From positions 2,028,678 through 2,092,677 of the forward strand of contig NC_049988.1 of NCBI RefSeq assembly GCF_000003815.2: a stretch of 64,000 nucleotides of DNA. The letters run 5' to 3'. Shown here piece by piece: positions 1-64,000 of this stretch. The stretch is from Branchiostoma floridae. Its lineage: Eukaryota > Chordata > Leptocardii > Amphioxiformes > Branchiostomatidae. The notes below the pieces were generated by a model that ran no database searches, was not told the DNA's origin, and saw nothing but the letters and a program-made list of their open reading frames with translations. Both the position numbers and the translations under genes were made by a program. Position 1 is the first letter of the stretch, and the number at the start of each line of letters is the position of its first letter.

Positions 1-323
1 GTGTGGCTGAAAAGAGTTAATCAAACCCCACTGTAAGTATGGTATACACAAATAAATTGTGCTGAAAAAACACATATAGGTGTGAAAAAATAAACTCTAA
101 ACTATCCACATTACATTAACAATTTTTACATTATGTTAGTAGTAGGACGTGACATTTTAAGACTGTTAAAAAACTATAGTAGGCTATTTTCGCCTGTCGT
201 TTAAAATCGCCTCGTATGGATTTTCACTGAGATTCATTGCCTTGGTTACATCAATAAAAATGCCTCATGAAAACAGGAGAAGTGTGTTTTTTTTAGGACC
301 AGGAATAGATTTTCTACCTGTTT

Positions 324-735
324 GGATGGCGTTTAGCACCAAGGACAGGTTGTTAACCTGTGTGTGAATGGTGTTCAGCACCAGGGACAGATTGTTTACC
401 TGTGTGTGGATGATGTTTAGCACCAGGGACAATTTGTTTACCTGTGTGTGGATGGTGTTCAGCACCAGGGACAAATTGTTTGCCTGTGTGTGGATGGTGT
501 TCAGCACCAGGGACAAATTGTTTGCCTGTGTGTGGATGGTGTTCAGCACCAGGGACAGATTGTTAACCTGTCTTTGGATGGTGTTCAGCACCATGGACAG
601 ATTGTTTACTTGTGTGTGGATGGTGTATAGTAACAGATGTGTTCACCAGCGTATGAATAGTGTTCAGCACCATGGGCGGGAATTCTTAGATATGTGTGAA
701 AGGTGTTCAGCACCAGGGACAGGTTTATTTATTTT
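324..735. repeat. 42-bp minisatellite, about 9-10 units
   Basis: Units of 42 bp built around the words ttcagcaccagggaca and ttgtttacctgtgtgtgg recur at about 366, 408, 450, 492, 534, 576, 618 and 654, with degenerate copies at each end. Because 42 is a multiple of three and the unit lacks stops, long open frames exist on both strands (109 aa minus, 133 aa plus), each a 14-residue repeat. I read these as by-products of the repeat, not as a gene. Confidence 0.9.
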
Positions 736-768
736 CAGAAAGACCATGTCCAGACAACGATATATGTA

Positions 769-2104
769 ACATATATAATAAGTTCAGAACTTCGTTCTTT
801 TATTCTAACAGATAACTACTTTATTGGTGCAGTAGTACTCTTGCCATCTTTTTTTTTGTAATTTACCAAGTTGTTCTTAGAGTTCTTCAAGTCGGAAGTT
901 CAACTTCTTTACAATTGTGATGATTGGTACGGTCCCGACGGGTCCGAAATTGGACTGTATAAGGGTTTGGTACCGGTACAGAAAATTCAGGTCCATTTCC
1001 GGACCTGAACCTGATTCAGTATTTGAAAACGTTTGAATGAACGATACTCAAAAGAATGGTCCATATCGCTACAAAGAAATCAGATTCTGTTTTGTGGCGT
1101 ATTCGATTCCCATTGGTGTTTCTAAATCCTACACGGCTGTTTCTATACGATTGACTGTAAAGGTTGGTTGGTATAAATGGCTATAGACTCTATTCTACTT
1201 CGATCTTCTTATTTTCCTCGACCGGTTAGCTCCAAAACGTGTGAATCCCTGATCATATAATCTGTTAATTTTCCAATAGGTCCAACATCCGAAATTTTTC
1301 CGGACCGGTGCAATGGCAAAATCGGTTTTGTACCAGTACACCCCATCCCTAGATTCTATATGAAAAGTACGATCAACGAGTTAACCTGCCGTCTTTGTCA
1401 GTGCAAAGTTCAATAGATTTCCCATGTTCAGCATATTTAGAGGTGTTACGATTACAAAAGCACACTGTTTGCGGATATCGAATTCGACAGCTGTTAGTAG
1501 CGCAGCGCATGTATCTTTTTTTTTGTAACTTTGACCATGATAACTTTATTCAAACCATGACACAAATATTTGTATGGCAAGTTATCATGGATGATAAACT
1601 TTACTTAGTTTTCATACTTAGGGTGTAAGACATTGTGTGTAAAACAAGAAAACCACTCGCGTTCCTTGAGTAATTACTTAACGTTATATTTCCTCCGTTT
1701 CAGACACTCTGAATGTAATTACTTCACTTCCTACCGATCCTAACGGACACATTCTCCTACGCAGAGAGCGTTTTGCGACGACGTTGGAGTCACTGCGTAG
1801 GACAATGAACAGACAGAATTTGTGAATTTTACAGGTCCTGACAGACAGAATTTTCTTAGTTTGTACTAGGTATTGCCGAGTCAATTAATACTTTTTATTC
1901 CATACCATTTATCACCGACAGAATGACTATACAACACATGATATTTTTTAAAATATTTTATTCATACAATTTTCTCTCTCTGTGTCCACAGATAAACGTC
2001 GCCATGACAACCCTCAGGCTACAGAATGAATCATTAGACTAGCACGAGGCCTGGCCGCAGAGGTATTGGACTGTGCGCCCATAAACCCAAGATATGATGC
2101 TATG
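769..2104. other. Intergenic stretch, no gene recognised
   Basis: Only short unrelated open frames are present. Between about 950 and 1350 several CCGGTACC/GGTCCGG-type words recur (ttggtaccggtacag, ttttgtaccagtacacc, tttccggacc), suggesting a decayed dispersed repeat, but I could not define its ends. Confidence 0.5.
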
Positions 2105-2495
2105 AAGCATTTTGCTTCTTTCTATTGAAAAACAGTTTCACCGCTTTAGAGAATAACACTGGTAGTGCCATCAAACTAATCAAAATAGTTTGCTTCTTTC
2201 TACTGGAAAACAGTTATCGAAATCAATTCGGACAGAGCTATCAAATTAAACAGTTTGCTTCTGTCTGCCGAGTAACAGTATCTTCTCTATAGAAAATAAC
2301 ACGGGCAGTGCTATCGAACTAAGCAGAAGAGTTTGACTCAATCCACTAGATAACAATATCACCACTTTAGAAATTAAACAGGCTGTACCAACAAAGTTAT
2401 CACATTAAAACGGTTTGATTCTTTCTACTGGAAACCAGTATCAGCTAATCAGAAACTAAATTGATCAGTGCCATCAAACTAAACTAGAGTTAAAC
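2105..2495. repeat. Degenerate satellite, about 75-bp unit, five copies
   Basis: The word tttgcttctttctactgg, followed by aacagt and later by gtgccatcaaactaa, recurs at about 2111, 2189, 2263, 2332 and 2413, with spacings of 69 to 81 bp. Copies are diverged by substitutions and small indels. No open frame runs through the block. Confidence 0.65.
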
Positions 2496-2676
2496 GAACA
2501 CATACCTTCGTCTTGTTCTTATAACAATTTTCAACTATTACAATATTACATATTTACCATGTTTTCTACATATCGCTGCCAAATGTGCATGAAAACGTAT
2601 AGAAAATATATTTACTATTCTGTTACATTGCACATACTATCATAACATCCATCCATCATATTGTAAATATAAGATA

Positions 2677-3625
2677 CAGTGGAAGCCGCTTAATTGCACA
2701 CCCAATTTGCCAGCAAATTTCGTGCAATTATCCGGCGTGTGCGATAATGCGGAGTTGGTCACTTGGACCACACCACCACGGGTGGAGGGACCGAGAGGTG
2801 GTATGGGAGTTAGTATAATACAAATTTGACATTTATTGGCACAAAGAAAGCAGACACACATAATGTACATGTAGTTATTAACTTTATTTTTTTATTCATA
2901 AATGTTAACAAGAAACTGGTGTTTTTTTGGCAGACTCAAAAAACGATACGGATTGGAGTTCTTAACCGCTAGAGTAACAGTACTTGCGCAATTAAATTTA
3001 TATCTCTACCATACAGATCACATTCTATTAAACCGCAAGCTTTGCACATATGAAGTGCTATTCTTACAAGTTATACAGTATAAGATTACAATTCAATAAA
3101 GATGTTTAAATCAGTGGCTCAGTACACATGTAAATATGGACGTCGTAAAAAAACAAGAACATCTTTTGCCGAAATATCCGAAGAAATCATGATGGCGTCA
3201 ATAGCTAAAACATCTACAAAGACGAACAAAACTCTGCTTGCAGTCGAAAATAATGAATTTGGTTTCACAATTTTGAGTTGAGCTGACGGCAAGTGTGGCA
3301 ATGATAAACATCACACATTCTTACCCTTCGAGTTACAAGCTCTTGGACAGCTAGCGCCGAAAAATCCACCCTAACACAGGAAACAAGCCGGCGTCGAAGC
3401 GTCGTTGCAGAACTGTAAATATCCCACCATCCAATAGAGAACAGTTGTTTTTGAGTATGTGACAACAGGTTGTTTACCAAATCGTAATGCCGGCTTTGGC
3501 GACCTTTGCTTTGGCGGGCGGGTGTCTCTTCATGGAGTGAATGGGAGACGGTTTGGCATTTGGGGATTCCGTGCAATAACCCGAAGTGTGCGTTTATCCG
3601 AGGTGCAATTAACTGGCTTCCACTG
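2677..3625. mobile_element. Non-autonomous pogo/Tigger-like TIR element
   Basis: The left end starts CAGTGGAAGCCGCTTAATTG directly after TA (2675-2676). The right end, read on the minus strand, starts CAGTGGAAGCCAGTTAATTG and is followed by TA (3626-3627). A TA duplication with CAGT-starting ends is what the pogo/Tigger branch of Tc1/mariner shows. The 949-bp interior has no transposase frame (best ORF 155 aa, unrecognised), so this would be a deletion derivative moved in trans. Confidence 0.65.
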
Positions 3626-4273
3626 TAATATGTTTCTGATAGCAATTCAATTATAGTAAAACTAGAGTTCGGCGACCTCATACCTCCATGAAAATTTAGA
3701 GCTTTCGTAAATTTCATATAGTGGACTAACATATTAACATAATTTATGCCTGGTGTTGTTCATCATTGACTAACGTACACATTAAACAATTATAAAATTC
3801 CCATTATTAATCATAAAGCGGTTTTGCAATTTTTACATTATTGAAAATTATGAAAATAAGTTCCTCATTACCATAATTGGTATCTGCTTATATTCCACCT
3901 ATCATAATGAACATGTGTTACATTTATTGAAGTCCAGCTATTGAAAACAATGGAATTATACAATTTCCTCATTAATTATGTAAATTAAGTCCTCATTTGC
4001 ATAACATGTATATCATTGTGAACATCTTTGTCTAAGGTATCCGCATGCCTAATATGATGCCATTCCGAAAATCCTTTCTGCAGTTATCCTCTTTGGAATG
4101 TCTTGACAACAATGCCCCTGCAGTTTAGAAATTAAATGTTAGGGGGATGAAACTTGTCCCACTTTGTCATGACACTGAAAGCTATCTACCACCCAAATGT
4201 CAAGACCATATCACGTCCAGGACAAAAGATACATAGAAAAAAACTGCTATGATAGAATATTCCCATTGACTAT

Positions 4274-6377
4274 CGGCTACTTCACAATCAAATGTACCCA
4301 TTTTTTTTCTGACATGTTATCAGTTGATAGCAAAAGATACACAGTCTATAGCTGTTTTATAAATTCATTTCCCAAAACCTGGTACAACAAGGAACATGTC
4401 ACAAAAAGAATTTTGTAAATCGGTCAATATTTGGCAAAAATATTGACCAAAATATAACATAAAAATGCCCAATTTTAAGCGTTATCGGGGACCATTCAGT
4501 TTTTACTAATTCTTAAACCTTTGATCTAACAGAAAAATTGTAGTTGGTAGTTAGAAACCACTTGCTTTTGATATGCGGTCATGTGACTACTAGTGATTTT
4601 ATGCTTTTTTTGAAGGACATGACCATTTTTTGGTTCCATATGGACTATTTTCCCATTTTACCCACACGTTGACAGATTCCAATGTTATTTTAACTGGATA
4701 TATCTGTAGTCTGTAGCAGCTAATTGTTTGGTAATATTGGTGTTGTCTTTGTGTGTAAAAGTAAGGTATTATGTGTATATAAGGTCAGAAGTAGAATAAG
4801 ACCAGTAGCACACTCTTATGACATATTATTTACAAGCAAAGTCCAGGATGTCATTTTCCGAAAAAAATCTGTAGCGTCCGTACCCCCTTTAATTTCTGTA
4901 CTAAGTAAATCCCACAAGCTTGTGATTATGACAGTTAAGAGGTCTCTATTACCACATACTAGAACACCCTTTAAACCATTGCTGTCCTGAAAACTCTGTC
5001 TAGTATAGCACCATAAACATCAAAATGTAGCGTCCGTACCCCCTGTAGCGTCCGTACCCCCACCTGTAGCGTCCGTACCCCCATTTGAAGCTTTTTAGCA
5101 AAATGCTGTTAAAATTGCTGTCCAACTGCTACAATTCTGATTCAATACATTAATTACAGTTCTTACAGATATGATTGGTTAACTTTTTTCTCTAAAAATG
5201 TGACTTTTCAATGAATTTGAGCTGCATTTTTCTGAGATTTCCTCCACAAATCCACATTTGCTACACCCCCTCAGACTTCATAAATGGTTCATTCCAAAGC
5301 AGCCAAAGATGGATGTGAGATGATATTTGATAGTCCCCCATGAGTTAAGCTGATATAAGAACACCAGTTTGGTATATCTACATTATACAAGGCATAAATT
5401 AAACATAGTATTACATAGTATGTAATGTGTAGCGTCCGTACCCCCTGCACTATCGTTTCTCTTGTCCAAACTAATATGTACATAGCATGTATTCAAGAAA
5501 GATGCAAGTATACATTGCTGGTTTGATGGCATGGGAAGCACTGTGTTATATTCTTTCATGTAAACAATCATTTCTTTATCACAGATTCTGTAACTTCTAT
5601 CAGTAGGCCTGTTATCAAAAAAGTAGAGTACAGATCCAACTGGGTGGAATCTCAACTGGCATATTTATATTCTCATTTTCTTTGTTAAACTGCTGCAGTA
5701 GCATTAATGGATGCTTCAATTAATAAATAGTTAATGATTATTAGAAAATGGACATGTTTAGTGGGCTAATTCCATTGTTCACTACCAGTCTTTACTATAA
5801 TTGTGTAGCGTCCGTACCCCCCTTGAAATGTTCATTAATGGTCATATGAAAGATTCTATGTTATGTTATACATTATATCTGTTGTAATTTTATGTAGAAG
5901 CCCAATAAGGATAGATAACCACCAACATTTAGCTACTATGGTGCCTGGATTAAGAATTATAGTATTTGATCTTTGCTGCAAGCCAAAATACCCGCATATC
6001 ATTATAGCTGCTTTAGCAACAGATAACCAGAAAATGACCTAACATAGTCATACTGCAACTTGAGTTGATTTTTTAGCATAGCAAATGTTAATCATACAAG
6101 AAGATAAGGATAAAACACCCATTTTCTGTTCTAATGTTGAATATACGGTATGCTGCAGTTCCAGTAATTCTACAGTTGTAGCGTCCGTACCCCCTTAGTG
6201 ATCCATTTATAAAAGCCCATGTACCGAAGTTATAAAAGCTCGTTGTGCGGAGATCCTTTAGGATAGTATGCCCAAGGTATGTACCTTTGAACTGCTAACA
6301 ACAAAAAAAGAATAAAATGGAGTTGAATTTTCACCCCTAGTGACCCCCTTTTGGTACATTAGATTGTGAAGTAGCCG
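4274..6377. mobile_element. 2.1-kb TIR element carrying seven 18-bp words
   Basis: Left end CGGCTACTTCACAATCAAAT follows TAT (4271-4273). The right end, read on the minus strand, is CGGCTACTTCACAATCTAAT and precedes TAT (6378-6380). Repeat copies at 42-44 kb have uninterrupted sequence at this point (cattaattatgcaaat), so the insert and a 2-3 bp TA(T) duplication are well delimited. There is no transposase-like ORF. The interior carries seven direct copies of an 18-bp word, plausible transposase-binding sites. Superfamily is uncertain (Tc1/mariner or PIF/Harbinger type). Confidence 0.75.
4870..6194 (+). repeat. Seven exact copies of TGTAGCGTCCGTACCCCC
   Basis: Identical 18-mers occur, all in the same orientation, at 4870-4887, 5026-5043, 5044-5061, 5065-5082, 5428-5445, 5804-5821 and 6177-6194. 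Three are adjacent (offsets 18 and 21 bp); the later ones are 363, 376 and 373 bp apart. The flanks between copies are not similar, so this is a conserved short word, not a diverged tandem array. Confidence 0.95.
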
Positions 6378-6938
6378 TATGCAAATGTATTCCTATTTTG
6401 CATAATTAGTATTTCATTTTGTAAAACATTGTCTAAGGTACCTACATACCAAAAATCATTAATATCCGTTGTTCCCTTCTTGAGTTATGAAAAGTCCTTT
6501 TTACCAACAAATTTCTACCCATTTTGACCTACATGGTACGGCCCGCCTGTGACACGTGGAGGTCAAGGAGTCATGACCCATGGGCCTTAGGAACGCGTCA
6601 ACTGTGGTGTGCAGGCTAGGGGTGGAATCAACCAAACCAGGCAGGGGGGTTGTAATGCTTCTGAAGTTTATGGCAAAAATGCCCCTGCTATCCCTAAACT
6701 AGCCGCTAGGGGGCCCAAACTTATGTCACTAATTCCTGACCACAAGAGCTATCTAACACCCAAAATTCGTGACCATAGCTTGTTCAGAAGATGAGAAAAC
6801 ACACCCGGATGATGCGCTGCAGTACCAAGGGAAGCCGCTAGGGGGCCCAAAATCTAATCATTTCCAGCTTTCATCACACCCTACCAACACACCAAGTATG
6901 AAACCAATCCACCAGGCCCTTCTTGAGTTATCTTGTTT

Positions 6939-6969
<31 letters not shown>

Positions 6970-7251
6970 CAGGGTAAAATATAACCTCCATTCCATTCCA
7001 TTTCATGGAGGTAATAAATGATCACAATGATCATGTATGGCCCGCAAAGTTGACCTTTAATCCCTATATACTAATGAGGTCAGTAAGTGGGGAGGGGGGC
7101 ATAGCGAGGGGCACATTCGAAGGGAAGTTAAACATTTGTTGGTTTAGATAAACCAAGTTTTTCTATTGATTTATGTGTTCTCTAGGATACATAGCAAATT
7201 TGAACGGTCATAATTTCACTATAGTCTTACTACACGTCACACCAAGCCTAC

Positions 7252-7509
7252 CTGTAAAACAACAGTCTTCTGACGACTTTCCGCCATGTCACTTGTAAAC
7301 ATGGCCCTGAAGTAGGGGCTGGCCGCGGACAGAACAAGCCGATGGCAGGGGAACCGCCGGCCCTCGACTTCAAGGACGACATCCTGCAGTACCCCAGCCT
7401 TCTGTAAGTCGCCCACAGTTCCAAGAAACCCGTGCAGATAGCTCTCGTCTTGGTAGGAACGAGGACGAACTGCGCTGACGTGGGATTCTTGGTCTGTGGC
7501 GGCCATCAT
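7252..7509 (-). pseudogene. Orphan first exon of a BTB-kelch gene
   Basis: This exon encodes about 86 residues starting [12 protein letters not shown] and ending in the BTB core ([19 protein letters not shown], then [13 protein letters not shown]), with a good donor CAG|GTAGGC. It is nearly identical to exon 1 of the five complete copies to its right, including about 200 bp of intron 1 (7035-7250) and the upstream block. No BACK or kelch exon is visible down to position 1, although intron 1 in the other copies is at most 2.8 kb. Either the rest was lost, or it lies beyond the left edge after transposon expansion of the intron. I favour a solitary leftover of the tandem duplication. Confidence 0.7.
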
Positions 7510-7533
7510 GATGATGATGATGGTATGACCCTA

Positions 7534-7546
7534 GGGTCAAAGGTTG
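7534..7546 (+). promoter_or_regulatory. DR1-like nuclear receptor motif, orphan copy
   Basis: GGGTCA-A-AGGTTG lies 25 bp upstream of the second ATG of the orphan exon. It has the form of a direct repeat spaced by one base, as bound by RXR, HNF4 or COUP-type receptors. Function is inferred only from position and recurrence. Confidence 0.4.
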
Positions 7547-7929
7547 TAGACTAGACACACACACACTGATTACCCACATAATATAGCAGTAAGAGATGGA
7601 CATGGATCACAGCTGCTGGCTGCTGTGAAGATCCTTCGATCGCTGTGGTCACAGGTCCCAACGGAAAGAGTGCTACCATCACCCTTTGAGATGGGAGGAT
7701 GCCTACCTTAATTTTGAATGAGAGCTTTATTTTGGTTCTTGCAGTTTAGTACATAAACTGAAATTCTAATCCAAATTACAAGTGTGGGCTTATGTTCGCC
7801 CAAGAGTATCAGTCTTAAAAAAGTATAATTATAAAACATTCATTATAAAATATACTTACATAATAAAAGACGTCAGCGTTTCGTCTTCCAGAGAACATTA
7901 AGCAATTGTCATTGAGAGGAAATGAATGT

Positions 7930-8889
7930 CTACAAGGTCTTGTTATACAGAGATGTTGCCTGATACAAAAACGACTTTCGAAGTCGCTCAGTGCGACACG
8001 CCGGTAGTGTTAGCTGGTTGCTGTTCCTTAGTGTGCGTCCAGTCTGCTGTTGCCTGTTCCCCGTAACCATGTAGTGTAGCGGATGGTCACTGGCGCGCAT
8101 CTGGTTTAGAAGTGTCACTGCTGCTTCTTCACGCCTGGACTGGAGAGTTGGCAGGAGGGTAGTCGTGCAGGAGGCATCACTGTTACGGTGAATGATCCTC
8201 ATGGCTCTTTTCTGTACTGCCTCGAGGGTGTTTGACTGTGAGATGGTGCACCCAACGTACACAACGTTTGCATATTCCAGTACCGGTCTGATGAGGGTTG
8301 TGTACACTGTTGTTAAATCCTCAGCAGGCATACCACCTTTGGCAAGAAGACGTAGGAAGTGCAAGCGTTGAGAGCCTTTTCCCGTCACGTGAGAAATGTG
8401 GCTGTCATACTGGATGGGATGATGGGTTTCGTGTTTGACAGTTCGAGAGGACATATACACCAGGAATAGGTAAGGTGACAAGACTCCCCCCTGGGGTACA
8501 CCGGAAGTGACGTCGTGCCAGCTGCTGAATTCACCGTTGGCGGCGACACGCTGTTTCCTGCCAGACAGATAACTGTTGATCCAAGTCAACATTTGAACGG
8601 GGATACGGCGTGTAGCAAGGTGCTGTAGAAGAATCCCATGGTCTACTTTGTCAAAAGCCTTTGACATATCTGCAAGTAACACGCGCACCACTGATGTCTG
8701 CTTGTTGTCAAGACTAGTGACCCAGGACTGGTATGCCTTTAGCAGTGCAGCAGTGGTTGACGATTTTGATAATTTTAAGGTGTAGATCACCGAAATCCAT
8801 ATCTGTATCGCTGACAGGAAGGCTCTGTTTTCCGTACTGTAAACTTGAATATTGATTCGAGGATTGGAAATTTTACTCTCACGTGCCAT
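7930..8889 (-). mobile_element. LINE reverse transcriptase fragment lacking YxDD
   Basis: A 319-aa open frame shows reverse transcriptase blocks in order: LLADMSKAFDKVDH, the thumb-side YLSGRKQRV and SGVPQGGVLSPYLFLVYM. It then jumps to the C-terminal part (RPVLEYANVVYVGC, LEAVQKRAMRIIHR, LYN near the end). The segment that should carry the catalytic Y/F-A-D-D is missing between VYM and SSRTVKHETHH, so this is an internally deleted, inactive copy of a Jockey/CR1-type non-LTR element. It lies between the orphan exon and the 3' end of kelch copy A. Confidence 0.85.
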
Positions 8890-9127
8890 AAAGGAGATCT
8901 CATGATTTTATTTTTTGTTGGCATGTCTTGACTGTGTGTGAATCTATGTAATGCTATACAGTAATCAGCTGTTGGACCATTTTTTTTTTTGCTTGGAAGT
9001 AATGTTAGATCTGCATATGACATTTTCGTACATTATATGGCAGCTTGACTACCCTTTCAATGAGCCTTGAAACAGAGTAGCTTTTGGCTAAAGGTTGACT
9101 CTTTGTATCTTTCAGTAACATTGAATA

Positions 9128-9133
9128 TTTATT
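9128..9133 (-). promoter_or_regulatory. Candidate poly(A) signal, copy A
   Basis: AATAAA on the minus strand, about 550 bp past the stop of copy A, within a word (CAATAAATAT) present at the same relative place in other copies. Confidence 0.5.
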
Positions 9134-9682
9134 GTTAGGAAAGAAAAAAATGAGTAAAGATCAACATTTTACATAGAAACAAACCTTGTAATCTAAATAT
9201 GTGTTTGACTTTGCCATTGGCTTGTTCGAGAAACGCTAGTAAGGAAGAACATATAGATAGTCCCTGTGACCAAATGAGTTTCATTACATCCTTAACATTT
9301 CACTATACAGGTTCTCTCGTCCCTTGCCTAGGGTCTGACCAGTGTGGGGGCTGCTATATGCATGGTTTAGTCAGGCTAACGCATATACAAAATTAATCAC
9401 ACTACAAGGAACTTTTGTAATGTAATAATAGAATACAAGTAGAAAAATTGTATAGTTTTACAATAGACATAATGATTGGTCTTAGACTTGAAGAAACAGC
9501 ACATCACTTAGGTCAGTCATACACAGAATGGCCCCTATATATGCAAGAAACAAGGGTTTTTGTCAAAGATCAAAGTGCTACTTAGAAGTATAAAATGTAC
9601 TATAAGTTGTCCGTTGAGGACATATTCCACAACCCCAGACATAAATGTCATTAAGCTGGTGAGCATACGAAGTGGTGTGTTT

Positions 9683-12600
9683 TTATATACCCTTCAGATA
9701 TCGTAGGCTTATACGTGCCACAGGGCAGTGAGGAGCATGCGCACAATAGTCCTTATCAATATCAGGTAGATTGGCCTTCAAATCTCTCCAGGCATCAGCA
9801 GACTTGTCATACACATATACAAGATATACTTCTCCTTGCCGGGAGTTACGTCTACAGGTTAACAATATATGCAGCTGGTTCTCCAGTACAAAAAGCCTGG
9901 GATCATTATCAACATCACGCGTATAGTCTCCTGGGTCCGGCCAGCCTTGCAGTTTCTGCCAGCAGTCTGACTCTGTGTCGTACATGGTGGTCTGGGTGAA
10001 GAAGAAATCTGTCAAGAAAATGTCCGTTCCCATGGCAACGGCTGTACAGACGTCTGGTATGAGTATTGGCGGGGTCCGCTTGCTCCAACGGTCTTGGCTC
10101 GGGTCATAGCGATGTATTTCAGTGTTTGTGAGGAAATAGATGTTAGGACCACAGGGCAATACTGCAAACTCCACTATACGTCCGTCAAGTTGCAGCTGCG
10201 CACACTCCTGCCACTGGTTTGTGTGCCGGTTGTACTTTCTTATCTGCAGCAATGTACTACGTGTTTTCATATGCAGCAACATACTCCAATGTCTCTTTTC
10301 TTTGTGATAAACAGCAACGTGGTATAAAGTTCCATCAACTTCAAAAAAGGAGGGCTTGTTGTAGGACTTGAAATCTTCTTCCGCCTTAGATACTGAAGAC
10401 ATACCCATATTTTCCCACACATTCTTGGCATGGTTGTACTTGAATAGAGACACCTGATTCTCATCCTCTAATTCTTTAGTTTCCAGCATGTAAATGTTGT
10501 TATCACTGGTGACTGTTATGGGTGAGTAATCAGGAAAGTCTCCGGGTTTGTAACTGCAGCTGATGTACTTCCCTTCCTGGGGGTTCATGAAGAGGATCTC
10601 GTTGGACCTGGAGGGGGATGAAATGCACAGTTTTCTTTAGAGATGAGGCTAAGCACACTGCTAAAGTCATCAAATCTTATCTTGCAGCCTGATGGAAATA
10701 TGCTTCATTATAAGACTTTAATGACGTGGAAAGTGAAACAAAGAAGATGGCATAGATACCCGCATTCTGAATTGTCTGAATTGTACAGCATAGCCATTTC
10801 CATTGTAAGCCCAAGCCTCGGCTTCAGGTTGTGGTTGCTCTTTTGTACCACATTCCTGATGTACTCAGAACTCCCAGGATCCTCCCTGACCAGGTTATGT
10901 ACCAAGATGGCTGCCGTGTCGTCTGAGGTCAGCAGGTTGAAGCGAATGTACTGGAGGATGCTGGGTAGGTGGTGCAGTCTGTAGGATACAGGGTACAGGT
11001 GGGTTCAACTGACTTCTTGGCTAAACATCAACTTGTCAATAACATACATTTATTTCATGCTGAAACCATAAGATGTACCTCTACAATGTAGACCACTAAC
11101 ACCCACCTGTCCTCCCTGCTGTGCTGCACCCATCTCACCACAGCCTCCCACACTGTTGTCTCCACTTTAGCATCCAGCTCATCGTGGCTGATGATCTCAG
11201 TCAGCTGATTCACACTCAGGCTGCTGAACTCCTTGCTGAAGGCAATCTGTGGAGGTGCAGAGAGTACATGTACATGATTGTAGGATACTGTCAAAAACAT
11301 TCCATTCCAAAAATGTACCATTACTTTGAAGGTTACATAATTGAAATTTGTAGATGACACCTTCTAAAGATTTACCACTCAGAAATTATACCAACTTTAA
11401 TGTGCAAAAGTTTTAAATGGTTTTAACACACAAACAAATATGCCATGATAGAGTCCATAAACCCTTGTACACTGGTATGAGAAGGAGGTTATAAAACTAG
11501 AGTTCCACGACCCCATACCTCCGTTAACTGTATTCCTTCTGCTTTTCTATTTCCTCATAAGACATTCAGTTGTGGTCCTTTAAAAACCAAAACAGCCTGG
11601 CCAATAGACATATATATATATAATACTCTTCCATGGCAGAATGAAGCATCACCTTACAATTACCATGTTCACAGATGCAAGCATCACTCAGACAGTCAGA
11701 GGTTAATCAAAATTTCCTCATATTAGCTATATAATATAGACTGTACCATTTACATGAAAAACATTTGGCTCAATGATGAACTTGCAACATGAAAACGAGT
11801 TATTCTAAATGTATAGTAATGTTTTTACAACATATCTCAAAGCATATGTAGGGAAACAAAACCAAGCTGGTCCTGTTATACTATGTATTGCCTTTCTTTC
11901 TAAAGAGGTAGTTTGCACATACAGAACAGAGTACTAGGTTGATAATAATGAGGATTTGCATACATTTGTACTAACCATGTCTAACTAACTAACTAGGCAA
12001 ATGAGGATTTATATTCAACAATGCTCACACGTAACTTCAAACTTGAAAAAATCAGACCAACCTCAACAAAGTTTCTATGGATCAACTGCAGACAACGGTT
12101 TTGGACAATGTCCACAGAGAAGACATCAGCAAACTTGTACAGCTCCACACAGGTGGAGCGCTCCACATTCATGGCCATGTAGCTGCTGCAGGTGTCTCTA
12201 ACATAGTCCAGTTGGAGGAGGTCGGCTGCCTGGTACAGGGGCTGCACTTTGTCCAGGAAAACATGGAGGGTTCCCGAGTAGATGTAACTCAGGATCTCCC
12301 CGAGCATGTCTGCATCCAAACCCTACAAAACAATATAACATAAAATTGTTCAATGTATGCAAAATAGTGTAGCATTATCAGGATACGCTGTTATCTAGCA
12401 GGGAAATATATATAACGCTATCACAAAAATTCTCATTGGACTGTCAAATTTCATTCCATTCTTTTACTTCATCCACATAATCTCTACTATTTGAGCATAT
12501 GATAATTATTTGTGTTTGAGGAACTAACTCTGTTACCGTGACGAATTAGCAAATAATTGAGTTTCTGCAGTAACGCAGGTGTACCACAGGTGTGGGATCA

Positions 12601-15342
12601 CGCACACGGGGCGTGATTCACAGGTGTATGGTAAGTACTTATAGTGCTAAAGGAGTAGTCTGTTCATATTACGCTTGGCACGATACCCAGGAAACAACAA
12701 GATCGTTGTTTAAGGTAATGAAATGTTCTTAGTGTAGCAAGTTCTTGCCTTTGGCGACAGTAACTGATACTTGGTATTTTGTATTTAACAGTCCAATATA
12801 ATCACTTCTTTGAACTATGTTTTTTGTGTTTCAGGACATGGAGTGATTCATTTCAGAAAGAAAGCCCAGAGAAGTTAGGTTGTTTGCGCTGAGACTCTGG
12901 TGCACGTCCCCCATTTTTTTGGCCTTCGTACTTTCGGGAGTTTTTTTAGGGGTTGCGTAGCTGGCAAACAACGTATGCAGCTATGTATGCTGCGTTTAAT
13001 GGTTTGGTTTACTCGATTACGAAAAATCGTGATGTTTGGTATATGTTTGGAATTGGTTTGATGTATTAGGTTCGAGATCAAGTTCACAAACACACGATCT
13101 AGGTACAGTCCATTTTATTCTTCATCTCTCGTCGCAGTCCTCAGCCCTATATTGGGATCAGAAGTTGATATACTTAGAGTCTCTCGTCTGGGAAATATAT
13201 CAGAAGCCTCGATATTGGGATCAGAAGTTGATATACTTAGAGTCTCTCGTCTGGGAAATATATCAGAAGCCTCGATATTGGGATCAGAAGTTGATATACT
13301 TAGAGTCTCTCGTCTGGGAAATATATCAGAAGCCTCGCCTATTTATACTCGTCCCATTCTTGTCCGATTCAAGAAATACAGTGACAAACTGAACGTGATA
13401 TACCAGTCCGACTCTTTGTTTAGGAACCAGAATATAACAATAGAACAACAAAAAATCTCATATGAAATACCTGACTTAGAATACATACTCTTACATTTCT
13501 GCAAAATTTTACTTCATGTACCGAAAAGCTCTGTCAATGCCGCCGTAAGAGGTGAATTAGGAGTATTTCCTTTATTCGTTGACAGTCAAACACATCTGAT
13601 TAAATACTGGCTAAGATTGCACACTCTACCAAACGATAGGATTGTTAAAAAGGCTTACGACACTTCAGTCGAAGAAGAACATGACTGGGCTACTCACGTT
13701 CAGGACATTTTATGCAGACATGGGTTCCAAAATGTTTGGCTCAATCCCGCTGTTAATGCCAAACACTTTGGGAACATATTCAAAGAGCGTCTAAAAGACA
13801 CGTTTCTTTCTGGCTGGAGGGAACAGCTCAAAAGCACCAACAAACTAAAAACATATTCGAAAGTCAAAAAACACTTTGGTATGGAAGAATATTTCAAATC
13901 AATTCATAATAGACCATTTAGATACAGCATTACAAAACTGAGAATAAGTGCACATTGTTTAGAAATTGAAAAAGGTCGTCACCGAAACACACCAGCCACT
14001 CAGAGACTGTGTCCTACATGTCATGAAAATATAGAAGATGAATTCCACTTTGTTATGAAATGTCCTACCTACAGTAAAGAGAGAGAAACATTGTTACATT
14101 GAGAAGAATATTAGAACCAAAACACACATCTTTCTTGCTGGTACAGAAAGCGATATTTTCCATGTATTGCTCTATCTCATGTTCAACTCATATATCCGTC
14201 TACGTAGGCCAGTTTCTTTATAATGTATTCCAAATGCGAGACCAGATTAATCATACATAACTGTACTTTTACTCGATAATGTTTTGTTGTTGCTTTGTAT
14301 GTAGCCTCTTATTAGTAGTACTATTGAGTATTGTCTGTATAGCTATTAGTTGTTATTAATTGCCATACATTGTACCCTGTGCGATTGTTGAGCAATAAAA
14401 TTCATTCATTCATGGCACACAACCCCTGGACTCCCTCAGGAGTGCCCCTACGCTCGCCTCTCTGGACGGAACCCCCCCCCCCCCCCCGACTGCTTCTGAC
14501 CAAATTTCCCTCTATCTGACCCCTCTGGGTCCTACCACTCCACATACTAGAGAGGGTGGGGTCCACTCAACACACAACATGACGATCCAATTTGGATATT
14601 GATGTTTCGGTGTTCAATTGCCTTTTCGAACTGCCATTCTCGTTAAGATTGTACCTTTGGCAAATAAAAGTCTCCCTGCGGTGTCCACGCACTCGGGCCC
14701 ATCCTAACACTTGTATTGGTGTTTCTTTGTGTGTGTGAAGAGTATGAACGCATCGAGAGTGAAGACTGTGTAGGGGTGATGCAGAAAATAGTAATATATT
14801 TCTGATAAATAGTAATATATTTCTGCTACCAATTCTGTTATGGTTAGAATAGATGCTCATAATGTAGTGTGGCCCGCAAAGTTGACCTTTAACCTCTAAA
14901 TGCCAGTTAAGCCAGTAAGTGGGGAGGGGGGCATAGCGAGGGGCACATCGAAGGGAAGTTTACATAAACATTTGTTGGTTTAGATAAACCAAGTGTTTCT
15001 ATTGTTTTATATTTTCTCTAGGATACATAGCACATTTTAACGGTCATAATTTCACTCTAGTCTTACCACACGTCACGCCAAGCCTACCTGTAAAACAACC
15101 GTCTTCTGACGACTTTCCGCCATGTCACTTGTAAACATGGCCCTGAAGTAAGGGCTGGCCGCGGACAGAACAAGCCGATGACAGGGAAACCGCCGGCCCT
15201 CGACTTCAAGGACGACATCCTGCAGTACCCCAGCCTTCTGTAAGTCGCCCACAGTTCCAAGAAACCCGTGCAGATAGCTCTCGTCTTGGTAGGAACGAGG
15301 ACGAACTGCGCTGACGTGGGGCTCTTGGTCTGCGGCGGCCAT
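9683..15342 (-). CDS. BTB-BACK-kelch protein, copy A (599 aa, intact)
   Basis: Five exons join by splice signals: 15342-15088, 12322-12062, 11246-11107, 10978-10760 and 10607-9683 (phases 0,0,2,2), giving 599 residues, usual for KLHL proteins. The start is [13 protein letters not shown]. The BTB domain spans residues 33-140 ([17 protein letters not shown], then [11 protein letters not shown] and [15 protein letters not shown]), BACK about 145-265 ([35 protein letters not shown]). The last exon carries about five kelch blades seen as Y-x6-W pairs ([57 protein letters not shown]). The usual glycine doublets are absent, so the propeller is divergent. Such proteins are typically substrate adaptors of Cullin-3 ubiquitin ligases; the substrate is unknown. 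Intron 1 contains a LINE fragment. No stop or frameshift was seen. Confidence 0.88.
11503..11530 (+). repeat. Fragment of the modular dispersed repeat
   Basis: actagagttc, then cgaccccatacctccgt, matches the left end of the repeat family seen at 3661 and 42051. Only the end survives, inside intron 2 of kelch copy A. Confidence 0.5.
13149..14415 (+). mobile_element. LINE 3' end with zinc-knuckle ORF2 tail
   Basis: A plus-strand frame (stop at 14102) reads as the C-terminus of a non-LTR reverse transcriptase polyprotein. It has a helical region with a late cysteine cluster ([19 protein letters not shown]), the zf-RVT-like motif often closing such ORFs. At its start a 63-bp segment is present three times in frame (13149-13337; peptide [15 protein letters not shown]). 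A short AT-rich 3' UTR follows, then AATAAA and (ATTC)n at 14395-14414, the simple-repeat tail of CR1/L2-like elements. It lies antisense in intron 1 of kelch copy A. The 5' part, including the catalytic domain, is absent. Confidence 0.8.
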
Positions 15343-15365
15343 GTTGATGATGATGGTATGACCCA

Positions 15366-15378
15366 GGGTCAAAGGGCA
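15366..15378 (+). promoter_or_regulatory. DR1-like motif upstream of copy A
   Basis: GGGTCA-A-AGGGCA lies 24 bp upstream of the copy A start codon, the closest match to a DR1 consensus among the six copies. A second conserved word, attacccacataatgtagcag-like, follows about 20 bp further upstream. Confidence 0.45.
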
Positions 15379-16191
15379 GTGTGTCATACACTGGTTACCC
15401 ACATAATGTAGCAGTATGAGATCTGTCTTCATCTCTCGAGAGGGAAGGGTTCCCAGTTCCTACGAAAAGTTTTAAATAAGCGATACTGAAATCTGTACCG
15501 ACAAGCGTGCAATACGGTCCATAAAAAAGTTTTTTTTTTTATTTTTCTATACCTCTGAGGTGTGCTCTATCAGAATCTGGATGATGCCACTCTGTCATCA
15601 TTGGGCAATCCGCACAATATGCAAATTAAGGCGGCCATTAAGGGAATTCTTGTTTTCGTCAATATCTCAGTAACGACACATGGTATCAAATTGATTTTGG
15701 TGTCTATCCCCATGTTTTGGGAGTAAAGAATCAGATTAAGCCATTTTAGTAATGATCACACCACTATTTTGGCTAGATATGCATATAATATGCAAATTAA
15801 GGCTGTTATTACGGAAAATCTTGCTTTTGTCAAAATCTCAGTAACCACACATGGTATCAAATTGAATTTGGTGTCTATCCCCATGTTTTGAGGGTTAAAG
15901 AAGCAGATTAAGCCATTTTAGTAATGATCACACCAATACTTTGGCAAAATATGCACATAAAATATGCAAATTAAGGCGGTTATTACGGAAAATCTTGCTT
16001 TTGTCAAAGTCTTAGTAGCCACAAATGGTATCGAATTGATTTTGGTGTCTATCCCCATGTTTTGAGGGGTAAAGAATCAGATTAAGCCATTTTAGTAATG
16101 ATCACACCAATATTTTGTGCTGAATAGGCATATAATATGCAAATAAGGCGGTTATTACGGAAATTTTTTTTCGTTAATATCTCAGTAACCA

Positions 16192-17862
16192 TTGATTGAT
16201 TGATTTTATTTTTGCACTTTAAAAAATGATACATACAGAAAATTATAGAATACAACAGAACGTGCAAGGGGGGGAGAAAAAAGCCACGTGGCCTATAAAA
16301 ACTCTCCCCCCCGTCAAAATATACAAATCATGATACAATTAAATGGTCATGAAGATTATACATCGAACAATAATAAACCAAGTGAAAATAATATAACTCA
16401 GTGATCATACACAACGTCACAATTAATCTTAACATCAAAAAATGAAATTAGACAAAACTAAACATGATCTACAGATCCTAAAGAAATTAGTCAAAATCAT
16501 ACAATTAATCATGCTAGCAAAACAAAATGAAAGCAAATACAGATAACCAAGACAATGGGTGCAAAGACTGCAAACAAACAGGTTAAAGGAGCACCAAATA
16601 CACGGTATAATACTAAATGATAATTGAGCATAACATGATCAAAAACAAGGAAAAAAACAAATCAGGAGTAAATCGTTGGCTTCTCTATAAGGTTGTTTTT
16701 CATACGTTTCTTGAAAATGGAAAGGGACTGACAATTTCGTAGGGAAAGACTTAGAGTGTTCCATATGGATGGGCCTCTAAACATTATAGTAAATTGTGTT
16801 AGGTTCGATTTTGTTTTAATAGGTCTAAGACTGTTTTGCTGCCTTGTACTGTGATTGTGAATATCTGCGTTGTACTTAAAAATGTCTTTATATAGGACTG
16901 GTAAGAAAGAATTATTGTGAATAACTTTATGGACGAAAATGGCTGACTGCAATTTGTTTATGTCGTATACTGTCAAAATCTTCAGATTGTGAAAAAAAGT
17001 TGCTGAATTTGCTATAAAAGAGGCGTTTGATGCAATTCTAACAAAACGTTTTTGTAGTAGGTGCAGTGGTTTTAATGAGGTAGTGTAAGTACTAGCCCAG
17101 ATTATATTGCAGTATGTTAAGTAGGGGTATATCAAGCTGTAGTAAAGGGTCATAAATATTTTACGAGATAGGCAGTTTGCGACTTTTCTTATGATACCAA
17201 TATTCTTAGCAGTTTTCTTACAAATGATGTCTATGTGAAACTTCCACGTGAGTTTTTCATCTATAACGACTCCTAAAAACCGTGCATTACTTACCTGTTT
17301 AATGGGTTTATCATCTATGTGTAACTTTGCCTTTTTCTTTACTGTATTTCTTTTTTTTTCCTGTGAAAATGATGAAATTTGTTTTGTCTATATTTAGGGA
17401 TAACTTATTTGACTTAAACCACTGATTTAATTTGCAAAGTTCATCGTTAATTGTTGAAATGAGTGTATCAAAATCTTTATGTGACATAAAAAGATTGGTG
17501 TCATCTGCAAATATTAAGGCGAAAAATTTGTCTGATATCATGGGAAGGTCGTTTACATAAATCAAAAATAAAAGAGGTCCTAGTATGGAGCCTTGCGGGA
17601 CACCACATGTAACAAATTTCTGGGACGAGACAAAACTGTTATTAGAAACATACTGCGTTCTCTCTGACAGATAATCTTTTAACCATTTAAGTACAGAGCC
17701 TTTGAAACCATATGTGTTGAGTTTGTCAAGTAGAATGTTGTGATCAACTGTGTCGAACGCTTTGGATAGGTCAAGGAATATTCCAATGGTGAATTCTTTA
17801 TTTTCCAGGGCTGATGTAATTTTTTCTATGAGTTGTATAAGGGGCATATAAGTAGAATAGAA
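16192..17862 (-). mobile_element. 5'-truncated CR1/L2-like LINE, nested
   Basis: Two overlapping frames make one reverse transcriptase C-terminal half. The first (17847-17311) has FLDLSKAFDTVDHNILL, CGVPQGSILGPLLFLIYVND and the catalytic FADDTNLF; the second (17153-16662) has the downstream LTYCNIIWASTY, LLQKRFVRI and FRGPSIWNTL. They are separated by a frameshift near a T-run at about 17340. The 3' end is an attgattgattga tail at 16192. The element interrupts a satellite monomer exactly between gtaacc and acatggtatc, with AACCA on both sides as a likely target duplication. It is younger than the arm it sits in and is inactive by truncation and frameshift. Confidence 0.88.
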
Positions 17863-18399
17863 CCAAACATGGTATCAAAATAAATTTGGCGTCCATCACC
17901 ATATTTTGAGGGGTAATGAATCAAACAAAGCCATGTCAGTATTGATCACACAAATACTTTATTGAAAATGCTTAAAAAATCAGCTTCAGTGTCTATCAGA
18001 GTGGATCCGGAATCCGGATGCACCCACTTTAATTATGCTTAATATATATATATGTTGTCATTACTGGTTTGACTCATCAGCTCAGTCCTCCAACAACTCA
18101 CTTTCACAAACATTGTACCAGACATCAACCTGTCAGGTGTGCCCATTCTGGCAGTCAGTGATTCTCTGTGATATCCACAAAAATGTACCTGGCAAGTGAG
18201 CTGTATAGCATCCACGCATTGCTGTCAAGGTACCGGTGTATCCGTAGGACAGCCACACTCCTGGGGTACAGAGTGAGGGAACGGACACTACCGGCCCAGG
18301 GGTAACTGAAAATAGATGGGGTATAAACACTTCTGGGGTTACGGGCACTACTGCTGGTACATACGTCTACATTGGGTATGGTCTCTGCTATACAGGATG

Positions 18400-19310
18400 A
18401 ATGGACATTTGGGGAGTTACAGGCACTACCGGGGGGTACGGATGCTACTGGGGGTATGGACACTACAGGGGGAAGGGACAATAGGTACGGACACTACTGG
18501 GGGTACGGACACTACTGGGGGTACAGACACTACTTGGGTACGGACACTACTTGGGTACGGACACTACAGGGAGTACGGACACTAGTGGGGGTACGGACAC
18601 TACTGGGGGTACGGACACTACTTGGGTACGGACACTACTGGGGGTACGGGCACTACTGGGGGTACGGACACTACTGGGGGTATGGACATTACTGAGGTAT
18701 GGATACTTCTAGGGTATGGACACTACTGGGTATAGACACGAACACTACAGGGTACGGACACTACATGGGTATAGACACGAACACTACAGGGTACGGGCAC
18801 TACTCGGGGTATGGACATTATTGGGGGTATGGACACTGCTGGGGGTACTTACACTACTTGGGGTACTTACACTACTGGGGATGCGGCCAATACTGGGGGT
18901 ACGGACACTACTGGGGGTACGGACACTACTGGGGATGTGGCCAATACTGTGGTACGGACACTACTTGGGGTACGGATACTACATGGGTATAGACACGAAC
19001 ACTACAGGGTACGGGCACTACTTGGGGTATGGACATTATTGGGGGTATGGACACCACTGGGGGTACGGACACTACTGGGGATGCGGCCAATACTGTGGGT
19101 ACAGACACTACCGGGGATGCGGCCAATACTGGGGGTACAACACTACAGGGGGTAAGGACACTACTGGCCCAGAGTCATTGGTACTACTGGGGGTATGGAC
19201 GCTACTGGAGGTATGGACGCTACTGGAGGTATGGACGCTACTGGAGGTATGGGCACTGCTGGGGAGGGGGTGGGGGAATTGACACTACGGGGGTATGGAT
19301 ACTTAACGAC
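18400..19310. repeat. 18-bp G-rich minisatellite
   Basis: The unit is GGGGGTACGGACACTACT, tens of copies, with variants such as tatggacgctactggag and a longer variant containing gatgcggccaatact. The 18-bp length keeps all frames open, creating spurious frames up to 188 aa (YGHYWG, GTDTTG, VRTLLG repeats). The unit is the reverse complement, with two changes, of the 18-mer found seven times at 4.9-6.2 kb. Confidence 0.92.
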
Positions 19311-20138
19311 TTGGATATGCACTGGTGATTTTTGTATATTTTTTTTATGAAATGATTGGTGTGATCAATACTGACATGGCTTAGTCTACTTCCTTAAATA
19401 CTGAAATGGCTTCATTAGATTCTTAGCCCCTCAAAACACAAGACACCAATGTGAATTTGATACCATGTGTGGTTACTGAGATATTGACAAAAGCAAGATT
19501 TTCCGTAATGAGAGCCTTAATTTGCATATTATATGCCTATTTAGCACAAAACATTGGTGTGATCATTACTAAAATAGCTTAATCTGATTCGTTACCCCTC
19601 AAAACATGGGGATAGACACCAAAATCAATTTGATACCATTTGTGGATGCTGAGATATTGACAAAAGCAAGATGTTCCGTAATGACAGCCTTGATTTGCAT
19701 ATTGTATGCCTATTCAGCACAAAATATTGGTGTGATCATTACTAAAATGGCTTATCTGATTCGTTACCCCTCAAAACATGGGGATAGACACCAAAATCAA
19801 TCTGACACCATGTGTCTTTACTGAGATATTGACGAAAGCAAGATTTTCCGTAATAACCGCCTTAATTTGCATATTATATGCATATCTAGCCAAAATAGTG
19901 GTGTGATCATTACTAAAATGGCTTAATCTGATTCTTTACCCCCCAAAACATGGGGATAGACACCAAAATCAATTTGATGCCATGTGTCGTTACTGAGATA
20001 TTGACGAAAACAAGAATTCCCTTAATGGCCGCCTTAATTTGCATATTGTGCGGATTGCCCAATGATGACAGAGTGGCATCATCCAGATTCTGATAGAGCA
20101 CACCTCAGAGGTATAGAAACAGCAATGGACCGCATTGC

Positions 20139-20660
20139 AAGGTTATTCAAAATAATGGGGTTTGGCAACCGGACTAGTACCACTGACAAGTAGGTTTTGA
20201 TTTCATTTACCGCTTTGAGTGCTTTTTCATTGTAAAACAAGGAGTTTTCGCAATGTTTAGCACTTTTGGCTGTGTGAGTCTATATAACGTTCTTCAATGG
20301 AGCGATGCTGGGCCTGTGGATTGCTTATATTGGAACTATGGTACGTCATGGTCGGTATCTATCTTTGAATATATATTATATCAACTTCATTTCTCTAAGT
20401 GTAAGTCGTTTGTACAAATGTGCTGGTTTGATGCCTAAGCAGCTTTGAAGGAAAATACTGATGATGAATGAACGGGGGTAATGTTGTAAATTTTCATCCT
20501 AGAAATTTTATGCGGTTTGAATACAACAGACATGTTGTCACAAAACGTATCACAACACAAATTATGAATGCACCATCTATCAATTTCTTCAAAGCTAGTA
20601 CGATTGGCCTTTAAAACCGAATAGAACTTAAGAATGATTCATTGTGCTTATCAATAGATA
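20139..20660. other. Intergenic, part of the duplicated kelch unit
   Basis: No gene is seen. From about 20180 it matches 25400-25860 upstream of copy B (ttttcgcaatgtttagcac, gtgagtctatataac), so it is the far upstream part of the duplicated unit. Confidence 0.6.
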
Positions 20661-20666
20661 TTTATT
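20661..20666 (-). promoter_or_regulatory. Candidate poly(A) signal, copy B
   Basis: AATAAA on the minus strand, about 515 bp past the copy B stop. The surrounding 3' UTR (20640-20980) is closely similar to that of copy C (25860-26130). Confidence 0.5.
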
Positions 20667-21178
20667 CTTAAAAATGATACAAAAGTATACGTATATATTG
20701 TAAATGGAAATGCAAGTTTATAAACTAGTTCTAACCGCATAAATGTGCGCAGCTGGCTTTCTACTAAACAAATGAAACAAACTATAATACTAAAATATTA
20801 CAAAGTGTTATTATGTATAGGCAAACATATCAATGTAAGTTTCCAATTAGCTTCTTCTCCAAAAGCTAAAAATAAAATCAACAGTCAGACTCTGTGCCAC
20901 ACAAGTTCTCATTTTCACTGTCGTGGGAAGATGATTATCTTTAAACTTCAGAAAGAAGAACCTTAAAAGTTAACATTCTACTAGCAAAGTACATATAGTA
21001 AGTATGGCGGCGCCAATCTCTGCTTTCAGGTCATCAGGCAACACAACTTTGTGGGTTTCCATCAAAATGCAACTTGTTTCCAATTACCAAAAGACCTATC
21101 CTACTTTGGGTACTCCTCAAAAGCCAAATTGTACACAAAATTATCATTGAGAATCCTGTTCTGCAAGGCTGTTATATT

Positions 21179-24100
21179 CTATGTGTCCTTATCCTGCACT
21201 TTAAGGTATGGTAGGTATATACGCGCCACGTGGCCCGGGCGACCATACGAATAATATTCCTTATCTGGTAAAGTGGCATTCAAGTCTCTCCAGGTATCAG
21301 CAGTCCTGTCATACACATATACTAGGTGTTGTAATCTACCCACATTATGATCATTACTGCCACTGGCTAACCATATGTGCAGCTGGTTCTCCAGTACAAA
21401 AGGCTGGGAGTACGATTAGTCTCACGGTTTCCTTGGTTTGGCCAGCCCTGCAGTTCATGCCAGCTGTCTGATTCTGTGTCGTACACCACAGTCATACTGA
21501 AGTAAAAATCTGTGCAGAAAATCTCTGTTCCCATGACAACGGCTGTATGGATATCATGAATGAGCTCTGGTGATGGGCTCTGCTTGTACCACCTATCCTC
21601 GCTCGGGTTGTAGCGATGCACGTCCTTGGTTCTGAGGAAATAGATGTGTGAACTGCAGCAGAGGGCTGCAGTGAAGTCATATGTAGTATTACAAGTAATG
21701 TCAAATTGCAGCTGTGAACACTCCTGCCACTGATCTGTGTGCTGGTTGTACTTTCTCATCCGCACCACACCTTCTCTTACATTTTCAGCAAGGTAGTACA
21801 AAGTCCGATCAACTTCAACAAGGTGCTCTTCGTAGTATTCCAAATCGCCTTCCGGTCTCAGCGACTTAGATACTGAGGACATACCAGCATCTTCCCACAC
21901 ATTCCCAGCATTGTTGTACTTAAACATGGACAACTGATCGTTACTGTCTTGCTCACGACTCAGGACATAGATGTTGTTATCACTGGTGACAGTCACGTCT
22001 GTGGCAAAAGGGCGGTCTTCAGGCTTGTAACTGCAGCTGATGTACTTCCCTTCTCGAGGGTTCATGAAGAGGAGATCACTGGAACTGACGAGGATAGAAT
22101 ACATCAGAAACCGTCAATGAAATGGACTGTAAACTCTTACCTTTTCCTCAGGAATGAGGCCTAAGTCACAGCATACTCTGATGTTATCTTTCACATCTAA
22201 TATTGGAGCCTCAGAGAAATGATATTCAGTATGTGTCGGAATTAGACCCAGAGCCTGTTTATTGTGTTAAATGTAAAATGTGTACTGCAGAAGGTCAAAA
22301 TGTTGAACAACCTTGTACAAGGATTGTAGACACAGGAAGTGAAATGAAGAAAAAAATATATACTGACTTTACAACAGACAGCAGAACCATTTCTGTAGTC
22401 ATCCCAAGCCTCGACTTCAAGTCAGGGTTCCCTTTCTGTACCACATTCCTGAAGACCTCAGAAATTCCAGGATCCTCACTGACCAGGGGGTGATCCAAGA
22501 TGGTTGCCATGTCATCTGAGGTCAGCAGGTTGAAGCGGATGTGAGGGAGGATGCTGGGTAGGTGCTGCAGTCTGTAGGGTACGAGAGGTTCACATGGTGT
22601 GTTAAACGTATAGACATAGAGAATGTTGGGATCTTGAAGCTCAGGGAAAAACTGGAAAAAAAATCCTCAATAACTGCAAGCTTCTGCAGTCATACATTCA
22701 ATGAAGTACAAATGTATGTACACATCCATATGCCCACCTGTCCTCCCTGCTGTACTGCACCCATCTCACCACAGCCTCCCACACTGTTATCTCCTCTTTA
22801 ACATCCAGGTCATCGTGGCTGATGATCTCAGTCACCTTTTTAACATTCAGGCTGAAGAAGTCCTCATTGAAGGAAAACTGTGGATGCACAAAGTAAATGT
22901 ACCAACTCCAAGGTACTACAGAAATGTCATAAGTGTGCAATAAGTAAGTTTTTGGAGTACAAAAAACAATATGTGTATTGGATTATATACTACTGAACAA
23001 TAGCGAGTAACTGCTCACAAAGATGTAGCTTAGATAATACAAATGTATTGTTCTGACATATATGATTGCAAGTGTTTATGGTTAGTCTAAAAACCAACCT
23101 GTTTGTATATAACCTGTGTAACTGCCAACTGGCATACATGTAACAGTTGTGTTTAAGTACCGCCTACCATCCTTGCCCAAGGGCTTTAGAGCTTTTGTAG
23201 CGACAGCGACAGTGGTCACGATTTGTAATCTGCTGCCCCGGGTTCGATCCCGGGTGGGGGCATGTTGTTTCTTGCCCCTCTATATTTCTACATTGATTCC
23301 CACACCGGCCCTGTGAGTAACAGGCTAGAAATGTGCCACACAGTGAGTAACAGGCTAGCCAATGTGCCACACTGGAGTAACAGGCTAAGATGTGCCACAC
23401 AGGGATATCGATCTCGGAGATTCGAGATTCGAGGACGACTCTTGAAAAGAAAAGGGGGAGTAGTGTAACAGTGATGTTTAAGTACCGCCTACCGTCCTTG
23501 CCCAAAGCTTTTGTGGCGACAGCGATAGCGGTCATGATTTGTAATCCACCGACCCCGGTTCGATCCCAGGTGTTCTTACTCGCCCCTCTATATTTCTACA
23601 TACACACAGACTTTGTGGGTACATGGCATAAAAGCAGTTGTCTATACTTTAATGAACGACTGGTCACACCCAACCTGATTACACCAAACGTTAGAAAATG
23701 TGCAGCTTATTAATTGTTCAAGTGATCTTGAACCAAACTTTTCAAATGCGTCCTTTTTCAATACTCTTTGTTACTTAATAGGTCTATTTTCCCAAAATAT
23801 TGCATACTGTAGTCAGCAGAATTCATTTCCAATCATATCACAAAATTTCTGTAGCTCTTCCATCTCCATTTCATTTGTAAAAGATCATACCATACAATAT
23901 GGGACAGCTTCCTAACCCGACATAAATACTAACCTCAGTGAAGTGTCTGGCGATCCACTGCAGACATTGCTTCTTGACAATGTCCACAGAGAAGACATCA
24001 GCAAACTTGTACAGGTCCACACAGGTGGAGTGCTCCACGTTCATGGCCATGTAGCTGCTGCAGGTGGCTCTCACATAGGCCAGTTGGAGGAGGTCGGCTG

Positions 24101-25249
24101 CCTGGTACAGGGGCTGCACTTTGTCCAGGGACACGTGGAGGGTTCCTGAGTAGATGTAATTCAGGATCTCCCCAAACATGCCTGCATCCAAACCCTACAA
24201 AACAATACCACATAAAATTGTGTAAGGTGAAACAACCAGAGGGGCGAGTAGAACAGAAAGAAACAACATGCCCCCACCCGGGGATCGAACCCGGGGCGGC
24301 AGATTACAAATCACGAACGCTATCATTGCCACCACAAAAGCACTAGTGCCCTTGGGCAAGGACGACAGGCAGTACTGTAAATCACTTTATCTTCACGGTA
24401 CCAAATTTTCACGGTCTGAGAAAATTGAACTTGTTCTCGGAACTATATGTTCACTGTCGAGGCAAGTGCACATGAAAAAAGTCTGTGAATTATTTTTTAT
24501 CGGTAATGATAAGTTCACGTTACAGTCGTCACCGTGAAAACAGTGAACATAACATTACAGTGAAAAAATCAGGAATTACAGTATTTGAACACCACTGTTA
24601 CAAAGGTATGCCATATAGTGTATCATTGTTACTGTTATCTAGCAGGGAAAGATACATCACAAAGTGTCATAAGACTGTCAAATTCCCTTGTATTATTTTA
24701 TTTCATCTACATAATCTCTATAATTTGAACATATATTTATATGTTTCTGATAGCTATTCTGTTTAATATAGATGTAAGAGATGCTCATAATGTGTGGCCC
24801 GCAAAGTTGACCTTTAACCCCTAAAGACCAATGAGGTCAGTTAGGGGGGGGGGGCATAGCGAGGGGGGCACATCGAAAGGAAGTTAAACATTTGTTGGTT
24901 TTGAAAAACCAATCGTTTCAATTGTTTTATGTGTTCTCTAGGACACATAGCACATTTGCACGGTCACTCTAACCACACGTCACGCCAACCCTACCTGTAA
25001 AACAACCGTCTTCTGACGACTTTCCGCCATGTCACTTGTAAACATGGCCCTGAAGTAGGGGCTGGCCGCGGACAGAACAAGCCGATGGCAGGGAAACCGC
25101 CGGCCCTCGACTTCAAGGACGACATCCTGCAGTACCCCAGTCTTCTGTAAGTCACCCACAGTTCCAAGAAACCCGTGCAGATAGCTCTCGTCTTGGTAGA
25201 AACGAGGACGAACTGCGCTAACGTGGGGTTCTTGGTCTACGGCAGCCAT
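21179..25249 (-). CDS. BTB-BACK-kelch protein, copy B (one-base frameshift)
   Basis: Exons are 25249-24995, 24194-23934, 22877-22738, 22571-22368 and 22084-21179, with the same lengths and phases as copy A. BTB and BACK exons read cleanly ([20 protein letters not shown]). In the kelch exon the frame is lost at about 21398-21402: copy C has a seven-base acaaaca-type stretch where B has one base fewer, so PSLFVLEN becomes PSLLYWRT and ends early. The downstream frame is otherwise intact to a stop at 21179 shared with copy C (ending KVQDKDT). Full length would be about 588 aa. An assembly error in a short A-run or a recent mutation both fit. Intron 2 holds the LTR-like miniature element, intron 1 a related fragment and a MITE. 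Confidence 0.8.
23139..23600 (+). mobile_element. Miniature LTR-type element (TRIM-like) with tRNA-like LTRs
   Basis: Two direct repeats, 23139-23292 (154 bp) and 23464-23600 (137 bp), both start TGTAACAG and end TATATTTCTACA, i.e. TG...CA. The second is preceded by a purine-rich tract (aaaagaaaaggggga, about 23445-23460), as expected for a polypurine tract. The pair is flanked by TACA on each side, a candidate 4-bp target duplication. The 171-bp interior has no coding capacity and includes three ~30-bp repeats (gagtaacaggctag...gtgccacac). Each repeat contains a tRNA-like segment with a perfect B-box GGTTCGATCCC (23241-23251; 23557-23567) and tttgtaatc in the anticodon position. I see no standard primer binding site. 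The alternative reading is two adjacent tRNA-derived SINEs. Confidence 0.55.
24255..24372 (-). mobile_element. Solo fragment of the tRNA-like terminal repeat
   Basis: On the minus strand this reads ccttgcccaagggcactagt, then a tRNA-like segment with tttgtaatctgccgcc and B-box GGTTCGATCCC (24281-24291), then tactcgcccctct. It is the same family as 23139-23600, but both extreme ends differ. It lies in intron 1 of kelch copy B. Confidence 0.6.
24373..24583. mobile_element. Candidate MITE with TACTGTAAATC ends
   Basis: The left end tactgtaaatcac and right end gaattacagta are imperfect inverted repeats enclosing about 190 bp of AT-rich sequence with further inverted words (ttcacggt / accgtgaa). 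It abuts the tRNA-like fragment. Class is not determined. Confidence 0.4.
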
Positions 25250-25272
25250 GTTGATGATGATTGTATGACCCA

Positions 25273-25285
25273 GGGTCAAAAGGCA
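25273..25285 (+). promoter_or_regulatory. DR1-like motif upstream of copy B
   Basis: GGGTCA-A-AAGGCA, 24 bp upstream of the copy B start codon. The second half-site is weaker than in copy A. Confidence 0.35.
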
Positions 25286-25885
25286 GTGAATCATACACTA
25301 GTTAACCACATAATGTAGCAGTATATGATCTGTCTTCATTTCTCGAGAGGGGGAAGGGGTCCCAGTTCCTACTAAAAGTTAGGCGATGCTGAAATCTGTA
25401 CCACTGTCGAGTAGGCTTTAATTTCATTTACTGTTTTGAGCGTTTGTTTCGGTGTAAAACTAGTTTACAGGGAGTTTTCGCAATGTTTTAGTACTTTTGG
25501 CCTTGTGAGTCTATGTAACATTCTACAGTTGAGATGTTGGGCCTGTGGATGAAGTATAGTACGTTTCGGTTGGTATCTTTCTTTGAATATTATACGATGA
25601 CAACTTTATTGATAAAAGTCTAAGTCTTTTGCATACGTGATGTCGAAGAAGCTTTGAAGGAAAATATATTGAATCCATTGATACCTTTATGAAACAAATA
25701 GGAGCACGTTATCTTTAATCATAGAGCTGTATCTGGGAAGTTGAATATAACAGAAATGCTGTCAATAAAGGTATCACGATACAAATAATAAAAGCATCAT
25801 CTATTAATTTCTTTTAAAGTACGAATTCCCTTTGAACCGAATAGCACTTAACTAAAGAATGACTCATTGTGTTTATCAATAGATA

Positions 25886-25891
25886 TTTATT
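25886..25891 (-). promoter_or_regulatory. Candidate poly(A) signal, copy C
   Basis: AATAAA on the minus strand, about 520 bp past the copy C stop, in the block shared with copy B. Confidence 0.5.
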
Positions 25892-26405
25892 GTTAGAATA
25901 GAAATGATACAAAAGTATACATATATAAAGTAAATGGAAATGAAGGTTTATAAACTAGTTCTAACCTCATAAATGTGCGCAGCTGGCTTTCTACTAAACA
26001 AATGAAACAAACTATAATATCAAAATAATACAACGTGTTATTATGCACAGGCAAACATATCAATGTAAGTTTCCAACTAGCATCTTCTGCAAAAGCTAAA
26101 AATAAAATCAACAGTTGTTAGACTCTTAGCCACACAAGTTCTCATTTTTACTGTCATGGGCAAATGATTATCTTTAAGTTTAAACTTCAGAAACAAGAAC
26201 CTTCTTCTAGCAATGTGCATGGTACAAATGGCGCCCATCTCTGCTTTCAGGTCATTGGGGAACACTACTTTGTGGAAGGGTTTCCGTCAAAATGCATTCT
26301 GTTTCGAATGTAGCAAAAGATTTATATTATTTTGGGGTACTCCTCAAAAGCTGAAATCTAAACAAAATATCATTGAGCAATCCTGCCCTGCAAGGCTGTT
26401 ACATT

Positions 26406-29265
26406 CTATGTATCCTTATCCTGAACTTTAAGATACGGTGGGTACATACGCGCCACATGGCACAGGCGACCATACGAATAATATTCCTTATCAGGCAAAG
26501 TGGCCTTCAAGTCTCTCCAGGTATCAGCAGACCTGTCATACACATATACTAGGTGTTTCAATTTATCCTTATCATGATCATAATAGCCACAGGCTAACCA
26601 TATGTGCAGCTGGTTCTCCAGTACAAACAGGCTGGGAGAAGCATTAGTCTCACGGTTTTCTGGGTTGGGCCAGCCTTGCAGTTTCTGCCAGCAATCTGAC
26701 TCTGTGTCGTACACCAGAGTCTGACTGAAGACAAAATCGGTGCAGAAAATCTCTGTTCCCATGGCAACAGCTGTATGGATTTCAAGATTAAGTTCTGGTG
26801 GTGGGCTCCGCTTGCACCACCTATCCTGGCTTGGGTCGTAGCGATGCATCTCTGTGCTTGTGAGGAAATAGAGATGTGAACTGCAGGACAATGCTGCACT
26901 GAAGTCGTATGCAGTATTGTCAAATTGCAGCTGTGAACACTCCTGCCACTGATCTGTGTGCCGGTTGTACTTTCTCATTGACACCACGCCTTCTGCTATA
27001 TTTTCAGCAAGGTAGTATAAAGTCTGATCAACTTCAAAAAGGTGCTCATCGTAGCAATCCAAATCGTTTCCCAGTCTCTGTGATTTAGATACAGAGGACA
27101 TACCAGCATGTTCCCACACATTTTCCGCATGGTTGTACTTAAACATGGGCAACTGATCGCTACTCTTCTCCTCACGAGTCAGGATGTAGATGTTGTTATC
27201 TCTGGTGACTGTCAAATCTATGGCTCCAGGACGGTCTTTACGAGCGTAACTGCAGCTGATGTACTTCCCTTCCCGAGGGTTCATGAAGAGGAGATCACTG
27301 GAACTGAAGAGGACAGAATACATCAGGAACTGTCAATAAAATGGAATGAAAACTCATATCTTTTCCCCAAGAATAAGGCCGAAATCACAGCATGCAATGA
27401 TGTTGTTTTTTAAATCTAATCTTGTAGTCTCGGAGAAATGAAATTCAGTATGTGTAGAATTAGGTACATGGCATGTTTACATGTGGAAACGTGTACTGCA
27501 GGACCTAAACATGTGTAATAACCTTGTTGCTGTAGACTTAAGTGAAACGAAGGATAAGTATATACTGACCGGGATAGCAGAACCATTTCTGTAGTCATCC
27601 CAAACCTCGGCCTCAGGTTAGAGTTCCCTTTCTGTACCACATTCCTGATGACCTCAGAACTCCCAGAATCCTCTCTGATCAGGGGATGTTCCAAGATGGC
27701 TGCCGTGTCGTCTGAAGTCAGCAGATTGAAGCGGAGGTGAGAGAGGATGCTGGGTAGGTGGTGCAGTCTGTAAGGTATAAAGTAGGGATGGGTTGACCTG
27801 ATTTCTTTGTGACATATAAACTTTTCAATCAAATATGCATCTTTTAAAAATTTTCATTAAAACCAGTAGATACACCTGTAGAATAGTGATACCAACCTGT
27901 CCACGCTGCTGTGCTGCACCCATCTCACCACAGCCTCCCACACTGTTGTCTCTTCTTTAGCATCCAGCTCATCGTGGCTGATGATCTCAGTCAGCTGATT
28001 CACACTCAGGCTGCAGAACTTCTCGCTGGAGGAAACCTATTGATGTGCAGAGTGCATGTACATGAACTGAAAAATAAGGTCTGAAAGTGTTTCACATGCT
28101 CATTTATATGATTCTGAGGACGGTTATGAAATTTAAAGTTTTTGGTATCAAATTTAAGAAAGGTAACAATACATGACTTACACAAATGTGTGGGCCAAGG
28201 GCTACAGAAATGGAGATGGGCACCAGAATTTCAACAGAAATTGCAACAACCCTTTTATTCATCATATTAAAAACCCTTATTATATCATATTAAAAACCCT
28301 TATTATATCATATTAAAAACCCTTATTATATCATATTACTTTAAACCCTTATATCAAAAAGGAAGTAACCTACTATAAAAGCATCAGACACACCTCAGTA
28401 AAGTGTTTATGGATCAACTGCAGACAAGCCTTTCGCACAATGTCCACAGAGAAGATATCAGCAAACATGTACAGGTCCACACAGGTGGAGCGCTCCACGT
28501 TCATGGCCATGTAGCTGCTGCAGGTGTCTCTCACATAGTCCAGTTGGAGGAGGTCGGCTGCCTGGTACAGGGGCTGCACTTTGTCCAGGGACACACGGAC
28601 GGTTCCCGAGTAGATGTAGCTCAGGATCTCGCCAAACATGCCTGCATCCAAACACTGCAGGGCAATATAAGGTAACAATGTTTAAAAGCTTAAAAGTAAT
28701 ATCATCATGGTAGATATACTTTTATTATAATGAAGATTAATTTTTAAATCCCGGTCTGCAATTTTATAGATACATAATCTCTGCTACAATGTATTTGCAC
28801 ATGAAAAAAGTTTCCAATACCAATGCTCCTTGACCATCTTACTTGACCTTTAACCCCTAAATACCAAAGAAATACTACATTTACTAGTAGTGAGTGGGGA
28901 GGGGGGCATAAAAATTGGTTGCGCCTGTTTTGCACCTTCTCTGTAATACACTTCATCTTAGAATGTTTTCTGTCTCATACTATTCTAACCACACGTCACG
29001 CCAACCCTACCTGTAAAACAACCGTCTTCTGACGACTTTCCGCCATGTCACTTGTAAACATGGCCCTGAAGTAGGGGCTGGTTGCGGACAGAACAAGCCG
29101 ATGGCAGGGAAACCGCCGGCCCTCGACTTCAAGGACGACATCCTGCAGTACCCCAGCCTTCTGTAAGTCACCCACATTTCCAAGAAACCCGTGCAGATAG
29201 CTCTCGTCTTGGTAGGAACGAGAACGAACTTCGCTGGCGTGGGGTTCTCGGTCTGCGGCAGCCAT
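26406..29265 (-). CDS. BTB-BACK-kelch protein, copy C (583 aa, intact)
   Basis: Exons are 29265-29011, 28654-28394, 28036-27897, 27767-27570 and 27303-26406. Joined, they give 583 residues without stops. BTB residues include [19 protein letters not shown] and [22 protein letters not shown] includes [19 protein letters not shown]. The 298-residue kelch exon shows five blades ([57 protein letters not shown]). Exon 2 starts with Cys where the others have Gly. It is the most compact copy (2.9 kb), with a short tandem repeat in intron 2. By family it would be a Cullin-3 adaptor in cytosol or nucleus. With copy A it is the only one without a coding lesion. Confidence 0.9.
28262..28345. repeat. Short tandem repeat in intron 2 of copy C
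   Basis: About three and a half copies of a ~24-bp unit, catattaaaaacccttatta-like, AT-rich and nearly perfect, indicating recent expansion. Confidence 0.85.
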
Positions 29266-29289
29266 GTTGATGATGATGACATCACCTCA

Positions 29290-29302
29290 GGGTCAAAGGG
29301 TA
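29290..29302 (+). promoter_or_regulatory. DR1-like motif upstream of copy C
   Basis: GGGTCA-A-AGGGTA, 25 bp upstream of the copy C start codon. Confidence 0.4.
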
Positions 29303-29399
29303 GGTATCCTAGCTAAGCACTGACTATCCACATAGTGTAGCAGTATGAGATGTCTATTTCATGAGAATTTCCTAGCATAATCATATAATGTGTAAATAA

Positions 29400-29884
29400 C
29401 TGATATCGCTTCCTGTACGGCTGCGAGGAAGATTCTGGTATAGTCGTCTCAGTGTTGATTTGGTGGTGAAGATATTACTTACAAGTTGAAAAAGATAGTT
29501 TTGACGATATTCAGAATGTTGGGACGTTTTCGCCTGATGGGTGTTCGGAATTACCGGTCCGGTCCGGACCGCGGAATTACCGGTCCGGTCTGTTTGGGGG
29601 GCGGAAAAAACGGTCCGGTCTGTTCTGTGTGTATCTACGCTCCCTGGCAGGAAATAGCAGAATTGCAATTGGTATGCTGTGTTCCCGTATATCACAACAT
29701 GGAGCGCACTGATTGGATGAATGGGGGTCCGCATGCTAATGTCACTGTTTACGTCAGATCGATCGGCGACGGTTAACATAAACATTGCACTGGTGGAAAG
29801 TGCAACTGCCAACAACACTGAAAGCAGTAAAACCGACACTTTTGAACACTAACGTTACTGAAGTTTGATTACGCTTTATTTTAG
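29400..29884. other. Intergenic with CCGGTCCGG-rich core
   Basis: No gene is recognised. Around 29545-29620 the words accggtccggtc and ggtccggtctg recur several times, so secondary structure is likely next to the assembly gap. Confidence 0.45.
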
Positions 29885-29984
29885 NNNNNNNNNNNNNNNN
29901 NNNNNNNNNNNNNNNNNNNNNNNNNNNNNNNNNNNNNNNNNNNNNNNNNNNNNNNNNNNNNNNNNNNNNNNNNNNNNNNNNNNN
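29885..29984. other. Assembly gap (100 N)
   Basis: Exactly 100 N, the usual convention for a gap of unknown size. The sequence resumes directly inside a long palindrome, which may have caused the break. Confidence 0.99.
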
Positions 29985-30187
29985 CACGTGTAAGGTCTAG
30001 TCTCGTCCAGACTCCGGAGCGCTGGAAAATCGTGAAAAAGGAACAAAGGGCGCATATAACCTGCCAGGGAACAGCATGCGTTCTACGGATCGCGAGCTGT
30101 TCCCTGGCCGGTTATATGCTCTATTTGTTCCATTTCTACGATTTTCCAGCGATCCGGAGTCTGGTAGAGACTAGACATTACACGTGA
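29985..30187. mobile_element. Foldback MITE, near-complete palindrome
   Basis: From cacgtgtaaggtctagtctc to gagactagacattacacgtg the whole ~200 bp folds into one hairpin: ctccggagcgctggaaaatc pairs with gattttccagcgatccggag, and agggaacagc with gctgttccct, leaving a ~20-bp loop. No coding content. The left flank is hidden by the gap, so no target duplication can be tested. Confidence 0.8.
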
Positions 30188-31262
30188 AATGGAAATTTGC
30201 GTCGCGTCATTTCTTCAGCGAAGATGGTCTTCTCTGCCAATGTATAACCCAAGCAAGGAAGTCACGTATTATAACCTCATTGGCCCGGGGAGCATTGTAT
30301 GTGTAACATTTATGTAACTTATGAATTGAATTGAGAAATATAATAACCTCCTTAATTTAGCCTACATTTTATTAATGAATGAAGACCTTTATTTGTACTT
30401 ATGACCCCACTAGGTTAAGTACGGGACACATTAACCAACACTAGTATCAGAGTTCATGCCCGACGTCTAATTGCATGCCCTTGTCGGCTTCTGAATGCAT
30501 GATCCTTTGATCACATGGCTTGTTACTGTGCGAGACAGGATCACACAGCTTGTTACTGTGTGAGACAAAGCCATTGATATGGCCGATATTCATGATGCGG
30601 CAGTAATTACTAGTTAATATTTTATTTGACAATGCCACCAACCTGTGAACTTCTGTATTTCACACGTCAGATCATCTTTCATAGGCCGCTCTAGTATTTA
30701 ATAACAATGAACCTTCAATGCACATTTTTGCCACGCCGGGCTTAGTACAGGTCTCAACAAGACATGTTGAAAGGATACAGTTAACAGATACAAAATGATT
30801 ATAATATACTGTATACTATGTAATAGTTGGCACAATGGTCAATTTTTATCCTTATCGTTTTTGACTATTGTTCGACTTTGTCTACTGCCAAAGTTTTACG
30901 TTATATACACCTTTAACAACAATTGACGTATCAGCCAACGTAATTGACAGTTAAGTAATTGACCAACTTAACTGTGACCAAGGCCAGGACATTGCTGGGA
31001 CACCATGACGCCGAAAATCATGAGATGCACAATACTTCCTTGGTCCAAGGACATAACGTCCTTGCTTGGTCCAAGGTTCAAGGAAGGTACCACCCATCTG
31101 TGTATTGCTTTGTAAAAATTATACCGCACTTACCTGATTACCTTTACAACAGGCCTTTGAATCTCTACAACTTCGTAATCGTTGTCAAACAATTGAATCT
31201 CTACAACTTCGTAAACGTAAGAATAGCACATGCCACAATGGCGACTCTTTGTATTTATCCGT
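30188..31262. other. Intergenic with LINE 3'-tail remnants
   Basis: No host gene is seen. On the minus strand, aataaaggtcttcattcatt at about 30372-30391 and cctgtactaagcccggcgtgg near 30730-30750 are pieces of one LINE 3' UTR type, also found at 35023-35100. A short duplication, gaatctctacaacttcgtaa, occurs at about 31158 and 31195. Confidence 0.5.
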
Positions 31263-31267
31263 AAATA

Positions 31268-31273
31268 TTTATT
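31268..31273 (-). promoter_or_regulatory. Candidate poly(A) signal, copy D
   Basis: AATAAA on the minus strand, about 890 bp past the copy D stop. The block (attgtacaaaatgatgcg) is shared with copy E. Confidence 0.45.
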
Positions 31274-32161
31274 GTACAAAATGATGCGAAAAGATATACA
31301 TTGTCTATGGTAACAAAAAAAAAAACTGGTGTAATGTGAACAAATATGCATAACATTGCAAGTAGCTTCTTTAAACAGGAGTCAGACTAACATATAAAGA
31401 GATCGGCAAATACAAAACTAAGCACATTTAGGTAACATTTTGACTCCAATAATAGAATATAAGTACAATAATTGTAAAAGTTTTACAATAGACATAACGT
31501 TAATGACCGTTGTTAGACTAATATATATGGAGATCAACAAATAAAAGATTAAGCACACTATAGGAAATACATCCAAATCAATAACAAAATACAAGTAGAA
31601 TAATTGTTAAAGTTTTACAATAGATATGATGTCTGCTAATTATTGTTGTTTGACTTAAAGATAAATGACATCACTTAGGTCAGTTCTAAAAATATGTTCC
31701 TCATATATAAGAAAAAAATAGCAAGTTTTTTGTCGAAAATTAAAATGCTACTTAGAAGTATAAACTGTACCATAAGGTCTCTCACGCTGTGAGGGCATTT
31801 GGCAAAACCCGAAGACCTAAAGAAAAATATGATAAAACAGTCCTGGCATCAGTCCTCTCAAGATCCTTATACTACACATCAATGCTGAAAAGTGTGCGCT
31901 TTAGTGGTAATGTCTGCCAGCATAGATCCAACTGGTCCTATCTGCGACCTTACAATACAATCCTCAGAAAAAAGATGCCCTTGCTTATAAGAAAGGAGGA
32001 AGCGTTTCTGTAAGTCATCTACTTAAGTATGAAATGTAGCATTGCAAGACCCATTACACTGAGGAGACATTCAACAAAAAGACATGTCATTATGCAGCCC
32101 TGCCCAACACTCTATATGCCCTTAACCTGCAATATTGAGGCTGAAAAAGAAATGATGTGTT

Positions 32162-35100
32162 TTATGCCTCCATAAGATATGGTGGGTATATACGTGCTGC
32201 AACACAGCGACAACCAAACCCGTGATATATTTTATTGGACCGATATGCCGTCAAATCTCTCCAGGCATCAGCAGACCTGTCATGCACATATACCATGTAG
32301 ATGTATTCTTCTTGGGATTCACTAGTACAGATTAACACTATGTGCAGCTGGTTCTCCAGTACGAAAAGCCTGGGAACATTATCGATATAAAGGTTTCCTG
32401 GATTCGGCCAACCTTGCAGTTTCTGCCATTGGTCTGACTCTGTGTCGTACAGGATAGTCTGACTGAAGTTAAAATCAGTGCAGAAAATCTCTGTTCCCAT
32501 GGCAACGGCTGTAGATACTTCATCTTCCATTATTGGTGGGGTCAGCTTACACCAACGGTCCTGGCTTGGGTCGTAGCGATGCATTTCAATGCTACCGAGG
32601 TAATAGAGGTAAGAACCACAAGACAATGCTTCACGGTAGACGTCTGCAACAACGTCAAGTTGCAGCAGTGAACACTCCTCCCACTGGTCCGTGTGCCGGT
32701 TGTACTTTTTCATCCACACCAATCCACTGTCTCCTTCTGCATCAGCGGCAATACAGAATAAAATCCCATCAACTTCAACGAGTTGCTCATCGTAGCATGT
32801 AGAATCGTTTTCAATTGTCTGCCACTCAGATACCGAGGACATACCAGCATCTTCCCACACATTCCCCGCATGGTTGTACTTATCAATGGACAATTGTCTG
32901 TCACTCTCTCGCTCATGAGTTAGGATGTAGATGTTGTTATCACTGGTGACTGTCACGTCTGTAGCACGGGGAAGGTCTTTAGGCTTGTAGCTGCAGCTGA
33001 TGTACTTCCCTTCACGAGGGTTCATGAAGAGGAGCTCTTAACGGCACCTGAAGGAGAATACAAAGTAAACTGTCATAAACTTGTAATGAAAACTCATAAT
33101 TTTCCCCCAAGAATGAGGCACAAATCACAGCATGCACTGCTATCATCTTTGAAGTTGGAATTGTAGTATAGCTGCATGACTGACACTGTATAAAAGGTTT
33201 TGCAGGACCTCAAAATACGGAATGATATTATGCAAGGATTGTTCCTGGCCTACAAAATCAAACGAAAAAGATATATATATATATACAGACTCTGTATTAT
33301 AGAGAATAGCCATCTCCTTGGTCATCCCAAGCCTCGGTTTCAGCTTGGGGTTCCTTTTCTGCACAACATTCCTGATGACCTCAAAAGTCCCAGGATCCTC
33401 CCTGACCAGGAGGTGATCCAAGATGGCTGCCGTGTCGTCTGAGGTCAGCAGGTTGAAGCGGATATAAGGGAGGATGCTGGGTAGGTGATGTAGTCTGCAG
33501 GGTACGTAGGGGCTTCTTAATCAAACAAGTTTAGACATCGTTTATTTACATGTCTATTGCATGTCAAAACAACAATATTCACCTATAGAATACTAACACC
33601 AACCAGTCCTCCCTGCTGTGCTGCACCCATCTCACCACAGCCTCCCACACTGTTGTCTCCTCTTTAACATCCAGCTCATCGTGGCTGATGATCTCAGTCA
33701 GTTGATTCACACTCAGGCTGCAAAACTCCTCACTGGTGGCAACCTGTGAAGTTTCAGAGTACATGTACATGCACGGTACTGTAGAAAAAAACTTTTTATT
33801 GATAAAGATGGTTATAAACTCCTTGTTAAAATCCAAACGAGAAAATTAGCACTGAAAAGCGGGCTCAATCATTATTTTGTTTTTTACATTGTTCTGAGCA
33901 CAGCTAGGGTTACTGATTGGTAGAGACTTGTTAAAACTGACAAACTAGCACTGGAATGTGGATTTTACTCTCTATGTTATTTCAAGAACAGCTATGAAGG
34001 TAACAATATCTAAGTCTGTAGACAACATCCTTTTAAATAATGGTCATTCTTATAAAATCTGCATCTGTATCTATATAGCCGGTATATCTGTCCTTTGGCA
34101 TAAGCCACCAGCTTCATAGGCACGCGGCGTGGCAGCAACTGGTTATGTTACACTGAACAGTCAGGAAATAATCTGGATAAGACAATCTGTATGAAATTGA
34201 TACATACTGCACTATATTCCAACATATAGATCATTAGTTCATATATACTTTGAGTGACTACAAACTTTGGTTGTTCAGACAACTCTTGTATCAGAGGGAA
34301 GTCATAAAATGAACCTACTATCAACATGTCAGACCCACCTCAACAAAGTTTCTATGGATCAACTGGAAACAAGCATTGCGGACAATGTCCACAGAGAAGA
34401 CATCAGCAAACTTGTACAGGTCCACACAGGTTGAGCGCTCCACGTTCATGGCCATGTAGCTGCTGCAGGTGTCTCTCACATAGTCCAGTTGGAGGAGGTC
34501 GGCTGCCTGGTACAGGGGCTGCACTTTGTCCAGGGACACATGGAGGGTTCCCGAGTAGATGTAACTCAGGATCTCCCCAAGCATGTCAGCATCCAAACCC
34601 TGCAAAGCAATGCATCATAACAATTTTCAAACATTTAACACATAACGTACTACTATCAGGCTGTATAAAGAAGGGCAATATGTCACACATTTTTGCTTGA
34701 TTTTGTTATGAAGGTCGATTTTCAATCCCATCATGATATTTTATCTACACAATCTCTAGTTACTTCTTGCGCACATTTACCTGTTTCGCATAACTGATTT
34801 TTTTTTTTTTTTGTTAAAAATACATGCTCATATTCTTGTGGCCATAAAGCTGAACTTTGACCCCTAAAATTCAAAGAAGTAAGTTACTGTAAGGTGGGGA
34901 GGGGGGGGATGCGAGGGGCAAAGGAAAACTTAACATTTGGTAAACAATGGGTTTCGCATTTTCTATGTTTTTTTGTTATACGTAAGCATCTTTGGAAGTT
35001 ATCTCTTTCACTCTATTGTAATGGATGAATGAAGACCTTTATTGCAGATTTTGCCACACCGGGCTAAGTACAGGTGACAGCAAGATATATTGAAAAGATT

Positions 35101-35383
35101 ATAACCAAACTTCACACGCCAAACATACCTGTAAAACAACCGTCTTCTGACGACTTTCAGCCATGTCACTTGTAAACATGGCCCTGAAGTAAGGGCTGGC
35201 CGCGGACAGAACAAGCCGATGGCAGGGAAACCGCCGGCCCTCGACTTCAACGACGACATCCTGCAGTACCCCAGCCTTCTGTAAGTCGCCCACAGTTCCA
35301 AGAAAGCCGTGCTGATAGCTCTCGTCTTGGTAGGAACGAGGACGAACTGCGCTGACGTGGGGTTCTTGGTCTGCGGCGGCCAT
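32162..35383 (-). pseudogene. BTB-BACK-kelch copy D with two in-frame stops
   Basis: Exons are 35383-35129, 34599-34339, 33743-33604, 33494-33291 and 33047-32162, with normal splice sites and lengths. Two lesions are visible. First, exon 3 ends in TG instead of the AG of other copies; with the first base A of exon 4 this makes TGA where A, B, C and E have AGA (Arg). Second, the kelch exon opens G TGC CGT TAA GAG CTC, a stop where copy E has AAA. Alternative acceptors break the frame. Downstream, the kelch exon is open for 287 codons ([57 protein letters not shown]), so decay is recent. Without the stops it would encode a typical KLHL-type adaptor. Confidence 0.8.
35023..35100 (-). mobile_element. 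LINE 3' tail in intron 1 of copy D
   Basis: On the minus strand: cctgtacttagcccggtgtgg, then aataaaggtcttcattcatc. This is the 3' terminus of a CR1-like element, as at 30.4-30.8 kb; only the tail is present. Confidence 0.6.
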
Positions 35384-35406
35384 GTTGATGATGACTATAT
35401 GACCTC

Positions 35407-35419
35407 TGGTCATAGGGTA
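35407..35419 (+). promoter_or_regulatory. DR1-like motif upstream of copy D
   Basis: TGGTCA-T-AGGGTA, 24 bp upstream of the copy D start codon. The first half-site and the spacer are changed relative to the other copies. Confidence 0.3.
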
Positions 35420-35964
35420 GGTATGCTAGATAAGCACTGATTACCCACATAGTGTAGCAGTATAAGAGAGCTATCTCATGAGAAGTCCCCACCACAAAGC
35501 GTAAATAAGTGATATTCATTTCTGTATAACACTAGGAGGAAGATTCTGGTATAGTCGAGTGTTGATTTGGTAGTGAAGATATTACCTACAAGTTGCAAAA
35601 GGGAGTTTTGACAATATTTCCACTGTTGACGTTTGGAAAGTGGGACGTTTTCACCTGAAGCGAATCTATGTAGAGATTATACCTACGAACTGCTGATTCA
35701 TTTCACTGGGTATAATGTTCCACTCGTTTGTATATTTCTTTGTTGACAGTATATATGGATGTATGGATGTACTGCCCCTACGGCTGGTGAGGTTATGGGA
35801 CCGGTGAGGTGAGGTGAGAGTATATATAATACTTGACTACCTTCACAACAGGCCTTGAAACAGAATAGCAAATTCTCTAATAAAATTCAATCAGTACAAC
35901 TTCAGAAGCGTAATCTTGAATAGCACATGGCACAATGGCGACTATTTGCATTTATCAGTTAATA

Positions 35965-35970
35965 TTTATT
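35965..35970 (-). promoter_or_regulatory. Candidate poly(A) signal, copy E
   Basis: AATAAA on the minus strand, about 1.35 kb past the copy E stop. The distance falls to about 0.6 kb if the 734-bp insertion at 36163-36896 is discounted. Confidence 0.45.
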
Positions 35971-36162
35971 GTACAAAAATGATGCGAAAAGATATACATT
36001 GTCTATGGTAACAAAAATGGTTCAATGTGAACAAATATGCATAACATTGTAAGTAGCTTCTTTAAACAACAGTCAGACTGACATATAAAGAGATCGGCAA
36101 ATACAAAACTAAGCACATTCTAGCTTACATTTGAACTCCAATAATATAATACAAGTACAATA

Positions 36163-36896
36163 GAGTCGATTCCACATTACCAAGAGGGTGTTTCTTGCCT
36201 TTTGTTCCAACATTTTGGAAATCTTTGTAACATTTTAATTGTGATAAGTAACTGTTTAGAAGTGATCATTGTGATGTTTTAAATATCTTCTACAGTATTC
36301 AAGCATGTTAGAAACATTTTTAACATATCAAAGTCATTACTTCTGATAGTTTCTAAACTGTTTCAACATAGATTCACCATTTGTGATCACATGTGATCAC
36401 ATGTTCAAACATTGAAACAATATGATGAAACTGGGTCAGTGGGATAGGAAGAGGGCAATTTACACTTCCTTGCCAAGTACAGGAAATTGTGTCTGTCTGA
36501 CAGCTTCTCACAAAGGAGTCACCATTGTCTACTAAAGAAAATATAAAAATACAAGACCCAAACAAAAGGCCCAGCTTAGCAGCTTGGTTAATTGGGGTAA
36601 TAAAAGTTTTCATGGAGGGAACAAATGACAGAAATTGTTGGAACATGTAATCACATGTTCCAACAATAACAAAAACACATAGATGTTTCTAAATTGTTCT
36701 AAATAAAGAGATATTTGTACCATTACTTTCCCAATGTTTCCAACATATCCATATAGGTTCAAACATGTTCAAACTTTCATTTTCAATTGTTTGCACAATT
36801 TAGAACTTTAGTGACTGAAATATCCTTTTACTTAGGAAGGTTCAAACTTAATACAAATATTATTTCAAAACCCTCTCGGTGACTCGGAATGGACTC
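36163..36896. mobile_element. 734-bp TIR element in the 3' UTR of copy E
   Basis: Ends are GAGTCGATTCCACATTACC at 36163 and, on the minus strand, GAGTCCATTCCGAGTCACC at 36896, both continuing [A/G]AGAGGGT. TA flanks each side. Copy D reads gtacaataattgtaaaag without interruption, giving the empty site with a single TA. TA duplication and TIRs without transposase indicate a Tc1/mariner-type MITE. The interior has several tgatcacatgtgatcacatg and ttccaacat-type inverted words. Confidence 0.8.
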
Positions 36897-37305
36897 TAAT
36901 TGTAAAAGTTTTACAATAGATATAATGTTAATGACCGTTGTTAGACTAATATATGTGGAGACCAACAGATAAAAGATTAAGCACGCTATAGGAAATACAT
37001 CCAATCTAATAACAAAATACAAGTAGAATTTTTACAATAGATATAAATTCTGCTAATTACCGTTGCTTGACGCAAAGACAAATTACATCACTTAGGTCAG
37101 TTCTATAAAAATGTATAAGAAAAAAAAGCAATGATTTTTGGCAATTGTCCAAATGCTGCTTAAAAGTATAAAATGTACCATACGGTCTCTTATATTGTGA
37201 CAGCATTCAAACCTGAGATCTAAATAAATGTCAGGGGACAGTACTCTATTGACCCTTTTACTACAGCGCGCGCTGAAAAGTGTGCGCGTCAGAAGTGATG
37301 TATGT

Positions 37306-40300
37306 TCATGTCCCCTTCAGATATGGTAGGTACATACGTGCCACAGGTGAAAAAGAACCAGGTGCAAAATACTCCCTATTAGGCATATTTGCATTCAACT
37401 CTCTCCAGGCATCAGTAGACCTGTCATAAACATACACCAGATGTATGTATCCTTCCTGGGAGTCACTATCACAGATTAACAATATATGCAGCTGGTTCTC
37501 TACTACGAAAAGAATTGGCAGACTATCAATATGAAGACTTTCTGGATTAGGGTTTGGCCAGCCTTGTAGTTCCTGCCAGCTGTCTGACTCTGTGTCGTAC
37601 ACCATAGTGTAAGTGAATTCATCATCTATGCAGAAAATCTCTGTTCCCATTGCAACGGCTGTACAGACCTCAATGTACGGTGGGGTCCGCTCGCTCCAAC
37701 GGTCCTGGCTCGAAACATAGCAATACACGTCTGAATCTGTGAGGAAGTAGAGGTGTGAACCGCAGGACAATGTTGCACTGTAGCATAAATTTTCGTTGAA
37801 TTGTAGTGATGAACACTCTTGCCATTGATTTGTGTCATGGTTGTACTTTCTCATCTGCAGCAATGGCCTGTCTATTTCACGATCAACAGCAAGGTAGTAC
37901 AAGTTCATATCAACTTCCAAAAGCAGTTCCTGGCAGTGAGAAAAAGCATGAACCGGTCCCTGAGGTATTGAGGAGACACCTGCTTGCTCCCACACATTCT
38001 TCGCATGGTTGTACTTGAACAGGGACACCTGATTCTCATTTTCTAATACCGTAGTTTCCAGGATGTAAATGTCGTCATCACTGGTGACTGTCATGGCAGA
38101 GAACTCAGGCATGTCTTCACGACTGTACCTCAGGCTGATGTACTTCCCGTCCTGAGGGTTCATGAAAAGGAGCTCTTTTGATCTGAAGAGGGATAAAATA
38201 CATCACAAACTGTAAAAAAAATCAAGACTGCAAATTTTTACAGGATGAGGCCAAAATCACAGCCTGTACTGTTGTAATCTACGAAATCTTATCTGGTAGC
38301 CCCTTGCAAAAAGTTTTTATGTATAAGTTGCAATTAGATGTAAATGACACCTACTAGTAGGGTACATGACTGACACAATGGAAATATGTAAGACGAGAAA
38401 ATATATTGCACAAGGATTATTCACAATTATCCAAGTCAAACGAATAAGTACTAGTATATACTGACCCACAGTACAGAATAGCCATTTCTGTAGTCATTCC
38501 AAGCCTCGGTTTCAGCTTGGGGTTCCCTTTCTGTACCACATTCCTGATGACCTTGGAACTCCCAAGATGCTCCCTGACCAGGGGGTGATCCAAGATGGCT
38601 GCCATGTCATCTGAGGTCAGCAGGTTGAAGCGGATGTGAGGGAGGATGCTGGGTAGGAGATGCCGTCTGTAGGGTACATAGGGGCTTCTTAATCAAACAA
38701 GTTTTGACATCATCTATTTACATGTCTAGTACATGTTAAACCACAATATTTACCTATAGATCACTGACACACACCTGTCCTCCCTGCTGTGCTGCACCCA
38801 TCTCACCATAGCCTCCCACACTGTTGTCTCCTCTTTAACATCCAGCTCATCGTGGCTGATGATCTCAGTCAGCTGATTCACACTGAGGCTGCACAACTCC
38901 TCGCTGGAGGTAACCTATGTTGGTGCAGAGTATGTATGTACAGGAAGTGTGTGACACCTTCTGACATATAAGAATCTACAAGTGTTACTGTATATTACAA
39001 CTTGTATATGCTGTTTTTTTTTTAAAGCAAATGCTTTATTAAAGAAAAGCATCTGCACAAGTATAGCCAGTATGATTACTCATTTGCATAACACACCAGC
39101 TACAATGCACTAAATGCAGGCACGCCGCACAGCAGCAACAGTTTATAATTAGACTAAAATTCGTCACACCCAACTTTTGCACATCAAAAATGTTAATAGA
39201 GATGTAGCTTGATTGATCTTGAACAATTGTTTTTCCAATGCTCTTTGTAATACAGTAAACTATCCTACCAGCTTGGTCCGGAGTACCTGTCCAAAATCCA
39301 CCTGTATACAAATGTGTTTTTCTTATATTCTATGATTTCATTATTTGGTTTTACTCAACATTACCTTTGTTATATGCTTTGCATGTCTGTAATTGTTCCA
39401 ATGTTTGTTTGTTTTCTCAGTTTGTTTTTGATGACGACACGATAATATTATCAAGCATGTTGAGCTTGAGGGTGTCGCCATCATGTTATGTACTTCATAT
39501 GTTGTACAAAATGCTGGGTCTATTTTCCTTAAAATATTACAGTACCTTACTGCACACTTGATTTCCTATTTCATATCATATAGTTTCTGTAGTCCTTAGT
39601 TGCAGACTTGCAGTGTGTATGCAATATGAATACGAAATGTGATTGTTACATGTTGCATTTGAGACACATGTCTAACCCAATATGAAGACTAACCATAGTA
39701 AAGTGTCTGGCGATCCCCCGCAGACAAGCTTTTCGGACACTATCAACGGAGAAGACATCAGCAAACTTGTACAGGTCCACACAGGTGGAGCACCCAACGT
39801 TCATGGCCATGTAGCTGCTGCAGGTGTCTCTCACATAGTCCAGTTGGAGGAGGTCAGCTGCCTGGTACAGGGGCTGCACTTTGTCCAGGGACACGTGGAG
39901 GGTTCCCGAGTAGATGTAACTCAGGATCTCCCTGAACATGCCTGCATCCAAACCCTGTAAAACAATATAACATAAAATTGTTCAATGTACTAGTATGCCA
40001 TATACTAGTAGTGTATCATAATCAGGATAAAATGTTATCTAGCAGGGAAATATATATCACAAATTCTCATAGGACTGCAAATTTCATCACATTCTTTTAT
40101 TGAACATACATAATCAGTACTACATTGTATTTGAACATATAGTAACATGTCACTGATAAAAATTCTGTTAAAGTTGTTATGGATGCTCATAATGATAATA
40201 TTTGGCCATCAAAGTTGACCTTTAACCCCCAAATACCAATCAGGTCAGGAAGTGGGGAGGGGGGCATAGCGACGGGGCAAATTAAAGCGAAGTTAAACAT

Positions 40301-41163
40301 TTGTTGGTTTTGATAAACCAAGGGTTTCAATTGTTTGTTTGTTTTTGTTTTTTTTCTAGGACACATAGTACATTTGAAGGGTCATTATTTTGCTCTATTC
40401 TTACCACACGTTACGACAACCCTACCTGTAAAACAACCATCTTCTGACGACTTTCCGCCATGTCACTTGTAAACATGGCCCTGAAGTAGGGGCTGGCCGC
40501 GGACAGAACAAGCCGATGGCAGGGAAACCGCCGGCCCTCGACTTCAAGGACGACATCCTGCAGTACCCCAGCCTTTTGTAAGTCGCCCACAGTTCCAAGA
40601 AACCCGTGCAGATAGCTCTCGTCTTGGTAGGAACGAGGACGAACTGCGCTTACGGTCTCATTGATGTATTACTCCGCGAGTGGACACCCTAAAAGAGATC
40701 CGAGCCAAAAACGAACGGCTGCACGGACGCATGTTTTTAGCGGTGAGAAATTCCCTTTTAGCCAGCGGAACTGATCTCAAAAGTTAGATTGGTGAAAGCT
40801 TATTTGTAACTGAAGAAATTGGCAGGTAAAGTTTAGCAGCCGCGCGCTAGGTCGGAGGTACACAGTCGTGGGTTCTGAGTGGTGCGGTTGTACAATAGCA
40901 GCGAAAAAGTGCCTTTTGTGGGGATTGACTAATCGTAGTTTGTAATTGCTATAAAAAAAGTTCCTACGTATAGTTTACATTGGCAATTTTTTCCCACGAT
41001 ATAGGGTAAATGTGCTCGACATAGAATGAAAAATCTGCTGAAATTTCACGTAGCTTCATTATGAACGCGCCCATTTAAACCACGAATTAATACATAGAAG
41101 TCTATGGGAAGAAGAAACTCATCAATGAGACCTTAAGTGGGGTTCTTGGTCTGCGGCAGCCAT
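37306..41163 (-). pseudogene. BTB-BACK-kelch copy E, first exon split by a MITE
   Basis: Exon 1 is 41163-41137 plus 40653-40426, interrupted by a 479-bp insertion. The others are 39954-39694, 38914-38775, 38666-38466 and 38182-37306. Without the insert the frame is 577 residues with no stops: BTB ([17 protein letters not shown]), BACK (ELDVKEETTVWEAM-type) and a 291-residue kelch part ([57 protein letters not shown]). With the insert, translation from the normal ATG stops within about 14 codons. Rescue by a downstream ATG would lose the N-terminal part of BTB. If the insertion is polymorphic, an intact allele may exist. Confidence 0.8.
40654..41132. mobile_element. 479-bp MITE in exon 1 of copy E
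   Basis: The 13-bp TIR GGTCTCATTGATG starts at 40654 and its exact complement ends at 41132. Flanks are TTAC (40650-40653) and TTAA (41133-41136). Removing the element and one flank restores gcgcttacgtgggg, in register with gcgctgacgtgggg of copy A. So target duplication is 3-4 bp (TTA/TTAM), compatible with PIF/Harbinger. There is no ORF of note. A single end of the same type (atcaatgagacctta) occurs at about 59020. Confidence 0.88.
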
Positions 41164-41187
41164 GTTGATGACGACAGAATGACAACC

Positions 41188-41200
41188 AGGTCAAAGGGTA
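41188..41200 (+). promoter_or_regulatory. DR1-like motif upstream of copy E
   Basis: AGGTCA-A-AGGGTA, 25 bp upstream of the copy E start codon; its first half-site is the exact receptor half-site consensus. Confidence 0.4.
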
Positions 41201-41204
41201 GATT

Positions 41205-42050
41205 GACCTGACAAACACTGATTACCCACAATGTAGCAGTGTGTTGCTGTCATCTCTCGAGATCATGGAAGGATAAATGCCAGCATTATAGTGAGGCGTA
41301 AATAATTGATAAATGTACCGCTGAAAGGAAGGTTCTGTTTCACGAAGAAGGAACAACAGAGGATGTATAAAGGTACATAGCGGCAGTCAATTGTGCCGTG
41401 TTTCGTTCGGACCCCCCTCCCAACCACGCGCCCGTTCTTCGTGCAAGAGAGACAAAATAAAGAGAGGCAAGAGAGACAAAATACTATGAGCGAGGCTATT
41501 GACACATTCAGTGCACTATTTTTTTTTTTACACTAGACACAACTAAAATGAGAAAATCTTACGATTATATTTGACAGTCAACGCTCTGAAAATACAAATG
41601 GCATTCTGTGCCCATCATCAACCCCAAATACGATCTTTTTCACGCGTTTACGGCACCATTTTAAACATCGGAATGTACTGGCATACAATAAGGAGCTAGT
41701 TTTACTGTCACCGTATATGATCATGTTGGCTCGGTTTTGGAACAAAATTTCAGCTGTGTTTACGGACAAATTCCTGCCGTTTGGGACAATTTGCGGCCTC
41801 AAAACTTATTTCACAAGTGAAGCAAAGTTATAGTTGTTGTTTTACCCCCATCATTTTTAATGTGAAGGAAATATTCTTCCGAGTCGCTGCCGATAGCGCA
41901 ATTTGGAACCACACGGCCGAAATGACCTGTTTTGTGGTCAGTGTTATTCTTGGTTTATGATGTTAACAGAGAGTTTAAAAGTTGTTTATAAACATATATA
42001 TATCAAATGGATGTTCAAAAAGGTAAAAGGACAATTGAAAAAAAAAAAAA
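41205..42050. other. Intergenic, no gene recognised
   Basis: Only short open frames. A small direct duplication, gagagacaaaata, occurs at about 41446 and 41470. The block ends in an A-run at the left end of the next repeat. Confidence 0.5.
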
Positions 42051-43070
42051 ACTAGAGTTCGGCGACCTCATACCTCCATGAAAATTTAGAGCTTTCGTAA
42101 ATTTCATGCAATTGACTAAGACATTAACATAATTTATGCATGGTGTTGTTCATCATTGACAAACGTACACGTCACAATTATAAACTTCCCATTATTAATT
42201 ATAAAGCGGTTTTGCAATTTTATATAAATTATGCAAATAAGTTTCTCATTACCATATTTGGTATCTGCTTATATTCCATCTATCATAATTAACATGTGTT
42301 ACATTTATTAAAGTCCAGTTATTGAAAACAATGGAATTATACAATTTCCTCATTAATTATGCAAATTAAGTCCTCACTTGCATAACATGTATATCATTAT
42401 GAACATCTTTGCCTAAGGTCCCGCATGCCTAATATGATGCCAATCCGTCAATCCTTTCTGCAGTTATCCTCTTTGGAGTGTCTTGACAAAAACAGCCCCT
42501 GCAGTTCCCGAATTAAATGTTAGGGGACTGAAACTTGCCCCAATTTGTCATGACACTAAAAGCTATCTACAACCCAAATTTCAAGACCATATCACATCAA
42601 AGACAAGAGATACAATGTTGTTATTAATTATGCAAATTTGCTCCTATTTTGCATCATTAGTATTTCATTTTGTACAACATTGTCCGAGGTACCTACATAC
42701 CAAAAATCAGGAAAATCCGTTGTTCCCTTCTTGAGTTATCCTCTTCAGAAGTTTTTGACAAAAATGCCCCTGATATCCCAAAACTACACGCTAGGGGGCC
42801 CAAACTTATGTCATTTCTTACTGAGCACAAGAGCTATCTAATACTCAAAAATCGTGACCATAGTATGTTCAGAACATCGAAATAGCAAACCAGGAAGTTG
42901 CGCTGCAGTACCAAGGGAAGCCGCTAGGGGGCCCAAAATCTAATCATTTCCAGCTTTTATCACACACTACCAACACACCAAGTATGAAACCAATCCACCC
43001 AACCGTTCATGAGTTATTTTGTTTACACACACAAACACAGACACACAGACAAACGCTGGGTAAAATAGAG
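42051..43070 (+). repeat. Modular dispersed repeat, copy 2
   Basis: Starts actagagttcggcgacctca and runs through module P (LSSLECL... PAVPELNVRGLKLAP...KSYLQPKFQDHI), module Q (LSSSEVFDKNAPDIPKLHARGPK...KSYLILKNRDH) and module R to a (CA)n-like tail. One extra base breaks the P frame relative to copy 3 (gacaaaaacagcccc versus gacaaaaacgcccc). Confidence 0.8.
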
Positions 43071-43075
43071 TTCGG

Positions 43076-44161
43076 CGACCTCATACCTCCATGAACATTT
43101 AGAGCTTTCGTAAATTTCATGCAATTGACTAACACATTAACATAATTTATGCATGGTATTGTTCATCATTGACTAACGTACACATGTCACAATTATTAAA
43201 TTCCCATTATTAATCATAAAGCAGTTTTGCAATTTTTACATAAATTATGCAAATAAGTTCCTCATTAGCATATTTGGTATCTGCATATATTCTACCTATC
43301 ATAATTAATGTGTGTTACATTTATTGAAGTCCAGTTATTGAAAACAATGGAATTATACAATTTCCTAATTAATAATGCAAATTAAGTCCTCATTTGCATA
43401 ACATGTATATCATTATAAACATCTTTGCCTAAGGTACCCGCATGCCTAATATTTTGCCAATCCATCAATCCATTCTGCAGTTATCCTCTTTAGAATGTCT
43501 TGACAAAAACGCCCCTGCAGTTCCGAAATTAAATGTTAGGGGCCTTAAACCTGCCCCACTTTGTCATGACACTGCAAGCTATCTACCAGCCAAATGGCAA
43601 GACCATATCACAATCAGGACAAGAGATACATTGAAAAAACTGCCATGAAATAATATCCTCATTAATTATGCAAATGTACTCCTATTTTGCATAATAAGTA
43701 TTTTATTTGTACAACATTGTCTAAGGTACCTACATACCAAAAATCATGAAAATCTGTTGTTCCCTTCTTGAGTTATCCTCGTCAGAAGTTTTTCACAAAA
43801 ATGCCCCTGCTATCCCCAAAGTAGAGGCTAGGGGGCCCAAAGTTACGTCATTTTTTTTCCTGAGCACAAGAGCTATCTAATACTTAAAAATCTTGACCAT
43901 AGCATGTTCAGAACACCGAGATAGCAAAACCGGAAGTTGCGCTGCAGTACCAAGGTCACACACCAGGGGGCCCAAAATTGACCTTGACATTCGTCTTCCC
44001 AACCCCTACCTACATACCAAATGTCATCGTAGTCCATCAAGAGGTTCTCAAGTTATGATGAGCACAAATATGCGGACACACAGACACACAAACACACACA
44101 CACACAGACACACACAGACACAGACACACTCAAAACTATACCTCCATTTTTTCATGGAGGT
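43076..44161 (+). repeat. Modular dispersed repeat, copy 3
   Basis: Starts tagagttcggcgacctca immediately after copy 2 and ends (CA)n, actatacctccattttttcatggaggta. Module P peptide LSSLECLDKNAPAVPKLNVRG and module R peptide CAAVPRSHTRGPKIDLDI are both open. The octamer ATGCAAAT at 43375-43382 faces ATTTGCAT at 43392-43399. Confidence 0.8.
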
Positions 44162-44199
44162 AAATATAACTTCCATGACATTTCATGGAGGTAAAATAT

Positions 44200-44272
44200 C
44201 TCGCAGCACGGACTCGAACCCGAGTCGATGGTTTGGCGGGTCAACGCACTAATCACTTCGCTACGCCAAACA
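44200..44272 (-). ncRNA. tRNA-like sequence, probable tRNA-derived repeat
   Basis: The minus strand reads ggcgtagcgaagtgattagtgcg (A-box-like), then gactcgggttcgagtccgtgctgcg, with a perfect B-box GGTTCGAGTCC at 44210-44220. I cannot form a normal acceptor or anticodon stem (tttggcg pairs instead with cgccaaa), so this is more likely a SINE head or tRNA relic than a functional tRNA gene. Confidence 0.4.
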
Positions 44273-44278
44273 TAGACA

Positions 44279-46285
44279 ACTAGAGTTCGGCGACCTCATA
44301 CCTCCATGAAAATTTAGAGCTTTCGAAAATTCCATGCAATTGACTAAAACATTAACATAATTTATGCATGGTGTTGTTAATCATTGAATAACGTACATAT
44401 GTCACAATTATAAAATTCCCATTATTAATCATAAAGTGGTTTTGCAATTTTTGCATAAGTTATGCAAATAAGTTCCTCATTACCATATTTGGTATCTGCT
44501 TATATTCCACCTATCATAATCAACAATGTGTTACATGTATTGAGGTCCAGTTATTGAAAACAATGGAACTATACAATTTCCTCATTAATTATGCAAATAA
44601 AGTCCTCATTTGCATAACATGTATATCATTATGAACATCTTTGCCTAAGCTACCTGCATGCCTAAAATGCAGGCAGTCCATTGTTCCTTTCTGCAGTTAT
44701 CCTCTTTGGAGTGTCTTGACAAAAACACCCCTGCAGTTCCACAATTAAATGTTAGGGGGCTGAAACTTGCCCCACTTGTTTATGGCGCTAAAAGCTATCT
44801 ACCACCTAAATGTCAAGACCATAGCATGTCTGGAACAAGAGATACATTGAAAAAACTGCTATGATAGAATATTCTCATTAATTATGCAAATNNNNNNNNN
44901 NNNNNNNNNNNNNNNNNNNNNNNNNNNNNNNNNNNNNNNNNNNNNNNNNNNNNNNNNNNNNNNNNNNNNNNNNNNNNNNNNNNNNNNNNNNNNNNNNNNN
45001 NNNNNNNNNNNNNNNNNNNNNNNNNNNNNNNNNNNNNNNNNNNNNNNNNNNNNNNNNNNNNNNNNNNNNNNNNNNNNNNNNNNNNNNNNNNNNNNNNNNN
45101 NNNNNNNNNNNNNNNNNNNNNNNNNNNNNNNNNNNNNNNNNNNNNNNNNNNNNNNNNNNNNNNNNNNNNNNNNNNNNNNNNNNNNNNNNNNNNNNNNNNN
45201 NNNNNNNNNNNNNNNNNNNNNNNNNNNNNNNNNNNNNNNNNNNNNNNNNNNNNNNNNNNNNNNNNNNNNNNNNNNNNNNNNNNNNNNNNNNNNNNNNNNN
45301 NNNNNNNNNNNNNNNNNNNNNNNNNNNNNNNNNNNNNNNNNNNNNNNNNNNNNNNNNNNNNNNNNNNNNNNNNNNNNNNNNNNNNNNNNNNNNNNNNNNN
45401 NNNNNNNNNNNNNNNNNNNNNNNNNNNNNNNNNNNNNNNNNNNNNNNNNNNNNNNNNNNNNNNNNNNNNNNNNNNNNNNNNNNNNNNNNNNNNNNNNNNN
45501 NNNNNNNNNNNNNNNNNNNNNNNNNNNNNNNNNNNNNNNNNNNNNNNNNNNNNNNNNNNNNNNNNNNNNNNNNNNNNNNNNNNNNNNNNNNNNNNNNNNN
45601 NNNNNNNNNNNNNNNNNNNNNNNNNNNNNNNNNNNNNNNNNNNNNNNNNNNNNNNNNNNNNNNNNNNNNNNNNNNNNNNNNNNNNNNNNNNNNNNNNNNN
45701 NNNNNNNNNNNNNNNNNNNNNNNNNNNNNNNNNNNNNNNNNNNNNNNNNNNNNNNNNNNNNNNNNNNNNNNNNNNNNNNNNNNNNNNNNNNNNNNNNNNN
45801 NNNNNNNNNNNNNNNNNNNNNNNNNNNNNNNNNNNNNNNNNNNNNNNNNNNNNNNNNNNNNNNNNNNNNNNNNNNTACCTACATACCAAAAATGATGAAA
45901 ATCCGTTGTTCCCTTCTTGAGTTATCCTCTTCAGAAGTTTTTGACAAAAATGCCCCTGCTATCCCATAACTAGACGCTAGGGGGCCCAAACTTATGTCAT
46001 TTCTTCCTGAGCACAAGAGCTATCTAATACTGAAAAATCGTGACCATAGCATGTTCAGAACACCGAGATAGCAAAACCGGAAGTTGCGCTGCAGTACCAA
46101 GGGGAGCCGCTAGGGGGCCCAAAATCTAATCATTTCCAGCTTTCATCACACACTACCAACACACCGAGTATGAAACCAATCCACCCAACCCTTCATGAGT
46201 TATGCTGACCACAAATATGCGGACACACAGACAGACACACACACAGACACACCAAAAACTATACCTCCATTTTTTCATGGAGGTA
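44279..46285 (+). repeat. Modular dispersed repeat, copy 4 (contains gap)
   Basis: Starts actagagttcggcgacctca, shows module P before the gap and modules Q and R after it, and ends (CA)n, actatacctccattttttcatggaggtaa. The 984-N gap is larger than the missing P-to-Q sequence expected from copies 2 and 3 (about 140 bp), so extra modules or another insert may be hidden. Confidence 0.75.
44892..45875. other. Assembly gap (984 N)
   Basis: Run of N inside the modular repeat. The non-round length suggests a size estimated from paired reads. Confidence 0.99.
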
Positions 46286-46289
46286 ATAA

Positions 46290-48085
46290 CTGCATGTATT
46301 AACAGGTATCTTAATGTACGGCATTACTTGAATACGTCCGTTCACTTCAAGATTCAAAGATTCTAATGTCTAATCTTCCGAACAATGTCTAATCAACTGT
46401 TACTTGTGTGAAAAGTTTGTAATGAGACGAGAGCCTGGCAAAATAATGTCGGGACAGTCATGTTACAAGCTCTGATTGGCTGGCTGGCATATCGGTGTGT
46501 CAATAGCCTATTGGCACACTCAGTGTGTCAATAGCCACAACGAAGTAATATACACAGAGGAAGTGACAAAGGTAAGCTGTAACAGCAACATGTAACTGGA
46601 GAAAATGTTGCGTTGATCATTTGCCAAATTAGCATTGCTTGAGAAATTGCAGTAAACCAGCCGGTATTATGCCAATGGATGTTACCACTTACGGATCGCA
46701 AAAGATTGCCCACGTTTTGGCACGTAGACAGTACGAATTTGCACGTACGGCGGATTGTGCCCACAGAATAATTCGGTAATAGGGCCGCACTTGGCTGTTT
46801 TTTAAAGACGAAAAGATTACTCTACTGCTAATATTACTTTTATTAGTAAAGCACAGTTTTTTGAAAGAGAAGTGGTCCACCCTGTTGTGAGTAGAGTGAA
46901 CAAATCAATGTGTCCGTATATGCAGCGCGATATTTTATACATATTAGCACAAAGCTAAGCTCGTTACGCCATGAGGCGGTTTACCGGGTGTGCAGGACAA
47001 ACAGATTTACATTGCTCATCCTGGGAATGTCTTTTTTTTCAAAAGAATAGATAATGGTAATAGTATTCCATCAATATTTCCCATTTTCTTGTAACAGTTT
47101 GCAAATGGGTCCATGGGCTAGGAAGAAAGCAAATTACACATTCTATCACAGAGTCATGCAGATGTTTGAAATCTATTGCAAATACAGGGATTGAAAAGAA
47201 TTCAAATTTTGATATTCTTCCATTCGAAGCAATTATCAATTCTTGCAAATGTTGTCTACAAACCCTTGTCTTGACTTAGATGTGTCTATTTGTCAATCAA
47301 ATAAAATTGACCAGTAACAGATAGAGGACTAGGACCGTTGTTGTCAGAAAGAAAACTACAGGAATCATATTGCGATGAACAGGATAAAGTGTGTGAGATT
47401 TAAAGAGAGACTGCAGCAGCTGCAGGGTGTCCAGACGACTACAGCAGCAGAATACTGTGGACTTCTGTGATACATTATTGTAAACCAACCAGACAAGAGT
47501 CAAAAGACTGGAAATTGTACTTTTATTAAACTTCTTTATTTTCACTTATCAGTTATGCTCTTACATGATTACATGTCAGTCTTGATATTCACTGAAACTA
47601 CTTTTTAAAAACTTAATTATATATTAATGTCACAGAGGATCACTTCACAAGACAAGGCCTCAACTTAGTCAAACAGTCCGGTGTTCCCGCCATATGCACT
47701 CGGCCGAAAACTTCCCCATGCAGACTCCTTATGCAGAGGTAGTGGCCAGACATTGCTTCGATCTTGAAACCGGTGAATTAACATAATATAACGCTAAATA
47801 CTTGGGACTTGCTGCGTTTTGTTAATCCATAAATTCATATTAGGCAATATATCTAGAGCACCACCACAAGGCTGTTTGCCCCCTGTATGTTGCATATTAG
47901 AGCAGTTTTAGGTTATTTGAGGTTGTTTGAGGTGTTTAGCCAGACTGTCCTGTATCCACACACATGCAGGATGTCGTTCAAAATTGCATTTTTTTTGCTG
48001 CAGTACAGTCCCACTGGTCACACATGTTGGAATAAGTTACAAATGTGAGTTAAAACGGTAGATTTTCGTACATCAGAATAGTAAG
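46290..48085. other. 3' part of zinc-finger unit 1
   Basis: No independent gene. Segments 46850-46990 and 47325-47545 recur near 50650 / 60003-60150 and 63420-63600 respectively (gtccaccctgttg...gtgtccg; gatgaacaggat...gactgcagcagctgcag), so this is the 3' flank of the duplicated zinc-finger unit. Around 46490-46540 gtgtgtcaatagcc is duplicated. Confidence 0.5.
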
Positions 48086-49117
48086 TTACCAACACTGATC
48101 ATCTTTTAATTTTTTTTTACCGGTATGAGTTCTCGTATGTCTCACAAGGTCAAACTTCCGAGTTGACCTGTACCCACACTCCCCACACATGTAGGGCTTA
48201 TCACCGGTGTGTTTGGCTACATGTTGGTTCAAACTGGATTTTTGTGCAGCAGAATAGTCACACTGGTCACATTTGTAGGGTTTGTCACCGGTATGGGTTC
48301 TCATATGTCGGGATAAGTCAGAATTCCGATCTGTCATGTACCCACACTTCCCACACATGTAGGGTTTGTGACCAGTGTGTTTGGCTAGATGTTGGTCCAA
48401 ATTGGATTTTTTGGCTGCAGAAAAGTCACACAGGTCACACTTATAGGGTTTTTCACCAGTATGAATTCTCATATGGTCGGATAAATGAGACTTTTTAGAT
48501 GTCCTGTACCCACACTCCCCACACATGTATGGTTTGTTACCTGTGTGTTTGGCTAGATGGTGCTCCAAACTGGATCTTTGTGCAGCAGAATAGTCACACT
48601 GATCACACTTGTAGGGTTTGTAACCGGTATGGGTTCTCATATGTCGGGATAAGCCAGGCTTCCGATCTGTCATATATCCACACTCTACACAAATGTATGG
48701 TTTGCCACCAGTGTGTCTGGCTAGATGTTGGTCCAAGTGGGATTTCTGTTCTGCAGAATAGTCACACTGGTCACACTTGTAGGGTTTGTCATCACTGTGT
48801 TGGGCTAGATGTCTGTCCAAGTTGGACTTCCGTGTAGCAGAATAGTCACAGTGGTCACACTTGTAGGGTTTTTCACCTGTATTGGTTCTCATATGTCGGG
48901 ATAAGGTAGATTTGTAAGCTGCTCTGTACCCACACTCCCCACAGATGCAGAGCTTATCACCGGTGGTTGACTTCGGCTGACAGCCCAAACTGGTTTTGGT
49001 CTCTGTTGGCTGGTCTTTGGTTTTACTTGCATTCTGGCCACCTAAAACTCCAGTAGAAGACCCGTGACAGACGTTCTGGGGAACAGCAGTAGGAGACCCA
49101 TCACCTGCCTCTGCCAT
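48086..49117 (-). CDS. C2H2 zinc-finger protein Z1 (343 aa, 10 fingers)
   Basis: One long coding exon (49124 down to 48086) starts MAEAGDGSPTAVPQNVC, with an acceptor (ttccattag|attcgac) just before the ATG. A 5' untranslated exon probably ends at 49943 (gaag|gtaagaac). After about 55 non-finger residues come ten C2H2 fingers with TGEKP/TGDKP linkers. The first has Asn in place of the last zinc-binding His (RHMRTN), so it is probably not a full finger. Finger types alternate: YMCGECGYRT...LSxHMRTHTG and YKCDQCDYSAAQKSxLxxHLAKHTG. The protein should be nuclear and bind DNA. No KRAB, SCAN or BTB domain is seen. Unit Z2 is its tandem duplicate. Confidence 0.92.
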   Translation of the reverse strand: MAEAGDGSPTAVPQNVCHGSSTGVLGGQNASKTKDQPTETKTSLGCQPKSTTGDKLCICGECGYRAAYKSTLSRHMRTNTGEKPYKCDHCDYSATRKSNLDRHLAQHSDDKPYKCDQCDYSAEQKSHLDQHLARHTGGKPYICVECGYMTDRKPGLSRHMRTHTGYKPYKCDQCDYSAAQRSSLEHHLAKHTGNKPYMCGECGYRTSKKSHLSDHMRIHTGEKPYKCDLCDFSAAKKSNLDQHLAKHTGHKPYMCGKCGYMTDRNSDLSRHMRTHTGDKPYKCDQCDYSAAQKSSLNQHVAKHTGDKPYMCGECGYRSTRKFDLVRHTRTHTGKKKLKDDQCW

Positions 49118-49942
49118 GTCGAATCTAATGGAATAGATAAATATCAGAAAAAAAAAAGTAGACCAAACAAAACTAGAAAATTTTAAGCAAACAAGTAGAT
49201 AATGTTTGCCTTTACATGTTCTGGCGTATCAAGCTATGTTAGGTGATTTTTTTACGTGTTTTGAAATTACAAAATATACATTGGTCCTTTATATTCAATA
49301 TACTACTAAGAGACTAGTCATGTTCACTATAACGTGATAAAAATGGTACGATATGCAATGTATTCCCTCGAAGGGATTAGTTTTTATTTCGTCACTGAAT
49401 TTTCAGCTCAAGTCCTTTTAGCTCCAAACATGTTATGATTGCTTAAAGCTCATAGCAAATCATCCGTCATAAAAACGCCTCCCATATTAAAGTAGACTCT
49501 CCCAATTACCTACATGAACCCAGCGGCATCTTGAGTAGAATTATCGGTCGCCTGTCGGGTAGAATCGCCGTTTTAGTAAGATCTGTTTAGTCTTACACAA
49601 AACAGATATTAGACATTAAATCCAGCCCATCGAGCTATGTTCTGCTACTTGCTACATGTAACCCTACACCCCAGAGTGACTGCTAAATCTCCAGTGACCA
49701 TTGTGACAGCGGTCTGGCCAGTTCATTTATTTGTTTGGACAAGTAAAAGAAACAAAAGCAATGTTTTCCTTTGTTTCCGTGAAAGTAAAGATACCCCCCT
49801 CCCCACACCATGATTTAGGTCACCCCGAAAAGTCTTACATTTCTGCCTAGTCGCTCATTACTATATCGCTAATATACATTACCGCTTAACCCTATAGTTC
49901 ATAATAATGCAGTCATATTGTCAGTGTATATCTCGTTCTTAC

Positions 49943-50060
49943 CTTCTTCGAGTGATGATTATTACCTCCGCACAATCTTCTGCAAGCGTCTGTCTGTTTG
50001 GAGCAGCAAGGGGTGAAAGGTTACACTCTGGGGTGAAAGACCAATGTAATACCCGCTTAT
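49943..50060 (-). other. Probable 5' untranslated exon of Z1
   Basis: The strong minus-strand donor gaag|gtaagaacg at 49943 and the sequence up to about 50060 are conserved upstream of Z2 (donor at 53203). The exon start is not defined. Confidence 0.5.
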
Positions 50061-50583
50061 ACTCATTTGGTGTGTAGTGTGTTTCGCCTACACTTCAAAG
50101 GAGGTGCCTTTTAATGCGACCTTTCTGGATTTTTTTTTCCGTTTCTTCTTTCATTCTTATCATGTTTTTACATTGTACAGAAATAATCAGTTGTTAAATC
50201 AATCACGTGTGCAAAGTATTGTTGAGTAATAATGCAATTTGTCCCATTATATGTAAACGAGCTTCATAATGTGTACAAGGACCGCAACTTGCCCGTCGTG
50301 TTAGAGAAATAAATCGTTTTACTACCAATATCACCAGTATTAGTGTAAGAGTCCAAACCCCCGAGACAAATGGTATAACCCGGTGAACCCAGAGGTCAAG
50401 GAACCAGTTGGTTCCAGTTCAGTTCTGGACATGTTTCCAAGAATACAGTTACACTTCAGAGCTGTCCTTGTCTGAGCCTCCATTCATCTGAGTATCCTTG
50501 GGGTGAGGAATGGGGCAGAACAATTTAATCGACGACCACCCAGCGACAGGGGACGCAGTTTTAGCGGATCGATGCGACTAGTG
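50061..50583. other. Upstream region of Z1 (empty site)
   Basis: No gene. Contains tgtacaaggaccgcaacttg at 50270-50290, the uninterrupted counterpart of the insertion site of the 6.4-kb element near Z2. Confidence 0.6.
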
Positions 50584-50655
50584 TAAGGTATGAATTGTTC
50601 TGCCCCATCTGAGTATCCTTGGGGTGAAGGATGGGGCAGAACAATTCATATCTTA
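50584..50655. repeat. Perfect-stem hairpin between Z1 and Z2
   Basis: taaggtatgaattgttctgc ccat pairs with atgg ggcagaacaattcatatctta (about 24 bp, one mismatch) around a 20-bp loop. The right half with its loop is also a direct repeat of 50488-50530 (gagtatccttggggtga). Confidence 0.75.
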
Positions 50656-51289
50656 CATTAGTACAGCACAGTTTTAGTAAAAAAAAGTCACGGACCACCC
50701 TGCTGTGGGTGGAGCAGACAAATGAATGTATCCGGATATATATGAACTTTATTGCACCACATTTGTACATGGTACAATGTATGGCAACGACTGAATATAT
50801 TACACAATGTACAAATTAGGTGTATAGAATAAGACTTAGCATCTTAATTAACATAACAAGAACGGCTAACACAAGTCTTTGTTATAGTTTTACAATCGAG
50901 TTGGGCTAATCATGAGTTTCATTATTCTTTCTAATAGCAAATTAGTCTTTGATATATTTGCTTATCTTTTCATTATGGGGGTTGTTGCATCTAAAGATAT
51001 ATACAAATCTGTCTGTAGCATGTCCGGATTTGCAGCCCTAGCTTGCACTCGACAGTACAAACCTGAAGTTTGAAAATACGTGACATCACTACAGCCTATG
51101 CACGCTCGTAACTGTGAGGTGGCTTATTCTCAAATATCGGAATAGGACACGTAAAACGTTCCTTTTACATGCATGCTGCATATACATGTGGCGCTATAAC
51201 TAGTAGTAGATGTTTTCTGTTGTACAGTTATATTTCCACCCCATTAGGTATACAAGGTTGTTCATCAGGTGTGTTTATTACAGCTAGAT

Positions 51290-51379
51290 GACATATAACC
51301 CTGGTACGCTGTATGCTCAGTTAAATGAGTTTTTAAAGATGTACCGAAATCACATTCCCCACACATGCATTAGTATTTC
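51290..51379 (-). pseudogene. Frameshifted ninth finger of Z2
   Basis: Directly after the Z2 stop, the alternative frame reads TGEKY, stop, then CMCGECDFGTSLKTHLTEHT, a recognisable finger. A one-base shift after finger 8 has removed it from the protein. Confidence 0.75.
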
Positions 51380-52210
51380 TCACCGGTGTGTTTTACAATG
51401 GCTGTCTAGGGTGGATTTTTGAGCAGCAGAATAGTCACACTGGTCACAATTGTAGGGTTTTTCACCGGTATGAGTTCTCATATGTTTGGCTAAATGAGAC
51501 CTCTTAGTTGTGCTGTACCCACACTCCCCACATATGTAGGGCTTATCACCAGTGTGTTTTGCTAGATGTTGGTTCAAACTGGATTTTTGTGCAGCAGAAT
51601 AGTCACACTGGTCACACTTGTAGGGTTTGTCACCGGTATGAGTTCTCATATGTTGGGATAAGGTAGATTTCTGAGTTGTCCTGTAGCCACACTCCCCACA
51701 CATGTAGGGTTTGTCACCAGCGTGCTTTGCTAGATGTTGGTCCAAATTGTTTTTCTGTGCAGCAGAATAGTCACACTGGTCACATTTATAGGGTTTTTCC
51801 CCGGTATGAGTTCTCATATGGTTGGATAAGTGAGACTTCTTAGCTGTTCTATACCCACACTCCCCACACATGTAGGGCTTATCACCAGTGTGCTTTGCAA
51901 GATGTTTGAACAAATTCGACTTATCTGCAGCAGAATAGTCACACTGTTCACACTTGTAGGGTTTTTCACCTGTATGAGTTCTTATATGTCGGGATAAGGT
52001 AGATTTGTAAGCTGCCCTGTACCCACACTCCACACACAGGAAGGGATTATCGCCAGTGGTTGACTTCGGTTGACAGCCCAAATTGGTTTTGGTCGCTGTT
52101 GGCTGGTCTTTGGTTTGACTTGCATCCTGGTCACCTAAAACTCCAGTAGGAGACCCATAACAGACGTTCTGGGGAACAGCAGTAAGAGACCCATTACATG
52201 CCTCTGCCAT
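51380..52210 (-). CDS. C2H2 zinc-finger protein Z2 (276 aa, 8 fingers)
   Basis: The ATG at 52210 (MAEACNGSLTAVPQNVC) is chosen over the upstream in-frame Met because the acceptor ttccattag|attcaac lies at 52217, as in Z1. Eight C2H2 fingers follow an N-terminal region almost identical to Z1. Finger 1 is complete here (RHIRTHTG). Types alternate between YMCGECGYRT and YKCDQCDYSAA, as in Z1. The protein ends HCKTHR by a frameshift just before a ninth finger. A foldback MITE lies in its upstream intron, and a 6.4-kb element about 320 bp beyond the probable first-exon donor. Nuclear DNA binding is expected; targets are unknown. Confidence 0.92.
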   Translation of the reverse strand: MAEACNGSLTAVPQNVCYGSPTGVLGDQDASQTKDQPTATKTNLGCQPKSTTGDNPFLCVECGYRAAYKSTLSRHIRTHTGEKPYKCEQCDYSAADKSNLFKHLAKHTGDKPYMCGECGYRTAKKSHLSNHMRTHTGEKPYKCDQCDYSAAQKNNLDQHLAKHAGDKPYMCGECGYRTTQKSTLSQHMRTHTGDKPYKCDQCDYSAAQKSSLNQHLAKHTGDKPYICGECGYSTTKRSHLAKHMRTHTGEKPYNCDQCDYSAAQKSTLDSHCKTHR

Positions 52211-52264
52211 GTTGAATCTAATGGAATAGAGAAATGTCAGGAATTTCAAGCAAACAAATAAATA

Positions 52265-52445
52265 TTATTATAGAAATTGCTAAACTCTTTCCAACACTGA
52301 GTTGATATAGGAACTTACCCTAAGTTTTCGGTCAAACTCCGTCGACCTTGTTCACAGAATGACCCTCTCTATATGTGACCGAAAATTTAGGGTAAGTTCC
52401 TATATTAATTCAGTGTTGGAAAGAACATTTAGCAATTTCTATAAT
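52265..52445. mobile_element. Foldback MITE in the Z2 5' intron
   Basis: The arms ttatagaaattgctaaa...ctttccaacactgagttgatataggaacttaccctaa and their complement pair over about 75 bp each, around a short loop (cgtcgaccttgttcacag). The hairpin is absent from the matching Z1 intron, so it inserted after the duplication. Confidence 0.85.
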
Positions 52446-53202
52446 GTATTCTACCAACACAGATGAACTTTCATGCTAAATTAAATAAATATTGTTTTCC
52501 TATACATGGTCTGGCCTATCAAGCTATGTTAGGTGATTTTTGTTTTATGTGTTTTGCAATTACAAAACATATTGATACATTATATTCAATATACTAGACT
52601 TTACTAGTCAATTTCACTACAAGGTGATAAAAATGATACGATATGTAATGTATTCCCTCGAAGAGATTATTTTTATTTTGTTACAGAAGTTACAGCTCGA
52701 ACATTTTAGCTCCAAACCCTTATGATTGCCTACAGCCCATACCAAACCATCCGTCATAAAGGCACCTCCCGTATTACAGGAGACTCTCCCGATGACATAA
52801 TTGACCCCAATGGCATCTTGAATAGAATTATCGGTCGCCTGTCGGGTAGACTCGTCGTTTTAGTGAGGTCTGTTTAGTCTTACACAAAACACATATTAAA
52901 TCCAGCCCCTCAAACTTTGTCCTGCTACTTGCTACATGTAACCATACACCACAGGGTGTCTGCTACACCTCCAGTAACCATGGTGACAGCGGTCTGGCCA
53001 GTTCATTATTTGTTTGGACAAGTAAAAGAAACAAAAGCAATGTTTTCCTTCGCTTTCCGTGAAAGTAAAGATGCCCCCCTCCCCACCCCATTTTCGTCAC
53101 CCCGAAAAGTCTACGTAATGCAGCCCACATACCATAGAAATGACCTCTATCCCCTATATGTCATAATAATGCAGTCATATTGTATGTATACCTTGTTCTT
53201 AC

Positions 53203-53310
53203 CTGCTTCCAATGATGATTTTTACCTCCGCACAATCTTCCTGCAAGCGTCTGTCTGGAGCAGCAAGGGGTGAAAGGTGACACTTTGGGGTGAAAGGTCA
53301 AATTAATACC
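53203..53310 (-). other. Probable 5' untranslated exon of Z2
   Basis: Minus-strand donor gcag|gtaagaac at 53203, with downstream conservation to Z1 (cctccgcacaatcttc, gcaaggggtgaaagg). The exon start is unknown. Confidence 0.5.
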
Positions 53311-53815
53311 TGCTTATACACATTCAGTGTGTAGTGTGTTCCGCCTGCACTTCAGATTAGCTGCCCTTTTAATGCGACCTTTCTGGATTTTCTTTCTTTC
53401 CGTTTCTTCCTTAGTACGGAAATAATCAGTTGGTAACGCAATCACGTGCGCCTTGTATTGTTCAGCAATGATGCAATCTGTCCCTTTATATGTAAACGAG
53501 CTTCATAATTCTGTACTAGGACCGCGGGTTTACGGAAAAGGCTGGGCTGTCTACCTGGGCTGGCTACCTGGGCTGGCTACCTGGGTTGGCTATCACGTCA
53601 GGCTACTTGGACATACGAAAGCCAATTGGGACAAAAGCTGTTTTAGCAGTAGGGGTTGTTTGTGCTCAATGAAGAAGCTATGTGTGAAGCTACTGTGTGT
53701 CATTATGTGAATGATCTGTGTGAAGTGGCTTTGTGTGAAGCAGCTGTGTTTGAAGGAGCTGTGTATGTTATATAACCCAGAGGTTCTGGGTTCGAATCAG
53801 TTCATATGCCACCGA

Positions 53816-55110
53816 TCTTGTGCGCTTGGGAAGGGCTCTTAACACGACTTTCCTCCCTTCACTAGGGTAGAGAAAAGAGTACCTAGCTTCGGTATTACAC
53901 GTCTGAATCTCAGCAGCAGTTTAGTCTGCGCAACCTAGACTGCGCAGGTGACGTATTGGATATTTAATGAGGCCAGTTGGCCATGCACCACCATGCGACA
54001 TTGGGAAAAATTGCAGGTCTAGAACTGCTTCCATCACTTCTGACCAATCATATACCAGGATTTTGATCACGTGAATCCTTCATTTTAGAGAAGACGGCAG
54101 CCATTGTTCTGGGCTTTGTTGTGATATATTTCTCTCGCATTTCGGCCGAAATTTGGCGTTCATCGGGCCGCTGGAAGTGCCGCGTCAGCACAACTACGTG
54201 CAGGATCATGTGTAGAAGTAAAATCGCGATTTCTACATTTAAGGGAGTTTTGATTCCGCTGAAAAGCACAGATATAGTTTGTCAAACCTACGAAACGTCA
54301 TCCTGTTGACAGCTCTTCAGCGTTTGATGTTTTTATTCCACGAGGGAAACCGACCAACACAGGTATGTTTTGTTCGTTTTGACGCCATATTGCTTGATAT
54401 CCGAAGCCCTAATGTATATTATTTTGTAGTGTTTCGGTTAATATGACAGTATAATCGAAGATAACTGGTGCTAGAACTCATAGAAGTCTTTGTTTACGTC
54501 TGCTAGAACAATTTATTTCTATCAAGAAGTTTCCATGGCAACACAATGCATATTTTCTAGCTAGGTGAGTTGTAAAATGAATATTTCCTGTACAATATCA
54601 TGACAAGACATGGATAAGAGTGCCATAGAATTTAGCCATTGTTTCTCTGTTTTTCCCCCTATAATTTCCAAACCCCCACAAAAACAAGAAATACTCAAGT
54701 AAAAAAGCCTCAATATTCATTACTAGTATGATAGTATGAATGTTGGCTTTACAAAGAAAAAGTTGATAATAAGATAACGTTACTAAAAATGTGCAGTCCC
54801 CCCCTGTCTGTAGAGTAGTCTTGTCAAAAATTGATACAGTATTAGGATTTTCATAAATGTACTTGCTACTTATACTAGTACTCATAGTACCAATAGTAAT
54901 ATCTAGTGCTCCATTATCATCAGTTACACTTCAATTCCTTGCGTTTTATGTAGTGTCATCACGTCAATCATCATTACTGTGTAGTACTATACAGTGTCAA
55001 ACAGCATGTAGTGCAAATCAACACTAGTTGTATACAAATTATGTCAAACACTAACAGCATGTAGTACTGTATACAATGTCAAACAGCATGTAGTGCAGCT
55101 GCCAATCAGT
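53816..55110. other. Interior of the long-TIR element, left part
   Basis: A tRNA-derived-SINE-like block runs from 53781 (gggttcgaatc) through gcttgggaagggctcttaac to about 53920. A possible plus-strand exon ends at the donor cacag|gtatgttt near 54361, downstream of gacggcagccattg at about 54100. No protein is recognised. Confidence 0.35.
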
Positions 55111-55382
55111 ATTACTGTATATAAATTTCAAATTTATCATTGGACTTTAGGATCATGGGAAGCCGATGGTGTTGGTTGGGCAGACTCCGATCAAATGATT
55201 TGTCAGCGTGGACTTCAGCCTTGCCACTGGATCGGGAATGGACATGATGTGTGACGAGGCACTTTATCCTGTACCACAAAGAAGAAGAATGATGATACAT
55301 CTGCATCTGCATCTGCATAGGATACCCCCAAATGACCCCGCGAGGGGCAAAAGTAGGGGGGGGGGGAGCTGAGGCTCCCGGG

Positions 55383-55694
55383 TTAGGGCGGGCAGGCCGC
55401 CTGCCTGGCACGGAAGTGCTCAACGTTGGGAGCGCTTACAACCGTGCCAGGCAGGGCATTCCACTCGGGAATTGTGCGTGGGAAAAAAGAATGTTTGTAG
55501 ATATCGGTGCGTGCAAATATGTGTTGATATTTGAAGTCGTGACTACCCCGGGTGCGCCCTTGGGCAGGCTTCAGAATATTGCTGGCGTCTATGTTAATAT
55601 TATTGTTGACTACTTTATAGAAAAAGGTGAGGCGGGCGTTCCTCCTCCTTTCGGAGAGAGGGCGCCACTGCAGGTCTGAAAGCATTTGTGTCAC
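55383..55694 (-). mobile_element. LINE reverse transcriptase C-terminal remnant
   Basis: A 103-aa frame reads LQWRPLSERRRNARLTFFYKVVN, then HSFFPRTIPEWNALPG. This is the conserved tail of CR1/Jockey-type polyproteins (L-W-x-x-L-x-x-R-R, FFPRTI-x-x-WN-x-LP). The catalytic part is absent. Confidence 0.85.
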
Positions 55695-55989
55695 GCACGA
55701 TACAGGTGGGTCTTGCCAGGAAGTTGATCAGTGCATGGACATAAAACCCCCTGCTCTGCCATGAACCTGAGCCCGAACCCCCACCTCCTGATGCAGGGGA
55801 CCATGTGGTGCTGTAACAGGTGTATCTTGACTGGGACCGTACCATTGGGGACGTTTAGTATGGTAAAACAACATGAACTTTTTGATGGCTTTGTCTGGAA
55901 AAGCGAATAAAAGTAACCATAAATGAGTATATGTTAAGTAGCGGGTTGTCTTGACAACATCGGTTAAGTAGAAGGATTGTTGTAAATGT

Positions 55990-56195
55990 AACTTGTGTTC
56001 CCCAGTTGACTGTAGTTAAGACCAATCTTCTCTTTTGCCTCCAGCAGGTGGCCAGTGGGGATGAAGACTTGCTCAAACTTCAGCTGGTGCAGCATCCTCC
56101 GAAGCTCATCACGTGACACCCGCCGCAGTTCCTCCAGAAGCAGCACTCCAGATTCACCACCACTGACTTTGTCCCTGACCTCCTCCATAACCCCA
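55990..56195 (-). CDS. Unidentified exon-like frame
   Basis: The minus-strand frame RIGVMEEVRDKVSGGESGV, then LEELRRVSRDELRRMLHQLK and FEQVFIPTGHLLEAKEKI, looks like real protein: charged helices, normal composition. It is 3' of an attag acceptor-like site at about 56205. I do not recognise the family. It lies inside the 6.4-kb element and could be a captured host exon or part of the element's own gene. Confidence 0.35.
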
Positions 56196-56984
56196 ATTCT
56201 TTCTAATGGTAGAAAGGGCTGCCTCTACAGAGGACTTTCTGGGCTTGGGGACAGGTGGGTGGGAGTAAGGGAGAGTGGGTTGGTTGAAGGGAGGGAGCCC
56301 CAGTCGTAAATGGCCGCACTGACTGGGGACACATACGTCCTTTTCTCCTTTCATACAGAATGGTAAGCAGGGCTCAAAATACCACCTGCATATGCATGTT
56401 AGTGCAGGTAGAATTGGAGCTGTGCAGGTATTTTTGGTGTCCACTTGTACCTAACCTGCACTGGTCCATGTACTGGATTTTATACATATATGTCCTATGA
56501 TGCAGGTTTATATGGATTGTTATTAGCTGCATTGACTGTTACCACCTCTAAAGACTAAAAGAAAAAAATAGCAATGGTTCCTGAACAATTCTAGTATGAT
56601 CCTATAATTTTAGTGGTGCAGGTAAAACTTGTCTGGTGCATGTAATTTTCAATGTTACCAGCACCAGTGCAGCTATGCAACAAAGAGGATTTAAAGCCCT
56701 GGTAAGTTTTCTGCACGGATTTCGTACATAGTCAGGCTCTCCCTGGCCACCCTTCTCGTTAATGTCATCAGAAAATGGTTGTCAATTTCACCTTCTGGGC
56801 GTCAAGTTTCAACTCTTGTCTCTCGAGAAGAGGGAGGGTTGTAGAGTGGTTGGGAAAGGAGGGCGTGGGTGGGTTAAAGGGATGGTGTGAGAGGGGGAAT
56901 GGGTGGGAGTAAGGGAGAGTGGTTGGGTTGAAGGGATAGTGAGAGAGGGAAAATGGGTGGGAGAGTGGGTGGATGGGAGAGAGT

Positions 56985-57090
56985 GGGTGGACCAGATTCT
57001 CCCGGCTGTCCTTGGCATTGAAGATGCAAAACACGGCGTTCTCCCTAGAGTTAGGGTACTCCCTGTTCTGTACCTGGAAGGTCATCTTGG
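56985..57090 (-). CDS. Unidentified exon-like frame
   Basis: The minus-strand frame SSKMTFQVQNREYPNSREN, then AVFCIFNAKDSRENLV, has protein-like composition and is bounded by repetitive G-rich DNA. Same orientation as the frame at 56.0-56.2 kb, so they may be exons of one gene. Family not recognised. Confidence 0.3.
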
Positions 57091-57120
57091 ACGAGCTTCC
57101 CCCCCATGGTCTCCCCTCAA

Positions 57121-57285
57121 CAAGGGAGGGAGAGAGACAGTGTGTGGGGGGGTGGGGGTGGGGTGGGGGGAGAGAGAGTGGGGGGGGGGGAGAGAGAGAG
57201 AGTGGGGGGGGGAGAGAGAGAGTGGGGGGGAGAGGGAGGGAGGGAGGGAGGGAGAGAGTGGGAGAGGGAGGGAGGGATCATTTTG
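57121..57285 (+). repeat. Purine-only G/GA-rich tract
   Basis: Almost uninterrupted G and A (gtgggggggggagagagaga, then gggagggagggagggaggga). Strong G-quadruplex and triplex potential, and prone to length error in assembly. Confidence 0.9.
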
Positions 57286-57388
57286 TCATGGGAATGAGAC
57301 CTCCTCTGACAATACAGGCATTCTGCTGGTTAGGTGTCAGGGGACCTTTCTCACTCAGACCAACTGTTATCACAACCTACCTACCTAC

Positions 57389-57793
57389 CTACCTAGCAAC
57401 AGATATGGAAGGTTGGGCATCTTGGCAGGAAGGAGACAGACAGGTAGCAGGGGTAGGTGTAGTAGTCATGGTAGTGGAGGGAGGGGTTAACACTGTGCGA
57501 GGAGTGGAAGGAGGTACAGGTACAGTTACATGTACGGGTGGTGGGATCACCTGAGTGTTAGTGGGAGGCACCATGAGGAGTAGTTTGACAGGTAGCAGAG
57601 GCAGTGCTGTGGTGTGAGAAGGACCAGCCATTTGTTTTGTATTTGTTCTACATTCAATATGGTACTTAAGTTCATCCAGCCTCAGCTGTGCACAACAGTT
57701 TCTACAGTTAAAAGTTAACTGTGCATAGCAGGACCTCCAGGACATGTGAACAGGTGTCAGGTCACTTGCTTTTTTTTGTTTTGCATATAGCAC
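57389..57793 (-). CDS. Unidentified frame with cysteine cluster and Pro/Thr-rich tail
   Basis: A 134-aa minus-strand frame: early cysteines (RSCYAQLTFNCRNCCAQL, HIEC), then a low-complexity V-P-P-T-rich segment and CLSPSCQDAQPS. The spacing suggests a small zinc-binding segment, but no known domain is evident. Could be another exon of the gene hinted at by the frames at 56-57 kb. Confidence 0.3.
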   Translation of the reverse strand: MLYAKQKKASDLTPVHMSWRSCYAQLTFNCRNCCAQLRLDELKYHIECRTNTKQMAGPSHTTALPLLPVKLLLMVPPTNTQVIPPPVHVTVPVPPSTPRTVLTPPSTTMTTTPTPATCLSPSCQDAQPSISVAR

Positions 57794-58734
57794 AGTCAGG
57801 ATTGTTATTTCCAGCTATGTCTGGAACAACTTATGTAAGCATGCAAAGCAAAACATGTGTGCACATAGTGTTTGCACTAGCAAATACCACAATTGTATGC
57901 CTCCAAACTACAGAGTGGTTTGAATCTATCCTGTCCTATTCCTGATCAAGAAGCCATCTAATGTGTTTAAGAGTTCAGAGAAAGTCTCTTCACTCATAGT
58001 TTTGGCACACTCTTCCACCTTTTCACCTTTCTCATTTTTTCTGAGTTTTGGGCCTACCCGGAGACTTCCTTTTTACTGATCTCCCCCCTTTTGTCAGTGT
58101 TGTTTTCACATTTTCAAAAGGAATTCAGGTTTTTCCATACCAGTGAGCAAGGAGGATAAAAAAATTGTTTTTGTTTGTCTGCACAAACTCACCACAAAAC
58201 CAGCAAAGCTTTTTAATGTGTTCTTGTACTTTTGAATCAGTGCTGCAGGTAGACATTTTATACAGTTGACAAGAAAACTACTAAGGTTCATGGACATCTA
58301 CATCTGACAAATTGCAATACTGGCTTATAATTTCTTTATGAGTAGACACAAGATGTATTGTTTATCCAATGTACTACTAGTATTTTGACAACATATTTTT
58401 AGTAGGGCAGCAAAGAGATGTCTCCCTGTGTTTCTCAGCTATAACATATTCACATTATCAATTCTCGGTGATTGTATTGTGTATCTGTTGTAATATTGTT
58501 CTCACAAGAAAAGTTTGATATGCATCAAAGAAATGTCTCCCTGTTGTTTGTCTCAGCTGGGGGAGGGGGGCACATTTTCTGATATTTTATTTACTGCAAT
58601 ACAACAACACCTTTGCTATGATCAGCCTCGTTGTTTTTCTTTTCAGCTATAACAATTTTGGTAGGGATACAACTTGATTTAGAACAATAAAGAATGAAAT
58701 ACAAGACTCTACAACAACTGATATTGTTCTAAAT

Positions 58735-58918
58735 ATGACCTACGGGTCGTGCACTCTGTCATTTTCATCCGCTTGTAACACAAAGGAAAGACATCAAACG
58801 AAGAGAATAAGCACGGATATTAGTAGTGGTAAGTATGATATTGACAACAGATACAAAGATTACTGGTGGGAAACTCCTGGAGAGAAGCAGTGCTCAGATG
58901 AAGAAGAGCAAAATCAAA
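58735..58918 (+). CDS. Two possible small exons, plus strand
   Basis: A strong donor agtagtg|gtaagtatg at 58828, and acaacag|atacaaag...caaag|gtatga at about 58851-58918, look like an exon end and a full small exon (YKDYWWETPGEKQCSDEEE). No family is recognised. They lie on the strand opposite to the frames at 56-58 kb. Confidence 0.25.
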
Positions 58919-59469
58919 GGTATGATAAAATTTGCCCGGTGAAGCCCTGTACCCGGAAGTGCGTGTCATGTCCCCGTATGTTTGTGATTAGAAACTGTAT
59001 ATCCCCACAGGTCTACATTCATCAATGAGACCTTACAGGGCAGGGTATAAACTCAAGTAAGACAGCTTCTTTGACTATTATAAGTGGTTTATTTGCTCAA
59101 AAGCACCTTAGTTACGGCAAGCAAATATTCGGTTGCTATGCAGGCACGCGCTGGCACGTGGGCCGGCCGTGCCGGTGTAACACGATATGACCATATTTGG
59201 GAGAGCCTTGAGAGGCCGCGCAGGCGCAGACTAAGGTAGCATGATTAGGGCCCCAGGCGGTGACGTGATTAAAGGGACCTCCCTCAGATAGGGCAAAGAA
59301 CCCACCACACTTACGGAAAAGACTAGGGGTCCTTCCTTCCCAGTGTAAGTGGTTCAAAACCTTAAGTCCTATGGTCACACCTGGAGTATTTGCTGTCGTA
59401 TTGAGGTCACCTAAGTTAGCACCAAATGGCGGCTGTTCCAAACCCTTGCACTTTAGCAATGTTTATTTT

Positions 59470-59575
59470 AAGCTCCTCACAATTCAATTGTCGATCCTAA
59501 TGTATGGCGCAGATGCCTGGACCCTGACAGCCACTAAAGAACGGCTCCTGGTCGCCATTGACCAACTAGCCACCA
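59470..59575 (+). mobile_element. LINE reverse transcriptase remnant
   Basis: The frame LLTIQLSILMYGADAWTLTA, then TKERLLVAIDQ, matches the reverse transcriptase C-terminal motif L-YGAE-x-WTLT of RTE/CR1-type elements. A short fragment only. Confidence 0.7.
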
Positions 59576-60002
59576 GTCTTAAGACTAATCCAATCAGCCC
59601 GATATGTCGTGTTAATAGCCTTTCCAAAGGGCGCAAGATCGTTGGCATATCAACTGATTTGAACCCAGAACCTCTGGGTTATGTAACACACACAATTGCT
59701 TCACACAAAGCCCCTTCACACACCGCTCCTTCAAACACGGCTCCTTAAAAAAACAGCCCATTCACATACAGTTCCTTCACACATAGCTTCTTCATGAGCA
59801 CAAACAACCCCTACTGCTAAAACAGCTTTTGTCCCAATGGGCTTTCGTAGGTCCAAGTAGCCTGACGTGATAGCCAGCATAGGTAGACAGCCCAGGTAGA
59901 CAGCCCAGATAGACAGCCCAGCCTTTTCCGTTAACCCCTAGGACCGCAACTTGTCTGTCGTTTTAAAGAAATAAATAATTCTACTACCAATATCACTAGT
60001 AT

Positions 60003-60160
60003 TAGTACAGCACAAATTTAGAAAAAAAGTCATGGTCCACCCTGTTGCGAGTGGTGTGGACAAATGAATGTGTCCGGATATGCAGTGCTAGCTAGTACTC
60101 GACAGTACAAACCTGGTGTGTTTACGCCATGAGGCGGTTTACTGGATATGAGGCGTTAAT
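60003..60160 (-). repeat. 3' flank block of the zinc-finger unit
   Basis: agtacagcacaaatttag, tggtccaccctgttgcgagt and cgccatgaggcggtttac correspond to 50660-50760 and 46850-46985. This marks the boundary between duplicated units 2 and 3. Confidence 0.65.
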
Positions 60161-60479
60161 TTGTACACGACAGTACCTTGTGTATTCTGAGAAGTTTTTT
60201 TTTAAATGGATAACTAGATAATGGTAACAGTGTTAAACCAATATTTTATATTTTCTACGTTTTTTGTATCAGTTTATGTGCAATTGGTCATTGGGCTGGG
60301 AAGAAAGCAATTCACACATCCTTACAAAGTACGGATGTGTGTTATACATCAATGACCGAAGACATAGTGCCCACCAGTGCCCAGTAGTGAAATTTAAAAA
60401 AAATTACCAAGGAGGACACTTTTATGGGGCAATGAACTAATTTATACCATTGCAAATTTTACATATATTTGTAAATGTT

Positions 60480-60731
60480 TCTTTTAGCGACAGAATTACG
60501 CAAATGTTTGAAATGTATTGCAAAACATCACAAGCTCTCTGTAACCCCAAATCAAGACCATATCATATTCATGTCAAACGATACAAAAATGAAATTTCTG
60601 CTGCAGTACCAATGTTATATACAAGGGGTCCCAAAACTGACTTTGACCTTTATCCAACATCCACCTACATACCAAATATTATTGTAATCCATCAAGAGGT
60701 TCTTAAGTTAAGCTGACTCAAAAATCCGTAA

Positions 60732-60782
<51 letters not shown>

Positions 60783-60845
60783 AAAAAAAAACACACACAC
60801 ACAATCACACACGTAAAGCAATATCTCTATTTTCATGGAGATAAT
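60480..60845 (+). repeat. Modular dispersed repeat, copy 5 fragment, with (CA)n
   Basis: The module R peptide SAAVPMLYTRGPKTDFDL, then STYIPNIIVIHQEVLKLS, is followed by (CA)n at 60735-60803 and a degenerate end, tattttcatggagata. The left modules are missing. Confidence 0.75.
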
Positions 60846-60849
60846 GGGA

Positions 60850-61940
60850 TTCAAAGAAATTTCCTTATGAAATATTCCACTATTATGGCTTTGATATATT
60901 TTTTTATACAAAAAAAGCCACGAAAAGCCACGATCATGGCTTCAGGTTTAATTCCGGCGTGAAATTCAAACTGACTACTGTGAAATGGGAAATTTTGCAG
61001 AGTCTACCAATCAGGATGCTTGTAACTTTGACCAACAAGAAGGACTGTAGCATTTGAGCCCTATTTCTAAGGAATCCAGCGTGTGTTTTGGCTTTAGTTT
61101 TCTACATGTTTATTTAGTAAATTTAACAGAAATGGTGACAGTTTGGTGAATGATTTTGTTAGAGGCTTGCAGGAGTGCTGACAGGGAAATCCCTGAAGGA
61201 CAAGAAGGCAAGCATGCAGCTGTTTTTGTTGAGATCAAATGATTTATTTCATGCGTGTCTAATGATTTCTAACGTTACATGTATGCTTTCTTGTTTTTCT
61301 TGGGGCATAAGGAGGTCCAGGTCAGGTCAGATAGGTCAGGTCCCAATTGACATTTCATTGACTCTACCCAAGTCGTAGCAACGATGATGATGAAGTCATA
61401 GTAAGTGGATTTATTTGACTACCTGATATGTGGAGAACATCCAGAAAAATAATTTGCCATTTAGCACAAGGCATATTCTTTGTTTTCATAATACAACTAC
61501 AGGTGTGGAGAGGGGGGCACAACTTTTTATTGGGGTGAACATTTGTTTATCAACACTGAACTTATTTGAAATCATGCTTTATTTTCTTTAATTTTTTGGC
61601 CATTGTAACAACATACCAGCATTGTGTATGTGAGGTTGAGTATTTCTACATAGTTTCACGATAAATGACACAAAAACTCAGCCCCTAGCCAAATGTTTTA
61701 TTTTGTGAAACTTTTTTGGGAGTGTTGGAAATGTGTTTTTGAGTGGTTTCCATGACGATTGCTCACCTCAGAATGATGGTATGATGTTTATTTTGCTTGT
61801 TGTGGAAAAAATATTCTGTAAGCTTTCCAGTAATATATAGTTTTCCTAGACTCTTTACATAACAGCTGTAATAATAATATACAAAACGTACTAGTTGACA
61901 CCTGTATAGACTGGAATTATACCTCGTATTGCTAACGTCA
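60850..61940. other. Intergenic, no gene recognised
   Basis: AT-rich sequence with short frames only; ggtcaggtcagataggtcag occurs at about 61320. Confidence 0.5.
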
Positions 61941-61942
61941 CA

Positions 61943-62500
61943 TTTCCACAAAGGGGCCCGGTCGGGTATGTTAGGGGCTGATTTTTTGTCGGGCGGGGCC
62001 CCGTAAGACCCCCGGCGGCTGCCGGGCTATTTGGGTCTCGGGTGGGGCCCCGGTTGATTCTAAGTCGGACTTAAAATCAACCGGCGCCCGGGCAGGAAAA
62101 TACGCCGAATCAAAGCCGTTAACTAATCGTGAACACATCGGCAGGGTCCCCTACAGCACCCGCCCGATACCCGCCCGATACCCCGACGGTACCCGACGGT
62201 ACAGGCCCAACCTTCGTGCATTACAAACTATTGCATCCGTCGTGTCATCCCGGAGCACCGACAGGGTCGCTGACGGGGTCCCTCGGTCATCAAGCAGGAC
62301 AATTTGGGCCATGGTCACATTTCCACTTAGGGACCCGAGCGGGTAATTCACAGGCTGTTTTTTGGCACTTCCGGTCGGGGTCTTGTCGGTCTCCCAGCGG
62401 CTGCCGGGTTGTTTTTGGTCTCGGGCGGGGTCTCGGTTGGTTTTAAGTCGGACTTAAAATGAACCAGGGGCCCGCCGGGGAAATATTAGGGAAATATTAG
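61943..62500 (+). repeat. GC-rich direct repeat, two copies
   Basis: cacatttccac followed by GGGxCCxGxxCGGGTA occurs at 61943 and 62317, and both copies continue through cggcggctgccggg-like and ggttttaagtcggacttaaaat-like words. GC content is far above the surroundings. No coding potential recognised; related GC-rich sequence in inverse orientation lies at 63100-63370. Confidence 0.65.
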
Positions 62501-62813
62501 CAGTAAGAAACTCACTTTCTACTCTTCTCAATGGAAGGTCTTACACACATGAGCAGGTCATAGAACATTCTCCATGCGCATGAAGAACTTAAAGTCGCAA
62601 CAATGTTCTCGCATTAGCTTGCTCATCAGCGTATTGTAGAACCCAAACATGGGTCGGCGCCTCAACCAGAGTTGAACCCACCACGATCTTCTTCTCTGGC
62701 ACTGCCGTTCCACTAGTCTCTCTTCTTGAGCTACCTATACCCATGTAGCAAGAACAAGGAAGCAACGGTGACGAGCCGTCGCCACCCTCGGCACGTGCTT
62801 ACTTACTTTTACT

Positions 62814-63080
62814 TGGGCCCTTCGCCCCTGGCGGAGCATAGGCCACTGATGATAGTCCTCCACTGCACCCGCCTCTGGGCCTTCTTCTTCAGGTCCTGCC
62901 AGTTGTTGCAGATACTTTTCATCTCCTCCTCCGTATCCCTTCTCTAACTGTTCTTGGGCCTCCCCTCTTCCTTTTGCCCTGTGGGTTCCAAGTCAGAGCT
63001 TGGTGTGTAATACTGGATAGTGGCTTCCGGAGGGTGTGGCCGATCCAGGACCACTTTCTCTTGAGGTCACTTTCTCTTGA
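62814..63080 (-). mobile_element. RTE-like LINE C-terminal remnant
   Basis: The minus strand reads [31 protein letters not shown], then after a frameshift [18 protein letters not shown]. The RWIGH-x-LR and [12 protein letters not shown] motifs are diagnostic of the reverse transcriptase tail in this group. Frameshifted and truncated, so inactive. Confidence 0.85.
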
Positions 63081-63419
63081 GGTGCGGCAGTGGCATTTTC
63101 CGCTTCTACTAGTGTGCCAGACCCCTACGGGGTACCCCGGAACATCCCCAGGGCAGCTTACGGGTGCCTGACGGAAATCGACCGATAAATCATTAAAGCA
63201 TACGACTATTGGACGAAAGCCGCTGGAATGCCCACCGGAGCCCCCCGGGACCTCTAACGGGACGCGTGAAGAAAAAATGATTTGTGACTGTGTGAGTCGA
63301 TGTCTGCCCGCCTTCAGAGCCCGGCCGGGGCCTATATCGGTTAGACACCGCGCGGACACCCCGGGTAATGTGACGTAGGCCTATATGGTATACAGGAAAC
63401 ATATTTATGTAGTGCTAAA

Positions 63420-63640
63420 CAGGAGGAGGATTAGGATCGTTGCGGTCAGAAGGGAAAGCTATGAGGTCTATGAAAGCTAGCGATGAACAGGATGAAGTGG
63501 ACAGATTAAAAGACTGATTCCAGCTGCAAGGTATCCAAACTAAGTAACAACAGAACACAGTGGCACAATATTAAAAACATAAGAGTCAATACACATCAAT
63601 GATGTTTCTTAGATGTCCCGAAATCACATTCTTAAAGGGG
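63420..63640 (-). pseudogene. 3' part of a third zinc-finger unit
   Basis: 63420-63560 matches the 3' flank of Z1 (47325-47545), and on the minus strand ECDFGTSKKHH followed by a stop at about 63600-63640 matches the frameshifted ninth finger of Z2. The remaining coding part should lie to the right, but after 63640 the sequence changes to an unrelated repeat (ggggcattccactcc), so the unit is interrupted or truncated. Confidence 0.55.
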
Positions 63641-64000
63641 CATTCCACTCCAGAAACGAGTATTATTATTCCTCAGAGAATAAATAATTATTTTTGAATC
63701 AAGTTTGTTTGGTCAAATTTACCACAAGTTTAAGCTTAAACGCAGAGGGAACATTGTAGCAAACGAATTCCCCTGAGGACCCTTCCAATGCATTGTGCGT
63801 TGGTGAGGGAGAACGTGGCTTTGACCATGGGAACAGGTACCGGTTAGTACTAGTATAGATTTCGATACTATGATGTTTTAGGATGACTTTTTGAGTCAGA
63901 ACGTTTGTGGGTCATTCTGTAGTAATTTGTTCATGTATAAATTAAAGTAGCCTTTTTAGAGAAGAATGGTCCACAAAAGTGACCATATCTCTGGATTCCA
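63641..64000. other. Unassigned sequence at the right edge
   Basis: Begins ggggcattccactccagaa, suggestive of a dispersed repeat. No finger-coding sequence or other gene is visible to the end. Confidence 0.4.

Follow-up and report, generated by a model that had tools for sequence, protein, structure and literature searches.

The TRIMs whose LTRs derive from tRNA were named Helenus by Kojima in 2024, and have been found in six animal phyla, in fungi and in one plant (PMC10886601). The published elements range from 311 to 1263 bp in size and carry a box A of the form TRGCY...YGG and a box B GGTTC; those of animals show 4-bp duplications and a Gypsy-like primer binding site (PBS), with some of the bivalve families using tRNA-Glu, and transcription of Helenus by Pol III is described as unproven (PMC10886601). 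Cassandra, the plant TRIM, is the only lineage of the group that is called Pol III-validated there; its transcript runs from a start within the 5' LTR to a stop within the 3' LTR, so that 18 bp are repeated at the two ends (PMC10886601). The chordates in Table 1 of the same paper are fishes and the coelacanth, with no amphioxus or other cephalochordate, and the words "amphioxus" and "Branchiostoma" are absent from its main text (PMC10886601). No report of an amphioxus TRIM bearing tRNA sequence was found among the papers listed in literature searches, as judged by titles and the openings of abstracts and by passages of PMC5802833 and PMC12859917; an amphioxus entry may exist in Repbase alone.

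The DNA analysed here is a stretch of 64,000 nucleotides from Branchiostoma floridae, referred to below as the window. Positions 23139-23600 (+) of the window hold a non-coding element of 462 bp, with paired LTRs and TG...CA ends, which can be identified with high confidence as a non-autonomous LTR retrotransposon of the TRIM kind. In BLAST the direct repeats match each other at an E-value of about 1e-30; the 5' LTR (23139-23292, +) is 154 bp long and the 3' LTR (23464-23600, +) is 137 bp long, the latter being 17 bases shorter and gapped accordingly against the 5' LTR. Both begin with TGTAACAG and end with CTACA, and they lie on the same strand with their starts 325 bp apart. The two show 88.3% identity across 137 aligned positions, with 11 transitions and 5 transversions (K2P 0.129); since they differ at 16 of the 137 aligned positions, this copy is probably old. 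Between them lies an internal domain of 171 bp (23293-23463, +), around half of which is made up of three tandem 30-bp repeats (23313-23402, +). A short tandem of GAGATTC, in 2.4 copies, follows these repeats at 23417-23433. The internal domain then continues into a polypurine tract (PPT) of 17 nt (23444-23460, +), which ends 3 nt upstream of the 3' LTR and is separated from it by TAG. The whole is flanked by a target-site duplication, TACA, at 23135-23138 and 23601-23604, to which no strand is assigned. Every part of the layout proposed in the first-pass annotation, that is two direct repeats, TG...CA ends, a purine tract and TACA flanks, was thus confirmed.

The PBS (23294-23308, +) begins 1 nt past the 5' LTR and reads TGATTCCCACACCGG, which is complementary to the 3' end of tRNA-Glu-TTC at 14 of 15 positions. 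This reference tRNA is mammalian and may differ from that of amphioxus; the tRNA 3' ends used were those given in passages of two mammalian-cell papers, PMC7555719 and PMC8366061. The complementarity stops after these 15 nt (15 of 22 over a longer stretch), and the ends of six other tRNAs score between 7 and 9 of 15 at the same position. Nowhere else on the plus strand of the window is a complementarity of at least 14/15 to the tRNA-Glu-TTC end reached.

Each LTR contains a tRNA-like block. In the 5' LTR this occupies 23198-23251 (+), with the A-box-like core TAGC at 23198 and an exact B box at 23241-23251, 43 nt apart; in the 3' LTR it occupies 23514-23567 (+), with the core TGGC at 23514 and an exact B box at 23557-23567. 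The third LTR, described below, has its B box at 24281-24291. The three LTRs all carry the B box, GGTTCGATCCC, without deviation, and the pattern GGTTCRANNCC has five matches in the window (the three LTRs and two elsewhere) where 0.67 would be expected, a count of five being reached in none of 100 shuffles. The three copies are homologous and so do not provide independent evidence for the block. An A-box-like core, TRGY, is likewise found 43 nt upstream of the B box in each LTR; the gapped A-box score of the respective copy was attained by 50, 31 and 253 shuffles out of 500, which is not significant. No tRNA was detected in the window by ARAGORN, and the Rfam tRNA family gave no match at E-values up to 1 over 22900-24800, or up to 10 in any of the three blocks taken separately. 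The earlier description of a tRNA-like block with an intact B box therefore holds for the B box, but the A box and the cloverleaf are degenerate. The most suitable description of the block is a tRNA-derived sequence, such as a SINE carries, that presumably serves as a promoter.

Among Rfam matches below the gathering thresholds, which were not used, were mir-199 (E 0.94) over 22900-24800 and three families at E-values of 4-7 on the first block; there were none on the second block and five on the third, where the best was mascRNA-menRNA (E 0.43). Since mascRNA is itself tRNA-like, this last match leans weakly toward the tRNA reading. The pattern of the tRNA-like block had no matches in viral contigs and none in a collection of prokaryote genomes, as expected for an animal repeat. 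The junction of the PPT with the LTR was found in two viral contigs and was rejected as a chance occurrence; the best BLAST match (E 0.012) consisted of the searched pattern, and the rest had E-values of at least 0.09.

A third repeat nearby had been described as a truncated copy at 24255-24372. It is in fact a solo LTR of this family, complete and on the opposite strand (24228-24602, -), interrupted by a MITE of 207 bp (24375-24581, no strand assigned) that is flanked by TA and has CTGTAA ends. The BLAST match of this copy breaks at 24381 because of the MITE; the LTR resumes beyond it, and AAGG is found on both sides of the whole (24224-24227 and 24603-24606, no strand assigned), so the copy reads as a complete solo LTR, of 166 bp without the MITE. 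It begins with TGTAACAG at 24602 and ends with ...TTTCA at 24228, the 3' end having been placed with the target duplication in view; in the sense of the LTR the AAGG flanks read CCTT. The K2P distances from this copy to the paired LTRs in a three-LTR alignment are 0.242 and 0.265, both larger than the distance between the paired LTRs themselves; these values are approximate because its 3' part was gapped imperfectly in the alignment. The sequence TGTAACAGTNRTGTT, from the 5' end of the LTR, occurs without mismatch at three sites in the window, which are the three LTRs, and with two mismatches at two more. In the window the family is represented by one full element and by a solo LTR. Duplications of 4-5 bp had been predicted; those at the two insertions, TACA and AAGG, are both of 4 bp, and the probability that random 4-mers agree is 0.005.

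Both insertions are situated between stretches that resemble exons of a BTB-BACK gene on the minus strand; two peptides encoded by such exons gave Pfam matches to BTB (E 6e-9) and BACK (E 6e-11), and four further copies of these exon stretches are present in the window. BTB and BACK exons thus form a tandem gene cluster of five copies over 9683-40099; the same cluster contains five similar long minus-strand open reading frames that are kelch-like by eye.

The paralogous copies allow the sites of insertion to be compared with empty ones. The flanks of the solo LTR match separately, the left up to 24228 and the right from 24603 or 24606, in two of the four paralogous copies, where the matches run on without the insert (12056-12356 and then 12352-12466; 39517-39988 and then 39993-40099); in these two regions the right-flank matches have E-values of 5e-11 and 3e-12. 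When the flanks were joined, they aligned through the junction at an empty site at 12296-12416 (+) and at a second at 39928-40063, which has some additional bases close to the junction; they crossed it weakly at 34573-34681, and in the fourth region the alignment stopped there. The score was reached by none of 500 shuffles in all four regions, although much of it comes from the exon-side flank, so that the crossing as such lies outside what these shuffles test. At 12296-12416 there is a single copy of the target, AATG, as against AAGG at the solo LTR. For the full element, one of the four paralogous introns (34065-34158, +) aligns across the insertion point, more weakly (E 4e-4; none of 500 shuffles). 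The other three gave one short match at the junction, reached by 219 of 500 shuffles, and two alignments that did not extend there (130 and 419 of 500), and forced global alignments of the introns at this site showed only 45-54% identity. It is on account of these junction alignments that the solo LTR is clearly, and the full element probably, a single insertion. More generally, tandem gene clusters can provide natural empty sites with which small insertions may be proved.

The TRIM reading of the first-pass annotation is therefore supported by the PBS, the purine tract, the 4-bp duplications at two insertions, the solo LTR and the empty sites. The novelty that it attached to an animal TRIM bearing tRNA sequence has been overtaken, Helenus having been described in 2024 from fungi, animals and one plant (PMC10886601). 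As this kind of element already has a name, the locus looks like a new member of the Helenus type rather than a new class, a comparison made by published features. Common to the two are the short non-coding layout with two LTRs, the PBS, the PPT and the 4-bp duplications; the published TRGCY/YGG pattern of the A box is matched less well here. Cassandra likewise has the promoter of a small-RNA gene inside its LTR (PMC10886601 and passages of PMC7215508 and PMC10853983), but this is 5S rRNA rather than tRNA, the hosts are plants and the PBS is another one. Ajax, from a nemertean, resembles the present element in being an animal TRIM with Pol III-type sequence in its LTRs, but its LTR is derived from 5S and its duplications are of 5 bp (PMC10886601). 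The tRNA-derived SINEs (SINE2) have the B box in common with the element and are the likely source of its tRNA-like block; the element differs from them in its LTR-type ends, PBS and PPT, in place of a LINE-like tail (in part PMC10886601). If the assignment is true, TRIMs bearing tRNA sequence extend to the cephalochordates, which Table 1 of PMC10886601 does not list.

Other origins for the paired repeats can be weighed against the same observations. The repeat is short and has a Pol III B box, and a single copy lies nearby, as might be seen if two ordinary tRNA-derived SINEs, or a dimeric SINE, had been moved here by a LINE. The PBS, the PPT, the 4-bp duplications and the empty sites argue against such a pair: a PBS and a purine tract lie between the repeats, the ends are TG...CA, both insertions have duplications of 4 bp, an A-rich tail is absent from the copies examined in the window, and one paralogous intron aligns across the site with neither repeat nor the spacer. 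This origin is accordingly considered very improbable. Still less credence can be given to the possibility that a fragment of a tRNA pseudogene was duplicated locally in tandem. This would fit two same-strand repeats separated by 325 bp, but is contradicted by the PBS and PPT between them and by the third copy, which is complete, lies in the opposite orientation, and has a 4-bp duplication of its own as well as paralogous empty sites. A short spacer between short direct repeats is also a feature of a retrozyme or a Penelope-like element with LTR-like repeats, an origin that is hardly credible given the LTR-type PBS, PPT and TG...CA ends and the lack of any match to an Rfam ribozyme family, both over the whole window at gathering thresholds and over 22900-24800 at E-values up to 1.

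A different question is which polymerase transcribes the TRIM. The tRNA-like block could be a passenger left by an old SINE insertion and no longer a promoter, with the same element transcribed by Pol II. The degenerate A box and the lack of a match to the tRNA family are consistent with this, and the insertion of a SINE into an LTR is the published model for the origin of such elements (PMC10886601). Against it, the 11-bp B box is unchanged across all three diverged LTRs, the full element contains no AATAAA, ATTAAA or TATAAA, and its 462 bp fall within the published Helenus range of 311-1263 bp (PMC10886601); transcription by Pol II is on balance thought rather unlikely. The TRIM is probably transcribed by Pol III, the tRNA-derived block inside the LTR acting as an internal promoter.

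A run of TTTT lies 5 nt upstream of the A-box core in all three LTRs. Those of the 5' LTR (23193-23196, +) and the 3' LTR (23509-23512, +) are the only sense-strand TTTT runs of the full element; the former would closely follow the Pol III start, and the latter is the putative Pol III terminator. Promoters of the tRNA type start transcription around 15-20 nt upstream of the A box, and a transcript of the element would therefore begin near LTR position 40-45. Transcription by Pol III would thus begin just upstream of the block in the 5' LTR, pass the TTTT there, read through the internal domain and stop at the equivalent TTTT of the 3' LTR. The ends of such an RNA would share a repeat of around 14-19 nt that could be used for strand transfer; minus-strand synthesis would be primed by tRNA-Glu and plus-strand synthesis by the purine tract. 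Reverse transcriptase and integrase would be supplied in trans by an autonomous element, most likely Gypsy, with a 4-bp stagger, and solo LTRs would arise by recombination between LTRs. The list of open reading frames in the window yielded no autonomous partner that was noted, and two insertions are known.

That the R region is set purely by Pol III signals, with a start upstream of the block in the 5' LTR and a stop at TTTT in the 3' LTR, is put forward tentatively, by analogy with Cassandra. A difficulty for this model is that the TTTT near the proposed start requires read-through in the 5' LTR. Further, a TTTT-free stretch as long as that between the LTRs is common by chance, being found in 17.5% of shuffles and in 285 of 1676 stretches of the window; the absence of TTTT from this interval is thus not unusual in itself, so that the transcription model rests on position and analogy. 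The string TTTT does not appear in the main text of PMC10886601, and the stem "terminat" does so only in the Cassandra passage. Pol III signals arranged as proposed might represent a counterpart, evolved independently in an animal and based on tRNA, of the plant Cassandra layout. That the signals for Pol III to start and to stop coincide in an LTR would offer a testable route from a Pol III transcript to a template for reverse transcription of the LTR type.

Some other features of the window may be mentioned. Two open reading frames on the minus strand, 7930-8907 and 16662-17387, resemble by eye fragments of LINE-type reverse transcriptase, and two further ones, 48086-49228 and 51380-52264 (-), appear by eye to encode multi-C2H2 zinc-finger proteins. 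Near the start of the window Rfam identified two neighbouring precursors of the mir-2060 family, at 312-401 and 478-569 (+), with scores of 73.7 and 77.7 bits, which point to an amphioxus genome; a passage of PMC5650284 includes miR-2060c among the microRNAs of Branchiostoma belcheri.
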